From assembly GCF_024979255.1 (NCBI RefSeq), contig NZ_JANLCN010000001.1, positions 434,001-498,000 on the forward strand: a stretch of DNA of 64,000 nucleotides, given 5' to 3'. The notes beneath the pieces were generated by a model. It worked only from the letters and a program-made list of their open reading frames with translations, ran no database searches and was not told where the DNA came from. Positions 1 through 64,000 of this stretch are shown here, piece after piece. Each line of letters starts with the position of its first letter. Within the stretch, counting starts at the first letter, position 1. The position numbers and the translations under genes were made by a program. This DNA comes from Herbiconiux moechotypicola. GTDB taxonomy: Bacteria > Actinomycetota > Actinomycetes > Actinomycetales > Microbacteriaceae.

Positions 1-1
1 G

Positions 2-1933
2 CGCCGTCGAACCTTCGCCCCGCTCCTGGTGGCCGCCTTCGCGGTCGCCGTGTCCAGCTCCGTGGTGGTGCCCGCCGTCTCCGGCGGTTCCGCGGCGGTC
101 GCGGCGACGAGTTCGGAGCGCAGCTGCGAGGAGTCGTTCCCGCAGAGCACGGTGTGCGGCGTGCTCACCGTGCCGGAGACGCGATCCGATCCAGGGTCCC
201 GTGGCATCGGGCTCGACTTCGCCGTGATCCCCGCCTCCTCCGGCGCGGCGACCGGGACACCGGTGGCGGTTCTGGCCCGCGATCTCGGCGAGGCCTCGAC
301 CGCCCTGGCCCTCGCCGCCGACGACGGGATCGGCGGCTCCCGTGACGTGATCGTGCTGGCGGAACGCGGCGGTCCGGGGTCGAGCGACCCGTTCGAGTGC
401 CCCGCCGCCGCCTCGGCCTACTTCGACACCGTCACCGACGACGTCTCGCCGGCTGCCGAGGCCACCGAGGTGTCGCTCGCCATGCAGGAGTGCGAGGCGG
501 CGTTCTCCGAGGACGGCGGCAATCCGTCGTCGTACACCCGGGCCGACGTGGTGGGTGACCTTGTCGACCTGCGCACAGTACTGCAGATCCCGAGCTGGAC
601 CCTCTACGGCGAGGGCTGGTCGGGCAAGGCGATGCAACTGGCCGCCACCCGCGACGCCGGAGGCGTCGACGCTCTGGTGCTCGACCGCTTCAGCCCCGTC
701 GATCGCGACGTGAAGGGCGACGCCTACCTCGCGCTCTCCGACACGCTCGCGGCGCTCTCCGCGCGCTCCGGCGGCGAGTACCCCGATCTCAACGCCGACC
801 TGGCCGAGGCTGCAGCGGCGTTCAGCGACGAACCCGTGCACGGCCTCGTCACCAATCCGGTGAGCGGCCGCCAACGGTACTTCTCGCTCACGGGCTCCGA
901 CGTGGTCACCATCGTGCAGGCCGCCCTCGCCGACCCGGCGACCGCCGCCGTCGTGCCCGAGCTGCTGCAGCGACTGGTGGCGGGGGAGACCGGCGCCATC
1001 GAGCCGTTCCTCGCCCAGGCGCTGCAGTTCCTCGACGAGAGCGACCTGCCCCTCACCTGGCTGCAGAGCTGCCGCACCGAGCAGCCGTTCTGGTCGGTCG
1101 ATCCCACCGTTCCGGCCGAGGAGGGAGCGGAGGACTCCGAGCCCACCCCGCTGCCCGTTCTCACCTACCTCACCACCAACGATCAGGTGTGCGGGGCGAT
1201 CGGGCTCCCCGCGGCCTCGGCCGACGACCGAACGGTGTCGGGGGTGTCTCAGCCCACCCTGCTCATCACGGGTTCGAGCGACCCGATCGTCTCGCGGGGC
1301 GCGACCGACTCGGGCAGCTCGGCGTTCGCCACCCACCAGGTGCTCTCCCTGGCCGGCAACGGAGCGGCCGGTGCGACGTCCGATCCCTGCGCGCTCTCGC
1401 AACTCGCAGTCTGGCTCGCGTCGCCGGGCGCCACGATCCAGTCGGAGTGCACCGACCAGCTCGACCGCTACCCGGTGCTGCCCGCCTCCGCGGTGCACGC
1501 GAACCCGCGCTTCGGGTCGGTCACCGCGGCGGTCGACGACCGCAACTGGTTCGAGCTCACCGTGCCGCTCATCTTCGGCGGGTTCACCGCGCTCTGGCTC
1601 CTCGGCTGGGTGGTGGCGGTGATCGTGCAGGCTGTGCGCCGCGAGCGGTTCGGGCTCACTCTGGCGAGCGGTATCGCCCCGGTGACGGGAGCGCTCTTCC
1701 TGGGCTCGCTCTGGGTGCTGGTGTCGACTGCCCAGGTCGTCTACCCGGCGATCACGATGATCGGCCTGCCCTCGCTGGCGCCGTGGATCGGGCTGGCACT
1801 GCTCGGAGTGGGCTTCTTCGGCATCATCCCGGTGTGGCGCCTCGGGGGTCGCGCGACCTCGGCACTGGCCGCGGCGGCCACGCTGGTGTGGCTCGCGGCG
1901 ATCGTCTGGTTCGTGTGGGTGGCAGTGCTCTGA
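2..1933 (+). CDS. Alpha/beta-hydrolase-fold (TAP-like) membrane protein, probable pseudoenzyme; 5' end outside window
   Basis: The reading frame is open to the left edge. The first visible codons encode a basic-hydrophobic-small stretch (RRTFAPLLVAAFAV) that looks like a signal peptide, so the true start lies just upstream. The exported part resembles the tripeptidyl-aminopeptidase-like fold: an RGGPGSSDPFECP segment matches the usual RGTGRSDPLxCP region, and the nucleophile elbow reads LYGEGWSGK where the family has LYGVSYGTR. The Ser position is therefore Gly (codon 614-616). The C-terminal region keeps the Asp (codon 1280-1282, SSDPIV), but the usual GHG histidine is replaced by Asn (AGNGAAG, codon 1358-1360). 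Residues from about 500 on form roughly four transmembrane helices, an unusual tail for this fold. Both Ser and His are missing, so I read it as a membrane-anchored pseudohydrolase of unknown role. It converges on nadE with 34 bases between stops. Confidence 0.75.
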   Translation, partial: RRRTFAPLLVAAFAVAVSSSVVVPAVSGGSAAVAATSSERSCEESFPQSTVCGVLTVPETRSDPGSRGIGLDFAVIPASSGAATGTPVAVLARDLGEASTALALAADDGIGGSRDVIVLAERGGPGSSDPFECPAAASAYFDTVTDDVSPAAEATEVSLAMQECEAAFSEDGGNPSSYTRADVVGDLVDLRTVLQIPSWTLYGEGWSGKAMQLAATRDAGGVDALVLDRFSPVDRDVKGDAYLALSDTLAALSARSGGEYPDLNADLAEAAAAFSDEPVHGLVTNPVSGRQRYFSLTGSDVVTIVQAALADPATAAVVPELLQRLVAGETGAIEPFLAQALQFLDESDLPLTWLQSCRTEQPFWSVDPTVPAEEGAEDSEPTPLPVLTYLTTNDQVCGAIGLPAASADDRTVSGVSQPTLLITGSSDPIVSRGATDSGSSAFATHQVLSLAGNGAAGATSDPCALSQLAVWLASPGATIQSECTDQLDRYPVLPASAVHANPRFGSVTAAVDDRNWFELTVPLIFGGFTALWLLGWVVAVIVQAVRRERFGLTLASGIAPVTGALFLGSLWVLVSTAQVVYPAITMIGLPSLAPWIGLALLGVGFFGIIPVWRLGGRATSALAAAATLVWLAAIVWFVWVAVL

Positions 1934-1967
1934 CTCCGAGCGTTCCCGCCTGACTCGGTGCGGCCCG

Positions 1968-3707
1968 TCAGACCCCGGTGGGCCGGTAGGTGATCGGCAG
2001 CCGGCGGTCGCGCCCGAACGCGGTGCGCGAGATCTTGGGTCCGATCGCGCTCTGCCGGCGCTTCCACTCCGCCCGGTCGACGAGCTTCGTGATGCGCACC
2101 ACCTCAGCCTCCTCGAAACCGAGGTCGACGATCTCGGTCGCGGAGAGGCCGCCGTTGACGTAGGCCTCGAGAATGGCGTCGAGCACGTCGTACTCGGGCA
2201 GGGAGTCCTGGTCGGTCTGGTCGGGGCGCAGCTCGGCCGACGGCGGCTTCGAGATGGAGTTCTCGGGGATGGGCGGGGTCTCGCCCCGCACGGCCGCGTG
2301 CTCGTTGCGCCAGCGCGCGAGCTCCCAGACGAGCATCTTCGGCACGTCTTTCAGCGGACCGAAGCCGCCGACCGCATCCCCGTAGATGGTCGAGTACCCG
2401 ACGGCCAGCTCGCTCTTGTTGCCCGTGGTGAGCACCAGGTGACCCTCCTGGTTCGACAGCCCCATGAGGATGACGCCGCGAGCCCGGGCCTGGAGGTTCT
2501 CGGCCGCGACGTCGGTGAGGCCGAGCTGGGTCTCGAACGGGATGACGAGGTCGGCGATCGGCTCGACCCGGTAGTGCAGCCCGATGCGCTCGGCGAGGTC
2601 GTCGGCATCGGAGCGGGAGTGACCCGAGGAGTAGCGCGACGGCATCGACACGCCGAACACGTGGTCGGCGCCGATGGCGTCGGCCGCGATGGCCGCGCAG
2701 ACCGCCGAGTCGATGCCGCCGGAGAGCCCGAGCACCACCGAGGGGAAACCGTTCTTCTGCACGTAGTCGCGGAGCGCGAGCACCAGTGCGCCCCAGATCT
2801 GCTCCCGGTCGTCGGGCAGCTCGGCGATCCGGGCGTCGAGCGGAGGCTTCGGGGCGGATGCTGCGACGGAATCGAGTTCCACTCGCGCCACATCGGAGGG
2901 CAGCTCGGCTTCGGTGGCCGGCTCGGGGTCGAGGTCGACGAGCAACAGGTCTTCGACGAACTGGGGCGAGCGCGCGAGCACGGCGCCGTCGCGGTCGACG
3001 ACGACGCTGTCGCCGTCGAAGACGAGGTCGTCCTGTCCGCCGACGAGGTTGACGTAGGCCACGATCGTGTCGGTCTCGATGGCGCGACGGGTGACCAGCG
3101 GAAGGCGCACCTCGTCTTTGTCGCGCTCGTACGGGGAGCCGTTGATGACCACCAAGAGCCCGGCGTCGGCGTGCAGCACGCGGCCCACCGGCCCGCCGTC
3201 ACGCCAGAGGTCTTCGCAGATGATGAGCGCGACGTCGACGCCGTTGAGGCGGAGCACGAGCAGTTCGTCGCCCGGGATGAAGATGCGGTACTCGTCGAAC
3301 ACCGAGTAGTTGGGCAGGTGGTGCTTGGCGTAGCGCGCCACGACACGTCCGCCCTGCAGCACGCTCGCCGCGTTCTGCGCGATGGCGGTGGGCGCGTTGC
3401 TCGTGCCGAGCAGCCGCGGTTCGAACGGGCCGTCGGGGTGGCCGACGATCACCGGCACCTCGCCGAGACCGGCCTCGGCGAGTTCCTGGGCGAGCCGTTC
3501 CACCCTGGCGTGGGCCGCCGCGAGAAAGCTCGGGCGCTGCGCGAGGTCTTCGATCGGGTAGCCAGAGACCACCATCTCGCCGAACGCGACCAGGTCTGCA
3601 CCGGCGGCGACCGCATCCTGAACCAGCCGCACCACCGAGCGCGAGTTGCCCTCCAGATCGCCGAGAACGGGGTTGGTCTGGGCCAGCGCTAAGCGAAGTC
3701 TCGGCAT
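1968..3707 (-). CDS. nadE: Glutamine-dependent NAD+ synthetase
   Basis: Makes NAD+ from deamido-NAD+, ATP and glutamine in the cytosol; 579 residues, the usual size for the two-domain form. Residues 1 to about 270 are the carbon-nitrogen hydrolase (glutaminase) domain with Glu (FGEMVVSGYP), Lys (AKHHLPNYSVFDEYR) and Cys (IICEDLWRDGG) of the catalytic triad. The rest is the ATP-pyrophosphatase synthetase domain with the PP-loop LGLSGGIDSAVC near residue 328. I chose the ATG at 3707 because the protein begins MPRLRLALAQTNPVLGD, typical of the family, and a TAGGCT box lies 7 bases upstream, suggesting a nearly leaderless transcript. An in-frame ATG eight codons earlier is possible. It is divergent from glnA2 with 57 bases between starts. 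Confidence 0.95.
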   Translation of the reverse strand: MPRLRLALAQTNPVLGDLEGNSRSVVRLVQDAVAAGADLVAFGEMVVSGYPIEDLAQRPSFLAAAHARVERLAQELAEAGLGEVPVIVGHPDGPFEPRLLGTSNAPTAIAQNAASVLQGGRVVARYAKHHLPNYSVFDEYRIFIPGDELLVLRLNGVDVALIICEDLWRDGGPVGRVLHADAGLLVVINGSPYERDKDEVRLPLVTRRAIETDTIVAYVNLVGGQDDLVFDGDSVVVDRDGAVLARSPQFVEDLLLVDLDPEPATEAELPSDVARVELDSVAASAPKPPLDARIAELPDDREQIWGALVLALRDYVQKNGFPSVVLGLSGGIDSAVCAAIAADAIGADHVFGVSMPSRYSSGHSRSDADDLAERIGLHYRVEPIADLVIPFETQLGLTDVAAENLQARARGVILMGLSNQEGHLVLTTGNKSELAVGYSTIYGDAVGGFGPLKDVPKMLVWELARWRNEHAAVRGETPPIPENSISKPPSAELRPDQTDQDSLPEYDVLDAILEAYVNGGLSATEIVDLGFEEAEVVRITKLVDRAEWKRRQSAIGPKISRTAFGRDRRLPITYRPTGV

Positions 3708-3764
3708 AGCCACTAGCCTAATAGTGGGCATGAGACTGTGCCGGAGAGAGGGTCTGTTCCGCCG

Positions 3765-5102
3765 ATGGATAAGCAGCGCGACTTCGTTCTTCGTACGATC
3801 GAAGAGCGGGGCATCAAGTTCGTTCGGCTCTGGTTCACCGACGTGGTGGGCACCCTCAAGTCGGTGGCCATCGCCCCTGCCGAGGTGGAGGGCGCGTTCG
3901 CCGAGGGTCTCGGTTTCGACGGCTCGGCCATCGAGGGCCTCACCCGCTCGTTCGAGGCCGACGTGCTCGCGCATCCCGACCCCACCACCTTCCAGATCCT
4001 GCCCTGGCGCGGCGAGATCGACCCCACGGCACGCATGTTCTGCGACATCACCACGCCCGACGGGCAGCCCGCCGTGGCCGACCCGCGCAACGTGCTGAAG
4101 CGCACCCTGGCGAAGGCGGCCGACCGCGGCTTCACCTTCTACACGCACCCCGAGATCGAGTTCTACCTGCTCAAGTCGTCGCAGTACGGTCCCGACGGCC
4201 CCGAGCCCGTCGACTCGGCGGGCTACTTCGACAACGTGCCCGGCGGCACCGCCCACGACTTCCGCCGCCGCTCGGTGCGCATGCTCGAAGACCTCGGCAT
4301 CTCGGTGGAGTTCAGTCACCACGAGGCCGGCCCCGGCCAGAACGAGATCGACCTGCGCTACGCCGACGCGCTCACCACGGCCGACAACATCATGACCTTC
4401 CGCACGGTCATCAAAGAGGTCGCCATCGAGCAGGGCGTCTACGCCACCTTCATGCCGAAGCCGCTCTCGGGCCACCCGGGATCGGGCATGCACACCCACC
4501 TCTCCCTCTTCGAGGGCGACTCGAACGCGTTCTACGAGGCCGGTGCCGAGTACCAGCTGTCGAAGATCGGCCGCAACTTCATCGCGGGCCTGCTGCGCCA
4601 CGCCCCCGAGATCACCGCGGTGACGAACCAGTTCGTCAACTCCTACAAGCGCCTGTGGGGCGGCGACGAGGCCCCGAGCTTCGTGTGCTGGGGCCACAAC
4701 AACCGTTCCGCGCTCGTGCGTGTGCCGCTCTACAAGCCCAACAAGGGTCAGTCCTCGCGCATCGAATACCGCGCCATCGACTCCGCCGCCAACCCCTACC
4801 TGGCCTACTCGCTGCTGCTCGCGGCCGGCCTCAAGGGCATCGAGGGCGACTACGAGCTGCCGCCCGAGGCGGAGGACAACGTCTGGAGCCTCACCGACGC
4901 CGAGCGTCGCGCGCTCGGCTACGACCCGCTGCCCGCCTCGCTCGACCGCGCCATCAGCCTCATGGAGGAGTCGGAGCTCGTCGCGGAGACCCTCGGTGAG
5001 CAGGTGTTCAACTACGTGCTGCTCAACAAGCGTCAAGACTGGAAGGCCTACCGCGCGCAGGTCACGCCCTACGAGCTGAAGTCCAACCTCGAGATCCTCT
5101 GA
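3765..5102 (+). CDS. glnA2: Glutamine synthetase-family ligase (GlnA2 type)
   Basis: A 445-residue type I glutamine synthetase-fold enzyme. N-terminal beta-grasp domain (MDKQRDFVLRTIEERG) is followed by the catalytic core with FTDVVG, the ATP and Glu-binding segments (HPEIEFYLL, MPKPLSGHPGSGMHTH) and RIEYRAIDSAANPYLA. The segment aligned with the adenylylation loop reads DYELPPEAEDNV with Tyr at residue 363. It is shorter and distinct from the GlnA1 copy at 11031-12455 and sits directly upstream of glnE, as glnA2 does in mycobacteria. In Streptomyces coelicolor the GlnA2 orthologue has been described as a gamma-glutamylpolyamine synthetase, so ammonia may not be the substrate here; that is inference. 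The ATG at 3765 is preceded by a GAGAGAGG ribosome site; an in-frame GTG lies at 3738. Confidence 0.9.
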   Translation: MDKQRDFVLRTIEERGIKFVRLWFTDVVGTLKSVAIAPAEVEGAFAEGLGFDGSAIEGLTRSFEADVLAHPDPTTFQILPWRGEIDPTARMFCDITTPDGQPAVADPRNVLKRTLAKAADRGFTFYTHPEIEFYLLKSSQYGPDGPEPVDSAGYFDNVPGGTAHDFRRRSVRMLEDLGISVEFSHHEAGPGQNEIDLRYADALTTADNIMTFRTVIKEVAIEQGVYATFMPKPLSGHPGSGMHTHLSLFEGDSNAFYEAGAEYQLSKIGRNFIAGLLRHAPEITAVTNQFVNSYKRLWGGDEAPSFVCWGHNNRSALVRVPLYKPNKGQSSRIEYRAIDSAANPYLAYSLLLAAGLKGIEGDYELPPEAEDNVWSLTDAERRALGYDPLPASLDRAISLMEESELVAETLGEQVFNYVLLNKRQDWKAYRAQVTPYELKSNLEIL

Positions 5103-5128
5103 CCCCGGTCTCCGGGGCGACCTCCGCC

Positions 5129-8100
5129 ATGCCACGCACCGCCACCCTCACCGATCTCGCTCGTGCCGGGTTCTCCCGGCTGAGCTGGGCGGGCGAACAG
5201 CTGCGCGCCCTCGCCGAGTCGACGGGCGTGGCCCAGGATGCGCTGATCGCCGCGTTCCAGGGGGCCGCCGACCCCGACCTCGCGCTGGAGGGCGTGCTGC
5301 GGCTGCAGCAGCGCTCCGAGGCGGTGGCGGCCGAGGTGCTGGCCCACGAGGTTCTCGGGCCACGGGTGGTGCGGCTGTTCGGCGCGTCGGAGGGGTTCAT
5401 CGACTTCTTCACCCGGCATCCCGCTCGGGTGCGCGAGATCGGCTCGGAGGAGCGGTTGCGGCTGCCCGACGCGGTGACGGCGGCGCGTGAGCTGCTCGCG
5501 GCCGTCGAGGCTCACAACGGTTTCGCGGGGGTGCTGGGAGAGAACGCCTGGACGGCCCTGCGCATCCGGTACCGAGTGCTGCTCGCGGGGGTGACGGCGT
5601 TCGACCTGGAGCAGTCCGACCCGGTGACCGGCATCGACGCGGTCGCGCGCAGTCTCGCCGACCTCGCCGCGGGTGCGCTCGAGGCCGCGCTGGCGGTGGC
5701 CCGGTCGGAGGTGTCGACAAAGGGGCACGGCCTCTGGCAGTTCCCCGCCGAACAGGTGCGGGCCACGCGGCTGGCGATCATCGGCATGGGCAAAGCGGGC
5801 GCGGGCGAGCTCAACTACGTCAGCGACGTCGATGTCATCTTCGTGGCGGAGCCCGCCGTCGATGACGACGGTTCGCCGCTCATCCCGTCGAGCACCGCCA
5901 TCGAGATCGGCACCCGCCTGGCCATGGTGACGATGCGCGGCATCGGCGAGGCCGGGCTGGAGCCGGCGCTCTGGGAGGTCGACCCGAACCTCCGCCCCGA
6001 GGGCAAGGCGGGGGCGCTGGTGCGTTCACTCGAGTCGCACGCCGCCTATTACGACCGCTGGGCGAAGAACTGGGAGTTCCAGGCGCTGCTCAAGGCGCGG
6101 CCGCTGGCCGGTGACCTCGAACTCGGCGACGAGTACACGCGTCTGGTGGCGCCGAAGGTGTGGTCGAGCGCGTCGCGCGAGAACTTCGTCGAATCGGTGC
6201 AGCGGATGCGCGAGCGCGTCACCGAGAACATCGCGCCGGGCGACGTCGACTATCAGTTGAAGCTCGGTCCGGGGGGCCTGCGCGACATCGAGTTCACCGT
6301 GCAGCTGCTGCAGCTCGTGCACGGGGCCACCGACGACGGGGTGCGGCAGCGGTCGACCCTGGCGGCCCTGGCCGCACTCGCCGAGGCGGGCTACATCGGC
6401 CGGGTGGAGGCGGTCGAGTTCGCGCGCGACTACCGCATCCTGAGACTGCTCGAGCACCGGCTGCAGCTGCGACGGCTCCGGCGAACGCACATGATGCCAC
6501 GTGACGAGGCCGAGCAGCGCGTGCTGGCGCGGGGGAGCGGGCTCGCCGCGAGCGCCTCGGAGCTCGTGGCGCGATGGAACGGCATCAAGGTGCGGGTGCG
6601 CACGCTGCACGAGCGGTTGTTCTACCGCCCCCTGCTGGCCGCCGTGGCCGCCCTCTCGCCCGACGACCTCGCGCTCACCAGCGCCCAGGCGGAGGCGCGG
6701 CTCGCCGCCATCGGCTTCCTCAACCCGGCGGGCGCACTCGCCCACATCGCCGCGATGACGGCCGGGGTGTCGCGGCGGGCGGCGATCCAGCGCACCCTCC
6801 TGCCGGTCATGCTGCAGTGGTTCGCGAACGGGGCCGACCCCGACTATGGACTGCTCGCCTTCCGGCGTCTCTCCGATTCGCTGGGGGAGACCTACTGGTT
6901 CCTGCGCATGCTGCGCGACTCCTCGGGCGCCGCCGCGCGGCTCACCCAGGTGCTCTCCGGCTCGAGATTCGTCGGCGAGCTGCTGGAGCGTATCCCGGAG
7001 GCCGCGGCCTGGCTCGAGAACGACGCCGAGCTGCGCCCGCGCCCGTTCGCGGTGCTCGACGACGAGATGCGCGCCACGGTGGCGCGGCACGAATCGCCGG
7101 ATGCCGCGGCGATGGCCCTGCGCACCGCGCGGCGGCGCGAGGTGCTGCGCATGGCGATCGCGTCGATCCTCGGCATGGTGACCGTGGAGGAGCTCGGGGT
7201 GGCGCTCACCGACATCACCGCGGTACACCTGCAGGGCACCCTCGCGGTCATCAGGCAGTCGGCGGCGCCGTCGTCGGGTGACGGGATCGAGTTCGCCATC
7301 ATCGGCATGGGGCGCAACGGTGGAGGCGAGCTCGGCTTCGGCTCCGACGCCGACGTGCTCTACGTCTACCGTGCCGTGCGCGTCGACGCTCAGACGGCCC
7401 AGTCGGTGGCCCAGTTCATCGTGAACGAGCTCAACCGGCTCACCGAGGACCACCGCCTGCCGCTCGACCTCGACATCGACCTGCGGCCCGAGGGCAAGAA
7501 CGGACCGCCCGTGCGGTCGCTCGACTCGTACGCGGCCTACTACGAGCGGTGGTCGCTCACCTGGGAGGCGCAGGCGCTGCTGCGGGCCAACGGCGTCGCG
7601 GGCGACCGGGCGCTCATCGAGGACTTCCACGCCCTGGCCGACACCGTGCGCTACCCGCCGTCGCTGTCGGAGACCGAGGCGCGCGAGGTGAAGCGCATCA
7701 AGGCGAGGGTGGAGAAGGAGCGGCTGCCCCAGGCCGCCGACCCGGCGCGGCACCTCAAGCTCGGGCGCGGATCGCTGAGCGACGTGGAGTGGTACGTGCA
7801 GCTGCTGCAGCTGCAGCACGCGGCCGCGCTGCCGGCGCTGCGCACCACCTCCACTCTCGAGGCGCTGGCGGCCGAGGAGGCGGCCGGGCTCATCGCGCAT
7901 CCGGATGCCCAGAAGCTGCGCGACGCGTGGTTGTTCGCCTCACGGGCGCGCTCGGCGATGACCCTCTGGAGCAACAAGACCTCGGATGTGCTGCCGGCCG
8001 ACCGGCGTCAGCTGGAGGGGGTTGCGCGATTGCTCGAATACCCACCGGGTTCGGCGACGCGGCTCGAGGAGGACTATCTCGGGGTCACTCGGCGGGCGCG

Positions 8101-8134
8101 CGCCGTGTTCGAGAGGCTGTTCTACGGGCAGTGA
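5129..8134 (+). CDS. glnE: Bifunctional glutamine synthetase adenylyltransferase/adenylyl-removing enzyme
   Basis: Adenylylates and deadenylylates the regulatory tyrosine of glutamine synthetase in response to nitrogen status. At 1001 residues it is full length. Two nucleotidyltransferase domains are visible: the N-terminal one with LNYVSDVDVIF (Ser near residue 232) and the C-terminal one with LGFGSDADVLYVY (Ser near residue 739). Each is followed by a helical GlnE/GlnD-type domain, with LKLGPGGLRDIEF in the first half and LKLGRGSLSDVEW in the second, showing the internal duplication of the family. It starts 26 bases after glnA2 on the same strand, so the two are probably co-transcribed. The likely target is GlnA1 Tyr402 elsewhere in this window. 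Confidence 0.96.
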   Translation: MPRTATLTDLARAGFSRLSWAGEQLRALAESTGVAQDALIAAFQGAADPDLALEGVLRLQQRSEAVAAEVLAHEVLGPRVVRLFGASEGFIDFFTRHPARVREIGSEERLRLPDAVTAARELLAAVEAHNGFAGVLGENAWTALRIRYRVLLAGVTAFDLEQSDPVTGIDAVARSLADLAAGALEAALAVARSEVSTKGHGLWQFPAEQVRATRLAIIGMGKAGAGELNYVSDVDVIFVAEPAVDDDGSPLIPSSTAIEIGTRLAMVTMRGIGEAGLEPALWEVDPNLRPEGKAGALVRSLESHAAYYDRWAKNWEFQALLKARPLAGDLELGDEYTRLVAPKVWSSASRENFVESVQRMRERVTENIAPGDVDYQLKLGPGGLRDIEFTVQLLQLVHGATDDGVRQRSTLAALAALAEAGYIGRVEAVEFARDYRILRLLEHRLQLRRLRRTHMMPRDEAEQRVLARGSGLAASASELVARWNGIKVRVRTLHERLFYRPLLAAVAALSPDDLALTSAQAEARLAAIGFLNPAGALAHIAAMTAGVSRRAAIQRTLLPVMLQWFANGADPDYGLLAFRRLSDSLGETYWFLRMLRDSSGAAARLTQVLSGSRFVGELLERIPEAAAWLENDAELRPRPFAVLDDEMRATVARHESPDAAAMALRTARRREVLRMAIASILGMVTVEELGVALTDITAVHLQGTLAVIRQSAAPSSGDGIEFAIIGMGRNGGGELGFGSDADVLYVYRAVRVDAQTAQSVAQFIVNELNRLTEDHRLPLDLDIDLRPEGKNGPPVRSLDSYAAYYERWSLTWEAQALLRANGVAGDRALIEDFHALADTVRYPPSLSETEAREVKRIKARVEKERLPQAADPARHLKLGRGSLSDVEWYVQLLQLQHAAALPALRTTSTLEALAAEEAAGLIAHPDAQKLRDAWLFASRARSAMTLWSNKTSDVLPADRRQLEGVARLLEYPPGSATRLEEDYLGVTRRARAVFERLFYGQ

Positions 8135-8288
8135 CTCGCTGTTACCCAGCTGTGATGAGGTGCTCAGCCTCTCGTGCGGCACGGCGGGATAGCATCGTGG
8201 TGACGGTCGGGGAGACTGTCGGGAGACGAGCTGCGTCGCTGTGGGTTCGCCCGCGATCGAGGCACCGATGAGAGCGGAGCGGGGTGAG

Positions 8289-9500
8289 ATGACGAAGCGG
8301 ATGCGCGCGGGGGCCCTGACGGGAGCGCTGACGGCCGGTGCGGTCGCGTCTGTCGTGCTGCTCGGTGCCGCTGGTCCTGCTGCTGCTGCTGCTGTGGTCA
8401 GCGCCGGTGATGCGGCCGTCGTGGTCGGCTCGAGCACGGCGACGCCTGGTCCCTCCCCCTCGCCGACCCCGAATCCTTCTGTTTCCGCGACGCCTGAAGC
8501 GCCTCAGGGTCTCGAGACCGCAGTGTCGCTCAGCGCGCCCGGCGAGGTGGCGTACGGCGCGTCGATCGCGGTCAGCGCGCGTGTCGTGGCGGCCGTCGAA
8601 GACGCAGACTCGTCCGCCGATCCCGCAGACCCTGTAGCAACGGTCGCTCCGGTCGCCCCCGTGTCGGGCACCGTACAGTTCAGCGACAGCGGCGGGCGCG
8701 CTCTCGGCGATCCCGTCATTGTGGTCGACGGGCAGGCGGTGCTCGACCCCGCGGCGCTGCGCACCTCGGGTGGAGGCCTGCCGACTGCGCCGGGCGTGAC
8801 CGTGCGCGCCGAGTTCCTTCCCGCCGACGAGTCGGAGTTCGCGCCGTCGTCGGCCGAGACCACCGTCGCGATCCGTCAGGGGTCGACCTCGACCGCGGTG
8901 GAGTTCACCTCCGACCGGTCGCTCCAGGCGGGCAGGTCGATCTCGGCCACCGCGATCGTCACCCGCTCGGCGGGATCCTCTGGGCTGGACGGCATGGCCG
9001 ACGCCACCGGAACGGTCGAGTTCTACTACGACGGTGCGCTCGTCTCCACCGCGACGGTCTTCAGCGTCCCCGGCGATGCACGGGCCTACGCGCTCAGCGA
9101 CATCACGCTCGGAGGAGCGGGGGATCGCTCGCTCGTGGCCGTCTACTCGGGCGACGCGGTGTTCGCCGCTTCCACGAGCGGCACGGCCATCGTGTCGGTA
9201 TCTCCCGCGACCGATTCCGCGGGAGGAGCGATTGCGCCGCCGGTGGCGCCGCAGCCCGCTCCCATAGCGGCTCCGGCACCCGCGTCGACCGGGGCGGCAT
9301 CCGGGTCGGGGGCCGACGGTGGTTCCGGCGCGGGGGAGTCCGGCGGTCCGGTCACCGTCGACGCCGACTCGGTCTCGGAGCAGACCTTCATCGCCCCCGG
9401 TTTCTGGCTCGTCTTCATGGCCATCTTCGCCGGCATGCTCCTCGTCGCCTCCAGCGCCGCCCTCGTCGTCACCCAGCTCCGCCTGCGCCGCACCCGCTGA
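8289..9500 (+). CDS. Secreted, membrane-anchored protein with two Ig-like repeats
   Basis: About 403 residues: N-terminal signal peptide (MTKRMRAGALTGALTAGA, then an Ala-rich cleavage region), a Ser/Pro/Thr spacer (STATPGPSPSPTPNPSVS), two bacterial Ig-like repeats of the Big_3 type, a low-complexity Gly/Ser/Ala/Pro linker, and a C-terminal transmembrane helix (FWLVFMAIFAGMLLVASSAAL) ending in a basic tail (RLRRTR). The repeats are recognisable by SGTVQFSDSGG...VRAEFLPADESEF and TGTVEFYYDGA...LVAVYSGDAVFAAS. The role is unknown; the layout suits a surface stalk or adhesin-like protein. I chose ATG 8289 because it follows GGAGCGGGGTGAG; an ATG at 8268 would add seven residues. No obvious partner gene is adjacent. 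Confidence 0.8.
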   Translation: MTKRMRAGALTGALTAGAVASVVLLGAAGPAAAAAVVSAGDAAVVVGSSTATPGPSPSPTPNPSVSATPEAPQGLETAVSLSAPGEVAYGASIAVSARVVAAVEDADSSADPADPVATVAPVAPVSGTVQFSDSGGRALGDPVIVVDGQAVLDPAALRTSGGGLPTAPGVTVRAEFLPADESEFAPSSAETTVAIRQGSTSTAVEFTSDRSLQAGRSISATAIVTRSAGSSGLDGMADATGTVEFYYDGALVSTATVFSVPGDARAYALSDITLGGAGDRSLVAVYSGDAVFAASTSGTAIVSVSPATDSAGGAIAPPVAPQPAPIAAPAPASTGAASGSGADGGSGAGESGGPVTVDADSVSEQTFIAPGFWLVFMAIFAGMLLVASSAALVVTQLRLRRTR

Positions 9501-9565
9501 GCGTGCCTCCGCCCAGCCATCCAAGCGGGATGATCGGCCGCCGCGGCCAGCTCCGGTCGTCCTCC

Positions 9566-10207
9566 TCAGAGTGCCAGATTCCTCACGATCTCGGGCTGCC
9601 GCCCCATCCAGAAGGCTTCGATGGTCTTCCGGGGCAAGGGGAGCGAGGGGTCGTCCTCGACATCCTCGAGGTAACCGAGTCCGCGGACGACATTCGCGAT
9701 GAGGCCGGCGGGAGCTATCGGCTGGTACTTCTCGACAAGCAGTGTGAGGCCCTCTTCGAGAGAGATGTGGTCGTCGAGGATCATGAGGTCGAAGTAGTCG
9801 CGGAGCGCTCCGCGATCCTGAATGACCTTGAGCTTCGTGGCGAGCACGTCACCCAGGCTCGCCAGTCGGACACCTCCGAACTGCGTGGTCGGCTCGAGGA
9901 GGCGCTGGGATGATGCGTCGAGAAACTGCACTTTGGTGTCTTCGAAGACTCCATTGAGTGTGCCCACGTCGGCGAGTGTCGGCGCGAAAGCTCCGACGGA
10001 ACTCAATGCCTCGTTCAAGGACCGCACGTCGAACGGGGCCTCGGTGAAGAAATCGAGATCGCGGCTCACGCGATGCCGGAGGTGCGCGGTGAGTGCGGTA
10101 CCGCCGGACAGGTATGCGACTTCGGGTACCACCGGAGCAAGCCCGCGCCATGCGGCTAACGTGCCTTCGGGGAGGACGTGCGCCAGTGAGCTCAGGTCGT
10201 CAGTCAC
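9566..10207 (-). CDS. Nucleotidyltransferase, AbiEii/AbiGii toxin family
   Basis: A 213-residue minimal nucleotidyltransferase of the kind used as toxins in type IV-like toxin-antitoxin and abortive-infection systems. The signature GGTALTAHLRHRVSRDLDFF carries the family GGT...R-x-S-x-D-[LIV]-D-F pattern with the two metal-binding Asp residues, and the distal TKLKVIQDRGALRDYFDL provides the K...R-D-x-x-D motif. The start is GTG 10207, overlapping the stop of the upstream helix-turn-helix gene by 8 bases (GTGACTGA), which implies translational coupling with the antitoxin made first. GC content by eye is lower than in flanking housekeeping genes, suggesting acquisition. The target (often a tRNA in this family) cannot be read from sequence. 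Confidence 0.88.
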   Translation of the reverse strand: MTDDLSSLAHVLPEGTLAAWRGLAPVVPEVAYLSGGTALTAHLRHRVSRDLDFFTEAPFDVRSLNEALSSVGAFAPTLADVGTLNGVFEDTKVQFLDASSQRLLEPTTQFGGVRLASLGDVLATKLKVIQDRGALRDYFDLMILDDHISLEEGLTLLVEKYQPIAPAGLIANVVRGLGYLEDVEDDPSLPLPRKTIEAFWMGRQPEIVRNLAL

Positions 10208-10898
10208 GATGCATCCAGTTCGCGACGAGCGCTCTGGTGCGAGGATTCACGCCTCGACGCGACATCGCCTTGTCGATATCCGTGAGTGAGATGTTGTCGA
10301 GTGCCCATCGCCACGCGCGGATGTCTGGTGATTCGAGCAAACGCCCCGCCATGTAGCTTCCGTCGGTCTCGGGCGAGAGCTCTTTGACGTCGGCGTTCCA
10401 GAACAGATGGTGGAGCGAACGAGGCAGTGTCGTGGTCTCGGTGCGGGTGTTCTGTGCGCGAGGCAGCCGCGTGCGGCGGACCGCCGAGCGGAGCGGCTCC
10501 GGCCAGGAGTGTGTCGCCGCCGTCCAGCGCGATTCCTTCTTGGCCCGACCGCGCGCGAATTCGGAAGAGACCCGAGAGATCAACCGACGATCACGAAGAG
10601 TGTGGAGCGTCTTGGATGCCGTGGTCGGGCTCAATCCTGCCTGGGTGGCGACGCTTCGCGCGCTCGGCAATCCGAGAGGAGCCCGGCTGAGCGCGGCGAG
10701 CACGCGGAGCTCCGACCCCGGGGCGACTTGTGTCGGTGTGGAGCCGCGCTCAGCAAGGAGCCGATCGAGAACACCCTCCGGCACACGGCGAGCATGACCG
10801 CGGCCCGTGCGCGCCACTCCCTCTGCATCGAGTGCGCGATGGACCGCAGGAAGGCTCAATCCGAGCTCCTTGGCGAGTTGCGGCGCAGTCGTGTCCAT
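10200..10898 (-). CDS. Helix-turn-helix antitoxin/regulator of the AbiEii-type pair
   Basis: A 232-residue protein whose N-terminus (APQLAKELGLSLPAVHRALD) is a helix-turn-helix. A second winged-helix-like segment spans about residues 65-115 (SARSVATQAGLSPTTASKTL, then LRDRRLISRVSSE). The C-terminal third (LHHLFWNADVKELSP...GRLLESPDIRAWRWAL) resembles the small DUF6922-type domain that often accompanies AbiEii-like nucleotidyltransferases; this is from memory. It is first in a two-gene operon, overlapping the toxin start by 8 bases, the standard antitoxin-first order. A TAGAAT box 6 bases before the ATG, overlapped by a perfect 10-base palindrome that includes the first two bases of the ATG, suggests a leaderless and autorepressed transcript. 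Confidence 0.8.
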   Translation of the reverse strand: MDTTAPQLAKELGLSLPAVHRALDAEGVARTGRGHARRVPEGVLDRLLAERGSTPTQVAPGSELRVLAALSRAPLGLPSARSVATQAGLSPTTASKTLHTLRDRRLISRVSSEFARGRAKKESRWTAATHSWPEPLRSAVRRTRLPRAQNTRTETTTLPRSLHHLFWNADVKELSPETDGSYMAGRLLESPDIRAWRWALDNISLTDIDKAMSRRGVNPRTRALVANWMHRD

Positions 10899-10910
10899 AA
10901 CGTTATTCTA
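10897..10910 (-). promoter_or_regulatory. Leaderless promoter with palindrome for the toxin-antitoxin operon
   Basis: On the minus strand the -10 box TAGAAT (10910-10905) lies 6 bases before ATG 10898, placing the transcript start at or near the A of the ATG. A perfect palindrome, ATAACGTTAT (10897-10906), overlaps the box and the start codon. This is where a repressor such as the encoded helix-turn-helix protein could block transcription. No clear -35 is visible. Confidence 0.55.
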
Positions 10911-10972
10911 ATCCGCGAGGACCGTGAATGCGCGTGTCTGCTGACGTCCGCTACTGCGTGACCACACACGCG

Positions 10973-11006
10973 GAAGGGCCGCACCCCCGTGGGGATGCGG
11001 CCCTTC
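10973..11006 (-). terminator. Hairpin terminator after glnA1
   Basis: An 11-base perfect stem (GAAGGGCCGCA at 10973-10983 with TGCGGCCCTTC at 10996-11006) encloses an inner CCCC/GGGG pair. It lies 25 bases past the glnA1 stop. There is no long U tract, as is common in high-GC actinobacteria. It separates glnA1 from the toxin-antitoxin operon, which starts on the same strand about 75 bases beyond it. Confidence 0.75.
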
Positions 11007-11030
11007 GTGCGTGCGCAGAGCGCGGTGCGA

Positions 11031-12455
11031 TCAGACCCCGTAGTAGAGCTCGTACTCGAAGGGGTGCGGGCGCTGTGCGATCGGCTTGATCTCGTTCTCG
11101 CGCTTGTAGTTGATCCAGGTCTCGATCAGGTCGGGGGTGAACACGTTGCCCTTGGTGAGGAACTCGTGGTCGGCCTCGAGCGCGTCGAGCGCCTCGCCGA
11201 GCGACGCCGGCACCTGGGGGATGTTCTTGGCCTCCTCGGGCGGCAGCTCGTAGAGGTCCTTGTCGACCGGCTCGTGAGGCTCGATGCGGTTCTGGATGCC
11301 GTCGAGGCCCGCCATGAGCTGCGCCGCGAAGGCGAGGTACGGGTTGCCCGAGGCATCCGGAGCGCGGAACTCGATGCGCTTGGCCTTGGGGTTGGTGCCC
11401 GTGATCGGGATGCGGATGGACGCCGAGCGGTTACCCGCCGAGTAGACCAGGTTGACCGGAGCCTCGAAGCCGGGGACCAGACGGTGGTACGAGTTCACGG
11501 TGGGGTTGGTGAAGGCGAGCACCGCGGGGGCGTGCTTCAGCAGACCGCCGATGTACCAGCGCGCGATGTCGGAGAGGCCGCCGTAGCCCGCCTCGTCGTA
11601 GAACAGGGGCGAGCCCTCGTTCCACAGCGACTGGTGGGTGTGCATGCCCGATCCGTTGTCGCCGAAGAGCGGCTTCGGCATGAAGGTGGCCGTCTTGCCC
11701 CACAGGTTGGCGGTGTTCTTGACGATGTACTTGAACTTCAGGATGTCGTCGGCCGCGTGCACCATGGTGTCGAAGCGGTAGTTGATCTCGCCCTGGCCGG
11801 CGGTGCCCACCTCGTGGTGAGCGCGCTCGAGGATGAGGCCGGCGTCGATGAGCTTCAGCGAGATGTCGTCGCGGAGGTCTGCGTGCTGGTCGACGGGGGA
11901 GACGGGGAAGTAGCCGCCCTTGTAGGGGGTCTTGTTGGCGAGGTTGCCGCCCTCTTCGACACGGCCGGTGTTCCAGGCGGCCTCGGACGAGTCGACGGAG
12001 TAGAACGAGCTGTTCTGCTTCACTTCGTAGCGCACGTCGTCGAAGATGTAGAACTCGGCCTCGGGGGCGAAGAACGCGGTGTCGGCGATGCCGGTGGAGG
12101 CGAGGTACTTCTCGGCCTTCTTGGCCACCTGACGCGGGTCGCGCGAGTAGATCTCGCCGTTGCGCGGGTTGTAGATGTCGAAGACGACGATCAGGGTGCG
12201 CTCGGCGCGGAAGGGGTCGATGTAAGCCGTGGAGACATCGGGGATGAGCTGCATGTCCGACTCGTGGATCGACGCGAAGCCGCGGATCGACGAACCGTCG
12301 AACAACTGGCCCACGGCGAAGAAGTCCTCATCGACGGTGGAGGCGGGAATGTTGAAGTGCTGCTGGACACCGGGGAGGTCGGTGAACCGGATGTCGAGGA
12401 ACTTGACGTCCGTGTCCTTGATGAACTTGAGCACCTCGGAAGAATCACTGAACAT
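11031..12455 (-). CDS. glnA: Glutamine synthetase, type I (main enzyme)
   Basis: Makes glutamine from glutamate, ammonia and ATP as a cytosolic dodecamer; 474 residues, the standard length of the adenylylated GSI-beta form. Visible motifs include the N-terminal [19 protein letters not shown], the [11 protein letters not shown] Glu/ATP site, the [18 protein letters not shown] segment, and the adenylylation loop [14 protein letters not shown] with Tyr402, the target of GlnE. The ATG at 12455 gives the typical start ([11 protein letters not shown]) and is preceded by GGAGATC; longer in-frame starts lack support. A strong GlnR-like operator lies upstream (12528-12565) and a terminator downstream. 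It is divergent from the RDD gene, sharing a 137-base promoter region. Confidence 0.96.
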
Positions 12456-12527
12456 GTGAGAGATCTCCAATGGCTTGGAACTGAGAAGACTGCGTGGTGC
12501 AGCCACTCGTCATGCTATTGGCAGGCC

Positions 12528-12565
12528 ATTACTCGGCGGTGTCGCAATTGTTTCCGGCATGTTAC
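12528..12565 (-). promoter_or_regulatory. GlnR-like operator, four half-sites, upstream of glnA1
   Basis: Read on the minus strand the region carries GTAAC-n6-GAAAC-n6-GACAC-n6-GTAAT, with half-sites at 12565-12561, 12554-12550, 12543-12539 and 12532-12528, an exact 11-base period. The first two match the actinobacterial GlnR a/b box (gTnAC-n6-GaAAC) perfectly; the third and fourth are weaker. A -10-like TAGCAT lies at 12517-12512, so the box would sit roughly 25-60 bases before the transcript start, a reasonable position for an activator. It also lies just upstream of the divergent RDD promoter. Confidence 0.65.
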
Positions 12566-12580
12566 AGAAGGGTCGTGCCG

Positions 12581-12586
12581 TAGGCT
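12581..12586 (+). promoter_or_regulatory. Leaderless -10 box of the RDD gene
   Basis: TAGGCT ends exactly 6 bases before GTG 12593 and no ribosome site is present, so the transcript probably begins at the start codon. Confidence 0.5.
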
Positions 12587-12592
12587 TGTGAG

Positions 12593-13021
12593 GTGACGAA
12601 GAGCGCCGACGGATCCTCGCCGAATCGCGGCGCCGCCCCCAGCGAATGGCCGGGGGAGCGACTGGGTCTCCGGCGCGAAGGGCACGGCTCGGTCGCCCGG
12701 CCCGGCCGCCGCATCGCCGCTCTCCTCATCGACTTCGCGTTCTGCTACGTGATCTACTTCGCGTTCTTCTTCCAGAACCCCTGGGCGTCGAGCATCATCT
12801 TCTTCGTCGAGCAGGTGGTGCTCATGGTGACACTGGGCGGAGGCCTCGGTCACCTGCTGCTCGGGATGCGCGTGGTGCGCATCAACGGCGGGTACGCCGG
12901 GTGGTGGCGCCCCATCGTGCGCACCGTGCTGCTCATGCTGGTGGTGCCCGCCGTCATCTGGGACTCGGACCAGCGCGGGCTGCACGACGTGTTCTCGGGC
13001 ACCGTGCTGGTGCGTCGCTGA
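12593..13021 (+). CDS. RDD-family membrane protein
   Basis: A 142-residue small membrane protein. The RDD signature is seen as RPGRRIAALLIDFAFCYVIYF: the Arg before the first helix and the Asp in LIDF. Two or three hydrophobic helices follow, and the C-terminus DQRGLHDVFSGTVLV matches the usual RRGLHDxxAGTVVV ending of RDD proteins. Its biochemical role is not known. Genes of this kind flank glnA1 and DUF4191 in many actinobacteria, including mycobacteria. The GTG start at 12593 has a TAGGCT box 6 bases upstream. It converges on the DUF4191 gene. Confidence 0.85.
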   Translation: MTKSADGSSPNRGAAPSEWPGERLGLRREGHGSVARPGRRIAALLIDFAFCYVIYFAFFFQNPWASSIIFFVEQVVLMVTLGGGLGHLLLGMRVVRINGGYAGWWRPIVRTVLLMLVVPAVIWDSDQRGLHDVFSGTVLVRR

Positions 13022-13069
13022 GCTGCGCCCATGTGACGCCGGCGCGACGGGTCAGGGCCGCGCCGCGGA

Positions 13070-13783
13070 TCAGCGGCCGCGCTGCGGGCGCACGCGCAGA
13101 GGGTCGATGCCCTTCGGGATCGGCAGCGGCGAGTTCGACAGCGAGGTGAGGCGGTTGCTCACGGCGAGCACCTCGGGCTTGGTGAGGCTCGGCTTGATGC
13201 GCGCGAGCTTGGCGGCGACGCGGTGCAGCGGCACGGAGTCGTCGTCGGCGCCGACCGAGAGGAACGTGACCGGAACGTTGGGCAGGATGCGCAGCACCTT
13301 GCGGCGCTCGTCTTCGAGCATCTTCGTGGTGCGCGACTTCGGGCCCTCGCCGATGAGAACGACACCTCCGCGGCCGACCGCACGGTAGACGGCGTCCTGG
13401 GTGCGGCCATTGACGGCGACGGGCATCTCGCTGCCGGTCCAGCTGCGGCGCAGTGAGCTCTTGAGCACCGCGCCCACGGCGCCGGGCTGTCCTTCGATCT
13501 GCTTGTACGCGGCGCGCTCGGCACGGCGGCCGAGGATGATGAGGGCGGCGAGCAGGCCCGCCAGCACGCCGGCGAGGATCCACATGACCAGACCGAACAC
13601 GTTCTCGCGCGAGAAGATCAGCGCGAACGTGACACCGGCAGCGACGGGGAGCACGAAGCCGAGCGCCATCAGCCAGACCGCGCGGGAGTCGTAGCGGCGG
13701 GTCATCTTGAAGACCTGCCACATCTGCTTGATGCGGCCCGGTTCTTTCGGGGCCTTGGGGGTGCGGTCGGTCGAGCGTGCCAT
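13070..13783 (-). CDS. DUF4191 family membrane protein
   Basis: A 237-residue protein of unknown function, conserved beside glnA1 in actinobacteria. A basic N-terminus (MARSTDRTPKAPKEPGR) precedes two adjacent transmembrane helices (about residues 36-80: VWLMALGFVLPVAAGVTFAL and FGLVMWILAGVLAGLLAALI). A cytosolic C-terminal domain follows, with GGVVLIGEGP and KVLRILPNVPVTFLSVG, ending in KGIDPLRVRPQRGR. I chose ATG 13783: a TATCCT box lies 7 bases upstream, and the longer reading would add low-complexity Arg-rich residues. In many relatives the lipoate genes lipA and lipB lie next to it; they are not present here. Confidence 0.85.
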   Translation of the reverse strand: MARSTDRTPKAPKEPGRIKQMWQVFKMTRRYDSRAVWLMALGFVLPVAAGVTFALIFSRENVFGLVMWILAGVLAGLLAALIILGRRAERAAYKQIEGQPGAVGAVLKSSLRRSWTGSEMPVAVNGRTQDAVYRAVGRGGVVLIGEGPKSRTTKMLEDERRKVLRILPNVPVTFLSVGADDDSVPLHRVAAKLARIKPSLTKPEVLAVSNRLTSLSNSPLPIPKGIDPLRVRPQRGR

Positions 13784-13915
13784 GCCTACCAGGATACTTC
13801 GTCGCGTCGACCGTCTCGCGCCACTTCTCCTGCACAATCACGTGGCGGGAGCTGGTTGTCCACGGCCTAGGAACTCGTAGCCCGAAGCCGAGACGACAGA
13901 GTGCAGGATCGGGCC

Positions 13916-14824
13916 ATGCGGATGCGCGGAACGACGATCATCGACGGTGTGCGGCTGGTGGAGCTGCTGAGTGTGGGGCCCACGGCCAACGTGTTCGTGG
14001 GTGTCAGCACGAGATCCGGTGCCTGGGGCGCGGCCGGCGCACGGGTCGTGGTCAAGCTGCGGGCGCGGGGCGACAACCGGGCGCACTCGGAGCCGGTTGC
14101 GGGGGAGGCGCGGGAGTCCCGAGCGCTGGAGGCGCATCCGATCGGCGCGATGCCCCGGCTGTGGGCGAAGGGCTTCGCGCGGGGGCAGGATTATCTGGTC
14201 ATGTCGGAGTGCCCTGGCATGGTCGTTCCGCTCGCGGGCGGGCGTGCGGCCGATCGCCTGCGACAGGTCGTCGGGGAGCTGCACGCCGCAGGCTGGGCGC
14301 ACGGCGGATTGGGCGAGAGCGGTGTGCTGATCGACGACGATGGTTCCGTGTCGCTGATCGGGTTCTCCAGGGCTCGGTGCCGCGGCGACCCGGGTTTCGC
14401 GCGGGCGTCGCTCCGCGACCTGCACTACCTGGCCGGTCTCCCGCACGGAGACGCCGCGTCGAGAGGTGAGGTCGCGACCGTGTCGATCGGGGAAGCCGAA
14501 GCCTCGCGTTCGGGTGAAGGCGATGCCGCGGTGGCAGGAGCGCGCGGCATCTCGGTGGCCTCCGCCGAATGGAAGGGAGACGCGGGGGACGAGTGGGCCG
14601 AGTTCGAACAACGTGAGGTGAGGGAGGCGGTCGTGGTGGCGCCCAGAATCGGCGAGGCGATCGATCCGGCGCTTGAGGCCGTGCGCGTGGTGGGCGAGTG
14701 GGCGCGGGATGCCCTCGGGCGGCGCCGGAGGCGGTGGTTCACCCCGCCTCGGCGCAAGCGAATCGTCGTCGCGGCGGTCGTGGTTGTGCTGGTGGTCGTC
14801 GTGGCGAGCGTGATCCTGCCGTAG
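13916..14824 (+). CDS. Tail-anchored protein with degenerate protein-kinase-like domain (pseudokinase)
   Basis: About 302 residues. The N-terminal part aligns with the kinase/phosphotransferase fold: a beta-strand Lys (RVVVKLRA, Lys47) and a catalytic-loop region HGGLGESGVLIDDDGSVSLI followed by GFSRA. Compared with the usual H-G-D-L-x-x-x-N and I-D-F-G, the catalytic Asp is Gly131, the metal-binding Asn is Gly136, and the DFG Asp is Gly149. All three catalytic positions are lost, so phosphoryl transfer is unlikely. A charged low-complexity linker leads to a basic patch (RRRRRWFTPPRRKR) and one C-terminal membrane helix (about residues 281-301). The function is unknown; it could be a scaffold or a nucleotide sensor. 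The start is uncertain between GTG 13901, ATG 13916 and ATG 13922. It occupies the interval between DUF4191 and sucB. Confidence 0.7.
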   Translation: MRMRGTTIIDGVRLVELLSVGPTANVFVGVSTRSGAWGAAGARVVVKLRARGDNRAHSEPVAGEARESRALEAHPIGAMPRLWAKGFARGQDYLVMSECPGMVVPLAGGRAADRLRQVVGELHAAGWAHGGLGESGVLIDDDGSVSLIGFSRARCRGDPGFARASLRDLHYLAGLPHGDAASRGEVATVSIGEAEASRSGEGDAAVAGARGISVASAEWKGDAGDEWAEFEQREVREAVVVAPRIGEAIDPALEAVRVVGEWARDALGRRRRRWFTPPRRKRIVVAAVVVVLVVVVASVILP

Positions 14825-14883
14825 GCCGAAGGGTCGGGCTCGCTTCTTTCGCCGTGCCGGGCTGCGGGAACGGGCTCGAACGC

Positions 14884-14919
14884 AGAAGTGCCCCGCACCG
14901 TGGGGTGCGGGGCACTTCT
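14884..14919. terminator. Strong bidirectional hairpin terminator
   Basis: A perfect 16-base stem (14884-14899 with 14904-14919; arm AGAAGTGCCCCGCACC) and a four-base loop lie between the convergent pseudokinase gene and sucB, 11 bases past the sucB stop. Confidence 0.85.
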
Positions 14920-14930
14920 GAGGGATGGGA

Positions 14931-16373
14931 TTAGATGCCGAGGTCGCCCTCGAAGTCACCGTCCTCGAGGCGGTTCTTGATCGCGGTGAGGAAGCGCGCT
15001 GCGTCCGCTCCGTCGACGATGCGGTGGTCGTAGCTGAGAGCCAGGTACACCATCGAGCGCACGGCAATGGCGTCTGCGCCGTCGACCGTCACCACGGCGG
15101 GCTTCTTCACGACCGCGCCGGTACCGAGGATGGCGACCTGCGGCAGGAACACCAGCGGCGTGTCGAACAGCGCACCACGCGAACCGGTGTTGGTGAGCGT
15201 GAAGGTGCCGCCGGCCAGCTCGTCGGGCTTGAGCTTGTTGTCGCGCGTGCGGGCGGCGAGGTCGGCGATCTGCGCGGCGAAGCCGGCGATGTCGAGCTCG
15301 CCCGCGTTCTTCACCACGGGGGTGAGCAGGCCGCGCTCCGTGTCGACCGCGATGCTGATGCTCTCGTGGTCGGGGTAGACGATCGAGTCGCCGTCGACCG
15401 TCGCGTTGATGACCGGGTAGGCCTTCAGCGCCTCGGCCGCCGCGATGGCGAAGAACGGCATGAACGAGAGCTTGTTGCCCGTCTTCTCGACGAAGACGCC
15501 TTTCACCTTGTCGCGCAGCTGCGCGACCTTGGTGACGTCGACCTCGACGACCGTGGTGAGCTGTGCGGAAGCCTGCATCGAGGCCACGGCCCGCTCGGCC
15601 ACGACCTTGCGCAGACGCGACATGGGCTGGGTGGTTCCACGCAGCGGCGAGACCTCGAGCGGTGCGCGCTTCGCGGCCACCGGAGCAGCGGCCGCAGCGG
15701 GCTTCTCGGCGGCGGCGATCACGTCTTCCTTGCGGATGCGTCCGCCCACACCCGTACCGACGACCGACGCGAGGTCGACACCGCGGTCGTGCGCGAGCTT
15801 GCGCACCAGAGGGGTGACGTACCCCGCGTTAGCACCGGCCGGAGCAGTGGGAGCCGTTGAGGCAGCCGGGGCAGCAGCCGCAGACGGGGCCGGGGCCGCA
15901 GGTGCCGGGGCGGCGGGTGCGGGAGCCGGAGCGGCAGGCGCGGGAGCCGGAGCTTCACGAGCCGGTGCCGGCGCTGCGGCGACGGGCTCCGGAGCCGCCA
16001 CGGGCTCAGGGGCTGGGGTGGGCTCAGGGGCCGGGGCAGGCTCAGGGGCTGCGGCGGGCTCAGGAGCTGCGGCCGGCTCGGGAGCTGCGGCCGGCTCGGG
16101 CTCGGGCTCAGCGGCCGGCGCAGCAGCAGCAGCAGACCCGTCGCCGATGGTCACCAGCGCGGTGCCCACCTCGACGGTCTCGTCCTCCTGCACCAGGATC
16201 GCCTCGATGACGCCCGCGACGGGCGAGGGGATCTCGGTGTCGACCTTGTCGGTCGATACCTCGAGAAGGGGCTCGTCGACCTCGACACGATCGCCGACGT
16301 TCTTGAGCCACCGGGTGACCGTGCCCTCCGTGACACTCTCACCGAGTGCGGGGAGGTTGACGGATTCGCTCAT
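14931..16373 (-). CDS. sucB: Dihydrolipoamide acyltransferase (E2) of a 2-oxo acid dehydrogenase complex, likely 2-oxoglutarate dehydrogenase
   Basis: Carries acyl groups on a lipoyl arm from E1 to CoA. 480 residues: one lipoyl domain (residues 1-78, lipoyl Lys43 in [12 protein letters not shown]), an Ala/Pro/Glu-rich swinging linker (80-183), the E1/E3-binding domain ([20 protein letters not shown], then [13 protein letters not shown]), and the catalytic domain ending with [16 protein letters not shown] (His450, Asp454 of the HxxxDG motif). Having only one lipoyl domain is on the low side for actinobacterial E2s, which often have two or three. The start ATG 16373 has AAGGAGA upstream and a TAGGCT -10 box at 16413-16408. 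lpdA (E3) lies just upstream on the same strand. Pyruvate specificity cannot be excluded. Confidence 0.93.
15825..16136 (-). repeat. Ala-Pro-Glu tandem repeat linker inside sucB
   Basis: Residues 80-183 of the E2 consist of short tandem units (APEPAA and variants such as APEPTP and APAPAAP). Such linkers act as flexible swinging arms. The near-identical DNA repeats make the stretch prone to length change and assembly error. Confidence 0.85.
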
Positions 16374-16407
16374 GACTTTTGTCTCCTTATGGAACCGTTC
16401 GTTTACA

Positions 16408-16413
16408 AGCCTA
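16408..16413 (-). promoter_or_regulatory. -10 box of sucB
   Basis: TAGGCT on the minus strand lies 34 bases before the sucB ATG, with an AAGGAGA ribosome site in the short leader. This gives sucB its own promoter within the lpdA-sucB interval. Confidence 0.45.
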
Positions 16414-16459
16414 GTGGCCGGTGGTGTCGTGCGCTCGGCGGCCGCCGCCGTGCCCGCGA

Positions 16460-17833
16460 TCAGATCGCGTGCAGCGGCTTGCCCGCGAGGGCGAGGTGGG
16501 CCTCGCCGAGCGCTTCGTTCTGGGTGGGGTGGGCGTGGATGAGCGACGCCACGTCTTCGGGGTAGGCCTCCCAGTTCACGATCAGCTGGGCCTCGCCGAT
16601 GAGCTCACCGACGCGGGCGCCGATCATGTGCACGCCCACGACCGGGCCGTCGGCGACGCGCACGACCTTCACCGAGCCGCTCGTGCCGATGATGTGGCTC
16701 TTGCCGTTGCCGGCGAGGTTGTAGTCGTACGACGAGATCTTGTCGGCGCCGTACTTCTCGGCGGCCTTCGCCTCGGTGAGGCCGACGGAGGCGACCTCGG
16801 GGTCGGAGTAGGTGACCTTCGGGATGTTCACGTCCTCGACGACCTGCGGGTTCAGTCCCGCGATCTCCTCGGCCACGAAGATGCCCTGCTGGAACCCGCG
16901 GTGCGCCAGCTGCAGACCGGGGACGATGTCGCCGACGGCGTAGACGCCGGGCACGCTGGTCTCGAGGCGGTCGTTGGTGATGACGAAACCGCGGTCGATG
17001 GTGACGCCGGCCTCCTCGAAGCCGAGGCCCTGCGTGGCCGGTCCGCGGCCGACGGCGACGAGCAGCAGCTCGCCGTCGAAGGTCTTGCCGTCTTCGAGCG
17101 TGACCACCACGCCGTGCTCGTTCTGCGTGACGCCCGAGAAGCGCACACCGAGGTTGAAGGCGATGCCGCGCTTGCGGAAGGCGCGCTCGAACTGCTTCGA
17201 GATCGCCTCGTCTTCGTTCGGCACGAGATGCGGGAGCGCCTCGACGATGGTGACGTCGGCGCCGAACGACTTCCAGACGCTCGCGAACTCGACGCCGATG
17301 ACGCCGCCGCCCAGGATGACGACCTTGTTGGGCACGAAGTCGAGGCTCAGAGCCTGCTCCGAGGTGATGACCCGGCCGCCGATCTCGAGGCCGGGCAGCG
17401 TGCGGGAGTAGGAACCGGTGGCGAGGATGACCTTCGACCCGCGGATGACGTCGTCGCCGACCTGCACCGTGGTGGGGGAGGTGAGACGACCCTCGCCGGG
17501 GATCGTGGTGATGCCGCGCGCCTTCACGAGGCCCTCGAGGCCCTTGTACTTCGACGAGACGATGCCCTCGCGGTAGGCGGTGACCGCGGCGATGTCGATG
17601 CCGCCGAAGCTGGTGTTCACACCGTACTTCGCCGACTCGCGCGAGACGTCGGCCACCTCGGCCGAGTGCAGGAGCGCCTTGGTGGGGATGCAGCCCCGGT
17701 GCAGACAGGTGCCGCCGACCTTGTCTTTCTCGATCATGGCGACGCTGAATCCCAGCTGGCTGGCGCGCAACGCGGCTGCGTAGCCGCCACTGCCGCCGCC
17801 GAGAACCACAATGTCAAAATTCTGTTCCGACAC
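16460..17833 (-). CDS. lpdA: Dihydrolipoyl dehydrogenase (E3)
   Basis: Reoxidises the lipoyl arm of 2-oxo acid dehydrogenase complexes using FAD and NAD+. 457 residues, normal length. It shows the FAD-binding [20 protein letters not shown], the redox disulfide [13 protein letters not shown], the NAD-binding [18 protein letters not shown], and the C-terminal His-Glu pair in [14 protein letters not shown]. The start is GTG 17833, giving [13 protein letters not shown]; upstream in-frame residues have no family similarity. A GAGGGAG ribosome site lies about 11 bases upstream. It follows pepA by 52 bases and precedes sucB on the same strand. Confidence 0.96.
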
Positions 17834-17885
17834 CAAGCAACTCCCTCGTGCGTATCGGCGAGATTTTTTCGCCCATACGACCTTA

Positions 17886-19397
17886 CTACGCCCGTGTATA
17901 CATCTCGGCAAATCGCAGCAGAGTGCGCACCATCGCGCCCGTGCCGCCCTTCGGCGTGTAGCCGTAGGCGGACTCCTTGTTGTATGCGGGGCCGGCCACG
18001 TCCAGGTGCACCCACGGCACCGGCGTGCCGTCGGGCCGGTCGCCGACGAACTCGCGCAGGAACACGCCGGCCACGAGCATCCCGCCCGCGGTGTTGCCCG
18101 GTTTCACGTTCGCGATATCGGCCACGTCGGAGTCGAGCAGCGCCCGCATCTCGTGGGGCAGCGGCATGGGCCAGAGCGGTTCGCCGGCGTCGCGGGCGGC
18201 CTCGCGCATCCGGTCGACCTGGTCGTCGTCGCCCATCGCAGCGGTGTACCGCGTGCCGAGCGCCACCACGGCGGCACCCGTGAGGGTCGCCACATCGACG
18301 ACGACGTCGGGGTTCTCGGCGCACGCGGCCACCAGGCCGTCGGCGAGCACCAGCCGCCCCTCGGCGTCGGTGTTGAGCACCTCGATGGTGCGTCCGCCGT
18401 GGGCGGTGAGCACGTCGCCCGGCCGGATGGCGTCGCCGGACGGCATGTTCTCGGCGAGGCACAGCCACGAGGTGATCCGAACCGGCAGTGCGAGCCGGGC
18501 GGCCGCGACCACGGTGGCGAGCACGGTGGCGGCTCCCGCCATGTCGTCCTTCATCCCCACCATCGACAGTGGCGGCTTGAGCGAGAGGCCACCGGAATCG
18601 AAGGTGATGCCCTTGCCCACGAGGGCGAGGTGGGATGCGGCACCCTCCGGCCGATACGAGAGCTTCACCAGCCGGGGTGGCCTGGACGACCCTCGACCCA
18701 CGCCGAGGATGCCGCCGAAGCCGTCTTGCTCGAGCTTCTCCGCGTCCCACACCTCGACCGCGAGGGGGAGTCCCTGCGCCAGCGCGACGGCCTGGTCGGC
18801 GAGCGCCTCGGGGGAGAGGTCGAGCGCCGGCAGGTTCACGAGGTCGCGTACGCTCTCCACCGCGGTCACGGCCTCGACCGCACGGTCGAAGACCGCGCGG
18901 GCCGTCTCGCCGTCCACCCGACCGGACACCACGGCCACCCGCCGTCCGGCACCGGACTCGTCGGTGGCCGAGCCGGCCCCGCGTCTCTTCGTGTACCGGT
19001 ACGAACCGAGCCCCGCGCCCTCGACGATCTCGGTCAGCTCGCCGCCCGAGGCGGCGTCCAGGTCGACGACGATCGGCGCCTCCCCTCCGATGCGGCGCAT
19101 CGCGGCGGCGGTGGCGATGCGGAGCGATCCGTCGGCCGCGCCGGACGAGCGCTCACCGAGGCCCACGACGGCGATCCCGCCGAAGCCCGACTCGCCGCCG
19201 GGCAGCCGCACGACCTCCTCGCCGAGGCCGCGGAACCCCACCGCATCGAGGTCGGCGGCGAGGGCCACGGTGTCGAGGCGAGCAGCGGTCGAGCGGATGC
19301 GCCACGCACCATCCGCCCGCGCCGCGGCCACCAGGAGCACCGCCTCCGCATCCGGTTCCCACGGGTCGGCGAGCAGGCTGAGTGATGCGGAGGTCAT
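17886..19397 (-). CDS. pepA: Leucyl aminopeptidase, M17 family
   Basis: A cytosolic two-metal hexameric aminopeptidase that removes N-terminal residues from peptides; 503 residues, typical of the family. The C-terminal catalytic half has GKGITFDSGGLSLK (metal and catalytic Lys), DMAGAATVLATVVA, and the family signature NTDAEGRLVLADGL near residue 341. The N-terminal macro-like half is more variable, as usual. ATG 19397 is preceded at 6 bases by TAGGCT, suggesting leaderless transcription. It heads the leftward pepA-lpdA-sucB series and is divergent from the PAC2 gene. Confidence 0.94.
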   Translation of the reverse strand: MTSASLSLLADPWEPDAEAVLLVAAARADGAWRIRSTAARLDTVALAADLDAVGFRGLGEEVVRLPGGESGFGGIAVVGLGERSSGAADGSLRIATAAAMRRIGGEAPIVVDLDAASGGELTEIVEGAGLGSYRYTKRRGAGSATDESGAGRRVAVVSGRVDGETARAVFDRAVEAVTAVESVRDLVNLPALDLSPEALADQAVALAQGLPLAVEVWDAEKLEQDGFGGILGVGRGSSRPPRLVKLSYRPEGAASHLALVGKGITFDSGGLSLKPPLSMVGMKDDMAGAATVLATVVAAARLALPVRITSWLCLAENMPSGDAIRPGDVLTAHGGRTIEVLNTDAEGRLVLADGLVAACAENPDVVVDVATLTGAAVVALGTRYTAAMGDDDQVDRMREAARDAGEPLWPMPLPHEMRALLDSDVADIANVKPGNTAGGMLVAGVFLREFVGDRPDGTPVPWVHLDVAGPAYNKESAYGYTPKGGTGAMVRTLLRFAEMYTRA

Positions 19398-19403
19398 CGC
19401 AGA

Positions 19404-19409
19404 AGCCTA
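19404..19409 (-). promoter_or_regulatory. Leaderless -10 box of pepA
   Basis: TAGGCT on the minus strand ends 6 bases before ATG 19397, with no ribosome site between. Confidence 0.5.
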
Positions 19410-19482
19410 CCCAGGCGGTGTTCGCTCTCGGCATGGCCGGCGCTCGGCGCGACCGCCGCGGGCCCGGTTTAGAGTGGAGGAC

Positions 19483-20397
19483 ATGGACGACCCGAGCGAG
19501 CTGTACACCGTCGTGGCCGAGCCGGGCTCGGTTCCCGCGGGGCTGCCGCTCGTGGCCGCGCTCAACGGCTTCACCGACGCGGGCGGAGCCGTGGCGCAGT
19601 TGGGCGACCACCTGCTCGACTCCCTGGAGTCCGAGGTCGTGGTGGAGTTCGACACCGACGTGCTCCTCGACTACCGCGCGCGCCGTCCCATCATCACCTT
19701 CGACGGCGACCACATCAGCGAGTACGAACCGCAGTCGCTGACCGTGAACCTCGTGACCGACGAGATCGGCCAGCAGTTCCTCTTTCTGAACGGCTTCGAA
19801 CCCGACTTCCAGTGGGAGCGCTTCGTCGCAGCCGTGATCGAGGTCATCGACCTGTTCCAGGTGTCCACCACCACCTGGGTGCACGCCATCCCGATGCCCG
19901 TGCCGCACACCCGGCCGGTGCGGGTGACCGTGAGCGGCAACCGCAGCGAGCTCATCGAGGCGCTGTCGGTGTGGCGGCCCACCACGCAGGCGCCGGCGAA
20001 CGCGCTGCACCTGCTGGAGTACCGCCTCCACGCGCTCGATCACCCCGTGGCCGGATTCGTGCTGCTGGTGCCGCACTACCTGGCCGACACCGAGTACCCG
20101 GCGACGGTGCTCGTGGCGGTGGAGTCGATCAGTGCGGCGACCGGACTCATCTTCCCCACCGACCGGGTGCGTGAGGAGAACCGCGAGTTCGCGGCGAAGA
20201 TCGACGAGCAGGTGTCGACCAACACCGAGCTCGCCCGTCTGGTGCACACGCTCGAAGAGCGACACGACAGCTACATGGAGGGCACCTCGCTGCGCTCGCC
20301 CCTCACCGACGTCGACGGTGAGCTGCCCTCGGCCGACGAGATCGGCGCCGAGCTCGAGCGTTTCCTCGCCGGACAACCCGCCGACGACCAGGAGTAG
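19483..20397 (+). CDS. PAC2 family protein
   Basis: A 304-residue protein of the PAC2 (proteasome assembly chaperone-like) family. It is seen in the N-terminal LVAALNGFTDAGGAVAQLGD, the DTDVLLDYRARRPIITFDG segment, the central VHAIPMPVPHTRPV and the HYLADTEYPATVLVAVESI block. The C-terminus is predicted helical and acidic. The biochemical role in actinobacteria is not established. The ATG at 19483 follows GGAGGAC; a TAGAGT box lies 7 bases before it, so a leadered or leaderless reading are both possible. It is followed by the MFS gene after 35 bases. Confidence 0.85.
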   Translation: MDDPSELYTVVAEPGSVPAGLPLVAALNGFTDAGGAVAQLGDHLLDSLESEVVVEFDTDVLLDYRARRPIITFDGDHISEYEPQSLTVNLVTDEIGQQFLFLNGFEPDFQWERFVAAVIEVIDLFQVSTTTWVHAIPMPVPHTRPVRVTVSGNRSELIEALSVWRPTTQAPANALHLLEYRLHALDHPVAGFVLLVPHYLADTEYPATVLVAVESISAATGLIFPTDRVREENREFAAKIDEQVSTNTELARLVHTLEERHDSYMEGTSLRSPLTDVDGELPSADEIGAELERFLAGQPADDQE

Positions 20398-20432
20398 CGC
20401 CGAGCCGCCGAGGGGCGGGTAGATTCGGTGCA

Positions 20433-21779
20433 GTGAACTCGCGACGCGCCTGGCTGATCTTCGGGGTCGGCGTGTTCGCTTATATGGGTGCGGTGCTGCA
20501 GCGCTCCACTCTCGGCGTCGCGGGGGTCGACGCCGCCGAGCGCTTCCCGACCGGAGCATCCGTGCTCTCCGCGCTCGGCGTCGTGCAGCTCATCGTGTAC
20601 GCCGCCCTCCAGGTGCCGATCGGCATCCTCATCGACAGGATCGGTCCGCGCCTGCTCATCGCCGGAGGGTCGGCGGTCATGGTGGCCGGTCAGCTCACGC
20701 TCGCGTTCGCGGGCGACATCGGCGTGGCCATCGTGGGCCGGATGCTCGTGGGGGCCGGTGACGCCGCGGTGTTCATCTCGCTCATCCGCCTGATCAACTC
20801 ATGGTTCGACTCCCGCACGGTGCCGGTTCTGTCGCAGTGGACCGGCAACATTGGCGCGATCGGGCAACTGCTCTCGGCTCTTCCCTTCGCCTGGGTGCTG
20901 CACAACGCCGGCTGGTCGACCGCGTTCTCGGCCGCTGCGGCGTTCTCGTTCGCCGCCTTCGTGCTCTGCGTGGCGGTGCTGGCCGACCGCCCTCGCGATG
21001 CGGCGGAGCCGCCCCGGGCCGCTTCGTTCCGGGAGGCGCTCGGTGGCCTGGCGCAGACCGCGCGGCGGCCGGGAACCCAGCTCGGGTTCTGGTCGCACTA
21101 CACGACGCAGTCCTCGGGCACGGTGTTCGCCTTGTTCTGGGGCTTCCCGTTCATGGTCTACGCGCTCGGCATCGAGCCGGGCGCCGCCTCGCTTCTGCTC
21201 GTGGTGATCGTCGCCACGGGTCTCGTGGCCGGTCCACTGCTCGGCCTGCTCACCGCGCGGTTCCCGATGCGACGGTCGAACGTCGTGCTCGCCATCACCG
21301 CGCTCCTCGCCGTGGTGTGGGCCGCGGTTCTGCTGTGGCCCGGGGTGCCGCCGATCTGGCTTCTGGTCGTGCTGCTCGTGGCGCTCGGGATCGGGGGTCC
21401 GGGTTCGCTGATCGGTTTCGACTTCGCCCGCTCCTTCAACCCCATCCGCTCGCTCGGCTCGGCCAACGGCATCGTCAACGTGGGCGGGTTCACGGCGAGC
21501 TTCGTGACCATGTTCCTCATCGGCGTGGTGCTCGACGTGCTCTCCGACACCGGTGTCAGCATGACCCTCTACGCGCTTGACTCGTTCCGCTGGGCGTTCG
21601 CCGTGCAGTACCTCGTGATCGGCTTCGGGGTGGTGATGCTCCTGCGCGCGAGACGGCGCACGCGGCGCAAGATGGAGGAGGACGAGGGAATATCGGTGGG
21701 GCCCATCTGGGTTGCACTCCTCAGAGCGTGGAGGCGGCCGGGCGCGGGCGGCAGGAAGGCCTCGGATTCCATGCAATAA
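20433..21779 (+). CDS. MFS transporter
   Basis: A 448-residue integral membrane protein with about 12 hydrophobic helices. The major-facilitator loop between helices 2 and 3 is seen as GILIDRIGPRLLIAGGSAVM, and a second-half counterpart is GLLTARFPMRRSNVVLAI. The substrate is unknown; no binding-site signature or linked enzyme gives a hint. GTG 20433 starts MNSRRAWLIFGVGV, with TAGATT 7 bases upstream. It runs in the same direction as sigA, which follows after a 171-base leader. Confidence 0.88.
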   Translation: MNSRRAWLIFGVGVFAYMGAVLQRSTLGVAGVDAAERFPTGASVLSALGVVQLIVYAALQVPIGILIDRIGPRLLIAGGSAVMVAGQLTLAFAGDIGVAIVGRMLVGAGDAAVFISLIRLINSWFDSRTVPVLSQWTGNIGAIGQLLSALPFAWVLHNAGWSTAFSAAAAFSFAAFVLCVAVLADRPRDAAEPPRAASFREALGGLAQTARRPGTQLGFWSHYTTQSSGTVFALFWGFPFMVYALGIEPGAASLLLVVIVATGLVAGPLLGLLTARFPMRRSNVVLAITALLAVVWAAVLLWPGVPPIWLLVVLLVALGIGGPGSLIGFDFARSFNPIRSLGSANGIVNVGGFTASFVTMFLIGVVLDVLSDTGVSMTLYALDSFRWAFAVQYLVIGFGVVMLLRARRRTRRKMEEDEGISVGPIWVALLRAWRRPGAGGRKASDSMQ

Positions 21780-21950
21780 TTGATGTTCAAGACCCGTTCC
21801 TGTGCGTGGTTCTGCGGTCGCTTCGGCGGCTTCGGCAGATCAGCACTTGACATGGGTCTTAGTACTGTCCGAAAACATCCCCGTGGGCGGATTTCTTGCC
21901 CGGGACGACCGCGATCGTCTCGCCCTCTGCGGGGTATGAAAGGTGAACTC

Positions 21951-23270
21951 ATGGCCACCACCAAGACCGCAGACACCCTCGATCAGGCGACGGCGCCCGA
22001 CGAGGCCACGGCGGCCCCGGCCAAGCGCCCCGCCGCCAAGCGCGCGGGCACCGCTGCCGCCAAGGCCGCTCCCAAGAAGGCCGCCCCGAAGAAGGCGAAG
22101 GCTGCTGCCGACGTCGAGGGCGACGAGGAAGAGCTCGACGGCGACGACGTGGAGCTCGACGACGACAGCACCGACGACGCCGGCGACGACGACTCGGGTG
22201 ACACCGAGGCCGCCGCCGACGACGCGTCGGGTGCCGACGGCGACGACGAGTCGTCGAAGACCCCCGCGGCCGCCGAGGAGGCACTGCCCTCAGGCGCGCT
22301 CGTGCTCTCCCTCGTCGACGACGAGGACGAGGTGCCGGTCTACTCCACCGCGATCACCGGCGCGACCGCCGACCCGGTGAAGGACTACCTCAAGCAGATC
22401 GGCAAGGTCGCGCTCCTCAACGCGGCCGAGGAGGTCGAGCTCGCGATGCGCATCGAGGCGGGCCTCTTCGCCGAGGACAAGCTCGCCAACTCCGACAACC
22501 TCACCCCGCAGCTCAAGCGCGAGCTGCAGTGGGTGGCGAAGGACGGCCAGCGGGCCAAGAGCCACCTCCTGGGCGCCAACCTGCGACTCGTCGTGTCGCT
22601 CGCGAAGCGGTACACCGGTCGCGGCATGCAGTTCCTCGACCTCATCCAGGAGGGGAACCTCGGTCTCATCCGTGCGGTCGAGAAGTTCGACTACACCAAG
22701 GGCTTCAAGTTCTCCACCTACGCCACGTGGTGGATCCGTCAGGCCATCACCCGCGCGATGGCCGACCAGGCCCGCACCATCCGCATCCCCGTGCACATGG
22801 TGGAGGTCATCAACAAGCTCGCTCGTGTGCAGCGTCAGATGCTGCAAGACCTCGGCCGTGAGCCCACGCCCGAGGAGCTGAGCCGCGAGCTCGACATGAC
22901 CCCCGAGAAGGTCATCGAGGTGCAGAAGTACGGCCGTGAGCCGATCTCGCTGCACACTCCGCTCGGTGAAGACGGCGACAGCGAGTTCGGCGATCTGATC
23001 GAAGACACCGAGGCGGTCGTTCCGGCCGACGCGGTGGGCTTCACCATGCTGCAGAAGCAGCTGGAGTCGCTCCTCGACTCGCTCTCCGAGCGCGAGGCCG
23101 GCGTCATCCGGATGCGCTTCGGGCTCGGTGACGGCATGCCCAAGACGCTCGACCAGATCGGCGACACCTTCGGGGTCACCCGAGAGCGCATCCGCCAGAT
23201 CGAGTCCAAGACGATGGCGAAGCTGCGCCACCCGTCGCGGTCGCAGTCGCTGCGCGACTACCTCGAGTAG
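21951..23270 (+). CDS. sigA: Principal RNA polymerase sigma factor (sigma-70 group 1)
   Basis: The housekeeping sigma factor directing promoter recognition; 439 residues from ATG 21951. The N-terminus is a Lys/Ala-rich stretch followed by a strongly acidic run ([20 protein letters not shown]), typical of actinobacterial SigA/HrdB. Region 2 shows [17 protein letters not shown] and [20 protein letters not shown] with the melting segment [20 protein letters not shown]. Region 4 ends in [20 protein letters not shown] (the -35-binding helix). The ribosome site is AAAGGTG; a possible earlier ATG at 21936 would add five residues. The 171-base upstream leader is otherwise featureless to me. Confidence 0.97.
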
Positions 23271-23274
23271 GTCG

Positions 23275-24603
23275 ATGAGCATCCGCACCACGGCCGCCGT
23301 TCTCGTCGGACGAGCGGTCAGGGTCGCCGCGCGTCTGCGCGGGGGCGGATCGGCGATCCCCGGGGCCGTGGCGCTCCGCATCGACCCGGGCTTCCTCGAG
23401 CGCACCATCGCGGCCATCCCCGATGGGGTGGTGGCGGTCTCCGGCTCCAACGGCAAGTCGACGACCACCAACATGCTCGCGGCCATCGTGCGCGCGCACG
23501 GTCTCGCGGTGTTCACCAATCCCTCCGGGGGCAACCTGCCTCAGGGCATCGCCTCGGCGCTGCTCTCCGAGGTGTCGACCTCCGGCCGGTTGAAGGCCGA
23601 CATCGCGGTGCTCGAGATCGACGAGGGGTACGGCACACGGCTTGCCGAGCTCCTCAAGCCGAAGACGGTGCTGCTGCTCAACATCCAGATCGACCAGCTC
23701 AACCGCTACCATGAGCCCGATCGGGTCGCCGCGATGCTCGGTCGCGTGGCCGCCGCGTCGACCGACGGTCTGGTGCTCAACCGCGAAGACAACTTCCTGG
23801 TCGACCTGGATGCGCAGATCCCCGCGCGGCCAGGGCGTGCGGTGTCGTTCTTCGGCGGGCTGCCCGAGCTCGTGCTGCCGGCCGGTCACGGTGTGGCGTC
23901 GGCAGATCGTTTCGGCGAGGCCGCGGCCTCGCCCGGTTCGCGGGAGGCGGCCGTTCAGGTCGTCGCCCTCGACGGGGCGCGCGCGACGCTGGCGATCGCC
24001 CCGGTCGATGATCATCGTGACGGTGGAGCGAACCGCGAACCCGTCGAGGTCGTCGTCAAGCTGCCCTCGCGCGGCCTCCACTACGCGCTCGATGCGGCGG
24101 GCGCCGCGGCCGCGGCGCGCTCCGTGCTCGGCGAGCGCTTCCGCCCCGAACTGGTCGCTTCGGCGCTCGACGCCCTCGCCACGGTGTACGGGCGTGGCGA
24201 GCTGCTCGAGGTCGAGGGCGAGCGCATCGAGATCATCATGATGAAGAACCCGGCGAGTCTGCAGCTCAACCTCGACTCACTGGAGTCGGCGCCCGAGCAG
24301 GTCTTCCTCGCGGTCGACGAGGGTACCCCCGACCCTTCCTGGATCTACGACATCGACTTCTCGGCACTCGATCACGTCGACGGCATCACCGGCTCGAAGG
24401 CCTGGCAGTTCGCCGTGCGCTTCGGGTACCTCGGCATCCCGGTCGGTTCGGTCGACCTCGACGTGCGCGCCGCCCTCAAAGCGTTCCTCGCTCTCCCGAA
24501 GCCGGCCAGCGGACACAAGGTGATGATCCTGAACTACGAGCAGATGATGGACATCCGCAAGATCCTGGGCTTCAAGGAGCTCGAGGGCGGGGGAGCGTCA
24601 TGA
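23275..24603 (+). CDS. murT: MurT-like Mur ligase (lipid II amidotransferase ligase subunit), zinc ribbon absent
   Basis: A 442-residue Mur-ligase-fold protein that, with GatD, normally amidates the D-Glu alpha-carboxyl of lipid II. The ATP loop is VSGSNGKSTTTNMLAAIV (about residue 56), the second conserved block is IAVLEIDEGYG, and the C-terminal DUF1727 domain contains MMKNPASLQLNLDSL and DPSWIYDIDFSAL, retaining the Asp of the family motif WxxDxDF. Known MurT proteins carry a four-Cys zinc ribbon inserted in the middle domain. Here residues about 190-235 contain no cysteine, and the whole protein has none. It starts 4 bases after sigA and overlaps gatD by four bases (ATGA). The missing ribbon and the altered partner suggest changed chemistry; see findings. 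Confidence 0.88.
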   Translation: MSIRTTAAVLVGRAVRVAARLRGGGSAIPGAVALRIDPGFLERTIAAIPDGVVAVSGSNGKSTTTNMLAAIVRAHGLAVFTNPSGGNLPQGIASALLSEVSTSGRLKADIAVLEIDEGYGTRLAELLKPKTVLLLNIQIDQLNRYHEPDRVAAMLGRVAAASTDGLVLNREDNFLVDLDAQIPARPGRAVSFFGGLPELVLPAGHGVASADRFGEAAASPGSREAAVQVVALDGARATLAIAPVDDHRDGGANREPVEVVVKLPSRGLHYALDAAGAAAAARSVLGERFRPELVASALDALATVYGRGELLEVEGERIEIIMMKNPASLQLNLDSLESAPEQVFLAVDEGTPDPSWIYDIDFSALDHVDGITGSKAWQFAVRFGYLGIPVGSVDLDVRAALKAFLALPKPASGHKVMILNYEQMMDIRKILGFKELEGGGAS

Positions 24604-25343
24604 GCGCGGCACTGCGCATCCTGCACCTGTTCCCGACGCTGCTCGGGCTTAACGGTGAGGGCGGCAACGTCGACATCCTGCGACGTCGCGCCGAGGCCAG
24701 AGGCCTGGCAGTGGAGGTCGTGGTGCACAACGGCGGCGCGGTCGCGCCCGGCTTCGACGACGCGGATCTCGTGTTCATCGGCAGTGGCCCCGTGTCGGCA
24801 GAGATCATCGCGCAGCCGCTCGTGCTCGAGGTGGCGGAGAGGCTGCGTGCCCTGGCGGCCGATGGCCGACCGTTCCTCGCCATCGGAGCCGGGTTCCAGC
24901 TGCTCGGCACGACCGTCACGCTCGAATCGGGTGAGGTGCTCGGGGGTGCCGCGGTCTTCCCGGTCACCACGCGCCACGGTGGCACGAGGGTGGTGGGCGA
25001 CTTCGTGCTCGACTCACCGCGGGTGGGCCCGATCGTGGGGTTCGAGAACCGGGGCTCGTTCGTGGAGGTCGGCCCGCACGGCACGCTCGGCCGCGTGGTC
25101 TACGGCCGCGGCAACACGGAGACCCCGGGGTACGAGGGCTTCTGGGAGGACAACCTCCTCGGCACCCACATGCACGGCCCGATCCTGGCCAACAACCCGG
25201 TGCTCGCCGACTCGCTGCTCGACCTCGCCCGCCTGCGCCGCGGCCTGGAGTACACGATCGCCGACCCCGACGAGCTCCGCGCCGTCGACGAGCGCGCCCG
25301 CCAGGCCCGCGCGACGATCGCCGCGAATCCGCTCTCGGAGTAG
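24600..25343 (+). CDS. gatD: GatD-like type 1 glutamine amidotransferase-fold partner of MurT, catalytic Cys replaced by Gly
   Basis: A 247-residue class I amidotransferase-like (CobB/CobQ type) protein. Recognisable blocks are LLGLNGEGGNVDILRRRAEA, IVGFENRGSFVEVG and EDNLLGTHMHGPILANNPVL, the last carrying the catalytic His (residue 192). The nucleophile elbow reads LAIGAGFQLLG where GatD proteins have xxCGGYQLLG. The Cys is therefore Gly96 (codon GGA at 24885-24887), in register with Cys94 of the Staphylococcus aureus protein. Without it, glutamine hydrolysis should not occur. It is translationally coupled to murT (ATGA overlap) and converges on parE. Confidence 0.86.
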   Translation: MSAALRILHLFPTLLGLNGEGGNVDILRRRAEARGLAVEVVVHNGGAVAPGFDDADLVFIGSGPVSAEIIAQPLVLEVAERLRALAADGRPFLAIGAGFQLLGTTVTLESGEVLGGAAVFPVTTRHGGTRVVGDFVLDSPRVGPIVGFENRGSFVEVGPHGTLGRVVYGRGNTETPGYEGFWEDNLLGTHMHGPILANNPVLADSLLDLARLRRGLEYTIADPDELRAVDERARQARATIAANPLSE

Positions 25344-25393
25344 TCGGCTCGGGAGGAGCCGTTCGGAGTAGTCCGGCCGATCAGTCCGGCGGC

Positions 25394-27481
25394 TCAGACG
25401 TCGATGCGGTCGCGCGACATGCCGTCGGAGCCGGCGATGATGAACTCCTTGCGAGGAGCGACGTCGTCGCCCATCAGCAGGTCGAACATCGACTCCGCCT
25501 TGGCGGCGTCGGCCACCCCGACGCGCCGGAGCGTGCGATAGCGCTTGTCCATCGTGGTGGACGCGAGCTGATCGGCATCCATCTCGCCGAGACCCTTGTA
25601 GCGCTGGATCGGGTCTTGGTAGCGCCGGTTCGACTTCTTGAGCGAGGCGAGCACGCCCTGCAGCTCGGCCTCCGAGTAGGTGTAGATGGTCTCGTTCGGC
25701 TTCGAGCCCGGATTCATCACCACGACGCGGTGCAGCGGCGGAACGGCGGCGTAGACCCGGCCGTCCTCGATGAGCGGCCGCATGTAGCGGAAGAAGAGGG
25801 TGAGCAAGAGGGTGCGGATGTGGGCGCCGTCGACATCGGCGTCGCTCATCAGGATGATCTTGCCGTAGCGCGCGGCCGACAGGTCGAAGGAACGGCCCGA
25901 CCCGGCACCGATGACCTGGATGATGGAGGCGCACTCCGCGTTCGAGAGCATGTCGGCGATCGACGCCTTCTGCACGTTGAGGATCTTGCCGCGGATGGGG
26001 AGCAGGGCCTGGAACTCGCTGGAGCGGGCCAGCTTGGCCGTGCCGAGCGCCGAGTCGCCCTCCACGATGAACAGCTCGCTGTTGGCGACGTCGTTGCTGC
26101 GGCAGTCGACGAGCTTCGCCGGCAGAGACGACGATTCGAGCGCGTTCTTGCGCCGCTGGGTCTCCTTGTGGGCGCGGGCACTGATGCGCGACTTCATCTC
26201 GGCCACGACCTTGTCGAGCACGAGAGCGGCCTGCGACTTGTCGTCGCGCTTGGGGGAGGAGAAGCGCTCGGAGAGTCCCTTGGTGAGCACCGACGACACG
26301 ATCGCCCGCACCGCGGGAGTGCCGAGAACCTCTTTCGTCTGCCCTTCGAACTGCGGCTCGGGGAGCCGCACTGTGAGCACCGCCGTGAGACCGGCGAGCA
26401 CGTCGTCTTTGTCGAGCTTGTCGTTGCCCGGCTTCAGGCGTCTCGCGTTGGCCTCCACGGCCTGCCGGAGGAACTTGAGCAGCCCCGCCTCGAAGCCCGC
26501 CTGGTGCGTGCCACCCTTGGGGGTGGAGATGATGTTGACGAAGCTGCGGAACACGGTGTCGTAGCCCACGCCCCAGCGCAGTGCCAGATCGACGGTGCAC
26601 TCCCGGGTGAGCTCTGTCGGCACCATCGCACCCGAGTCGCTCAGCACGGGCACGGTCTCCTTGAACGTTCCGGAGCCGGTGATGCGCCAGATGTCGGTGA
26701 CCGGAGAGTCGGAGGCGAGGTGCTCGACGAACTCCGAGATGCCGCCCTCGAAGCGGAACGACTGGGCCTGCGACTCCTCGCCGCGCTCGTCGTCGATCGT
26801 GATGCGCAGACCCGGCACCAGGAAGGCCGTCTGCCGGGCGCGCACGGTGAGATCGTCGGCCTGGAACTCCGCGCCCTTGGTGAAGATCTGCCGGTCCGCC
26901 CAATAGCGCACGCGCGTGCCGGTGGCGTTCTTGGCGGCCTTGCCGACCACACGCAGCTCGCTGCCCTTCTCGAACGGCGTGAACGGCGCATCCGGACTGG
27001 GAGCCGCACCCCGGTCGTCGAACACACCGGGCTCGCCTCGATGGAACGACATCGCCCAGGTCTTGCCGTCGCGGTCGACCTCCACGTCGAGGCGCTCGGA
27101 GAGGGCGTTCACCACCGAGGCGCCGACGCCGTGCAGACCTCCCGACGCCGCATAGGACCCCGAACCGAACTTGCCGCCCGCGTGCAGCTTGGTGAACACG
27201 ACCTCGACGCCGGTCAGACCCGTCTTGGGCTCGATGTCGACCGGGATGCCGCGGGCACGGTCGCGCACCTCGACGCTGCCGTCGGGGTGGAGCACCACCG
27301 CGATGTCGTCACCGAAGCCCGCGAGCGCCTCGTCGACGGAGTTGTCGATGATCTCCCACAGGCAGTGCATGAGCCCACGCGAATCGGTGGAGCCGATGTA
27401 CATGCCCGGGCGCTTGCGCACCGCCTCGAGGCCCTCGAGCACGGAGAGATGGCGGGCGGAGTAGTCGGAGGGCGTGGGCAC
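25394..27481 (-). CDS. parE: DNA topoisomerase type IIA, subunit B (ParE/GyrB-like)
   Basis: The ATPase subunit of a second type II topoisomerase; 695 residues. The N-terminal GHKL ATPase has EAVRKRPGMYIGSTDSRG and WEIIDNSVDEALAG, with the later GGLHGVGASVVNALS. The TOPRIM domain has ELFIVEGDSALGTAKLARS, KILNVQKA and LMSDADVDGAHIRTLLL, with the Glu and Asp-x-Asp metal ligands. It lacks the extra insertion of proteobacterial GyrB. GTG 27481 has TACCCT 6 bases upstream. The parC partner is about 400 bases further right on the same strand, split from parE by the oppositely oriented small zinc-ribbon gene. GyrB versus ParE naming rests on context. Confidence 0.92.
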   Translation of the reverse strand: MPTPSDYSARHLSVLEGLEAVRKRPGMYIGSTDSRGLMHCLWEIIDNSVDEALAGFGDDIAVVLHPDGSVEVRDRARGIPVDIEPKTGLTGVEVVFTKLHAGGKFGSGSYAASGGLHGVGASVVNALSERLDVEVDRDGKTWAMSFHRGEPGVFDDRGAAPSPDAPFTPFEKGSELRVVGKAAKNATGTRVRYWADRQIFTKGAEFQADDLTVRARQTAFLVPGLRITIDDERGEESQAQSFRFEGGISEFVEHLASDSPVTDIWRITGSGTFKETVPVLSDSGAMVPTELTRECTVDLALRWGVGYDTVFRSFVNIISTPKGGTHQAGFEAGLLKFLRQAVEANARRLKPGNDKLDKDDVLAGLTAVLTVRLPEPQFEGQTKEVLGTPAVRAIVSSVLTKGLSERFSSPKRDDKSQAALVLDKVVAEMKSRISARAHKETQRRKNALESSSLPAKLVDCRSNDVANSELFIVEGDSALGTAKLARSSEFQALLPIRGKILNVQKASIADMLSNAECASIIQVIGAGSGRSFDLSAARYGKIILMSDADVDGAHIRTLLLTLFFRYMRPLIEDGRVYAAVPPLHRVVVMNPGSKPNETIYTYSEAELQGVLASLKKSNRRYQDPIQRYKGLGEMDADQLASTTMDKRYRTLRRVGVADAAKAESMFDLLMGDDVAPRKEFIIAGSDGMSRDRIDV

Positions 27482-27487
27482 CCGTCA

Positions 27488-27493
27488 AGGGTA
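27488..27493 (-). promoter_or_regulatory. Leaderless -10 box of parE
   Basis: TACCCT on the minus strand ends 6 bases before GTG 27481. Confidence 0.45.
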
Positions 27494-27646
27494 GCCGCCG
27501 CCCCGCCCGCGACCGGGCACGACACCCGGGGGTGGATTCCCGGTACGCGCACAGCGAAACACAGGCGAATGAGACATGACCGTCACAGAAGAGTGCTTTG
27601 ATGGCTAGACCAGTCAGTGAACGTTCGAGCCGCTAAGGAGCAGAAG

Positions 27647-27874
27647 ATGCAGTCAGTTGCAGACACCGGCGCTGTTTCCGATCTCGAGAACGCCTACCAG
27701 CTCACCGCGGCCGACCGCTGCGACAGCTGCGGCGCCCAGGCCTACATCCGCGTCGACATGCCGTCGGGAGCCGAGCTGCTCTTCTGCGCGCACCACGGCC
27801 GCAAGTACCAGGAGAAGCTCTCCCAGGTCGCGACCGGCTGGCACGACGAGTCGGCCAAGCTGCTCGACGCGTAG
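27647..27874 (+). CDS. Small zinc-ribbon protein (DUF7455 type)
   Basis: A 75-residue protein with an AADRCDSCGAQAYIRVDM ... LLFCAHHGRKY arrangement, i.e. Cys-x-x-Cys and Cys-x-His-His, fitting one zinc site. This kind of small protein is common in actinobacteria, often beside sigA and the parE/parC genes; its function is unknown. ATG 27647 follows a good ribosome site (TAAGGAG, 7-8 bases). It lies divergent from parE and convergent with parC, whose stop is only three bases away. The 165 bases upstream hold its promoter, but I could not pick a convincing -35/-10 pair. Confidence 0.85.
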   Translation: MQSVADTGAVSDLENAYQLTAADRCDSCGAQAYIRVDMPSGAELLFCAHHGRKYQEKLSQVATGWHDESAKLLDA

Positions 27875-27877
27875 GCG

Positions 27878-30346
27878 TCAGCCTTCCGACCGGCCGCCGC
27901 CGATCGATCCCACGACACCGCTCAGAACCGCCCCCGACGCATCGCGCCGGGCCCCCGTCTCGGGGAGGTTCCGGGCGGTGCCGTCGTTTCCGACGGCGAG
28001 AGCGGGAGCAGGCCCCGCCCAGGCCGCGGTGAGCACGTCTTCGCCCTTGAGGAAGCGGTGCGCCCGCACCCCGCCCGTGGCGCGGCCCTTCGGCGGGAAC
28101 TCGCTGAACTCCGAGACCTTCGCGGTGCCCGCGTCGGTGCCGGCGAGCGTGCTCGTGCTTCCTGCGACCGTCACCACGACGGCGTCGGGGGAGTCGGGCA
28201 CCGACCCGAACCAGAGCACCGAGGCGCCCGCAGACAGATTGATGCCGGCCATGCCCCCGGCCGCCACGCCCTGAGGGCGCACGCTCGCCTGGAAGAACCG
28301 CAGCAGCTGGGCGTCGCTCGTGACGAACACGAGCTCGTCGTCTTCGGAGTGCTGAGCCACGCCGATCACGTGGTCGCCGGGCTTCAGCGCGATGATCTCG
28401 AAGTCCGGCCGCGCCGGATAGCCTCCGGGTGCGACCCGCTTGACGACCCCCTGGGCGGTGCCCAGCGCGATCGGCACCGCCGAGTCGAGGGAGACCAGGC
28501 CCACCACCCGCTCCTTGCGCGGGTCGATGCCCAAGTACTCGGTCACCTTCACACCCGCGGCGAGTTGCACCGATCCGGCCGGCACGGCCGGCAGGTCCAT
28601 CACGGGCATCCGCACGAGCCGGCCCGTGTCGGTGACGGCGCCGATCTCGCTGCGCCGGGTGGTCGTCACCTCGCTGCGGAGGGCGTCGTGCTTCGAGCGG
28701 CGGTGCGTGGTGGCGGGAACGGTGCCGCCCTCCGCATCCGGTTCGCGGTCGACGCGCACGACTCGCCCGGTGGTGCTCAGCAGCACGACGCAGGGCGAGT
28801 CGGCCACCTCGAGCACGGGCTGAGCGCGGCGCGAGGTGGTGGCGGCCGACGGTGCGGCCTCGGTGAGCATGGTGCGGCGTGGCGTGCCGAAACGCTCGGC
28901 GACCTCGTCGAGCTCGTCGGACACGGCAGCGCGGATGAGCGCGGGATCGCCCAGTAGGGTCTCCAGCCGCTCGATCTCGGCGCGCAGCTCGTCGCGCTCG
29001 GCCTCGAGCTCGATGCGGGAGAACTTGGTGAGGCGCCGCAGTCTCAGCTCGAGTATGTAGTCGGCCTGCAGCACGCTGAGGTCGAACACCTCGATCAGCC
29101 GCGTGCGGGCGTGATCGGTGTCGTCGCTGCCACGGATGAGCTGGATGACCTCGTCGATGTCGAGGATCGCGATGAGCAGGCCCTCCACGAGGTGGAGCCG
29201 CTCACGTCGACGGTCGAGGCGGTACCGGGTGCGGCGGGTGACCACGTCGATGCGGTGGTTGAGGTAGACCACGAGCAGGTCGCGGAGGCCGAGGGTGAGC
29301 GGCCCGCCGTCGACCAGCGCGACGTTGTTGATGCTGAAGCCGTCTTCGAGCGGGGTGAGCTTGTAGAGCTGCTCGAGCACCGCGAGCGGGTCGAAGCCGG
29401 TCTTGATGCCGATGACCAGCCGCAGCCCGTGGGTGCGGTCGGTGAGGTCGGTGACGTCGCTGATGCCCTGGATGCGCTTCGCGGTCACGCCGTCCTTGAT
29501 CTTGGAGATCACCTTCTCGGGCCCGACGAGGTAGGGCAGCTCGGTCACCACGAGCCCGGTCTTGCGCGGCGTGAGGTTCTCGACCGACACCCGCGCCCGG
29601 GTCTTGAAGGCCCCGCGGCCGGTCTCGTAGGCATCCCGCACCCCGGCGAGGCCCACGATGGTGCCACCGCCCGGCAGATCGGGGCCCGGGATGAAGCGCA
29701 TCAGATCGTCGAGCGTGGCGTCGGGGTGCTCGAGCAGGTGACGCGCACCCGCCACCACCTCGATGAGGTTGTGCGGGGCCATGTTCGTGGCCATGCCCAC
29801 GGCGATGCCGCTGGCGCCGTTGACGAGCAGGTTCGGGATGGCGCTCGGCAGCACGTCGGGCTGCGTGAGCTGGTTGTCGTAGTTGGGCACGAAGTCGACG
29901 ACCTCTTCGTCGAGGTTCTCGACCATCGCCATGGCGACCGCGTCGAGGCGTGCCTCGGTGTAGCGCGGGGCGGCGGGGCCGTCGTCGAGCGAGCCGAAGT
30001 TGCCGTGGCCGTCGATGAGCGGCACCCGCATGGTCCACGACTGTGCCAGGCGCACCAGGGCGTCGTAGATCGCGGTGTCGCCGTGGGGGTGCAGCTTGCC
30101 CATCACCTCGCCCACGACGCGGGCGCTCTTGACGTGTCCGCGATCGGGCCGCAGGCCCATCTCGCTCATCATGTACAGGATGCGCCGCTGCACCGGCTTG
30201 AGTCCGTCGCGCGCGTCGGGGAGGGCGCGCGAGTAGATGACGGAGTACGCGTACTCGAGGAACGAGTCCTGCATCTCGGTCGCGACGTCGACATCGAGGA
30301 TCTTCTCGACGACGGACTCGGTGGGGTCGTTCTTCGCTGCGGTCAT
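27878..30346 (-). CDS. parC: DNA topoisomerase type IIA, subunit A (ParC/GyrA-like)
   Basis: The DNA-cleaving subunit; 822 residues. The N-terminal winged-helix region has [20 protein letters not shown], then [20 protein letters not shown] (the quinolone-resistance-determining region, with Thr at the position equivalent to E. coli GyrA Ser83), and APRYTEARL with catalytic Tyr129. The tower and coiled-coil follow ([20 protein letters not shown]), and the C-terminal beta-pinwheel has repeated [11 protein letters not shown]-like and [15 protein letters not shown] blades. I saw no clear GyrA box, favouring ParC. ATG 30346 gives [20 protein letters not shown]. It is divergent from the phosphodiesterase gene. 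Confidence 0.92.
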
Positions 30347-30386
30347 TCCTGTTTTTTCCGGGAGGTGCTGTGCCAGACTTGGCCGA

Positions 30387-31532
30387 ATGCCCCCCATGCT
30401 ACCGACGCGCGCGCCCGGTGAGCCGACCCTGGCCGACGTGTTGCCGAGTTGCGCGGCCTCGCTGGTGGGGCAGCCGAACCCTCTCGGTCTGCCGTCGGTG
30501 CGCAAGGCACTCGTGGTGCTGGTCGACGGCCTCGGAGTCTCGTCGCTGCGAGAACGGCGCGGCCACGCCCGCGCTCTCACGGCGCACCTGACCAAGCGGT
30601 CGGCGCTCACCAGCGGGTTCCCCACGACCACGGCGGTGGCCCTCGCCAGCCTCACCACGGGCAGCCTCCCCGGGGCGCACGGCATCGTCGGGTACTCGGC
30701 GCTCGTGCCCGGCGTGGGGGTGGTGAACCAGCTCTCGGGGTGGTCAGACCGGATGCGCCCCGCGACCTGGCAGCGCAGCGCCACCGTGTTCGAGACCTTG
30801 GCCGCGCAGGGAGTGCGCTCGGCCACCATCGGGCCGGCGCGCTATGCCGACTCCGGCCTGACCCACGCCATCCTCCGCGGGGCCGACTACGTCTCCGGTG
30901 CCTCCATCGCCGACCGCTTCGCCGCCGCCCGGGCGCTGTTCGACCGCGACCAGGTCGACCTGGCCTACCTCTACGTGCCCGAGCTCGATCAGCTGGCGCA
31001 CGCGAAGGGCTGGGAGTCCGACCGCTGGCTCGCCGGGCTGGAGACCCTCGACGCCGAGTTCGGCGCCTTCGAGCGCACCCTCCGGCGCGACGAAGGCGTT
31101 CTCGTCACCGCCGACCACGGCGTGGTCGACGTGCCCGCGTCGTCGCACATCCTGTTCGGCGAAAACCCGGCCTTGATGGCGGGCGTGAAGCTCGTGGGCG
31201 GAGAGCCACGCGGCGTGCAGCTCTACCTGGCCCCGGATGCGCGCCCCGCCGACCGGGAGGAGGTCGCCGCAGCCTGGCACGCGGCCGAGGGCGATCGCGC
31301 CTGGATCGCGACCCGCGAGCAGGCCGTGGAGAGCGGCTGGTACGGCGAGGTCGCCCACGAGGTGCTGCCGCGCATCGGCGACGTGATCGTGGCGGCGCGC
31401 AAGCTCGTGGCCTACTACGACGGGCGGGGCGGCGACGCCACGGGTCGCGGGATGATCGGCCAGCACGGCTCGCTCACCGCCGAGGAGTCGAGGGTGCCGC
31501 TGCTGCGGGCCGGGGCGTTCGAGACGGCCTGA
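30387..31532 (+). CDS. Alkaline phosphatase-superfamily phosphodiesterase/nucleotide pyrophosphatase
   Basis: A 381-residue cytosolic-looking metal-dependent phosphodiesterase. Metal and nucleophile motifs are visible: [11 protein letters not shown] (Asp), the [15 protein letters not shown] nucleophile Thr region, [16 protein letters not shown] (Asp and His), [11 protein letters not shown] (Asp-His) and MIGQHGSLT (final His). The substrate is unknown; homologues are annotated as type I phosphodiesterase/nucleotide pyrophosphatase. No signal peptide is seen. ATG 30387 is the chosen start; an earlier extension would overlap parC. Its stop abuts that of sepH (TGATCA at 31530-31535). Confidence 0.88.
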
Positions 31533-32702
31533 TCAGGCCGGGTCGTCGTCGCTCCTGGCGCCGAACACGATCTCGTCCCAGCTCGGCATGGCCGCGCGCT
31601 GACGTCGCGAGGTGTTCTGCTTCGACCGCGACTCGGCCGACCGGGTGCCGGCCGTCACAGGAGCAGGCTCGTCTGCATCGTCGGAGTTCGACGCGGGTTC
31701 GGGCGTGTCGGCGTCGAAGCCGTCGAGTGGTGTGTCGACGACCTCGACGGGAGCTGCCGGCGGGGTGACGACGGCGACCGGGCGCGGTGCGCCGAACACC
31801 GGGTGCCGCTCGCTCGACTCGGTTTCGGGCTCGTCGAGCTCGAAACCGGCGGCCTCGCGTTCGCCGCGGCGACGGCGTAATGCCTCCAGCAGGTCGGCGG
31901 TCTGATTGTGGTCGGCCGTGTCGGCCTCCTCCGAGGCGCGCTTGGCCGCGTAGGCGTCGAACGGCTTCGACGGATCGCGTGGCAGCCGCACCGGCGCGGA
32001 GGACTCCTCGGCCGCCGCCACGGTCGGGGCGGCAGGGGGTGACGATGACTCCGCCTCGATCGGCGAGAACGCGCCGCTGTCGAACCTGCTGTCCTCGCCC
32101 GGGAGCCCCACGGCCCGCAGCCTGGGGATGAGACCCTCGGTGAGCTCGCCGTGGCGCGAGAGCGTCATCGCCTCGTTGCCGAGGGGGGTGAGCACGTGTC
32201 GCTTGGGATCGAACTGCCAGCGGGCGTCGTGCTCGATGTCGCGGGAGGTGAAGGTGAGCTTCACGATCCAGCCGGTCTCGTCCTTCCAGCTGGCCCAGCG
32301 CACCTCCTGGGCGTCGAGACCCTCGAGCCGTTCGCCGATGGCGTCGCCGAAGGTCGACAGCGGCTCCTCTCCGAGCGGGTCTGCGGGGGTGGTGGGCTGC
32401 ACGGCCACCCGCAACGCGGAGTCGACCATGAACTGCCGCTCCGCGAGCACGGGACCCTCGAAGCGCTCGATGTACTCGATGTCGGCACCGGTGAGCTCGG
32501 CCACCTCGGGGGCCGAGAGACCGGCACGGATGTGGGTCTGGATCTCACGGGGCGAGACCTTCTTGCCGCTCGGCGCCGAGGCGATGCCCTGCCTGAGCTT
32601 CGAGCGGAGCAGTTCGTCGATGACGATCCTGAAGCGGTCGCCGCTCTCGCTGACGACCACGAGCGCGCCGTCCTCGACTCCGATCACGGTCAAATCCTGC
32701 AT
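31533..32702 (-). CDS. sepH: Septation protein SepH (DUF3071)
   Basis: A 389-residue regulator of cell division; in Streptomyces and Mycobacterium SepH binds FtsZ and promotes its assembly. The conserved N-terminal domain starts MQDLTVIGVEDGALVVVSES and contains a helix-turn-helix (VSPREIQTHIRAGLSAPEVA) plus LAERQFMVDSALRVAVQPT and VRWASWKDETGWIVKLTF. The remainder (from about residue 200) is a low-complexity acidic/Pro/Ser-rich tail. ATG 32702 has CTGGAGG upstream. A perfect 14-base palindrome lies 23 bases before the start. It is divergent from the DUF4193 gene. Confidence 0.9.
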   Translation of the reverse strand: MQDLTVIGVEDGALVVVSESGDRFRIVIDELLRSKLRQGIASAPSGKKVSPREIQTHIRAGLSAPEVAELTGADIEYIERFEGPVLAERQFMVDSALRVAVQPTTPADPLGEEPLSTFGDAIGERLEGLDAQEVRWASWKDETGWIVKLTFTSRDIEHDARWQFDPKRHVLTPLGNEAMTLSRHGELTEGLIPRLRAVGLPGEDSRFDSGAFSPIEAESSSPPAAPTVAAAEESSAPVRLPRDPSKPFDAYAAKRASEEADTADHNQTADLLEALRRRRGEREAAGFELDEPETESSERHPVFGAPRPVAVVTPPAAPVEVVDTPLDGFDADTPEPASNSDDADEPAPVTAGTRSAESRSKQNTSRRQRAAMPSWDEIVFGARSDDDPA

Positions 32703-32724
32703 TCCGAACGGCCTCCAGAGTTCT

Positions 32725-32738
32725 CTGTCAGCTGACAG
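32725..32738. promoter_or_regulatory. 14-base palindrome upstream of sepH
   Basis: CTGTCAGCTGACAG is a perfect inverted repeat with no loop, just ahead of the sepH ribosome site. It could be an operator for a dimeric regulator; nothing in the sequence names the protein. Confidence 0.4.
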
Positions 32739-32902
32739 GATCGCACGCGCCCCCGGCCGCACGGGGGAATGCCCCGGGCGTGCCGCGAGTTGGTACCGCC
32801 GTGAGTATTGACTGCTCATGTGGCGGTTTGCTATTCGCGCATCTTTGATGCAAACTAACGCCGCGATTTTTGTTAACAGGTGTATTCAAGAAGTGGATGG
32901 GC

Positions 32903-33196
32903 ATGGCGACCGATTACGACGCACCCCGCAAGACCGATGACGACTCGGATTCGATCGAAGCGCTGAAGGAGCGGGTTCCGGACAAGATGTCCGGCGTCGT
33001 GGACGTCGACGACGCCGACAACCCCGGCGGCTTCGAGCTCCCCGGCGCCGACCTCTCCGACCTCGACCTCGACGTGGTGGTGCTCCCGCCGCAGGCCGAC
33101 GAGTTCACCTGTATCAGCTGCTTCCTGGTGAAGCACCGCTCGCAGATCGACCACGAGGAGAAGCTCGGGGCCATCTGCGTGGAGTGCGCCTCCTAG
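32903..33196 (+). CDS. DUF4193 family small protein
   Basis: A 97-residue acidic protein widespread in actinobacteria, beginning MATDYDAPRKTDDDSDSIEA and ending EFTCISCFLVKHRSQIDHEE then ICVECAS. The four cysteines (CxxC ... CxxC) suggest a zinc ribbon. Function is unknown; it is nearly always between sepH and the DUF3093-dut group. The 200-base region between sepH and this gene is AT-richer than its surroundings and should hold the promoters, but no -35/-10 pair is convincing. Its stop overlaps the stop of the convergent DUF3093 gene (CTAG). Confidence 0.9.
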   Translation: MATDYDAPRKTDDDSDSIEALKERVPDKMSGVVDVDDADNPGGFELPGADLSDLDLDVVVLPPQADEFTCISCFLVKHRSQIDHEEKLGAICVECAS

Positions 33197-33657
33197 TCTC
33201 GAGAACCAGCGGGGCGCCGCGTGAGCGCCTCGACCAGATCGCCGGGCCGCCGGCTCGACACCAGCCAGTACGGTGTCGGGTCGTGCGGGTCGGCGATCTG
33301 TATTCTCACCACCTGGTCGACCCAACCGCGGATGCACAAATAGGCGCGCGCATCCAGCCGCCTCCCGCGCTGCGCGGTCGCCGCCTCGCCTGCGTACGCG
33401 ACGCTCTCGCCGAGAAGATCGAGCGGGATGCGCGCCCGCCCGGCACGCAGCTCGGTGGCGGTCACCTCGATCACGGGTGCGGTGGTCACCAGCACGAGCA
33501 CCACTCCGGCGTAGAGCACGAGTCCCACACCGGTGCCGATCAGCACCCCCGTCACCGGGGCCAGGGGCGCGAAGACGATGATGCTCGCGGGGAGCACGAG
33601 GGCCGTGGAGAGGAAGACCCAGACCGAGGGGTGGAGCCTTTCGCGGTACAGCTGCAT
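33193..33657 (-). CDS. DUF3093 family membrane protein
   Basis: A 154-residue protein with two close N-terminal transmembrane helices (WVFLSTALVLPASIIVFAPL and TGVLIGTGVGLVLYAGVVLV). A C-terminal soluble domain of about 90 residues follows, with GESVAYAGEAATAQRG and CIRGWVDQVVRIQIADPHDP, ending YWLVSSRRPGDLVEAL. This layout fits DUF3093, a family of unknown function encoded beside dut. Starts with ATG 33657, and is divergent from dut with 39 bases between the starts. Confidence 0.86.
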   Translation of the reverse strand: MQLYRERLHPSVWVFLSTALVLPASIIVFAPLAPVTGVLIGTGVGLVLYAGVVLVLVTTAPVIEVTATELRAGRARIPLDLLGESVAYAGEAATAQRGRRLDARAYLCIRGWVDQVVRIQIADPHDPTPYWLVSSRRPGDLVEALTRRPAGSRD

Positions 33658-33684
33658 GTGCCTATTCGATCATCCTTTCTGCAC

Positions 33685-33690
33685 TACCCT
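33685..33690 (+). promoter_or_regulatory. Leaderless -10 box of dut
   Basis: TACCCT ends 6 bases before GTG 33697; there is no room for a ribosome site if transcription starts at the usual distance. Confidence 0.5.
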
Positions 33691-33696
33691 CGACTC

Positions 33697-34155
33697 GTGA
33701 CCGATTCACCCGAGGTGCTCATCACGGCAGCCGCCGCCCCCGTCTACGCCCACCCCGGAGACGCCGGCGCCGACCTGCTCTCCACCGAGGGCCTCACCCT
33801 AGCGCCGGGAGAACGGCGCCTGGTCGGTACCGGGGTGGCGATCGCCCTCCCCGACGGCTACGCCGCCTTCGTGGTGCCTCGCAGCGGCCTGGCGGCCAAG
33901 CACGGCATCACCGTGGTGAATTCGCCCGGCACCATCGACGCGGGCTACCGCGGGGAGATCAAGGTCGTCCTCCTGAACACCGACAGTTCGGTGCCGTACG
34001 ATATCGCCGTCGGCGACAGAATCGCGCAACTGATCGTGATGCCGGTGACGCGAGCGCGCTTCGTGCCCGTCGAGACTCTCCCTGGGAGCCATCGCGGCGA
34101 GGGCGGCTTCGGCTCCACCGGTTACTCGTCGCCCGCGAACGGAAGTCAGGCATGA
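33697..34155 (+). CDS. dut: dUTP diphosphatase
   Basis: Hydrolyses dUTP to dUMP, keeping uracil out of DNA and feeding dTMP synthesis; a 152-residue trimeric enzyme. The five family motifs are visible: HPGDAGADL, VVPRSGLAAKHGI, NSPGTIDAGYRGEIKVVL (catalytic Asp), GDRIAQLIV, and the C-terminal arm RGEGGFGSTGYSS. Start is GTG 33697, chosen because TACCCT sits 6 bases upstream and longer readings have no homology. The stop overlaps the DUF3710 ATG (ATGA). Confidence 0.96.
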   Translation: MTDSPEVLITAAAAPVYAHPGDAGADLLSTEGLTLAPGERRLVGTGVAIALPDGYAAFVVPRSGLAAKHGITVVNSPGTIDAGYRGEIKVVLLNTDSSVPYDIAVGDRIAQLIVMPVTRARFVPVETLPGSHRGEGGFGSTGYSSPANGSQA

Positions 34156-34799
34156 CCGACAACGAACTCGTCCCCGACGAGCCGCAGCCCGAGGCGACCG
34201 GCCCCGACGACTCGAAGTCCGCACCGGAAGACCGCGCCGCCGAGGGGCCCTTCGACGCCACCGAGGCCAACCCGGCCCGGCCCTACGTCGACCTGGGCGG
34301 CCTGAAGATCCTTCCCCGTGAGGGGCTCCACCTCCGGCTCGAGGTGGAGGAGGGAACCAACCGCGTCGTGGCGGTCGGCCTCGACTACGCCAAGTCCACG
34401 CTGCAGGTGCAGGCCTTCGCGGCTCCTCGCTCGACGGGTCTCTGGCACGAGATCCGCGAGCAGATCGAAGACCAGATCCTCAAGCAGGGCGGCAAGGCCA
34501 CCGTGCAGAACGGTGTGTTCGGGCCCGAGCTCATCGCCGGGGTCCCCGCCACGGCGCCCGACGGCACGCAGGGTCTGCGCATCGCCCGCTTCGTGGGCGT
34601 CGACGGCCCCCGTTGGCTGCTCCGCGGTGTGATAGCGGGCGAGGCCATGACGAACCCCACGGCGCAGGCCGCCGTTGAGGAGCTCTTCCGCAGTGTCGTC
34701 GTGGTGCGCGGCACCTCGCCGATGCCGCCGCGCGACCTCATCCCGCTCACCATTCCCAAGACGGCCGCGTCGGGCGGCGCCCAGGCCGCCGGGGCGTGA
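34152..34799 (+). CDS. DUF3710 family protein
   Basis: A 215-residue soluble protein of unknown function that travels with dut in actinobacteria. After an acidic N-terminus (EPQPEATGPDDSKSAPEDRA), the core has RPYVDLGGLKILPREGLHLR, the VQAFAAPRSTGLWHEIREQI segment and DGPRWLLRGVIAGEAM, ending PMPPRDLIPLTIPK; these are typical DUF3710 blocks. It is coupled to dut by an ATGA overlap and to the next gene by a GTGA overlap. Confidence 0.9.
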   Translation: MTDNELVPDEPQPEATGPDDSKSAPEDRAAEGPFDATEANPARPYVDLGGLKILPREGLHLRLEVEEGTNRVVAVGLDYAKSTLQVQAFAAPRSTGLWHEIREQIEDQILKQGGKATVQNGVFGPELIAGVPATAPDGTQGLRIARFVGVDGPRWLLRGVIAGEAMTNPTAQAAVEELFRSVVVVRGTSPMPPRDLIPLTIPKTAASGGAQAAGA

Positions 34800-35545
34800 C
34801 CATGGCGGAGTCTCCCCGGGACGGCTCCCCGGAGTCCGGGGCCGACGAGCAGCCCGCCACCTTCCACGAGGCGTTCGCGCGCGCCGCGCGGAACGCCGGC
34901 ATCGGCCAGGTGGCGCCGGGGGAGACCCCCACCGGTTCGTCGCTGCTGCGGGCCATCGGGGGAGTGCGCGGGCTGATCGAGTCGATCCTCCCGGGTCTGG
35001 GCTTCCTGGTGCTCTACACCTTCACCAAGAACCTCCCGCTCGCCGTGATCGCGCCGATCGCCGTGTCGGTGGTGTTCGTCGTGGTGCGGCTGGCCACCCG
35101 CAGCGCCGTCATGCCCGCCATCGCGGGACTCATCGGCGTCGGGGTGTCGGCGGGGCTCGCGCTCTTCACGGGGCGCGCCGAAGACAACTTCCTGCTCGGC
35201 ATCGTCATCAACGTGGTGTGCCTCGTCGCACTGCTGGTGTCGCTCGTCGTGCGGCGCCCGCTCATCGGCGTGATCGTCAGTCTGCTGGCGAACGACCCGG
35301 GCGGCTATCGCGCCGACCGGGCCAAGGGGCGCGTGGTGCTCGTGGCCACCTGGTGCTGGGTGGGGCTGTTCTCCATCCGTCTGCTCGCCGAGCTGCCGCT
35401 CTACTTCGCCGGCGAGACCGAACTGCTCGGCTCGGTGAAGCTCATCCTCGGTGTGCCGTTCTACGCGATCGTGCTCTGGGTCACCTGGCTGCTCGTGCGC
35501 GCGGCCTACTCCAAGACCGCCACCGAGACGCCCAGCACGAGCTGA
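34796..35545 (+). CDS. DUF3159 family membrane protein
   Basis: About 249 residues with six predicted transmembrane helices after a hydrophilic N-terminus (for example LAVIAPIAVSVVFVVVRLA, IAGLIGVGVSAGLALF, FLLGIVINVVCLVALLV and ILGVPFYAIVLWVTWLLV). A conserved RPLIGVIVSLL segment and ATWCWVGLFSIRLLAEL are typical of DUF3159, a family of unknown function following DUF3710. I used GTG 34796, which overlaps the previous stop; ATG 34802 is an equally possible start two codons later. The stop overlaps the ATPase start (TGATG). Confidence 0.87.
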   Translation: MTMAESPRDGSPESGADEQPATFHEAFARAARNAGIGQVAPGETPTGSSLLRAIGGVRGLIESILPGLGFLVLYTFTKNLPLAVIAPIAVSVVFVVVRLATRSAVMPAIAGLIGVGVSAGLALFTGRAEDNFLLGIVINVVCLVALLVSLVVRRPLIGVIVSLLANDPGGYRADRAKGRVVLVATWCWVGLFSIRLLAELPLYFAGETELLGSVKLILGVPFYAIVLWVTWLLVRAAYSKTATETPSTS

Positions 35546-37980
35546 TGACGCAGACGGGGGAGCGGGGGCACACGGCAGAGCGGGGCTTGACGGCGGCCGA
35601 GGTGGCCGAGCGGGTCGAGAAAGGACTCGCGAACGTCGCCGACGACACGACGTCGCGGAGCGTGGCGAGCATCCTGCGCGAGAACGTGCTCACCTTCTTC
35701 AACGCCATCCTCACCGTGTGCTTCATCGTGGTCGTCGCGCTCGGCGACTTCGGCGACGCGGTGTTCTTCGGCATCGTGGTGGTCAACGCCCTCATCGGCA
35801 TCGTGCAGGAGCTGCGAGCCAAGGCGAGCCTCGAGCGGCTGGCGCTGCTGGCGGCCCCGGAGGCCGCGGTGCGCCGCGACGGCGACGTCGTGGTGCTGAA
35901 ACCCGAGGCGGTGGTGCAAGACGACCTGCTGCTGCTCCGGCCGGGCGACCAGGTGACGGCCGACGGATCGATCGTGGCGGTGGCCGACCTGCTCGTGGAC
36001 GAGTCGATGCTCACGGGGGAGTCGGAGCCCATCGCCAAGCGGGTCGGGGACACCGTGCTGTCGGGGTCGTTCGTGGTCGCCGGCACCGCGACCGCGCAGG
36101 TCACGGCGGTGGGGGCCGCCTCGTACGCGAACCGGCTCACCCGGGAGATCAAGAAGCACACGGTCGTGCACTCCGAATTGCGGGCCGCCACCACGCGCAT
36201 CCTGGTGTATCTCAGCTGGCTGCTCATCCCGGTCATCGCGATCGTGATCGTCGGACGCATCATCGTCTACGGCGCCGCCGGGCCCGACGGGGTGTTCGAG
36301 TTCGACGACCTGGCGCAGGTGCCGTGGGAGTCGTGGCGCCTCGCCGCGCTCGACGCCGTGGCCAGCGTGGTCGGCATGATCCCCGAGGGACTGGTGCTGC
36401 TCACGAGCCTCGCCTTCGGGGTGGCCGTGGTTCAACTCGGGCGGCAGAAGGTGCTCGTGCAGGAGCTCGCCGCCGTCGAGGTGCTCGCGCGGGTCGACGT
36501 GCTCTGCCTCGACAAGACCGGAACGCTCACCACCGGCGAGATCGGCTTCGAACGACTCATCACGCTCGACGACACCGTGCCGGCCCACGCGATCGACACG
36601 GTGCTGGGGCTCATCGCCCACGACGTGGCGGCCAACCCCACGGCGCTGGCGCTGCGGCCGCACTTCGCCGACGACGGCGAGACGGTGCTCGAGCGGCTGC
36701 CGTTCAGTTCGCGCCGGGCGTTCAGCGCCCTCACCTTCGAACGCGACGGTGTGCGGCAGACGTGGCTGCTCGGTGCACCCGAGAGGCTGCTGGCGGGGTC
36801 GCCGGATGCGCTGGCGCTGGCCACCGAGACGGCCTCGACCGGGCGGCGCACGCTGGCACTGGCCAGGGCCGAGGGGGAGGCGGCCGACTTCGCCGAGTTC
36901 CGCGCCGGTGACGCGCTCGGCAGCGGCGTCCGACCCGCCGCGATCGCGGTGTTCCACGAGAGCGTGCGCCCCGACGCGCGACCCACGCTCGACTACTTCG
37001 ACCAGCAGGACGTGCGCGTGATCGTGCTCTCCGGCGACAATCCGGTCACCGTCGGAGCGATCGCGGGGGAGCTCGGCCTCTCCACCGCCTCGCACGCGGT
37101 CGACGCCGGAACGCTCCGCACCGACGACGAGCTCGATGCCTCGCTGGCGCGCTCGAGCGTGTACGGCCGGGTCGCCCCCGAACAGAAGCGCCGGGTGGTG
37201 CACGCCCTCCAGGCCGAGGGACGCACGGTCGCGATGACCGGTGACGGCGTGAACGACGCCATGGCCATCAAAGACGCCGATCTCGGCATCGCGATGGGCA
37301 ACGCCACCCCGGCTACGCGCGCCGTGTCGCGGCTGGTGCTGCTCGAAGGGCGCTTCGACCGTCTGCCCACGGTGCTGGTCTACGCCCGCCGCGTGATCGC
37401 GAACGTGGAGCGGGTGTCGAACCTCTTCCTGTCGAAGACCGTCTACGGGGTGGTGCTCGCCCTGGTGAGCGCGTTCCTGCTCTGGAAGTTCCCGTTCCTG
37501 CCGCGGCAGATGACGCTCGTGTCGACGCTCGCCATCGGCATCCCGTCGTTCTTCCTCGCCCTCGCGCCGAACAGCCGGCGTTACCGGCCGGGAGTGCTGA
37601 AGCGCGTGCTGTCGTTCTCGATCCCGGCCGGGCTCATCGCCTCCGCGGCGATCGTCGCCTCCTACTCGGTTCTGCAGACGATGGTGGGGCTCGACGAGGC
37701 CCGCAGCCTGGTGTGCATCACGCTGTTCGCCGTGTCGCTGTGGATCCTCTGCGTGCTCGCCCGGCCGCTCACCTCGTGGCGGCTGCTGCTCGTGCTCGGG
37801 GTGACGGTGGTGTTCGTGCTGGCCTATCTGGTGCCGCTCTCGCGCGAGTTCTTCGTGCTCGAGGTGCGGAGCCTGCCCGCTCTCGGTCTCGCCGTCGCGA
37901 TCGGTGTGGTGGGCGCCGCGTTCATCGAACTCTGGTATCGCATCGCCAAGAGCCGCGGGCTGGTCTCCGACCGCGAGTAG
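35545..37980 (+). CDS. P-type cation ATPase, CtpE-like (possible calcium transporter)
   Basis: An 811-residue HAD-IC P-type ATPase. The actuator motif is LVDESMLTGESEPIAK, the phosphorylation motif CLDKTGTLTTGE, and the hinge TGDGVNDAMAIKDADLGIAM. The helix-4 ion-site region reads GMIPEGLVLLTSLAFGVAVV, followed by LVQELAAVEVLARVDVLC, which matches my memory of Mycobacterium CtpE, reported to import calcium. No heavy-metal binding domain or CPC motif is present, so copper or zinc transport is unlikely. The C-terminus has about six more helices. It is coupled to DUF3159 by a TGATG overlap. In mycobacteria the segment between the DUF3159 gene and dxs holds Trk/APC transport genes instead. Confidence 0.88.
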   Translation: MTQTGERGHTAERGLTAAEVAERVEKGLANVADDTTSRSVASILRENVLTFFNAILTVCFIVVVALGDFGDAVFFGIVVVNALIGIVQELRAKASLERLALLAAPEAAVRRDGDVVVLKPEAVVQDDLLLLRPGDQVTADGSIVAVADLLVDESMLTGESEPIAKRVGDTVLSGSFVVAGTATAQVTAVGAASYANRLTREIKKHTVVHSELRAATTRILVYLSWLLIPVIAIVIVGRIIVYGAAGPDGVFEFDDLAQVPWESWRLAALDAVASVVGMIPEGLVLLTSLAFGVAVVQLGRQKVLVQELAAVEVLARVDVLCLDKTGTLTTGEIGFERLITLDDTVPAHAIDTVLGLIAHDVAANPTALALRPHFADDGETVLERLPFSSRRAFSALTFERDGVRQTWLLGAPERLLAGSPDALALATETASTGRRTLALARAEGEAADFAEFRAGDALGSGVRPAAIAVFHESVRPDARPTLDYFDQQDVRVIVLSGDNPVTVGAIAGELGLSTASHAVDAGTLRTDDELDASLARSSVYGRVAPEQKRRVVHALQAEGRTVAMTGDGVNDAMAIKDADLGIAMGNATPATRAVSRLVLLEGRFDRLPTVLVYARRVIANVERVSNLFLSKTVYGVVLALVSAFLLWKFPFLPRQMTLVSTLAIGIPSFFLALAPNSRRYRPGVLKRVLSFSIPAGLIASAAIVASYSVLQTMVGLDEARSLVCITLFAVSLWILCVLARPLTSWRLLLVLGVTVVFVLAYLVPLSREFFVLEVRSLPALGLAVAIGVVGAAFIELWYRIAKSRGLVSDRE

Positions 37981-37989
37981 CGGTGGTAT

Positions 37990-38013
37990 ATTTATCTTGA
38001 CGTCAAGATAAAT
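37990..38013. promoter_or_regulatory. Perfect 24-base AT-rich palindrome between the ATPase gene and acnA
   Basis: The half-sites ATTTATCTTGAC (37990-38001) and GTCAAGATAAAT (38002-38013) are exact inverted copies with no spacer, followed by TTTT. Position (9 bases past the ATPase stop, 109 before acnA) and T run allow a terminator role. The core TATCTTGA-CG-TCAAGATA also looks like the operator of a dimeric, possibly MarR-type, regulator. The AT content is strikingly unlike the surroundings. Confidence 0.6.
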
Positions 38014-38121
38014 TTTTCCGCGTGATTGCGGGGATGCGCACCATTTGTAAGGGTCGCCTTCCTAGCCTTTCACCCGCCACGAGTTCGAAGATTGTCGTGA
38101 GTCAGCGAAGGTGAGGTCGAC

Positions 38122-40959
<2,838 letters not shown>

Positions 40960-40961
40960 CG

Positions 40962-40979
40962 GCCGCACTCGCGTGCGGC
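40962..40979 (+). terminator. Hairpin after acnA
   Basis: GCCGCAC (40962-40968), loop TCGC, GTGCGGC (40973-40979) forms a 7-base perfect stem directly after the acnA stop, without a T run. It may end or stabilise the acnA message before the dxs promoter, whose -10-like TAGACT is at 40991. Confidence 0.5.
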
Positions 40980-41029
40980 GCAGCGCGGCGTAGACTGCGA
41001 GTTCGTCCGATCGTGGGAAGGTGGAGGGT

Positions 41030-42997
41030 ATGAGCCTGCTCCAGGGGATCACCACACCGCGCGACCTCGACGCACTCTCGGCCGACCAGCTCGTGGAGTT
41101 GGCGGCCGAGGTGCGCGCGTTCCTCATCGCCGAGGTCTCGAAGACCGGTGGGCACCTGGGGCCGAACCTGGGTGTGGTGGAGACCACGATCGCCATCCAC
41201 CGGGTGTTCGACTCTCCTCGCGACGCCATCGTGTTCGACACCGGCCACCAGTCCTACGTGCACAAACTGCTCACGGGGCGGCAGGACTTCTCGCTGCTGC
41301 GTCAGAAGGGCGGCCTGGCCGGGTACCCGCAGCGCTCGGAGAGCCCCCACGACGTGGTCGAGTCGTCGCACGCGTCGAGCTCGCTCTCCTGGGCCGACGG
41401 CATCTCGCGGGCCTTCGAGATGACCGGGCAGACCGACCGGCACGTCGTGGCGGTCGTCGGCGACGGCGCCCTCACCGGGGGGATGACCTGGGAGGCGCTG
41501 AACAACATCAGCGACGACAACTCGCGCAACCTCGTGATCGTGGTGAACGACAACGGTCGCAGTTACGCCCCCACCATCGGCGGCATGGCGCGCTACCTCA
41601 ACGGGGTGCGCACGGCGAACGGCTACCGTCAGCTGCACCAGAAGAGCTGGCGTTTCTTCGACCGCGTCGGCGGTGCCTTCGGCCGGGCGCTCTACCGCGG
41701 TGTGCGCGGTGGCCTGCACGGCTTCCTCAGCCGAATGACGAACAACGCCTCGCTCTACGCCAACCTCGACATCAAGTACGTCGGCCCGATCGACGGTCAC
41801 GACCTCCAGGCGATGGAAGAGGCACTCCGTCAGGCCAAGGACTACGCGGCCCCGGTCATCGTGCACGCCATCACCGAGAAGGGCCGCGGCTACGAGCCGG
41901 CCCGGGCGGATGCGGCCGACCAGTTCCACGCGGTCGGCCAGATCGACCCCGAGACCGGCGAGCCGATCTCCTCCCCGTCGGGCACACCGAGCTGGACGTC
42001 GGTGTTCGCCGACGAGATCGTCGAACTCGCGGCGGCCGACGAGTCGATCGTGGGGATCACGGCAGCGATGCTGCGTCCCACGGGGCTGCACCGTTTCGCG
42101 GAGCGCTTCCCGAACCGGGTGCTCGACGTGGGGATCGCCGAGCAGCACGCCGTCACCTCGGCGGCGGGCCTCGCGTTCGGGGGTCTGCACCCCGTCGTCG
42201 CGTTGTACGCCACCTTCGTGAACCGGGCGTTCGACCAGGTACTGATGGACGTCGGGCTGCACCAGGCGGGCGTCACCTTCGTGCTCGACCGGGCGGGCGT
42301 CACAGGCCCCGATGGCGCGAGCCATCACGGCATGTGGGACCTCGCGATCCTCCAGGTCGTCCCGCGCATCCGCCTGAGTGCCCCGCGTGACGCCGAGCGT
42401 CTGCGCGAGGAGCTGGCCGAGGCGGTGCGGGTCGTCGATGCGCCGACCGTGGTGCGGTTCCCGAAGGGCAGCACCGGTCCCGAGATCCCCGCGCTGCGAC
42501 GCACGCCCGACGGCGTCGACGTGCTGCGCGAGGCCACACGGCGTGACGTGCTGATCGTGTCAGTGGGCACCATGGCCACCCTCGCCCTCGACGTGGCCGC
42601 GCTGCTCGAGGAGCAGGGCATCGGCGTGACCGTGGTCGACCCGCGCTGGGTGGTGCCCGTGCCGTGGAGCATCATCGAGCTCTCGGATGCGCACCGCATC
42701 GTCGTGACGATCGAGGACGGCGTGCGGGTGGGCGGCATCGGCACGCGCATCCGTCAAGACCTGCGTGAGGCGGGCGTCGACACCGCCGTCACCGAGCTGG
42801 GGCTGCCCGACGAGTTCTTGGAGCACGCCAGCCGCGATGAGATCCTCGAGCGGGTGGGACTGACTCCGCGCCACATCGCCGACGACGTCATCGCACAGGT
42901 TCAAGGCAACAAGATCCCGATCGCCCGTCCGCTCGGTGAGCGCGTCTCGCGCGGCACCGACACCGGCTCGTCGCCGCTGCCGCACCTCACGCGGTAG
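41030..42997 (+). CDS. dxs: 1-deoxy-D-xylulose-5-phosphate synthase
   Basis: First enzyme of the MEP isoprenoid pathway, condensing pyruvate and glyceraldehyde 3-phosphate with thiamine diphosphate; 655 residues. Motifs: the N-terminal SKTGGHLGPNLGVVE, the TPP/Mg site VGDGALTGGMTWEALNN (from about residue 143), VNDNGRSYAPTIGGM, and in the second half FDQVLMDVGLHQAGVTFVLD followed by RAGVTGPDGASHHGMWDL. The C-terminal domain has SVGTMATLALDVAALLEEQG. ATG 41030 follows GGTGGAGGG, a good ribosome site. It converges with the dihydrofolate-reductase-like gene with 3 bases between stops. Confidence 0.97.
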   Translation: MSLLQGITTPRDLDALSADQLVELAAEVRAFLIAEVSKTGGHLGPNLGVVETTIAIHRVFDSPRDAIVFDTGHQSYVHKLLTGRQDFSLLRQKGGLAGYPQRSESPHDVVESSHASSSLSWADGISRAFEMTGQTDRHVVAVVGDGALTGGMTWEALNNISDDNSRNLVIVVNDNGRSYAPTIGGMARYLNGVRTANGYRQLHQKSWRFFDRVGGAFGRALYRGVRGGLHGFLSRMTNNASLYANLDIKYVGPIDGHDLQAMEEALRQAKDYAAPVIVHAITEKGRGYEPARADAADQFHAVGQIDPETGEPISSPSGTPSWTSVFADEIVELAAADESIVGITAAMLRPTGLHRFAERFPNRVLDVGIAEQHAVTSAAGLAFGGLHPVVALYATFVNRAFDQVLMDVGLHQAGVTFVLDRAGVTGPDGASHHGMWDLAILQVVPRIRLSAPRDAERLREELAEAVRVVDAPTVVRFPKGSTGPEIPALRRTPDGVDVLREATRRDVLIVSVGTMATLALDVAALLEEQGIGVTVVDPRWVVPVPWSIIELSDAHRIVVTIEDGVRVGGIGTRIRQDLREAGVDTAVTELGLPDEFLEHASRDEILERVGLTPRHIADDVIAQVQGNKIPIARPLGERVSRGTDTGSSPLPHLTR

Positions 42998-43000
42998 CGA

Positions 43001-43558
43001 TCACCCGCGCGAGATCGCGTAGCGGGTGCTCACCGCGCCGCCCGGGTGCACGACGGTGTTCGAAGCCGCCAGGTCTGTGGAGAGCCGGGCCACAGGCAGC
43101 AGGGGCGCCCCTGCACCGAGCACGACGGGCATGGTCGTGAGCAGCAGTTCGTCGAGCAGGCCGGCGTCGGCGACCTGCGCCGCCACCTCGCCCCCGCCCA
43201 CGATCCAGACATTGCGGCCTGCGGCCACCCGCACCCACTCCGCGTGGAGCGCGCTCACGTCGCCCGTGGCGAACCGGATGTCGCCGCCCCCCGGAAAGGC
43301 GGGCAGCTCGCGCGAGGTGAGCACCCACGCCACATGATCGGGGTACGCCCAGGCGCTCCCCTCGGCGAGGAGCCACTCGTAGGTGCGCGACCCCATCACG
43401 ATCACCCCGACGCCCGCCAGGAACTCCTCGTAGTCGGAGGTGAACTCCTCCATGCCGAACTGCAGCAGCCAGCCCAGCCCGTTCTCACGATCGGCGATGA
43501 ACCCGTCGACACTCGCCGCCACGTAGTACTGCGTCTTGGTGGTCTGCTTCTCTGCCAT
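43001..43558 (-). CDS. Dihydrofolate reductase family protein (RibD C-terminal-like)
   Basis: A 185-residue NADPH-dependent reductase-fold protein: TQYYVAASVDGFIADRENGL at the start, the VIVMGSRTYEWLLAEG segment, and the nucleotide loop RNVWIVGGGEVAAQVADAGL, then DELLLTTMPVVLGAGAPLLP. It is of the yyaP/RibD_C group, not true FolA; the physiological substrate is unknown. ATG 43558 has TAGTGT 6 bases upstream, indicating leaderless transcription. It lies downstream of fadB on the same strand. Confidence 0.88.
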   Translation of the reverse strand: MAEKQTTKTQYYVAASVDGFIADRENGLGWLLQFGMEEFTSDYEEFLAGVGVIVMGSRTYEWLLAEGSAWAYPDHVAWVLTSRELPAFPGGGDIRFATGDVSALHAEWVRVAAGRNVWIVGGGEVAAQVADAGLLDELLLTTMPVVLGAGAPLLPVARLSTDLAASNTVVHPGGAVSTRYAISRG

Positions 43559-43564
43559 GGCCCC

Positions 43565-43570
43565 ACACTA
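43565..43570 (-). promoter_or_regulatory. Leaderless -10 box of the reductase gene
   Basis: TAGTGT on the minus strand ends 6 bases before ATG 43558. Confidence 0.45.
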
Positions 43571-43588
43571 GAGCGGGCCACCGACACC

Positions 43589-45733
43589 TCAGCCGACGCC
43601 GCGGATCTCGGGGTGGTGGAAGGTGTCGCCGAAGACGCGCTGGGAGGCGCCGACGCGGTCGAGGTAGGGGGTGAGCCCGCCCATCTGGAACGGGTAGCCC
43701 GCGCCGAGGATGAGGCAGAGGTCGATGTCCTCCGCGGCGTGCACCACGTCGTCTTCGAGCATCCGGTGCACCTCGTCGGCGAGGCCGTCCTCGACGCGAC
43801 GGATGATCTCGTCGGCCGTCATCGGGGTGCCCGTGCCCTTCGGGGGAGTGACGATCTTCACCGCCTCCTTGTCGAAGCCCTTGATCTTGCCCTTGTCGTC
43901 GCGGTCGAAGATGCGGCCGTGCTCGGCGAGACGGTGCAGGTTGGTGCTCTCGAAGAACCGGTCGGGGAACGCGGCGTGGTGCGTGTCGAGCACATGCGCG
44001 CCCACCTTGAGCCCCACGAGCTCGAGCAGCTCGAACGGCGTCATCGGCAGCCCGAACGGATCGAGCGCGTGGTTCATCACCTCGAGCGGGGTGCCCGTGT
44101 CGACGGCGTGCATCGCCTCACCGAGCACCTTGGCCAGGATGCGGTTCACGACGAAACCGGGGGTGTCGCGCGTGATGACGGCGTTCTTCTTCAGCTTGGC
44201 CGCGACCACCATGGCGGTCGAGAGCGTCGCCTCGTCAGTGGCCGGCGTGTTGACCACCTCGATGAGCGGCATCACCGCCACCGGGTTGAAGAAGTGGAAG
44301 CCCACGAGGCGTTCGGGGTGCTTCAGCTTGGCGCCGATCTGCTCCACCGAGAGCGATGAGGTGTTCGTGGCGAGCACCGCGGTCTCGGAGATGTGCTGTT
44401 CGATCTCGGCGAACACATCCTGCTTCACACCGAGTTCCTCGAACACCGCCTCGATCACCCAGTCGGCGTCGTCGAACTCGCTCTTGTCGGTCGTACCGGT
44501 GACCAGGGCGTTCAGGCGGTTCGCGTCGTCGGGGGAGATGCGCCCCTTGGTGAGGAGGGTGGCGATCTCTCCACGGATGTAGTCGAGCCCCTTGTCGACA
44601 CGGGTCTGATCGAGGTCGGTGATGACCACCGGCACCTGCAGCCGGCGCACGAACAGCAGCGCGAACTGCGACGCCATGAGGCCGGCGCCGATGATGCCGA
44701 CCTTCGTCACCGGCTTCGCGAGAGCCTTGTCGGGCGCTCCGGCGGGCTTGCGCGCCCGCTTCTGCACGATGTCGAAGGCGTAGATGCTGGCGCGGAACTG
44801 GTCGCCCGAGATGAGCTCGGCGAGCGCCTCGTCCTCCCGTTCGAAGCCCTCCGCAGCGGTTCCCGACTTCGCGGCCTTGAGGAGTTCGAGCGCCTTGTAG
44901 GGCGACTTGGCGACCGTGCCGATGCGCGACTCGAGGGTCTTGCGGGCGATCGCGATCGCCGCATCCCACTTCACCAGCCGCTCCACCTTGCCGGGCTCGT
45001 TCGGCCGCTTCACCTTGGTCGCGCCCGTGAGCACGCCGTCGGCCCAGGCCAGCGACTGCTCCAAGAAGTTCGCCGGCCCGAAGATCGCGTCGGCGATGCC
45101 GAGGTCGAAGGCCTCCTGCCCCTTGAGGGTGCGGTTGTTCTTGAGCGGATTCTCGATCACGACCTTGAGGGCGTTCTCGATGCCGATGAGGTTCGGCAGC
45201 AGGTAGGCGCCGCCCCAGCCCGGGATGATGCCGAGGAACACTTCGGGGAGGGCAAGGGCGGGGATGGAGGAGTCGATGGTGCGGTAGTCGGCGGCGAGCG
45301 CCACCTCGACGCCACCGCCGAGCGCGAGGCCGTTGATGAAGGCGAAGGAGGGCACTCCCGTGTCTTTCATCGCGGCGAAGGCGTAGTGCCCCAGCTGGGC
45401 CATCTTCTTGGCGGCCTTGCGGCTCGGGATCTCACCGACCTTGCTGAGGTCGGCCCCCGCGGCGAGGATGTAGGGCTTGCCGATGACGGCCACGGCGTCG
45501 ATCTCGCCTGCCGTCGCCCGCGTCTTGAGGGCCTGGAGGGTGTGCAGGTACTCCAGCAGACCGACCGGCCCCAGAGTGTTCGGCCGGGTGTGGTCGCGCC
45601 CGTTGTCGAGGGTGACGAGCGCGAGGGTCTTGCCCGAGGGCAGCGGGATGTCGCGCACGTAGGAGTGGGTGACCACCTCGTCGGCCGAGAACGCCTCGAG
45701 CTCGGAGAAGTCGACGGTGGAGTAGTCGGTCAT
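43589..45733 (-). CDS. fadB: Fatty-acid oxidation complex alpha subunit: enoyl-CoA hydratase/3-hydroxyacyl-CoA dehydrogenase
   Basis: A 714-residue two-step beta-oxidation enzyme. The N-terminal crotonase domain has PYILAAGADLSKVGEI, then NGLALGGGVEVALAADYR and LPEVFLGIIPGWGGAYL with the two catalytic Glu residues. The dehydrogenase part has the NAD-binding KVGIIGAGLMASQFALLF, ATNTSSLSVEQIGAKL, and GFHFFNPVAVMPLIEVV with the catalytic His, followed by two helical C-terminal domains. The glycine-rich loop reads GAGLMASQ, where GAGxMGxG is usual. ATG 45733 overlaps the fadA stop (ATGA), so the two are co-translated. Confidence 0.94.
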   Translation of the reverse strand: MTDYSTVDFSELEAFSADEVVTHSYVRDIPLPSGKTLALVTLDNGRDHTRPNTLGPVGLLEYLHTLQALKTRATAGEIDAVAVIGKPYILAAGADLSKVGEIPSRKAAKKMAQLGHYAFAAMKDTGVPSFAFINGLALGGGVEVALAADYRTIDSSIPALALPEVFLGIIPGWGGAYLLPNLIGIENALKVVIENPLKNNRTLKGQEAFDLGIADAIFGPANFLEQSLAWADGVLTGATKVKRPNEPGKVERLVKWDAAIAIARKTLESRIGTVAKSPYKALELLKAAKSGTAAEGFEREDEALAELISGDQFRASIYAFDIVQKRARKPAGAPDKALAKPVTKVGIIGAGLMASQFALLFVRRLQVPVVITDLDQTRVDKGLDYIRGEIATLLTKGRISPDDANRLNALVTGTTDKSEFDDADWVIEAVFEELGVKQDVFAEIEQHISETAVLATNTSSLSVEQIGAKLKHPERLVGFHFFNPVAVMPLIEVVNTPATDEATLSTAMVVAAKLKKNAVITRDTPGFVVNRILAKVLGEAMHAVDTGTPLEVMNHALDPFGLPMTPFELLELVGLKVGAHVLDTHHAAFPDRFFESTNLHRLAEHGRIFDRDDKGKIKGFDKEAVKIVTPPKGTGTPMTADEIIRRVEDGLADEVHRMLEDDVVHAAEDIDLCLILGAGYPFQMGGLTPYLDRVGASQRVFGDTFHHPEIRGVG

Positions 45734-46959
45734 CGTGCCGCCTTCTTGCTCGGCTTGGGCGCCTTCGCCTTCGCGTTCCAGTGGGGGTTCTCCCAGATGA
45801 CGGAGCCGCCCTGCCCGAGACCCACGCACATGGCGGTGAGGCCGTAGCGCACCTCGGGGTGCTCCTCGAACTGCCGGGCCAGCTGAATCATCAGGCGCAC
45901 ACCCGAGGAGGCGAGCGGGTGGCCGAGCGCGATGGCCCCGCCGTACTCGTTCACCCGGGGGTCGTCGTCGTCGATGCCGAAGTGGTCGAGGAACGACAGC
46001 ACCTGCACCGCGAACGCCTCGTTGAGCTCGAACAGCCCGATCTCGTCGATGGAGAGCCCGGCCTTGCGCAGCGCCTTCTCGGTGGAGGGCACCGGGCCGA
46101 TGCCCATGATCTCGGGCTCGACACCGGCGAACGCGAAGGAGACGAGCTTCATCTTCACCGGGAGCCCGAGCTCCTTCGCCACCTGCTCGCTCGCGATGAG
46201 CGAGGCGGTGGCGCCGTCGTTGAGCCCGGAGGAGTTGCCCGCGGTCACGCGCCCGTGCGGGCGGAACGGGGTGCGGAGTCCGGCGAGACCCTCGAGCGTG
46301 GTGTCGGGTCGGGGTGCTTCGTCGCGCGTCGCGAGACCCCAACCCTCCGCGGTGCGGATGCCGACGGGCACGAGGTCGGGCTGGATCTTGCCCGCCGCAT
46401 ACGCAGCGGCGACCTTCTGCTGGCTGTGGAGCGCGTAGCGGTCGGAGCGCTCCTTGGTGAGCTGCGGGAAGCGGTCGTGGATGCGCTCGGCCGTGTTACC
46501 CATGTTGAGGGCCTCGGGGTTCACCAGTTTCTCGGCGAGGAAGCGCGGGTTCGGGTCGGCACCCGAGCCCATCGGGTGGTGGCCCATGTGTTCGACGCCG
46601 CCCGCGATGGCGAGGTCGTAGGCACCGAAGGCGATCGCCCCGGCGACCGTCGTGACGCTCGTCATGGCACCCGCGCACATCCGGTCTACCGCGTAGCCGG
46701 GCACCGAGAGCGGCAGCCCGGCCAGCAGCGCGGCCGAGCGGCCGAGCGTGAGCCCCTGGTCTCCGGTCTGAGTGGTGGCGGCGATGGCGACGTCGTCGAT
46801 GAGCTCCTTGGGGAGCCCGGGATTGCGCTCGAGCACCCCCGAGATCGCCTTCACCACGAGGTCGTCAGCCCTCGTCTGCCAGTACATGCCCTTCTCGCCC
46901 GCTCGCCCGAACGGGGTGCGCATTCCGTCGACGAAGACGACTTCGGATCTCTCGGCCAC
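45730..46959 (-). CDS. fadA: Acetyl-CoA C-acyltransferase (thiolase)
   Basis: The thiolytic step of beta-oxidation; 409 residues. The acylated Cys lies in AVDRMCAGAMTSVTTVAG near residue 95. The catalytic His is in AIALGHPLASSGVRLM and the second Cys in LTAMCVGLGQGGSVIWE. The N-terminus VVFVDGMRTPFGRAGEKGM is typical. GTG 46959 is preceded by AGGAGGC at good spacing, with a TAGGAT -10 candidate further upstream. It is the first gene of the fadA-fadB pair and follows RNase D by 72 bases on the same strand. Confidence 0.95.
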   Translation of the reverse strand: MAERSEVVFVDGMRTPFGRAGEKGMYWQTRADDLVVKAISGVLERNPGLPKELIDDVAIAATTQTGDQGLTLGRSAALLAGLPLSVPGYAVDRMCAGAMTSVTTVAGAIAFGAYDLAIAGGVEHMGHHPMGSGADPNPRFLAEKLVNPEALNMGNTAERIHDRFPQLTKERSDRYALHSQQKVAAAYAAGKIQPDLVPVGIRTAEGWGLATRDEAPRPDTTLEGLAGLRTPFRPHGRVTAGNSSGLNDGATASLIASEQVAKELGLPVKMKLVSFAFAGVEPEIMGIGPVPSTEKALRKAGLSIDEIGLFELNEAFAVQVLSFLDHFGIDDDDPRVNEYGGAIALGHPLASSGVRLMIQLARQFEEHPEVRYGLTAMCVGLGQGGSVIWENPHWNAKAKAPKPSKKAAR

Positions 46960-47031
46960 TGTGCCTCCTGGGGTTGGATCGGCTTCGATCCTAGAAGGGC
47001 CCCCGGGGAGCCCGGAATCGTTTGCCTGAAC

Positions 47032-48237
47032 CTACGAAGCGCTCGAATCCGAAGGCTCGGCGCTTTGGATGGCTTCGACAAAGGAGTCGAGGATCGGCTG
47101 TGCGGTGAGCTCAATCTGCCAGGGGCGTGCGCCGAGCTCCGCGAGGGCGGCGGAGACGGATGCGACCGTCAGTTCCGCAGGTGGCGACCAGGCGAGACGT
47201 CGCAGGAACTCGGGGGTGAGCAGATTCTCGAGCGGGATGGCGTGCTCCTCGCCGAGCGCGGTCAACGCCGCCCGGGCGCCCTTCAGGCGGAGGTCGGCCT
47301 CGGGATTGCGGTCGGACCAGCTGCGCGGCGGCGGGAGGGTGTCGGTGCCGCGGCGCTGCACCGGGATGTCGTCGGTGGTGAGCGCGCGTTCGACGGCGGC
47401 CCACCAGCGGTCGATCTCGGAGCGGCTCGCGCGGCCGGAGAACTGCTTCAACGCGGCCAGCTCACGACGTGACGAGGGCAACGCCTTTGCCGCCACCATG
47501 AGCGAGGCGTCGGGAACCAGGCGGCCCGGCGCGGTATCGGTGGAGCGCGCGAGGTCGTCCCGGGCGAGCCACAGCTCGCGTGCGGCGGCGAGGTGCCGGT
47601 CGGCGCGCAGGGCCGACACCCCGGTGAGCCGGCGCCAGGGCTCGGCCAGCGGCGGCTTCTCCTCTTTCGCCACCACGGCGGCGAACTCCTGGCGGGCGAG
47701 CTCGGTCTTGCCCTGCTCCTCGAGCAGCACCGCCATGGCGTCGCGCAGGTCGATCAGGAGCTCCACGTCGAGCGCCGCGTACTCCAGCCAGGACGCCGGC
47801 AGCGGTCGGGTCGACCAGTCGGCGGCCGAGTGCTCCTTGGCGAGGTGGATGCCGAGCAGCTCCTCCACCACGCTGCCTAGACCCACGCGCGGCAGGCCGA
47901 GCAGCCGGGCGGCGAGCTCCGTGTCGAACACGGTGACCGGGTCGAGGCCCACCTCGCGCAGGCACGGCAGGTCTTGGCTCGCGGCGTGCAGCACCCACTC
48001 GACCCCGCCGATCACCTCCTGCAGCGGGGCGAACTCCGCGATCGCCGGGGGATCGATGAGAAAAGTGCCGGAACCGCGGCGGTAGAGCTGGATGAGGTAG
48101 GCGCGCTGGGAGTAGCGGAAGCCGCTGGCCCGTTCGGCATCGACGGCCACCGGTCCCTCGCCGAGGGCGAGCGCCTCGACGGCGTCGTGGAAGTCGTCGA
48201 CCGAGGAGATGACCGTGCGCTCGGAAGCGTCAGTCAC
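47032..48237 (-). CDS. rnd: Ribonuclease D-like 3'-5' exonuclease with HRDC domain
   Basis: A 401-residue DEDD-family exonuclease. Exo motif I is GPVAVDAERASGFRY (Asp-x-Glu), motif II VLHAASQDLPCLREVGL (Asp), and motif III WLEYAALDVELLIDLRDAM (Tyr and Asp). The C-terminal half carries an HRDC-type helical domain (around DASLMVAAKALPSSRRELAA). It probably trims structured RNA 3' ends. The GTG start at 48237 overlaps the DUF3000 stop by 8 bases (GTGACTGA). The DUF3000-RNase D-dxs neighbourhood is conserved with mycobacteria, although fadA, fadB and a reductase gene intervene here. Confidence 0.92.
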   Translation of the reverse strand: MTDASERTVISSVDDFHDAVEALALGEGPVAVDAERASGFRYSQRAYLIQLYRRGSGTFLIDPPAIAEFAPLQEVIGGVEWVLHAASQDLPCLREVGLDPVTVFDTELAARLLGLPRVGLGSVVEELLGIHLAKEHSAADWSTRPLPASWLEYAALDVELLIDLRDAMAVLLEEQGKTELARQEFAAVVAKEEKPPLAEPWRRLTGVSALRADRHLAAARELWLARDDLARSTDTAPGRLVPDASLMVAAKALPSSRRELAALKQFSGRASRSEIDRWWAAVERALTTDDIPVQRRGTDTLPPPRSWSDRNPEADLRLKGARAALTALGEEHAIPLENLLTPEFLRRLAWSPPAELTVASVSAALAELGARPWQIELTAQPILDSFVEAIQSAEPSDSSAS

Positions 48238-48826
48238 GTCGGGCCCGCCTCGCCTTCAGCATCGTGACGCCGTCGACCGCGGGCGGAAGGCCGGCCAGCA
48301 TGCACAACAGCTCGCTCCAGCCCTCCACGTGCGCCTGCAGGTTGTGGTCGGTGGGGGTCCAGGATGCGCGGAGCTCGATCTGCGCCCCGTCACCCTGGTC
48401 GGCCAGCTCGCCGAACCCGGTGGAGAGGATCTTCGTGGCGGTGCCCGAGGCGCTGGTGTAGTTCGCCCCGCGGGCGTCGAGCGCGTCGACCAGCCACGAC
48501 CAGGCCACGTCGGCCAGGAAGGGGTCGAGCCCGATGTCGGTCTCCAGCGGCGCCTGGGCGAAGCACACCACCCGGAACTCGCCGCCCCAGGCATCCGGTT
48601 CCTCGGGGTCGTGCAGCAGGATGAAGCGGCCGGTGCCGAGTTCGGAGTCGGCGCCGTGCCGAGCAGGGGTGACGTCGGCGGCCAGTGCGACGGCGTTCGG
48701 GGCGAGGTTGCCGGGTGCGGGGATCTCGTGCACGACCAGCTCCGCCCGCGTCTCCGCTCGTCGCAGGGAGTCCAGCGCCGCGCCGAATGCCGCCGGAATG
48801 TCCGGGGTGAAGGGGGAATCGGCCAC
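48230..48826 (-). CDS. DUF3000 domain protein
   Basis: A 198-residue protein conserved beside RNase D in actinobacteria; function unknown. It begins MADSPFTPDIPAAFGAALDS and contains LVVHEIPAPGNLAPNAVAL, GRFILLHDPEEPDAWGGEFR and DPFLADVAWSWLVDALDARG, typical of DUF3000. No membrane segment or known catalytic motif is seen. GTG 48826 has TAGTCT 6 bases upstream, and the gene is translationally coupled to RNase D by an 8-base overlap. Confidence 0.9.
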   Translation of the reverse strand: MADSPFTPDIPAAFGAALDSLRRAETRAELVVHEIPAPGNLAPNAVALAADVTPARHGADSELGTGRFILLHDPEEPDAWGGEFRVVCFAQAPLETDIGLDPFLADVAWSWLVDALDARGANYTSASGTATKILSTGFGELADQGDGAQIELRASWTPTDHNLQAHVEGWSELLCMLAGLPPAVDGVTMLKARRARRD

Positions 48827-48832
48827 GACTGC

Positions 48833-48838
48833 AGACTA
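48833..48838 (-). promoter_or_regulatory. Leaderless -10 box of the DUF3000-rnd operon
   Basis: TAGTCT on the minus strand ends 6 bases before GTG 48826. Confidence 0.5.
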
Positions 48839-48899
48839 GAGTTCTTTGAGCCGGGCGCGGCGAAGGCACGCCGACGGCACAGCGCGGAAAGGCGGTCGC

Positions 48900-50120
48900 A
48901 TGGCTCAGCGGGATGCGGCGGGGAGCGGCGCAGCGAGGCGGGATGCGGCGGGCCGCGAGCCCGCGAGGGTGCCCGTCTGGAGCGTGATCGCGATGGCGGC
49001 CGGTGCCGCCGCCGCACTGACGGCCGCCGCAGGTGCCGTCATCACGGCTCGCATGTCGCGGGCCATCGTGACCCCCGCGCTGCCGGTCGACGACGTGCGC
49101 ATCCTCGGTCACGACGAGGAATCCGGCACCATCGAGCTCTCCGTCACCGCGGACTCCATCTTGCCGGGCGAGTACAGCCTGCGTTTCACCGCGGACACGG
49201 GGCACGCGAGACTCGGCGAGGTGCTCTCGGTGGCCGACGGGGTGGTGCGCCGCACGGTGACGGCGGTCGACTACGGCGACCTCGCCCGCGCGCGGAACGG
49301 ACGCATCAGCGGCTGGTACTACATCCACCCGCGCGAGCTGGGTGTGCCCGTCGACGAGGTGGAGGTGTTCACCCCGGTGGGCCCGGCCCCGGCCTGGCTC
49401 GTGCCCGCCGTCGACCGGTCGAGCACTCGATGGGTGATCCAGGTGCACGGCAGGGGAGTGCGGCGGGGCGAGACCATCCGGGGTGTGCCGGTGTTCCGCG
49501 ACCACGGGTACCACTCCCTCTGCATCTCGTATCGCAACGACGGCGACGCCCCGCGCTCGGCCGACGGCCGCTACGCGCTCGGCGACACCGAGTGGCAGGA
49601 CCTCGACGCCGCCATGACCTTCGCGGTCGACCACGGGGCGACCGACATCGTGGTGATGGGCTGGTCGATGGGCGGGGCGATCGCGCTCCAGGCCATGGGC
49701 CGTGCCGTGCACCGGGGGCTCGTGCGTGCTCTCGTGCTGGAGTCGCCCGCGGTCGACTGGGTCGACGTGCTGCGGTTCCAGGGGCGCCTGCACCGGGTTC
49801 CCGAAGTGCTCGGCGACGCTGCCTTCGCCACCATCAGCCACCCTTGGGGCGGCGCGGTGACCGGGCTCGAGCAGCCCGTCGACCTGCGCCGGCTCGACTT
49901 CGTGGAGCGCAGCGACGAGGTCACCGTACCGGTGCTCATCCTGCACAGCGACGACGACGGCTACGTGCCCTCCACCGGGTCGCGGCGCCTGGCCGAGGAG
50001 CGGCCCGACCTCGTGACCCTGGTGCCCTTCTCCATCGCGCGTCACACCAAGCTCTGGAACTATGACCGCGAGCGCTGGACCGCCTCGATCGACACCTGGC
50101 TCACTGAGCGCGGACTCTGA
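48900..50120 (+). CDS. Membrane-anchored alpha/beta hydrolase
   Basis: About 406 residues. A short basic N-terminus is followed by one transmembrane helix (WSVIAMAAGAAAALTAAAGA), a beta-rich extracytoplasmic or cytoplasmic spacer of about 150 residues, and an alpha/beta hydrolase domain. The catalytic triad is intact: Ser256 in VMGWSMGGAIA, Asp in ILHSDDDGYVPS and His in SIARHTKLWN. RWVIQVHGRGVRRGETIRG gives the oxyanion-side strand. Likely an esterase or peptidase; the substrate is unknown. ATG 48900 follows GGAAAGG. It converges on sufE. Confidence 0.87.
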   Translation: MAQRDAAGSGAARRDAAGREPARVPVWSVIAMAAGAAAALTAAAGAVITARMSRAIVTPALPVDDVRILGHDEESGTIELSVTADSILPGEYSLRFTADTGHARLGEVLSVADGVVRRTVTAVDYGDLARARNGRISGWYYIHPRELGVPVDEVEVFTPVGPAPAWLVPAVDRSSTRWVIQVHGRGVRRGETIRGVPVFRDHGYHSLCISYRNDGDAPRSADGRYALGDTEWQDLDAAMTFAVDHGATDIVVMGWSMGGAIALQAMGRAVHRGLVRALVLESPAVDWVDVLRFQGRLHRVPEVLGDAAFATISHPWGGAVTGLEQPVDLRRLDFVERSDEVTVPVLILHSDDDGYVPSTGSRRLAEERPDLVTLVPFSIARHTKLWNYDRERWTASIDTWLTERGL

Positions 50121-50126
50121 CCGATC

Positions 50127-50567
50127 TCAGCGCCCCGAGCGTTCCCGCACCTGGCGTTTCGTGCGCCCGAGCAGGGCGGTCATGCCCCGGATGCGCAGGG
50201 GAGACACGGCCTGGGTGAGACCGAGGGTGTTCGGGAAGTCATCCGGGATGGCGAGCACCTCGTCGATGGACAGACCGTCGATCCCCTGCACGAGGATCGA
50301 CGCGAAACCCCGGGTGGTCGGGGCTTCGCGGGGCGCCGTGGCGAACAGGTGCACCGTGCCGTCGTCGTCGATCTCCACGAAGATCGACACGGGGGACTGG
50401 CACTCGACGACCCGCTCGAACAGGTTGGGATGCTCGGCGTACCGCTCCGGCAGCTCCGGGAGCTCCTGGGAGAACTCCAGCAGCATCTCCAGGCGCTCGC
50501 GCTGCTCGAGCGCGAGGAACTCGTCGCGGATCTCGGCCAGGGCTGCGGGCAGTGTCGTGTCGCTCAT
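50127..50567 (-). CDS. sufE: SufE-like sulfur acceptor protein
   Basis: Accepts persulfide sulfur from a cysteine desulfurase and passes it to the Suf iron-sulfur assembly scaffold; 146 residues. The acceptor is Cys56 in RVVECQSPVSIFVEIDD. Other family blocks are EIRDEFLALEQRERLEMLLE and PTTRGFASILVQGIDGLS. It lies 30 bases downstream of a rhodanese sulfurtransferase gene on the same strand, a pair that recurs in actinobacteria and suggests a shared sulfur-transfer role. No suf operon is in the window. Confidence 0.93.
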   Translation of the reverse strand: MSDTTLPAALAEIRDEFLALEQRERLEMLLEFSQELPELPERYAEHPNLFERVVECQSPVSIFVEIDDDGTVHLFATAPREAPTTRGFASILVQGIDGLSIDEVLAIPDDFPNTLGLTQAVSPLRIRGMTALLGRTKRQVRERSGR

Positions 50568-50597
50568 CCCGACCAGTATCGCCCACCCCCGGTGGGA

Positions 50598-51500
50598 TCA
50601 GGCCCGGACGGGGGCTTCTCCCGGCTCCGACCCGGTCACGATCGGCACGCGCACGGCGCTGCCCCACTCGGTCCACGACCCGTCGTAGTTGCGCACGTTC
50701 TCGAAGCCCAGCAGGTGCGTGAGCACGAACCAGGTGTGGCTCGAGCGTTCGCCGATGCGGCAGTAGGCGATCACGGGCTCGCCCTCGGCGAGCCCGGCAC
50801 CCTCGCGGTACACCGCGTCGAGCTCGGCGACGGGCTTGAACCGGCCGTCCTCGGCAGCGGCCTTGGCCCACGGCACATTCGCCGCGGTCGGGATGTGGCC
50901 GGCCCGGAGAGCGCCCTCCTCGGGATAGGCCGGTGCGGTCGTGCGCTCCCCGCTGTACTCCTCGGGCGACCGCACGTCGACGAGGGGGTGGCCGAGGTGC
51001 TCGAGCACGTCCTCCTTGAAGGCGCGGATCTCGGAGTCGTGACGCTCCACCACCGGGTACTCCACCGCATCCGGAGCCGGGCGGTCGGTCGTGATCGGCC
51101 GCCCCTCGGCGATCCAGGCGTCGCGGCCGCCGTCGAGCAGGCGCACGTCGTCGTGCCCGAAGAGGGTGAACACCCACAGCGCGTAGGCGGCCCACCAGTT
51201 GCTCTTGTCGCCGTAGATCACCACGGTGTCGTCGCGCGAGATGCCCTTCGAGCCCACGAGCGCCGCGAACTCCGGCCCCTGTACGTAGTCGCGCAGCACC
51301 GGGTCGTTGAGGTCGGTGTGCCAGTCGATCTTGACGGCGCCGGGGATGTGGCCGGTCTCGTAGAGCAGCACGTCCTCGTCCGATTCCACCACCACGAGGC
51401 CGGGCTCACCGAGGTGGGCTTCGAGCCACTCGGTCGAGACGAGGCGCTCCGGATGCGCGTAGCCGGTGAACTTCTCGGACGGATCGAACGCGACGGACAT
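50598..51500 (-). CDS. sseA: Thiosulfate/3-mercaptopyruvate sulfurtransferase (two-rhodanese)
   Basis: A 300-residue protein with two rhodanese domains. The N-terminal inactive one has [18 protein letters not shown] and [20 protein letters not shown]. The C-terminal active one has [14 protein letters not shown] and the catalytic loop [17 protein letters not shown] with Cys247. The CRIGERSS loop is the form common in actinobacterial CysA/SseA enzymes, and the exact sulfur donor is uncertain. ATG 51500 follows CTGGAGG. It is divergent from zapE and probably co-transcribed with sufE. Confidence 0.93.
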
Positions 51501-51606
51501 GTGCTGAACCTCCAGTTAGGGTTAGGGCTGACCCCCAGACGAATCTATGTCCTCCCGGCCCGCCCGGGGCGTGGCGGGTAAAACTTCGACACACTCGGGA
51601 ACCCAG

Positions 51607-52641
51607 ATGACCTTCGACCCGCCGACCGTCGCCCCGCGCCTGATCGAGCGCAGCCCCTCCATGTCGGGCGCCGAGCTGGTGGCCACCCTGGTGCCGCCGC
51701 GCCAGTTCGACTCCGCCTCGTTCGACAGCTACCGTCCCGATCGCGATCACCCGTCGCAGGGCGAGGCGCTGGCGAAGATCCGCACCTTCGCCGAGGGCTG
51801 GAAGCCCGCCAGGGCGGGCGGGTTCTTCGGGCGGGGCAAGAAGACGGTGGCTCCGAAGCCCGGCATCTACCTCGACGGCGGGTTCGGTGTGGGCAAGACC
51901 CACCTGCTCGCCTCGCTCTGGCATGCCGCGCCCGGGCCCAAGTACTTCGGCACCTTCATCGAGTACACGGCCCTCATCGGCGCGCTCGGCTACGCCAACG
52001 CAGTGCAGCAGTTCGCCGGCGCGAAGCTCATCTGCATCGACGAGTTCGAGCTCGACGACCCGGGTGACACCATGCTCATGACCCGATTCCTCGGCGAGCT
52101 CGTGGCCAAGGGCACGCGGCTGGCCGCCACCTCCAACACCCCGCCGAACGCGCTGGGCGAGGGGCGGTTCGCCGCGAGCGACTTCCTCCGCGAGATCCAG
52201 GCGATCGCCGACCGCTTCGAGATCGTGCGCATCGACGGTGTCGACTACCGCCGCCGCGACATCGAGGGCCACGCCGCGTCGTTCGGCGACGATGCTGAAC
52301 TGGAATCCGCCGTCGCGAGCCGGTCGACGGCAGGGGAGCGGGTCACCCTCGACGACTTCGACGAGCTGGTGCACCATCTCGGCACCGTGCATCCGTCGCG
52401 CTACATCAGACTGCTCGAGGGGGTCGACGCGATCGCCGTGCGCGGAGTGCACCCGCTCACCGACCAGACCGACGCCCTGCGGCTGGTCGCGTTCATCGAC
52501 CGGGTCTACGACGCCCAGCTGTCCGTGCTGGCTTCGGGAACCCCGTTCGACGAGGTGTTCGCGGGCGACATGCTGAACGGCGGCTACCGCAAGAAGTACC
52601 TGCGCGCGGTCTCGCGACTGATCGCCTCCGCCACCCGCTGA
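51607..52641 (+). CDS. zapE: Cell division ATPase ZapE (AFG1-like)
   Basis: A 344-residue P-loop ATPase of the ZapE/AFG1 family. Walker A is LDGGFGVGKTHLLASLW, Walker B LICIDEFELDDPGDTMLM, with the sensor LAATSNTPPNALGEGRFAA and FLREIQAIADRFEIVRIDG. The C-terminal part ends in the family form LSVLASGTPFDEVF...YRKKYLRAVSRL. In E. coli ZapE destabilises FtsZ rings under stress; the actinobacterial role is unproven. I chose ATG 51607; an in-frame ATG at 51547 would add twenty residues of low-complexity sequence. Its 106-base upstream region is shared with sseA. Confidence 0.9.
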   Translation: MTFDPPTVAPRLIERSPSMSGAELVATLVPPRQFDSASFDSYRPDRDHPSQGEALAKIRTFAEGWKPARAGGFFGRGKKTVAPKPGIYLDGGFGVGKTHLLASLWHAAPGPKYFGTFIEYTALIGALGYANAVQQFAGAKLICIDEFELDDPGDTMLMTRFLGELVAKGTRLAATSNTPPNALGEGRFAASDFLREIQAIADRFEIVRIDGVDYRRRDIEGHAASFGDDAELESAVASRSTAGERVTLDDFDELVHHLGTVHPSRYIRLLEGVDAIAVRGVHPLTDQTDALRLVAFIDRVYDAQLSVLASGTPFDEVFAGDMLNGGYRKKYLRAVSRLIASATR

Positions 52642-52689
52642 GGCGGTCTGAGAGCTCTGGGCATCCTCACGACGGATTCCCCGCACCCC

Positions 52690-52758
52690 GAAACATGATG
52701 TTTACATTCGGCCGCTCCGTGTAACACGGCGTACACAAAGTTCGTCGCCCTGCGAAAC
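52690..52758 (+). promoter_or_regulatory. Possible GlnR-like half-sites upstream of amt
   Basis: GAAAC-n6-TTTAC lies at 52690-52705. A second series with an 11-base period starts with GTAAC (52721) and TACAC (52732) and ends with GAAAC (52754). The half-sites are imperfect compared with the glnA1 box. A TGTAAT -10 candidate is at 52784-52789. Because amt is a classic GlnR target and glnA1 here has a clean box, I list it as a weaker candidate. The rest of the 234-base gap holds only the leader and an AGAGAGGT ribosome site. Confidence 0.35.
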
Positions 52759-52875
52759 CTCTCTTCGCCAGACTTCCCTTGCCTGTAATTGCGCCCTCGG
52801 TGTCGTGCTCGCCGTCAGCTCCACAGCAATTCCAGTTGTACCCGCCCAGCACGTAAAAGAGAGGTAACCACTCAT

Positions 52876-54114
52876 ATGGAAGAAGTAACCGGCAACCTGA
52901 ACTCACTATGGTTGCTCGTTGCAGCCGCCCTCGTGCTCCTCATGACCCCCGGCGTCGCGTTCTTCTACGGCGGCATGGTCAAGGCGAAGTCGGTCATCTC
53001 GATGATGATGATGAGCTTCGGAGCGATGGGCCTCGTCGGCGTCCTCTGGGTGCTGTACGGCTACGGGCTCGTGTTCGGAACCCCGCTCATCCCGGGCATC
53101 GTCGGAAACCCGTTCGACGGTTCCATCGGGCTCTCGAGCCTCCTCGGCATCGATGAGTCGGGCGCGATGAACCCCGACCTGGCCGGCCTCGCGTTCGCGG
53201 GCTTCCAGGCGACCTTCGCCATCATCACCGTGGCCCTCGTCTCCGGTGCCATCGCCGACCGCGCCAAGTTCGGCGCGTGGATGGTGTTCGCCGGCGTCTG
53301 GGTGACCCTGGTCTACTTCCCCGTCGCGTTCATGGTGTTCAACCTGGCCGAGGGCTGGGCTCCGGTCTGGGGCGTCAACGACTTCGCCGGTGGCACCGCG
53401 GTGCACATCAACGCCGGTGCGGCGGCCCTCGCCCTCGCCCTGGTGCTCGGCAAGCGCGTCGGCTTCCAGAAGGGCATCCAGAAGCCGCACAACGTGCCGC
53501 TGACGCTGCTCGGTGCCTCGCTGCTGTGGTTCGGCTGGTTCGGCTTCAACGCCGGTTCCGAGGCCGCCGTCGACGGTGTCGCCGCGATCGCCTGGATCAA
53601 CACCCTCGCCGCTCCCGCCGCCGCCATCATCGGCTGGCTCATCGTCGAGAAGATCAAGGACGGCAAGCCCACCTCGATCGGTGCCGCCTCGGGTGCCGTC
53701 GCCGGTCTGGTCGCCATCACCCCGGCCTGTAACATCCTCACCCCGGGCTGGGCGATCGTGCTCGGCATCATCGCCGGTGCCGTCTGCGCCCTGGCGATCG
53801 AGCTGAAGTTCAAGCTGGGCTTCGACGACTCGCTCGACGTCGTGGGCATCCACCTCGTCGGCGGGTTCATCGGCACCCTCTACATCGGCATCTTCGGCGC
53901 CGGCATCGGCCTGCTCTCGACCGGCTCGTTCGAGCAGCTCTGGAAGCAGTTCGCCGCCGCGGTCGTCATCGCGATCTACTCGTTCGTGATGGCTCTCCTC
54001 ATCGGCTTCATCATCCAGAAGACGATGGGCTTCCGCATCAAGAACGAGGACGAGGTCGCCGGTGTCGACACCGTCGTCCACGGCGAAGAGGGCTACGTGC
54101 TCGAGAACGCCTGA
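52876..54114 (+). CDS. amt: Ammonium transporter (Amt/MEP/Rh family)
   Basis: Conducts ammonium across the membrane; 412 residues with 11 predicted helices. Family landmarks are LLMTPGVAFFYGGMVKAKS, AFAGFQATFAIITVALVSGA, GGTAVHINAGAAALALALVL (first pore His), LLWFGWFGFNAGSEAAVDG and VVGIHLVGGFIGTLYIGIFG (second pore His). The N-terminus MEEVTGNLNSLW has no cleavable signal. ATG 52876 has AGAGAGGT upstream. No glnK or glnD follows, although amt-glnK-glnD is common in actinobacteria; the next gene converges. A terminator hairpin follows the stop. Confidence 0.95.
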   Translation: MEEVTGNLNSLWLLVAAALVLLMTPGVAFFYGGMVKAKSVISMMMMSFGAMGLVGVLWVLYGYGLVFGTPLIPGIVGNPFDGSIGLSSLLGIDESGAMNPDLAGLAFAGFQATFAIITVALVSGAIADRAKFGAWMVFAGVWVTLVYFPVAFMVFNLAEGWAPVWGVNDFAGGTAVHINAGAAALALALVLGKRVGFQKGIQKPHNVPLTLLGASLLWFGWFGFNAGSEAAVDGVAAIAWINTLAAPAAAIIGWLIVEKIKDGKPTSIGAASGAVAGLVAITPACNILTPGWAIVLGIIAGAVCALAIELKFKLGFDDSLDVVGIHLVGGFIGTLYIGIFGAGIGLLSTGSFEQLWKQFAAAVVIAIYSFVMALLIGFIIQKTMGFRIKNEDEVAGVDTVVHGEEGYVLENA

Positions 54115-54132
54115 TCGTTCAGCACTCCACGG

Positions 54133-54166
54133 GGCGGGGCGTCATCCTTCGGGATGGCGCCCCGCC
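54133..54166. terminator. Bidirectional terminator with UUCG loop between amt and the EI24 gene
   Basis: GGCGGGGCG (54133-54141) pairs with CGCCCCGCC (54158-54166), an inner CATCC/GGATG stem follows, and the loop is TTCG. The hairpin overlaps the last codons of the convergent EI24-family gene, so it probably serves both transcripts. Confidence 0.8.
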
Positions 54167-54918
54167 TCCGTGTGCGCGGCCTCCGTGTGCGCCCGGCGCA
54201 GGAGGGCCGTGGCCCCCACGACGGCGGCGGGCATGGCCGCGACCGCGCCGAGCGGGATGAGGAACACCAGGTAGACCGCCACCCCGAAACCCAGCGTGCG
54301 GGCGCGACGGGTACCGAGCATCCGGCGGCGGTCACGCAGGGTCAGCCCACGGGCGTCCGAGGCGAATCCGGTGAGTTCGAGCGCCAGAACCCAGCCGCCG
54401 AACAGGGCCGAGAGCACGGGGGCCGCGATCTGGCCGGCGATCGGGATGAGCCCGACCACGACGAGCACCGCTCCGAAGGCCGCGGTGAGCGCGAGGATGC
54501 GCGCCGCGATGGTCACACCGCGCCCGAGCAGCCTCCAGAAGCCGCCCTGCGGCTCGGGCGGAGCATCGCCGAGACTCTCTTCGGTGACCCGCCAGATGCG
54601 TTCGTAGAACGGGTCGCCGACGGCGAGGGTGATCGCCGTGAAAGTGAAGACCGCCAGCAGCACGGCGACTCCGACGAGCGCGGCGGCGACCGCGGCGCGG
54701 AAGACGGTGCGCCACGGCTCGACCCAGCCGTCGGCGAAGGGCGTGACCCCGTCGGCCAGGGTGGGGGAGGAGACGGCCAACGCGACGAGGGCGGCGGTGA
54801 ACACGACGCCGACGATCAGAGCCGGCAGCATGCCCAGCAGCATGAGCTTCGGGCGTGTCGCCCAGAGGCTGAAGCCGCGCAGCAATACACCGACACCGGC
54901 GAAGAAGTCGCGCACCAT
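54142..54918 (-). CDS. EI24/CysZ-like membrane protein
   Basis: A 258-residue protein with four to six hydrophobic segments, starting MVRDFFAGVGVLLRGFSLWA. The order of conserved blocks, RPKLMLLGMLPALIVGVVFT, DPFYERIWRVTEESLGD, ALTAAFGAVLVVVGLIPIAG and TLRDRRRMLGTRRARTLGFG, matches the EI24-domain/CysZ family. E. coli CysZ imports sulfate, but substrate is not established for actinobacterial members. ATG 54918 has TACGCT 7 bases upstream; a GTG six codons earlier (54936) is possible. The 3' end overlaps a terminator shared with amt. Confidence 0.85.
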   Translation of the reverse strand: MVRDFFAGVGVLLRGFSLWATRPKLMLLGMLPALIVGVVFTAALVALAVSSPTLADGVTPFADGWVEPWRTVFRAAVAAALVGVAVLLAVFTFTAITLAVGDPFYERIWRVTEESLGDAPPEPQGGFWRLLGRGVTIAARILALTAAFGAVLVVVGLIPIAGQIAAPVLSALFGGWVLALELTGFASDARGLTLRDRRRMLGTRRARTLGFGVAVYLVFLIPLGAVAAMPAAVVGATALLRRAHTEAAHTEAGRHPEG

Positions 54919-54988
54919 GTGGCCGAGCGTACCCACCGCGCCTGAGGCGAGCTGGTGGGTGAGGCCAACCGGTGGGTGGGGAAGTGTG

Positions 54989-55061
54989 TGGGCGATACCG
55001 GACTCGAACCGATGACCTCTTCCGTGTGAAGGAAGCGCGCTACCAACTGCGCCAATCGCCC
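54989..55061 (-). tRNA. tRNA-Val (CAC)
   Basis: 73 bases, full cloverleaf: acceptor GGGCGAT/ATCGCCC, D-arm with GTTGGTAGC, anticodon stem CTTCC/GGAAG with loop TTCACAC (anticodon CAC), and T-loop GGTTCGAGTCC. Discriminator A; CCA is not encoded. Divergent from the three plus-strand tRNA genes. Confidence 0.95.
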
Positions 55062-55140
55062 TGGGCCGAGATCGATACTACTGGATGCGGAGGGGTGCTC
55101 GTGAACATCCGGTGGCGCGACACGCACGGGATGCGTCGAT

Positions 55141-55170
55141 TTGGCTATCTCTCGAATCTTCGGCTAGTGT
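55141..55170 (+). promoter_or_regulatory. Promoter of the Gly-Cys-Val tRNA cluster
   Basis: TTGGCT (55141-55146), an 18-base spacer and TAGTGT (55165-55170) form a sigma-A-like promoter, 31 bases before the first plus-strand tRNA gene. Confidence 0.55.
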
Positions 55171-55201
55171 CTAATCCGTTCGCAGCAATGCGGATGGAAA
55201 T

Positions 55202-55273
55202 GCGGATGTGGCGCAGCGGTAGCGCATCACCTTGCCAAGGTGAGGGTCGCGAGTTCGAATCTCGTCATCCGCT
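55202..55273 (+). tRNA. tRNA-Gly (GCC)
   Basis: 72 bases. Acceptor GCGGATG/CATCCGC, anticodon stem TCACC/GGTGA with loop TTGCCAA (anticodon GCC), T-arm GAGTTCGAATCTC. Discriminator T; CCA is not encoded. Confidence 0.95.
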
Positions 55274-55322
55274 CGAGTGAAGTCACTCGTTTGTGGGCAC
55301 CCACACACGGGGCCTTACACGC

Positions 55323-55393
55323 GGTGGCGTGGCCGAGAGGCGAGGCAGCGGCCTGCAAAGCCGTCCACACGGGTTCGAATCCCGTCGCCACCT
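55323..55393 (+). tRNA. tRNA-Cys (GCA)
   Basis: 71 bases. Acceptor GGTGGCG/CGCCACC, anticodon loop CTGCAAA (anticodon GCA), T-arm GGGTTCGAATCCC, discriminator T. It lies 49 bases after tRNA-Gly in the same cluster. Confidence 0.95.
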
Positions 55394-55438
55394 CGCACGA
55401 GTTCCACCACCACGATGAGGCGGCACAGCACGAGAATT

Positions 55439-55510
55439 GGGCGATTGGCGCAGCGGTAGCGCGCTTCCCTGACACGGAAGAGGTCACTGGTTCGATCCCA
55501 GTATCGCCCA
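55439..55510 (+). tRNA. tRNA-Val (GAC)
   Basis: 72 bases. Acceptor GGGCGAT/ATCGCCC is identical to that of the minus-strand tRNA-Val. Anticodon stem CTTCC/GGAAG with loop CTGACAC gives anticodon GAC; T-arm is TGGTTCGATCCCA and the discriminator A. Together the two genes read all four valine codons only with a further isoacceptor elsewhere. Confidence 0.95.
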
Positions 55511-55523
55511 CGAGAATCACTGG

Positions 55524-55549
55524 AAAACCCCCGGAGCGCCGGGGGTTTT
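55524..55549 (+). terminator. Intrinsic terminator of the tRNA cluster
   Basis: AAAACCCCCGG (55524-55534), loop AGCG, CCGGGGGTTTT (55539-55549): an 11-base stem ending in a T run, 13 bases after tRNA-Val. Confidence 0.9.
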
Positions 55550-55597
55550 CTGCGTTGTGCTCTCCCTGAGTCATGCCCCCGTGAAAGGATCATCGCC

Positions 55598-56182
55598 ATG
55601 GCCGACCTGCAGACCCTCGATCTTCTCGGCCGCGCGATCCCGTTCAGCGACGAGGGTCAGGGGCCGGCGGTGGTGCTGGTCTCCGGGGCAGGTCAGGGCG
55701 TGGAGTACTTCGCGCCGCTGGCGCACTCCCTCGTCGAAGAGGACTTCCGGGTGGTGCTGATCGACTCGCGTCGTGACTCCGATCCGAACGCCCAGGAGCT
55801 CGCGGGTGAGGTCGTGGGCGTGCTCGACCACCTCGGCGTCGCCGACGCGTGGGTGGGCGGACACGGATTCGGGGGGAGCGTCGCCCGGTTCGTGGCGCAC
55901 GACCATCACGATCGCGCCAACGGTGTGCTGCTGCTGGGCGTCGAGGGCTCCGCCGGCACCGAGGTGGCGGGCTCGTCCGCGCCGGTACCCGAAGGGCTGC
56001 CGGTGCTCGTGGTGCAGGGCTCCGACGACGACGTCACGCCGCCGGCGAACGGCGAGGAGCTCCTGTCCGCCGCACCGGGGCTCGTCTCGATCGTCACCGT
56101 CGACGGCGGCGGACACCTCTTCCCGCACACCCACGTGGGCGCCACGGCCTGGGCCATCGAGGACTATCTCGACTGGGACTGA
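55598..56182 (+). CDS. Small alpha/beta-hydrolase-fold protein lacking the nucleophile Ser
   Basis: A 194-residue compact alpha/beta hydrolase: VVLVSGAGQGVEYFAPLAHS (oxyanion strand), VVLIDSRRDSD, the nucleophile elbow WVGGHGFGGSVARFVA, VLVVQGSDDDVTPPANGEEL (Asp) and VTVDGGGHLFPHTHVG (His). The elbow normally reads GHSFGG; here the Ser position is Gly90 (codon GGA at 55865-55867), so classical hydrolysis is not expected. Possible roles are a binding protein or an enzyme with other chemistry. ATG 55598 follows GAAAGGATC. It stands alone between the tRNA cluster and a Tat-exported protein. Confidence 0.82.
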   Translation: MADLQTLDLLGRAIPFSDEGQGPAVVLVSGAGQGVEYFAPLAHSLVEEDFRVVLIDSRRDSDPNAQELAGEVVGVLDHLGVADAWVGGHGFGGSVARFVAHDHHDRANGVLLLGVEGSAGTEVAGSSAPVPEGLPVLVVQGSDDDVTPPANGEELLSAAPGLVSIVTVDGGGHLFPHTHVGATAWAIEDYLDWD

Positions 56183-56234
56183 CCCCCGTCCTGGTCACCC
56201 CCGTTTCGGGGTGATTCCGGTTAGGCTCCTCGTC

Positions 56235-56645
56235 ATGGGGAACGACGAGACACCGCGCCATCCGATCAGCCGCCGCACCCTCCTGAAGGCCGGAGCCTGG
56301 AGTGTGCCCGTGGTGGCACTCGCCGTCGCGACGCCCGCGGCGGCCGCGAGCACCGCATCCGTCTACTACGTGTACCAGTCGTACGCGGGCTACTCCTCGA
56401 GCTCGGGCACCTTCGTGCTGGAGGCCTACATCTACGTGCGCGACACCGACACACCCGTGCAGGGCACGACCGTGACCTGGACCCTGGTCGAGACCGGGCA
56501 GGCCTTCCAAGCGGTGACCGGCTCGAACGGCTTCGCTCGGGTCGACACCGACCCCTCGGCGATCGTGGGCGAACCCACCACGTGCGAGATCACAGCGCTC
56601 GATGCGCGGACCGTCATCGAGGTGCAGGGCACCGGCCCGGTCTGA
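56235..56645 (+). CDS. Tat-exported Ig-like domain protein
   Basis: A 136-residue protein with a twin-arginine signal: ISRRTLLKAGAWSVPVVALA then TPAAAAS (cleavage). The mature part of about 95 residues looks like one Ig-like/Big_1 beta-sandwich (VRDTDTPVQGTTVTWTLVET, VTGSNGFARVDTD). One Cys is present near the C-terminus (TTCEITAL). No catalytic motif is seen; function is unknown. ATG 56235 has TAGGCT 7 bases upstream, so transcription is probably nearly leaderless. Confidence 0.8.
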   Translation: MGNDETPRHPISRRTLLKAGAWSVPVVALAVATPAAAASTASVYYVYQSYAGYSSSSGTFVLEAYIYVRDTDTPVQGTTVTWTLVETGQAFQAVTGSNGFARVDTDPSAIVGEPTTCEITALDARTVIEVQGTGPV

Positions 56646-56714
56646 GCGCGGGGGCGGTGGCCGACGCCGGTAGAGTTGTAGGCGTTTCGCACGCATCGAG
56701 GGAGCACCGCCACC

Positions 56715-58679
56715 GTGACAACAGGATTCGATCTCTTCACCGACCGCTCGGTCGTGGCCATGAGGGTCAACGGTGAGTTGAAAGACCTGGCCACCACGGT
56801 CACCGACGCCGACACCGTCGAGGCGGTCGTGATCGGCAGTCCCGACGGTCTCGCCATCCTGCGGCACTCGGCCGCGCACGTGGCCGCCCAGGCCGTGCAG
56901 GCCATCAACCCCGAGGCCAAGCTCGGCATCGGCCCGCCCGTCACCGACGGCTTCTACTACGACTTCGACGTGGCCGAGCCCTTCACCCCGGAGGACCTCA
57001 AGGCCATCGAGAAGGGCATGGAGCGCATCGTGCGCGCCGGCCAGCGCTTCGTGCGCCGGGTGGTCACCGAGGATGAGGCCCGGGCCGAACTGGCCGGCGA
57101 GCCCTACAAGCTCGAGCTCATCGGCCTCAAGGGCGGGGGAGACGACAGCGCCGACGAGTCGGTGGAGGTGGGCGGTGCCGAGCTCACCATCTACGACAAC
57201 GTCGACCCGAAGACCGGCGAGACCGTCTGGAAAGACCTCTGCCGCGGCCCGCACCTGCCGAGCACCCGCCTCATCGGCAACGGCTTCGCGCTCACCCGTC
57301 TCGCCGCCGCCTACTGGCGCGGCTCCGAGAAGAACAAGCAGCTCCAGCGTGTCTACGGCACCGCGTGGCCCTCCAAAGACGAGCTGCGCGCCTACCAGAC
57401 CCGCATCGAGGAGGCCGCCAAGCGCGACCACCGCAAGCTCGGCAGCGAGCTCGACCTGTTCTCGTTCCCCGACGAGATCGGTTCGGGGCTCGCCGTCTTC
57501 CATCCGCGGGGCGGCATCATCCGCGCCGAGATCGAGAACTACCTGCGCGACCAGCTCATCGCGCACGACTACGAGCTCGTCACCACCCCGCACATCACCA
57601 AGAAGCACCTCTACGAGATCAGCCAGCACCTCACCTGGTACGCCGACGGCATGTTCCCGCCGATGCACCTCGACGAGGAGACGGATGCCGAGGGCAACGT
57701 CACCCGCCAGGGCCAGGACTACTATCTGAAGCCCATGAACTGCCCCATGCACAACCTCATCTTCCGGGCGCGCGGGCGCAGCTATCGCGAGCTCCCGCTG
57801 AGACTGGCGGAGTTCGGCACCGTCTACCGGTACGAGAAGAGCGGCACCCTCTCCGGCCTCACCCGCGTGCGCGGCCTCACGCAGGACGACGCCCACATCT
57901 ACGTCACCCCCGACCAGGTGAAGGACGAACTGGCGCGTCAGCTCGACTTCGTGCTCGAGACCCTCCGCGGCTACGGCCTCGACGACTTCTACCTCGAGCT
58001 CTCCACGAAAGACCCCGAGAAGTCGGTGGGCGACGACCGGATGTGGGAGGAGGCCACCGAGACCCTCCGCCAGGTGGCCGTCGACTCCGGTCTCGAACTC
58101 GTGCCCGACCCCGGGGGAGCGGCCTTCTACGGCCCCAAGATCTCGGTGCAGGCGCGCGACGCGATCGGCCGGACCTGGCAGTTGTCCACGGTGCAGCTCG
58201 ACTTCAACCAGCCCGAGCTGTTCGAACTCGAGTACACCGCTCCCGATGGCACCCGCCAGCAGCCGGTCATGATCCACCGCGCCCTGCTCGGCTCCATCGA
58301 GCGCTTCTTCGCCATCCTGCTCGAGCACTACGCCGGCGCTTTCCCGCTCTGGCTCGCGCCGGTGCAGGTGGTGGGCATCCCGATCTCCGACGAGCACGCC
58401 GACTACCTCGGCGAGGTGGTGCGGCGCCTGCGCAAGCGCGGCATCCGCGCCCAGCTCGACGACTCCTCGGAGCGCATGCAGAAGAAGATCCGCACCCACA
58501 CCAAAGACAAGGTGCCGGTGCTGCTCATCGCCGGTGCGGACGACTCCGCAGCCGGGTCGGTGAGCTTCCGCTTCCGTGACGGCTCGCAGGAGAACGGAGT
58601 GCCCACCGACGAGGCGATCGACCGGATCGTCGCCGCGGTGGAGAAGCACCTCCAGGTCTCCTCCGCCGGCCAGCTCTGA
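56715..58679 (+). CDS. thrS: Threonyl-tRNA synthetase
   Basis: Class II aminoacyl-tRNA synthetase; 654 residues. A short N-terminal TGS domain is followed by the editing domain with [19 protein letters not shown] (His-rich site), [13 protein letters not shown] and [12 protein letters not shown]. The catalytic core has [20 protein letters not shown] (zinc-ligand Cys343), the motif 2 region [19 protein letters not shown], and motif 3 [20 protein letters not shown]. The anticodon-binding domain is at the end ([14 protein letters not shown]). GTG 56715; a TAGAGT box at 56671 could be the promoter. No T-box structure was evident in the short leader. The stop overlaps the HIT gene start (TGATG). 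Confidence 0.96.
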
Positions 58680-59221
58680 TGGCCGAGGTTCCGGTGGAGG
58701 ACTCCCGCGACTTCGCGGCGATCCCGGATGCGTTCCAGCGGCTGTGGACGCCCCACCGGATGGTCTACATCCAGGGCGGGCCCGAGCCGCACGTCGAGCA
58801 GTGCCCGTTCTGCCGGGCGCCGCAGCTCTCCGACGAGGAGGGCCTCATCGTGGCGCGGGGAGAGCACGCCTACGTGCTGCTCAACCTGTTCCCCTACAAT
58901 TCCGGGCACCTGCTCGTGTGCCCGTACCGCCACGTGGCCACCTACGATCTGGCGACGCCGGAAGAGGTGGCAGAGATCGGTGAGCTCACCCAGATCGCGA
59001 TGCGGGTGCTCACCGAGGTGTCGCGCTGCGACGGATTCAACATCGGCATGAACCAGGGACGAGTGGCGGGGGCGGGCGTGGCCGGGCACCTGCACCAGCA
59101 CATCGTGCCGCGGTGGATGAGCGACGCCAACTTCTTCCCGATCATCGCCGAGACCAAGGCGCTGCCGCAGCTTCTCGGTGAGGTGCGGGCCGAGGTCCAG
59201 GCGGCCTGGCCGGCGCGATAG
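58679..59221 (+). CDS. HIT family nucleotide hydrolase/transferase
   Basis: A 180-residue histidine-triad protein. The triad reads GHLHQHIVPRWMSD (H-x-H-x-H), with VEQCPFCRAPQLSDEE as a Cys-containing N-terminal loop and LNLFPYNSGHLLVCPYRHVA in the fold core. The size and the PFCR loop resemble the mycobacterial Rv2613c-type diadenosine tetraphosphate phosphorylase, which is also next to thrS. It is coupled to thrS by a one-base overlap, and pdxS follows after a 27-base gap. Confidence 0.9.
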   Translation: MAEVPVEDSRDFAAIPDAFQRLWTPHRMVYIQGGPEPHVEQCPFCRAPQLSDEEGLIVARGEHAYVLLNLFPYNSGHLLVCPYRHVATYDLATPEEVAEIGELTQIAMRVLTEVSRCDGFNIGMNQGRVAGAGVAGHLHQHIVPRWMSDANFFPIIAETKALPQLLGEVRAEVQAAWPAR

Positions 59222-59248
59222 GATTCCGGTGCTCCGCGAAAGGACATG

Positions 59249-60148
59249 ATGAGCGAGAACAGCACACCCAGAGTCGGGTCCGACCGCGTCAAGCGCGGTC
59301 TCGCCGAGATGTTGAAGGGCGGCGTCATCATGGACGTCGTCACCCCCGAGCAGGCGCGCATCGCCGAAGACGCGGGCGCCGTGGCGGTGATGGCGCTCGA
59401 ACGCGTGCCCGCCGACATCCGTTCGCAGGGCGGTGTGGCGCGCATGAGCGACCCCGACCTCATCGAGGCGATCATCGCCGAGGTCTCCATCCCCGTGATG
59501 GCGAAGGCCCGCATCGGCCACTTCGTCGAGGCTCAGGTGCTGCAGGCTCTGAACGTCGACTACATCGACGAGTCCGAGGTGCTGAGCCCGGCCGACTACG
59601 TCAACCACATCGACAAGTGGGACTTCACCGTGCCCTTCGTCTGCGGGGCGACCAACCTCGGCGAGGCGCTGCGCCGCATCAACGAGGGTGCGGCGATGAT
59701 CCGCTCCAAGGGTGAGGCCGGCACCGGAGACGTGTCGGAGGCGACCAAGCACATCCGCACCATCAACGCCGAGATCGCACGCCTCACCTCTCTCTCGAAG
59801 GACGAGCTGTACGTCGCCGCCAAAGAGCTCCAGGCACCCTACGACCTCGTGGTCGAGGTGGCCGAGACCGGCAAGCTGCCCGTGGTGCTGTTCACCGCCG
59901 GAGGTGTCGCCACCCCGGCCGACGCGGCCATGATGATCCAGCTCGGCGCCGACGGCGTGTTCGTGGGCTCGGGCATCTTCAAGTCGGGCAACCCCGCGGC
60001 CCGCGCGGCGGCCGTGGTGAAGGCCACCACGTTCTACGACGACCCGGCGGTCATCGCCGAGGTGTCGCGCGGTCTCGGTGAGGCGATGGTGGGCATCAAC
60101 GTCGCCGACGTGCCCGCACCGCACCGTCTCGCCGAGCGTGGCTGGTAG
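59249..60148 (+). CDS. pdxS: Pyridoxal 5'-phosphate synthase, PdxS subunit
   Basis: Builds pyridoxal 5'-phosphate from ribose 5-phosphate, glyceraldehyde 3-phosphate and ammonia; 299 residues. The barrel has [35 protein letters not shown] (catalytic Lys) and [19 protein letters not shown] (second Lys and phosphate site), plus [18 protein letters not shown] prefer ATG 59249 to ATG 59246 because of spacing from GAAAGGA. PdxT, its glutaminase, overlaps the end by 11 bases. Confidence 0.96.
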
Positions 60149-60758
60149 TTCCCGGGCACCGGTCGGTGTACTCGCCCTCCAGGGCGATTTCCGTGAGCAC
60201 CTCGCGGTGCTCGGCCGGCTCGGTGCCGACGCAGTTGCCGTGCGACGCCCTGAGGAGATCGAAGCCGTGTCGGGCCTCGTCATCCCGGGCGGGGAGTCGA
60301 GCGTCATGGACAAGCTCGCGCGCACCTTCGGGGTGGCCGACGTGGTGCGCCGGCGCATCGCCGAGGGCCTGCCCGTGTACGGCACCTGCGCCGGCATGAT
60401 CATGCTGGCCGACACGGTGCTCGACGGCATCCGCGGGCAGCAGAGCTTCGGAGGGCTCGACGTGGCGGTGCGCCGCAACGCCTTCGGCGCTCAGACCGAG
60501 TCGTTCGAGGCCGATCTCGAGGTGCCCGAGCTCGGTGATCCGCCGGTGCATGCCGTCTTCATCCGCGCGCCCGTGGTCGCCGAGCTCGGACCGAGGGCGC
60601 GAGCGCTCGCCGCGCTTCCCGACGGAACCGTCGTGGCGGTCGAGCAGGGGGCGCTGCTCGGCACCTCGTTCCACCCCGAGATGACCGACGAGCTGCGCTT
60701 CCACCGCTACTTCCTCGACAAGGTCGCCGTCTCCTCGGCCGGGTCGTCCCGGCCCTGA
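60138..60758 (+). CDS. pdxT: Pyridoxal 5'-phosphate synthase glutaminase, PdxT subunit
   Basis: Class I glutaminase delivering ammonia to PdxS; 206 residues. [18 protein letters not shown] opens the domain. [18 protein letters not shown] is the glutamine/oxyanion site, Cys84 lies in [12 protein letters not shown], and His and Glu are in [16 protein letters not shown]. All catalytic residues are intact, in contrast to the GatD copy in this window. GTG 60138 overlaps the pdxS stop by 11 bases; earlier in-frame codons lie inside pdxS and lack homology. Confidence 0.95.
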
Positions 60759-60805
60759 CGCGCGCCGTCCCGTAGACTCGTCTGCAGATTTAGAAGGAGA
60801 ACTCC

Positions 60806-61564
60806 GTGTCCGGACACTCAAAATGGGCCACCACCAAGCACAAGAAGGCGGTCATCGACGCCCGGCGGGCGAAGTCGTTCGCGAAGCTCATCAAGAACAT
60901 CGAGGTCGCCGCGAAGATCGGCGGCGCCGACCTCTCCGGCAACCCCACCCTCGTCGACGCGGTGCAGAAGGCCAAGAAGACCTCGGTGCCCAACGACAAC
61001 ATCGACCGCGCCATCAAGCGCGGCGCCGGCCTCACCGGTGAGACGATCGACTACCAGACGATCATGTACGAGGGCTACGGCCCCAACGGCGTGGCCCTGC
61101 TCATCGAGTGCCTCACCGACAACAAGAACCGTGCCGCGGCCGACGTGCGCACGGCCATGACGCGCAACGGCGGCACCATGGCCGACCCCGGCAGCGTGGC
61201 CTACAACTTCAGCCGCAAGGGTGTCATCACGGTCGCCCACGCCGACGGTGTCGACGAAGACAGCATCCTTCTCGCGGTGCTCGACGCCGGGGCCGAAGAG
61301 GTCACCGACCGCGCCGAGTCGTTCGAGGTGCTCACCGAGCCGCAGCAGATGGTGGCGGCCCGCACGGCTCTGCAGGATGCGGGTATCGACTACGACTCCG
61401 CCGACGTGGAGTTCGTCGCGAGCCTCCAGGTCGAGGCCGACGCCGAGACGGCCCGCAAGGTGTTCCGCCTCATCGACGCGCTCGAAGACAGCGACGACGT
61501 GCAGAACGTCTACACCAACATCGACATCACGCCCGAGGTGCAGGCGGAGCTCGAGAACGACTGA
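60806..61564 (+). CDS. yebC: YebC/PmpR family translation or transcription regulator
   Basis: A 252-residue protein of the YebC family, starting [20 protein letters not shown], with [20 protein letters not shown] and [20 protein letters not shown], the family core. Members bind DNA near the recombination genes in some bacteria, and recent work links them to resolving ribosome stalling at proline runs. It usually lies next to ruvC, as here. GTG 60806 follows AGAAGGAGA; the TAGACT at 60773 may be its -10. Confidence 0.94.
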
Positions 61565-61593
61565 TCGTCTCTCACCCGGAAGGCGGTGACCGG

Positions 61594-62190
61594 ATGCGCG
61601 TGCTGGGCATCGACCCCGGCCTCACCCGCTGCGGCGTGGGCATCGTCGACGTCGCGCCGACCCGCGCGGCCGTGCTCGTGCACGTGTCGGTCATCACCAC
61701 GCCCCCCGAACTCGCGCTCGAGGAGCGGCTGCTGCGGATCGCCGCGGGCATGGAGGCGCTGCTCGACGAACACCGCCCCGACAGCGTCGCCGTGGAGCGC
61801 GTGTTCGCCCAGCACAACGTGCGAACCGTCATGGGCACCGCCCAGGTGAGCGGCATCGCGCTCCTTGCCGCCGCGCGACGCTCCCTCCCGGTGGGTCTGC
61901 ACACGCCCACCGAGGTGAAGGCGGCGATCACGGGGTACGGCCAGGCCGACAAGAAGCAGGTCGGCACCATGGTGGCGAAGGTGCTCCGACTCGACGAGGT
62001 GCCCCGGCCTGCCGATGCAGCTGACGCCCTGGCGCTGGCGATCTGCCACGCCTGGAGGGTGCCCCTCGGGTCGGGAGCTGCTCCAGCGAACGGAGACGCG
62101 GCGGGTGGGCTCACCCCGGCTCAGCGTGCGTGGCGCGCCGCCGAGCAAGGCGCGGCGCGGCGCACGGCCGCCCCTAGGCTGGTGCGATGA
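61594..62190 (+). CDS. ruvC: Holliday junction resolvase RuvC
   Basis: Cuts Holliday junctions symmetrically; 198 residues, slightly extended at the C-terminus by an Ala/Arg-rich tail. Acidic active-site residues are in [18 protein letters not shown] (Asp7), [18 protein letters not shown] (Glu), and [17 protein letters not shown] (two Asp). ATG 61594 follows GGAAGGCGG. The stop overlaps the ruvA start (ATGA). Confidence 0.96.
62175..62180 (+). promoter_or_regulatory. Internal leaderless -10 box of ruvA
   Basis: TAGGCT, inside the end of ruvC, ends 6 bases before ATG 62187. It could give a separate leaderless ruvAB transcript in addition to read-through from ruvC. Confidence 0.45.
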
Positions 62191-62813
62191 TCTCCTCCCT
62201 GCGCGGCACCGTGCTCACCGTCTCCGGCGGAACCGCGGTGATCGACGTGGGGGGAGTGGGATACGCAGTGAGCATCACCCCGCGACACGCGCTGACGTTG
62301 CGCGCGGGGGCGGAGGCGACCGTGCTCACCTCCTTGATCGTGCGGGAGGACAGCATGTCGCTGTTCGCCTTCCCCGACCAGGACTCCCTGGAGGTCTTCT
62401 CCGTGCTCATCGGCGTGACCGGTGTCGGGCCCAAGTCCGCCCTCGGGGTGCTGGCCGAGCTGACACCGTCCGAGATCGCCCTGGCGGTCGCACGCGAAGA
62501 CGACAGCGCCTTCCGCAAGGTGTCGGGCATCGGCCCGAAGACCGCGAAGCTCATCGTGGTCTCCCTCGCCGGCAAGATCGCCCCGCCCGCGGCGGCGCAG
62601 GGCGGCTCGGCGACTCCGGAGGTCTCGACGACCGTGCGCGGCAACGTCGAACGTGCCCTGGTGGGCCTCGGCTGGGGAGAGCGGGATGCGGCTGCCGCGG
62701 TCGACCAGGCGCTCGAATCGGCGGCCGCCGCCGAGGCGTCGAACGTGCAGGCCCTGCTGCGGCTCGCCCTCGCTGTGCTCGGCCCGGCACCGCACGCGGG
62801 AGGTGCGCGATGA
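62187..62813 (+). CDS. ruvA: Holliday junction branch migration protein RuvA
   Basis: Binds the four-way junction and positions RuvB; 208 residues. Domain I begins [20 protein letters not shown]. The two helix-hairpin-helix motifs are [17 protein letters not shown] and [20 protein letters not shown]-terminal domain III ([18 protein letters not shown]) contacts RuvB. Overlaps with ruvC and ruvB, each by ATGA, show a coupled operon. Confidence 0.95.
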
Positions 62814-63847
62814 GCCCGGCCTTCGAGCCCGACGACGTCGTGAGCCCGGTCGCCGCCTCCGAGGCCGAGATCGCCTTCGAAGGCGCTCTCCGACCGCGCT
62901 CGCTCGCCGAGTTCGTGGGGCAGAAGAAGGTGCGCGGCCAGCTGCAGCTGCTGCTCGACGCGGCCGCCATCCAGCAGCGCACGCCCGACCACATCCTGCT
63001 CGCCGGCCCTCCCGGTCTCGGCAAGACGACCCTCGCCATGATCGTGGCCCAGGAGACCGACCGGCCCCTGCGGCTGACCAGCGGCCCGGCCATCCAGCAC
63101 GCCGGCGACCTCGCGGCCGTGCTCTCCTCGCTCGTGCCGGGTGAGGTGCTCTTCATCGACGAGATCCACCGCATGGCCCGCTCGGCCGAGGAGATGCTCT
63201 ATCTCGCGATGGAGGATTTCCGCATCGACATCATGGTCGGCAAGGGCGCGGGGGCGACCTCCATCCCGCTCGATCTGGCCCCGTTCACGCTGGTCGGCGC
63301 CACCACTCGCGCGGGGCTGCTGCCGAACCCGTTGCGCGACCGGTTCGGGTTCACCGCGCACTTGGAGTTCTACGAGACCGAGGAGCTCGTGCGGGTGATC
63401 GAGCGCGCCGCCCAGTTGCTCGGGGTGACGATCGGTGCCGAGGCGCTGGTGGAGATCGCCTCGCGGTCGCGCGGCACGCCGCGCATCGCGAACCGCCTGC
63501 TGCGCCGCGTGCGCGATTACGCCCTGGTGGAGGGCGGAGACGCCACGCTGGCCGTGGTGCAGGCGGCGCTGCACCTCTACGACGTCGACGAGCTGGGCCT
63601 GGACCGTCTCGACCGCGCCGTCATGACGACGATCCTGCAGCGCTTCGACGGGGGACCGGTGGGCCTCAGCACGCTCGCGGTGTCGGTGGGCGAGGAGGCC
63701 GAGACGATCGAGTCGGTGGTCGAGCCGTTCCTCGTGAGGATCGGCCTGCTGTCGCGCACTCCGAGAGGTCGCGTGGCGACCAAGGCGGGGTGGGCGCACT
63801 TCGGCGTCGTCAGACAGTCGGATGCGCTCTTCGGCGATGACCTATAA
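62810..63847 (+). CDS. ruvB: Holliday junction branch migration ATPase RuvB
   Basis: Hexameric AAA+ motor; 345 residues. Walker A is [18 protein letters not shown], Walker [20 protein letters not shown], sensor 1 [20 protein letters not shown] (with arginine finger), and sensor 2 [19 protein letters not shown]. The C-terminal winged helix ends [15 protein letters not shown]. It starts at ATG 62810 within an ATGA overlap with ruvA. Confidence 0.97.
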
Positions 63848-63848
63848 T
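63843..63848 (+). promoter_or_regulatory. Consensus -10 box before yajC
   Basis: A perfect TATAAT overlaps the ruvB stop codon, 77 bases before the yajC start. No TTGACA-like -35 is seen at the normal distance, so its use is uncertain. Confidence 0.35.
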
Positions 63849-63925
63849 TCAAGCTGGTCTTCAGGACTGATGTCTAAGATGAGGCCTGCCCACATACTCC
63901 CCCCTTCTGGAAGGCGCCGTTCTCC

Positions 63926-64000
63926 ATGGCCATCGATCCGTTGACAATCATCATGCTGGCCGTCCTGGCCGTGCTGGTGTTCTTCATGTTCCGCAACAGC
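63926..64000 (+). CDS. yajC: Preprotein translocase subunit YajC (cut by the window edge)
   Basis: Only the first 25 residues are visible: MAIDPLTIIMLAVLAVLVFF then MFRNS. This is a short N-terminus followed by a membrane helix, as in YajC, the small Sec accessory protein that normally follows ruvB and precedes secD-secF in actinobacteria. CTGGAAGG upstream is the likely ribosome site. Identity rests on position and the helix. Confidence 0.8.
   Translation, partial: MAIDPLTIIMLAVLAVLVFFMFRNS

Follow-up and report, generated by a model that had tools for sequence, protein, structure and literature searches.

The MurT-GatD pair normally places ammonia onto the α-carboxyl of D-Glu in lipid II. 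Group B peptidoglycan walls were recognized half a century ago, with independent group B lineages in the Firmicutes (Erysipelothrix and Acetobacterium), and the bridges of Microbacterium contain Gly and a diamino acid. In the open-licence literature, no paper naming the enzymes that build the group B bridge was found, nor one that brings together MurT, GatD, and the Microbacteriaceae.

Statements carrying a PMC number are drawn from excerpts of the respective papers. The lipid II isoglutaminyl synthase MurT-GatD is structurally represented by S. aureus (PDB 6GS2, 6H5E, and 7Q8E) and S. pneumoniae (PDB 6FQB). In a true GatD, an arginine captures glutamine (PMC6085368), and the S. aureus substitutions C94G and C94S abolish amidation in vitro (PMC6113224); the C94G protein was also produced in PMC3266927. 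In MurT, the DNAAD motif, which adjoins the DGRD segment, is a proposed muropeptide contact (PMC6113224).

The window, i.e., the whole 64,000-nucleotide stretch of Herbiconiux moechotypicola DNA that was analyzed, harbors a pair with the same gene content and domain plan. Mur_ligase_M and MurT_C in MurT and GATase_3 in GatD all score above the Pfam cut-off, and the genes are adjacent (Table 1), with a 4-bp overlap. The NCBIfam isoglutaminyl-synthase models give 110 of 800 bits for MurT and 132 of 450 bits for GatD, a shortfall that may reflect the models themselves. The murT gene starts 4 bp past the stop codon of a gene that we take to be sigA (principal sigma factor), and a convergent gene, presumably parE, closes the interval; both names are presumed from the protein sequences. 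The C-terminal 249 residues of SigA are 94–100% identical across 29 Microbacteriaceae genomes.

Table 1. Features of the sigA-parE interval, in window coordinates
Feature	Position	Strand	Length	Basis
sigA, left border of the slot	21780..23270	+		ORF; name presumed from the protein sequence
murT-like Mur ligase	23275..24603	+	442 aa	ORF translation, Pfam domains
gatD-like pseudo-glutaminase (Cys to Gly)	24600..25343	+	247 aa	ORF, Pfam, alignment
GatD Gly96 codon GGA, catalytic Cys position	24885..24887	+		alignment with S. aureus GatD
parE (DNA gyrase/topoisomerase IV B subunit), right border, convergent	25394..27481	-		ORF; homologues located in relatives; name presumed from the protein sequence

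The main traits that the window pair shares with the isoglutaminyl synthase are (i) the ATP loop, (ii) MurT_C, (iii) GATase_3, (iv) the Asp349 context, (v) the glutamine-capturing arginine, and (vi) the GatD histidine. Unlike the synthase, it has no catalytic cysteine, no ribbon, and neither the DGRD/DNAAD nor the RDQ segment; the family type also differs by a new SxQxNxD motif and by adjoining sigA. With the MurC-F ligases the pair shares the Mur ligase middle domain and, as proposed here, an amino acid as acceptor, but the window MurT carries MurT_C and a GatD partner, and its middle domain starts at residue 55, too near the N terminus for a UDP-binding domain to fit in front of it.

An earlier note on this DNA had described glycine at the catalytic cysteine of GatD with the histidine retained, and alignment with the S. 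aureus protein confirms it: Gly96 aligns with the catalytic Cys94, the histidine of HMHGPI aligns with His189, and the Arg128 equivalent is also kept. Its description of MurT holds equally, since the translation contains GSNGKSTTT and WIYDIDF and not a single cysteine, hence no zinc ribbon. The same note had raised the possibility of a second intact murT-gatD pair in this genome, and searches with the MurT_C and MurT profiles found none. There is a single MurT_C match, and the MurT profile yields four matches at E ≤1e-8, the sigA-linked copy being the only one among the strong matches listed.

GatD homologues were matched in 117 of 149 Microbacteriaceae genomes and in 79 of 198 genomes of the order set, 70 of these outside the family. 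The alignment comprises 159 MurT-GatD loci from 119 family genomes and 35 genomes of seven other families; one family genome (G024), 36 of the 79 order-match genomes (35 of them from the 70 outside the family), and weak second matches were left out of it, and six MurT-bearing family genomes (G005, G011, G024, G035, G087, and G143) lie outside the GatD survey. The pair adjoins sigA at 99 loci, every one in Microbacteriaceae, and none of these copies has cysteine at the catalytic site, which is occupied by Gly (67), Ala (14), His (8), Ser (4), Asn (4), or Thr (2). All 35 copies outside the family have both the cysteine and the histidine, so the Cys-to-Gly change of the window GatD is not due to chance (0/99 versus 35/35). 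The 25 family copies with no sigA match alongside carry Cys in 17 cases, Gly in five, and Ala in three; at one locus (L064) the stretch of sequence is cut short, such that sigA adjacency cannot be judged. The histidine is missing from 36 of the 99 sigA-linked copies, and the glutamine-capturing arginine is kept in 97. Among the aligned loci, 14 of the 119 family genomes have only Cys-containing pairs. Regarding close relatives, the expectation of the earlier note that the cysteine would be absent applies to the sigA-linked copies; it does not extend to second copies, which retain Cys in Leifsonia aquatica (L263), G050, G113, and G060.

Two other arrangements of the pair were encountered. A divergent second lineage of the pair, represented by nine loci (L135–L139, L141, L144, L149, and L213), likewise lies directly behind sigA; it has ribbon cysteines and His at the Cys site (Gln in L213). 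In Naasia lichenicola (L183, 11806-20697), MurT and the altered GatD are separated by ~7 kb with other open frames in between.

MurT is remodelled in step with the loss of the GatD cysteine. The DGRD segment is present in 48 of 52 MurT copies from Cys-containing pairs versus 2 of 107 from Cys-less pairs, the RDQ interface loop in 52/52 versus 3/107, and a new motif, SxQxNxD after the KNP loop, in 0/52 versus 88/107. The window MurT has DEGTPDPSW and IDQ in place of the DNAAD/DGRD and RDQ segments, with DPSW aligned to S. aureus D349 (position counted in the alignment). The changed segments are associated with binding of the muropeptide and with the contact to GatD. The ribbon behaves differently. 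Two CxxC motifs occur in seven of the 99 copies linked to sigA, in five of the 25 remaining family copies, and in five of the 35 from other families; because 30 of the 35 outside copies, all with Cys, also lack it, ribbon loss is ordinary and loses the special meaning that the earlier note had given it.

A quick MurT tree was built from 85 rows: a random draw of 30 from the 91 main-type copies at sigA, 17 of the 35 copies from other families, and all other classes. The 37 ribbon-free, Cys-less copies form one clade (SH-aLRT 100). Two lineages fall apart from this clade, “HNA” (His at the Cys site, ribbon, sigA-linked) and g49; both sit on long branches, and their mutual join is unsure. Among four Herbiconiux genomes, dN/dS is 0.18–0.30 for GatD and 0.12–0.21 for MurT; GatD is thus under purifying selection.

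The sigA-linked position is also occupied by other enzymes. By profile search, a strong MurT match (E 3.3e-43 or better, the weakest being the partial G005) occurs in 122 of the 149 family genomes, and the other 27 have no MurT above E 1e-19. The sigA locus was read in 20 genomes without a full MurT, namely 19 of these 27 and G005. Behind sigA in 15 of the 20 lies a CofE-like ligase (PF01996), accompanied by an ATP-grasp protein (PF14397, ATPgrasp_ST) in 13 cases, an alanine-racemase homologue in eight, MurJ in one, and an EctB-type diaminobutyrate (DAB) transaminase in one; a second slot MurJ was found at the named locus L184. Four loci (L173, L175, L177, and L179) have none of the searched genes behind sigA except parE (and gyrA/parC), and in G040 the contig ends straight after sigA. 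CofE and ATPgrasp_ST belong to other protein families than MurT-GatD, the former to that of the F420-0:glutamate ligase, and would do the same overall job in the same sigA-parE slot of MurT-less relatives. Neither has a profile match in the window genome.

MurT and the close CofE type are mutually exclusive at this position. CofE matches at E <1e-100 occur in 21 of the 27 MurT-less genomes and in none of the 122 with MurT (Fisher 1.5e-20, relatedness ignored). Because such values disregard relatedness, the better argument comes from within-genus swaps: in six genera (g7, g9, g53, g54, g70, and g77), different species have either MurT or CofE beside sigA. More divergent CofE homologues do accompany MurT in G049, G112, and G134 (E 1e-38 to 1e-46), with a weak divergent match (5e-6) in the MurT-bearing G002. 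The 32 named-record family genomes are divided into 19 with MurT, including two Leucobacter with Cys-containing pairs, and 13 with CofE (11 Microbacterium, Microcella alkaliphila, and one Salinibacterium), without overlap; in 33 genomes including that of the window, the ATP-grasp gene is found in exactly the 13 CofE genomes. Approximately 35 Microbacteriaceae-like loci are among the best 80 sigA matches listed for named genomes. At the 45 sigA loci outside the family none of the slot genes is found (5 of the 45 have no parE in the stretch), and of two further family loci L215 has MurT-GatD and L246 has none.

Some clusters combine or displace these components. Two loci, L145 (G112, contig C1, 3452611-3455331) and L142 (G049), hold a divergent CofE-like gene, a ribbon-containing MurT, and GatD in one same-strand run, i.e., both ligase types in one cluster; their GatD has Cys changed to Gly and His to Leu, and no sigA match lies beside MurT. 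In a metagenome-assembled relative (L202, 10764-15023), a DAB transaminase and an alanine-racemase homologue lie on the opposite strand next after MurT and the Cys-less GatD. Microbacterium schleiferi (G359, the L200 genome) has CofE and ATP-grasp without a racemase homologue in the sigA slot and, on contig 32 (159309-162039) away from sigA, a second ATP-grasp gene beside an alanine-racemase homologue. A record filed as Stenotrophomonas maltophilia P13 (L199, JACEFY010000023.1) contains a Microbacterium-like sigA-CofE-ATP-grasp-parE locus, which is probably contamination or a wrong name.

The wall types used for comparison are genus-level or from other strains. The group B host assumed by the earlier note finds support at genus level: the Herbiconiux wall is B2γ with D- and L-DAB, possibly with glycine, alanine, and 3-hydroxyglutamate (PMC10011130), and the excerpt of PMC10978784 assigns group B walls to the Microbacteriaceae as a whole. 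On the MurT side, Cryobacterium is B2γ with DAB and Glaciihabitans contains DAB (both PMC7033078), Agromyces aureus has D-Glu-L-Dab (PMC5217419), and Rhodoluna lacicola has D-Ala-D-Dab (PMC4156110). On the CofE side, Salinibacterium has Lys/Orn (PMC7033078), and Microbacterium has D-Orn, L-Lys, or DAB (PMC10757982); its possible DAB counts against the reading favored below. Clavibacter uses a D-diamino acid as the bridge, with L-DAB in the stem (PMC9603630).

Nor does loss of the cysteine equal a group B wall, and the exact correlation suggested by the earlier note fails, given that 13 of the 32 named-record genomes have no MurT and two Leucobacter genomes have only Cys-containing pairs. Each of the latter has a single MurT, in a pair away from sigA, and a search for the bridge genes next to its sigA found none; other members of Leucobacter have a type B cross-link with DAB (PMC4804768). 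The system is thus not needed for group B as such, because Leucobacter has neither gene set and 6 of the 149 family genomes lack both MurT and CofE. Other enzymes must be at work in some group B members, because the Leucobacter pairs and those of the 14 genomes noted above all retain the cysteine.

Genes for DAB supply were also considered as markers. The EctB-type DAB transaminase cannot serve as a marker common to MurT-type genomes, since it is present in 2 of 33 genomes and was not found in that of the window. Two alr-like genes lie in tandem in the window genome (contig 47, 69351-71572) and in H. gentiana, and one of the two is a candidate diaminobutyrate racemase. The two Rathayibacter, the Agromyces, and the Rhodoluna genomes have one each (split matches merged by eye). 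The tandem genes of Herbiconiux (with both D- and L-DAB) and the single gene of Agromyces (L-Dab of A. aureus) match the wall data, whereas the single gene of Rhodoluna is at odds with the D-Dab of R. lacicola; the cases are too few to weigh gene number as a marker of D-diamino acids.

The favored reading, with a probability of roughly 70%, is that MurT-GatD has here been retargeted to the making of the group B cross-bridge, with 2,4-diaminobutyrate as the most likely acceptor in Herbiconiux. By the residues compared, the pair is not a lipid II isoglutaminyl synthase but most likely a bridge ligase that acts like a Mur ligase with an amino acid acceptor. Because the ammonia-releasing residue is lost and the slot is swappable with unrelated amino-acid-joining enzymes, the pair probably attaches the cross-linking amino acid. 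We infer the following reaction, with its acceptor and the part played by GatD. MurT, in which the ATP loop and the acidic pair are kept, would activate the α-carboxyl of D-Glu in lipid II and couple it to an amino acid through the latter's amine, DAB being the likeliest choice in Herbiconiux. This would yield the D-Glu-DAB bridge found in B2γ walls, which transpeptidases would then link to D-Ala. GatD would have given up ammonia production but remained a partner of MurT; it may hold the acceptor via the arginine that captures glutamine in the true enzyme. The bridge-ligase interpretation of the earlier note thereby keeps its footing in the group B genus, the remodelled MurT with its ATP loop, and a slot common to amino-acid ligases, having lost the arguments from the ribbon and from exact tracking.

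The sigA-parE gap is best read as a group B bridge locus. A more specific proposal, which is tentative, is that it serves as a swap slot for two unrelated ligase systems (MurT with a dead glutaminase versus CofE-like ligase with ATP-grasp), that the type of bridge depends on which system a genome has (a single diamino acid or two residues), and that GatD now binds the diamino acid acceptor in its old glutamine pocket, whose arginine is retained.

The segments that have changed, RDQ and DGRD, are associated with GatD contact and with the muropeptide, respectively, and the slot partners come from amino-acid ligase and racemase families; it is therefore unlikely that the pair still amidates D-Glu with free or otherwise-sourced ammonia and that GatD is a scaffold only, even though the Asp349 equivalent of MurT is kept and S. 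aureus MurT-GatD uses ammonia at pH 8.5 with GatD still required (PMC6085368). Amidated D-Glu observed in Clavibacter muropeptides (PMC9603630) indicates some amidation within the family, but amidation can have its own enzyme in Leifsonia aquatica, G050, G113, and G060, because Cys-containing pairs persist elsewhere in these genomes.

The acceptor is not readable from sequence, and the pair might instead add a different amino acid, such as glycine, at the D-Glu carboxyl, with the diamino acid attached by another enzyme, or act on another carboxyl. Two Cys-less MurT copies in G111, G145, and the genome of L213 and L264 look as if two ligations took place there. This reading has a low likelihood, since the B2γ bridges of related genera are reported as a single DAB directly on D-Glu (A. 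aureus, PMC5217419; Clavibacter, PMC9603630) and the profile searches of the window genome gave a single strong MurT but no CofE or ATP-grasp match.

Modification of a non-bridge target, such as stem position 3 or a secondary polymer, which the swaps would then reflect, is very unlikely. The family names, ATPgrasp_ST for sugar-transfer loci and CofE for action on a cofactor, would suit it, but the known homologue of MurT acts on precisely the D-Glu carboxyl, the slot also contains a racemase homologue, a DAB transaminase, and MurJ, and in Clavibacter it is the bridge that carries the D-diamino acid (PMC9603630). Decay to a functionless amidation pair, which the lost cysteine and the frequently missing histidine might suggest, can be dismissed given the GatD dN/dS, the family-wide sigA-linked pairs, and the newly conserved MurT motif.

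The name “isoglutaminyl synthase” is probably wrong for such pairs. The retargeted MurT-GatD and the CofE-like ligase with ATP-grasp provide two concrete candidate bridge systems, together with natural swaps within six genera and a locus that can be checked in every genome of the Microbacteriaceae. If the favored reading is true, this family harbors a glutamine amidotransferase that lost its glutaminase and became an amino-acid ligase.
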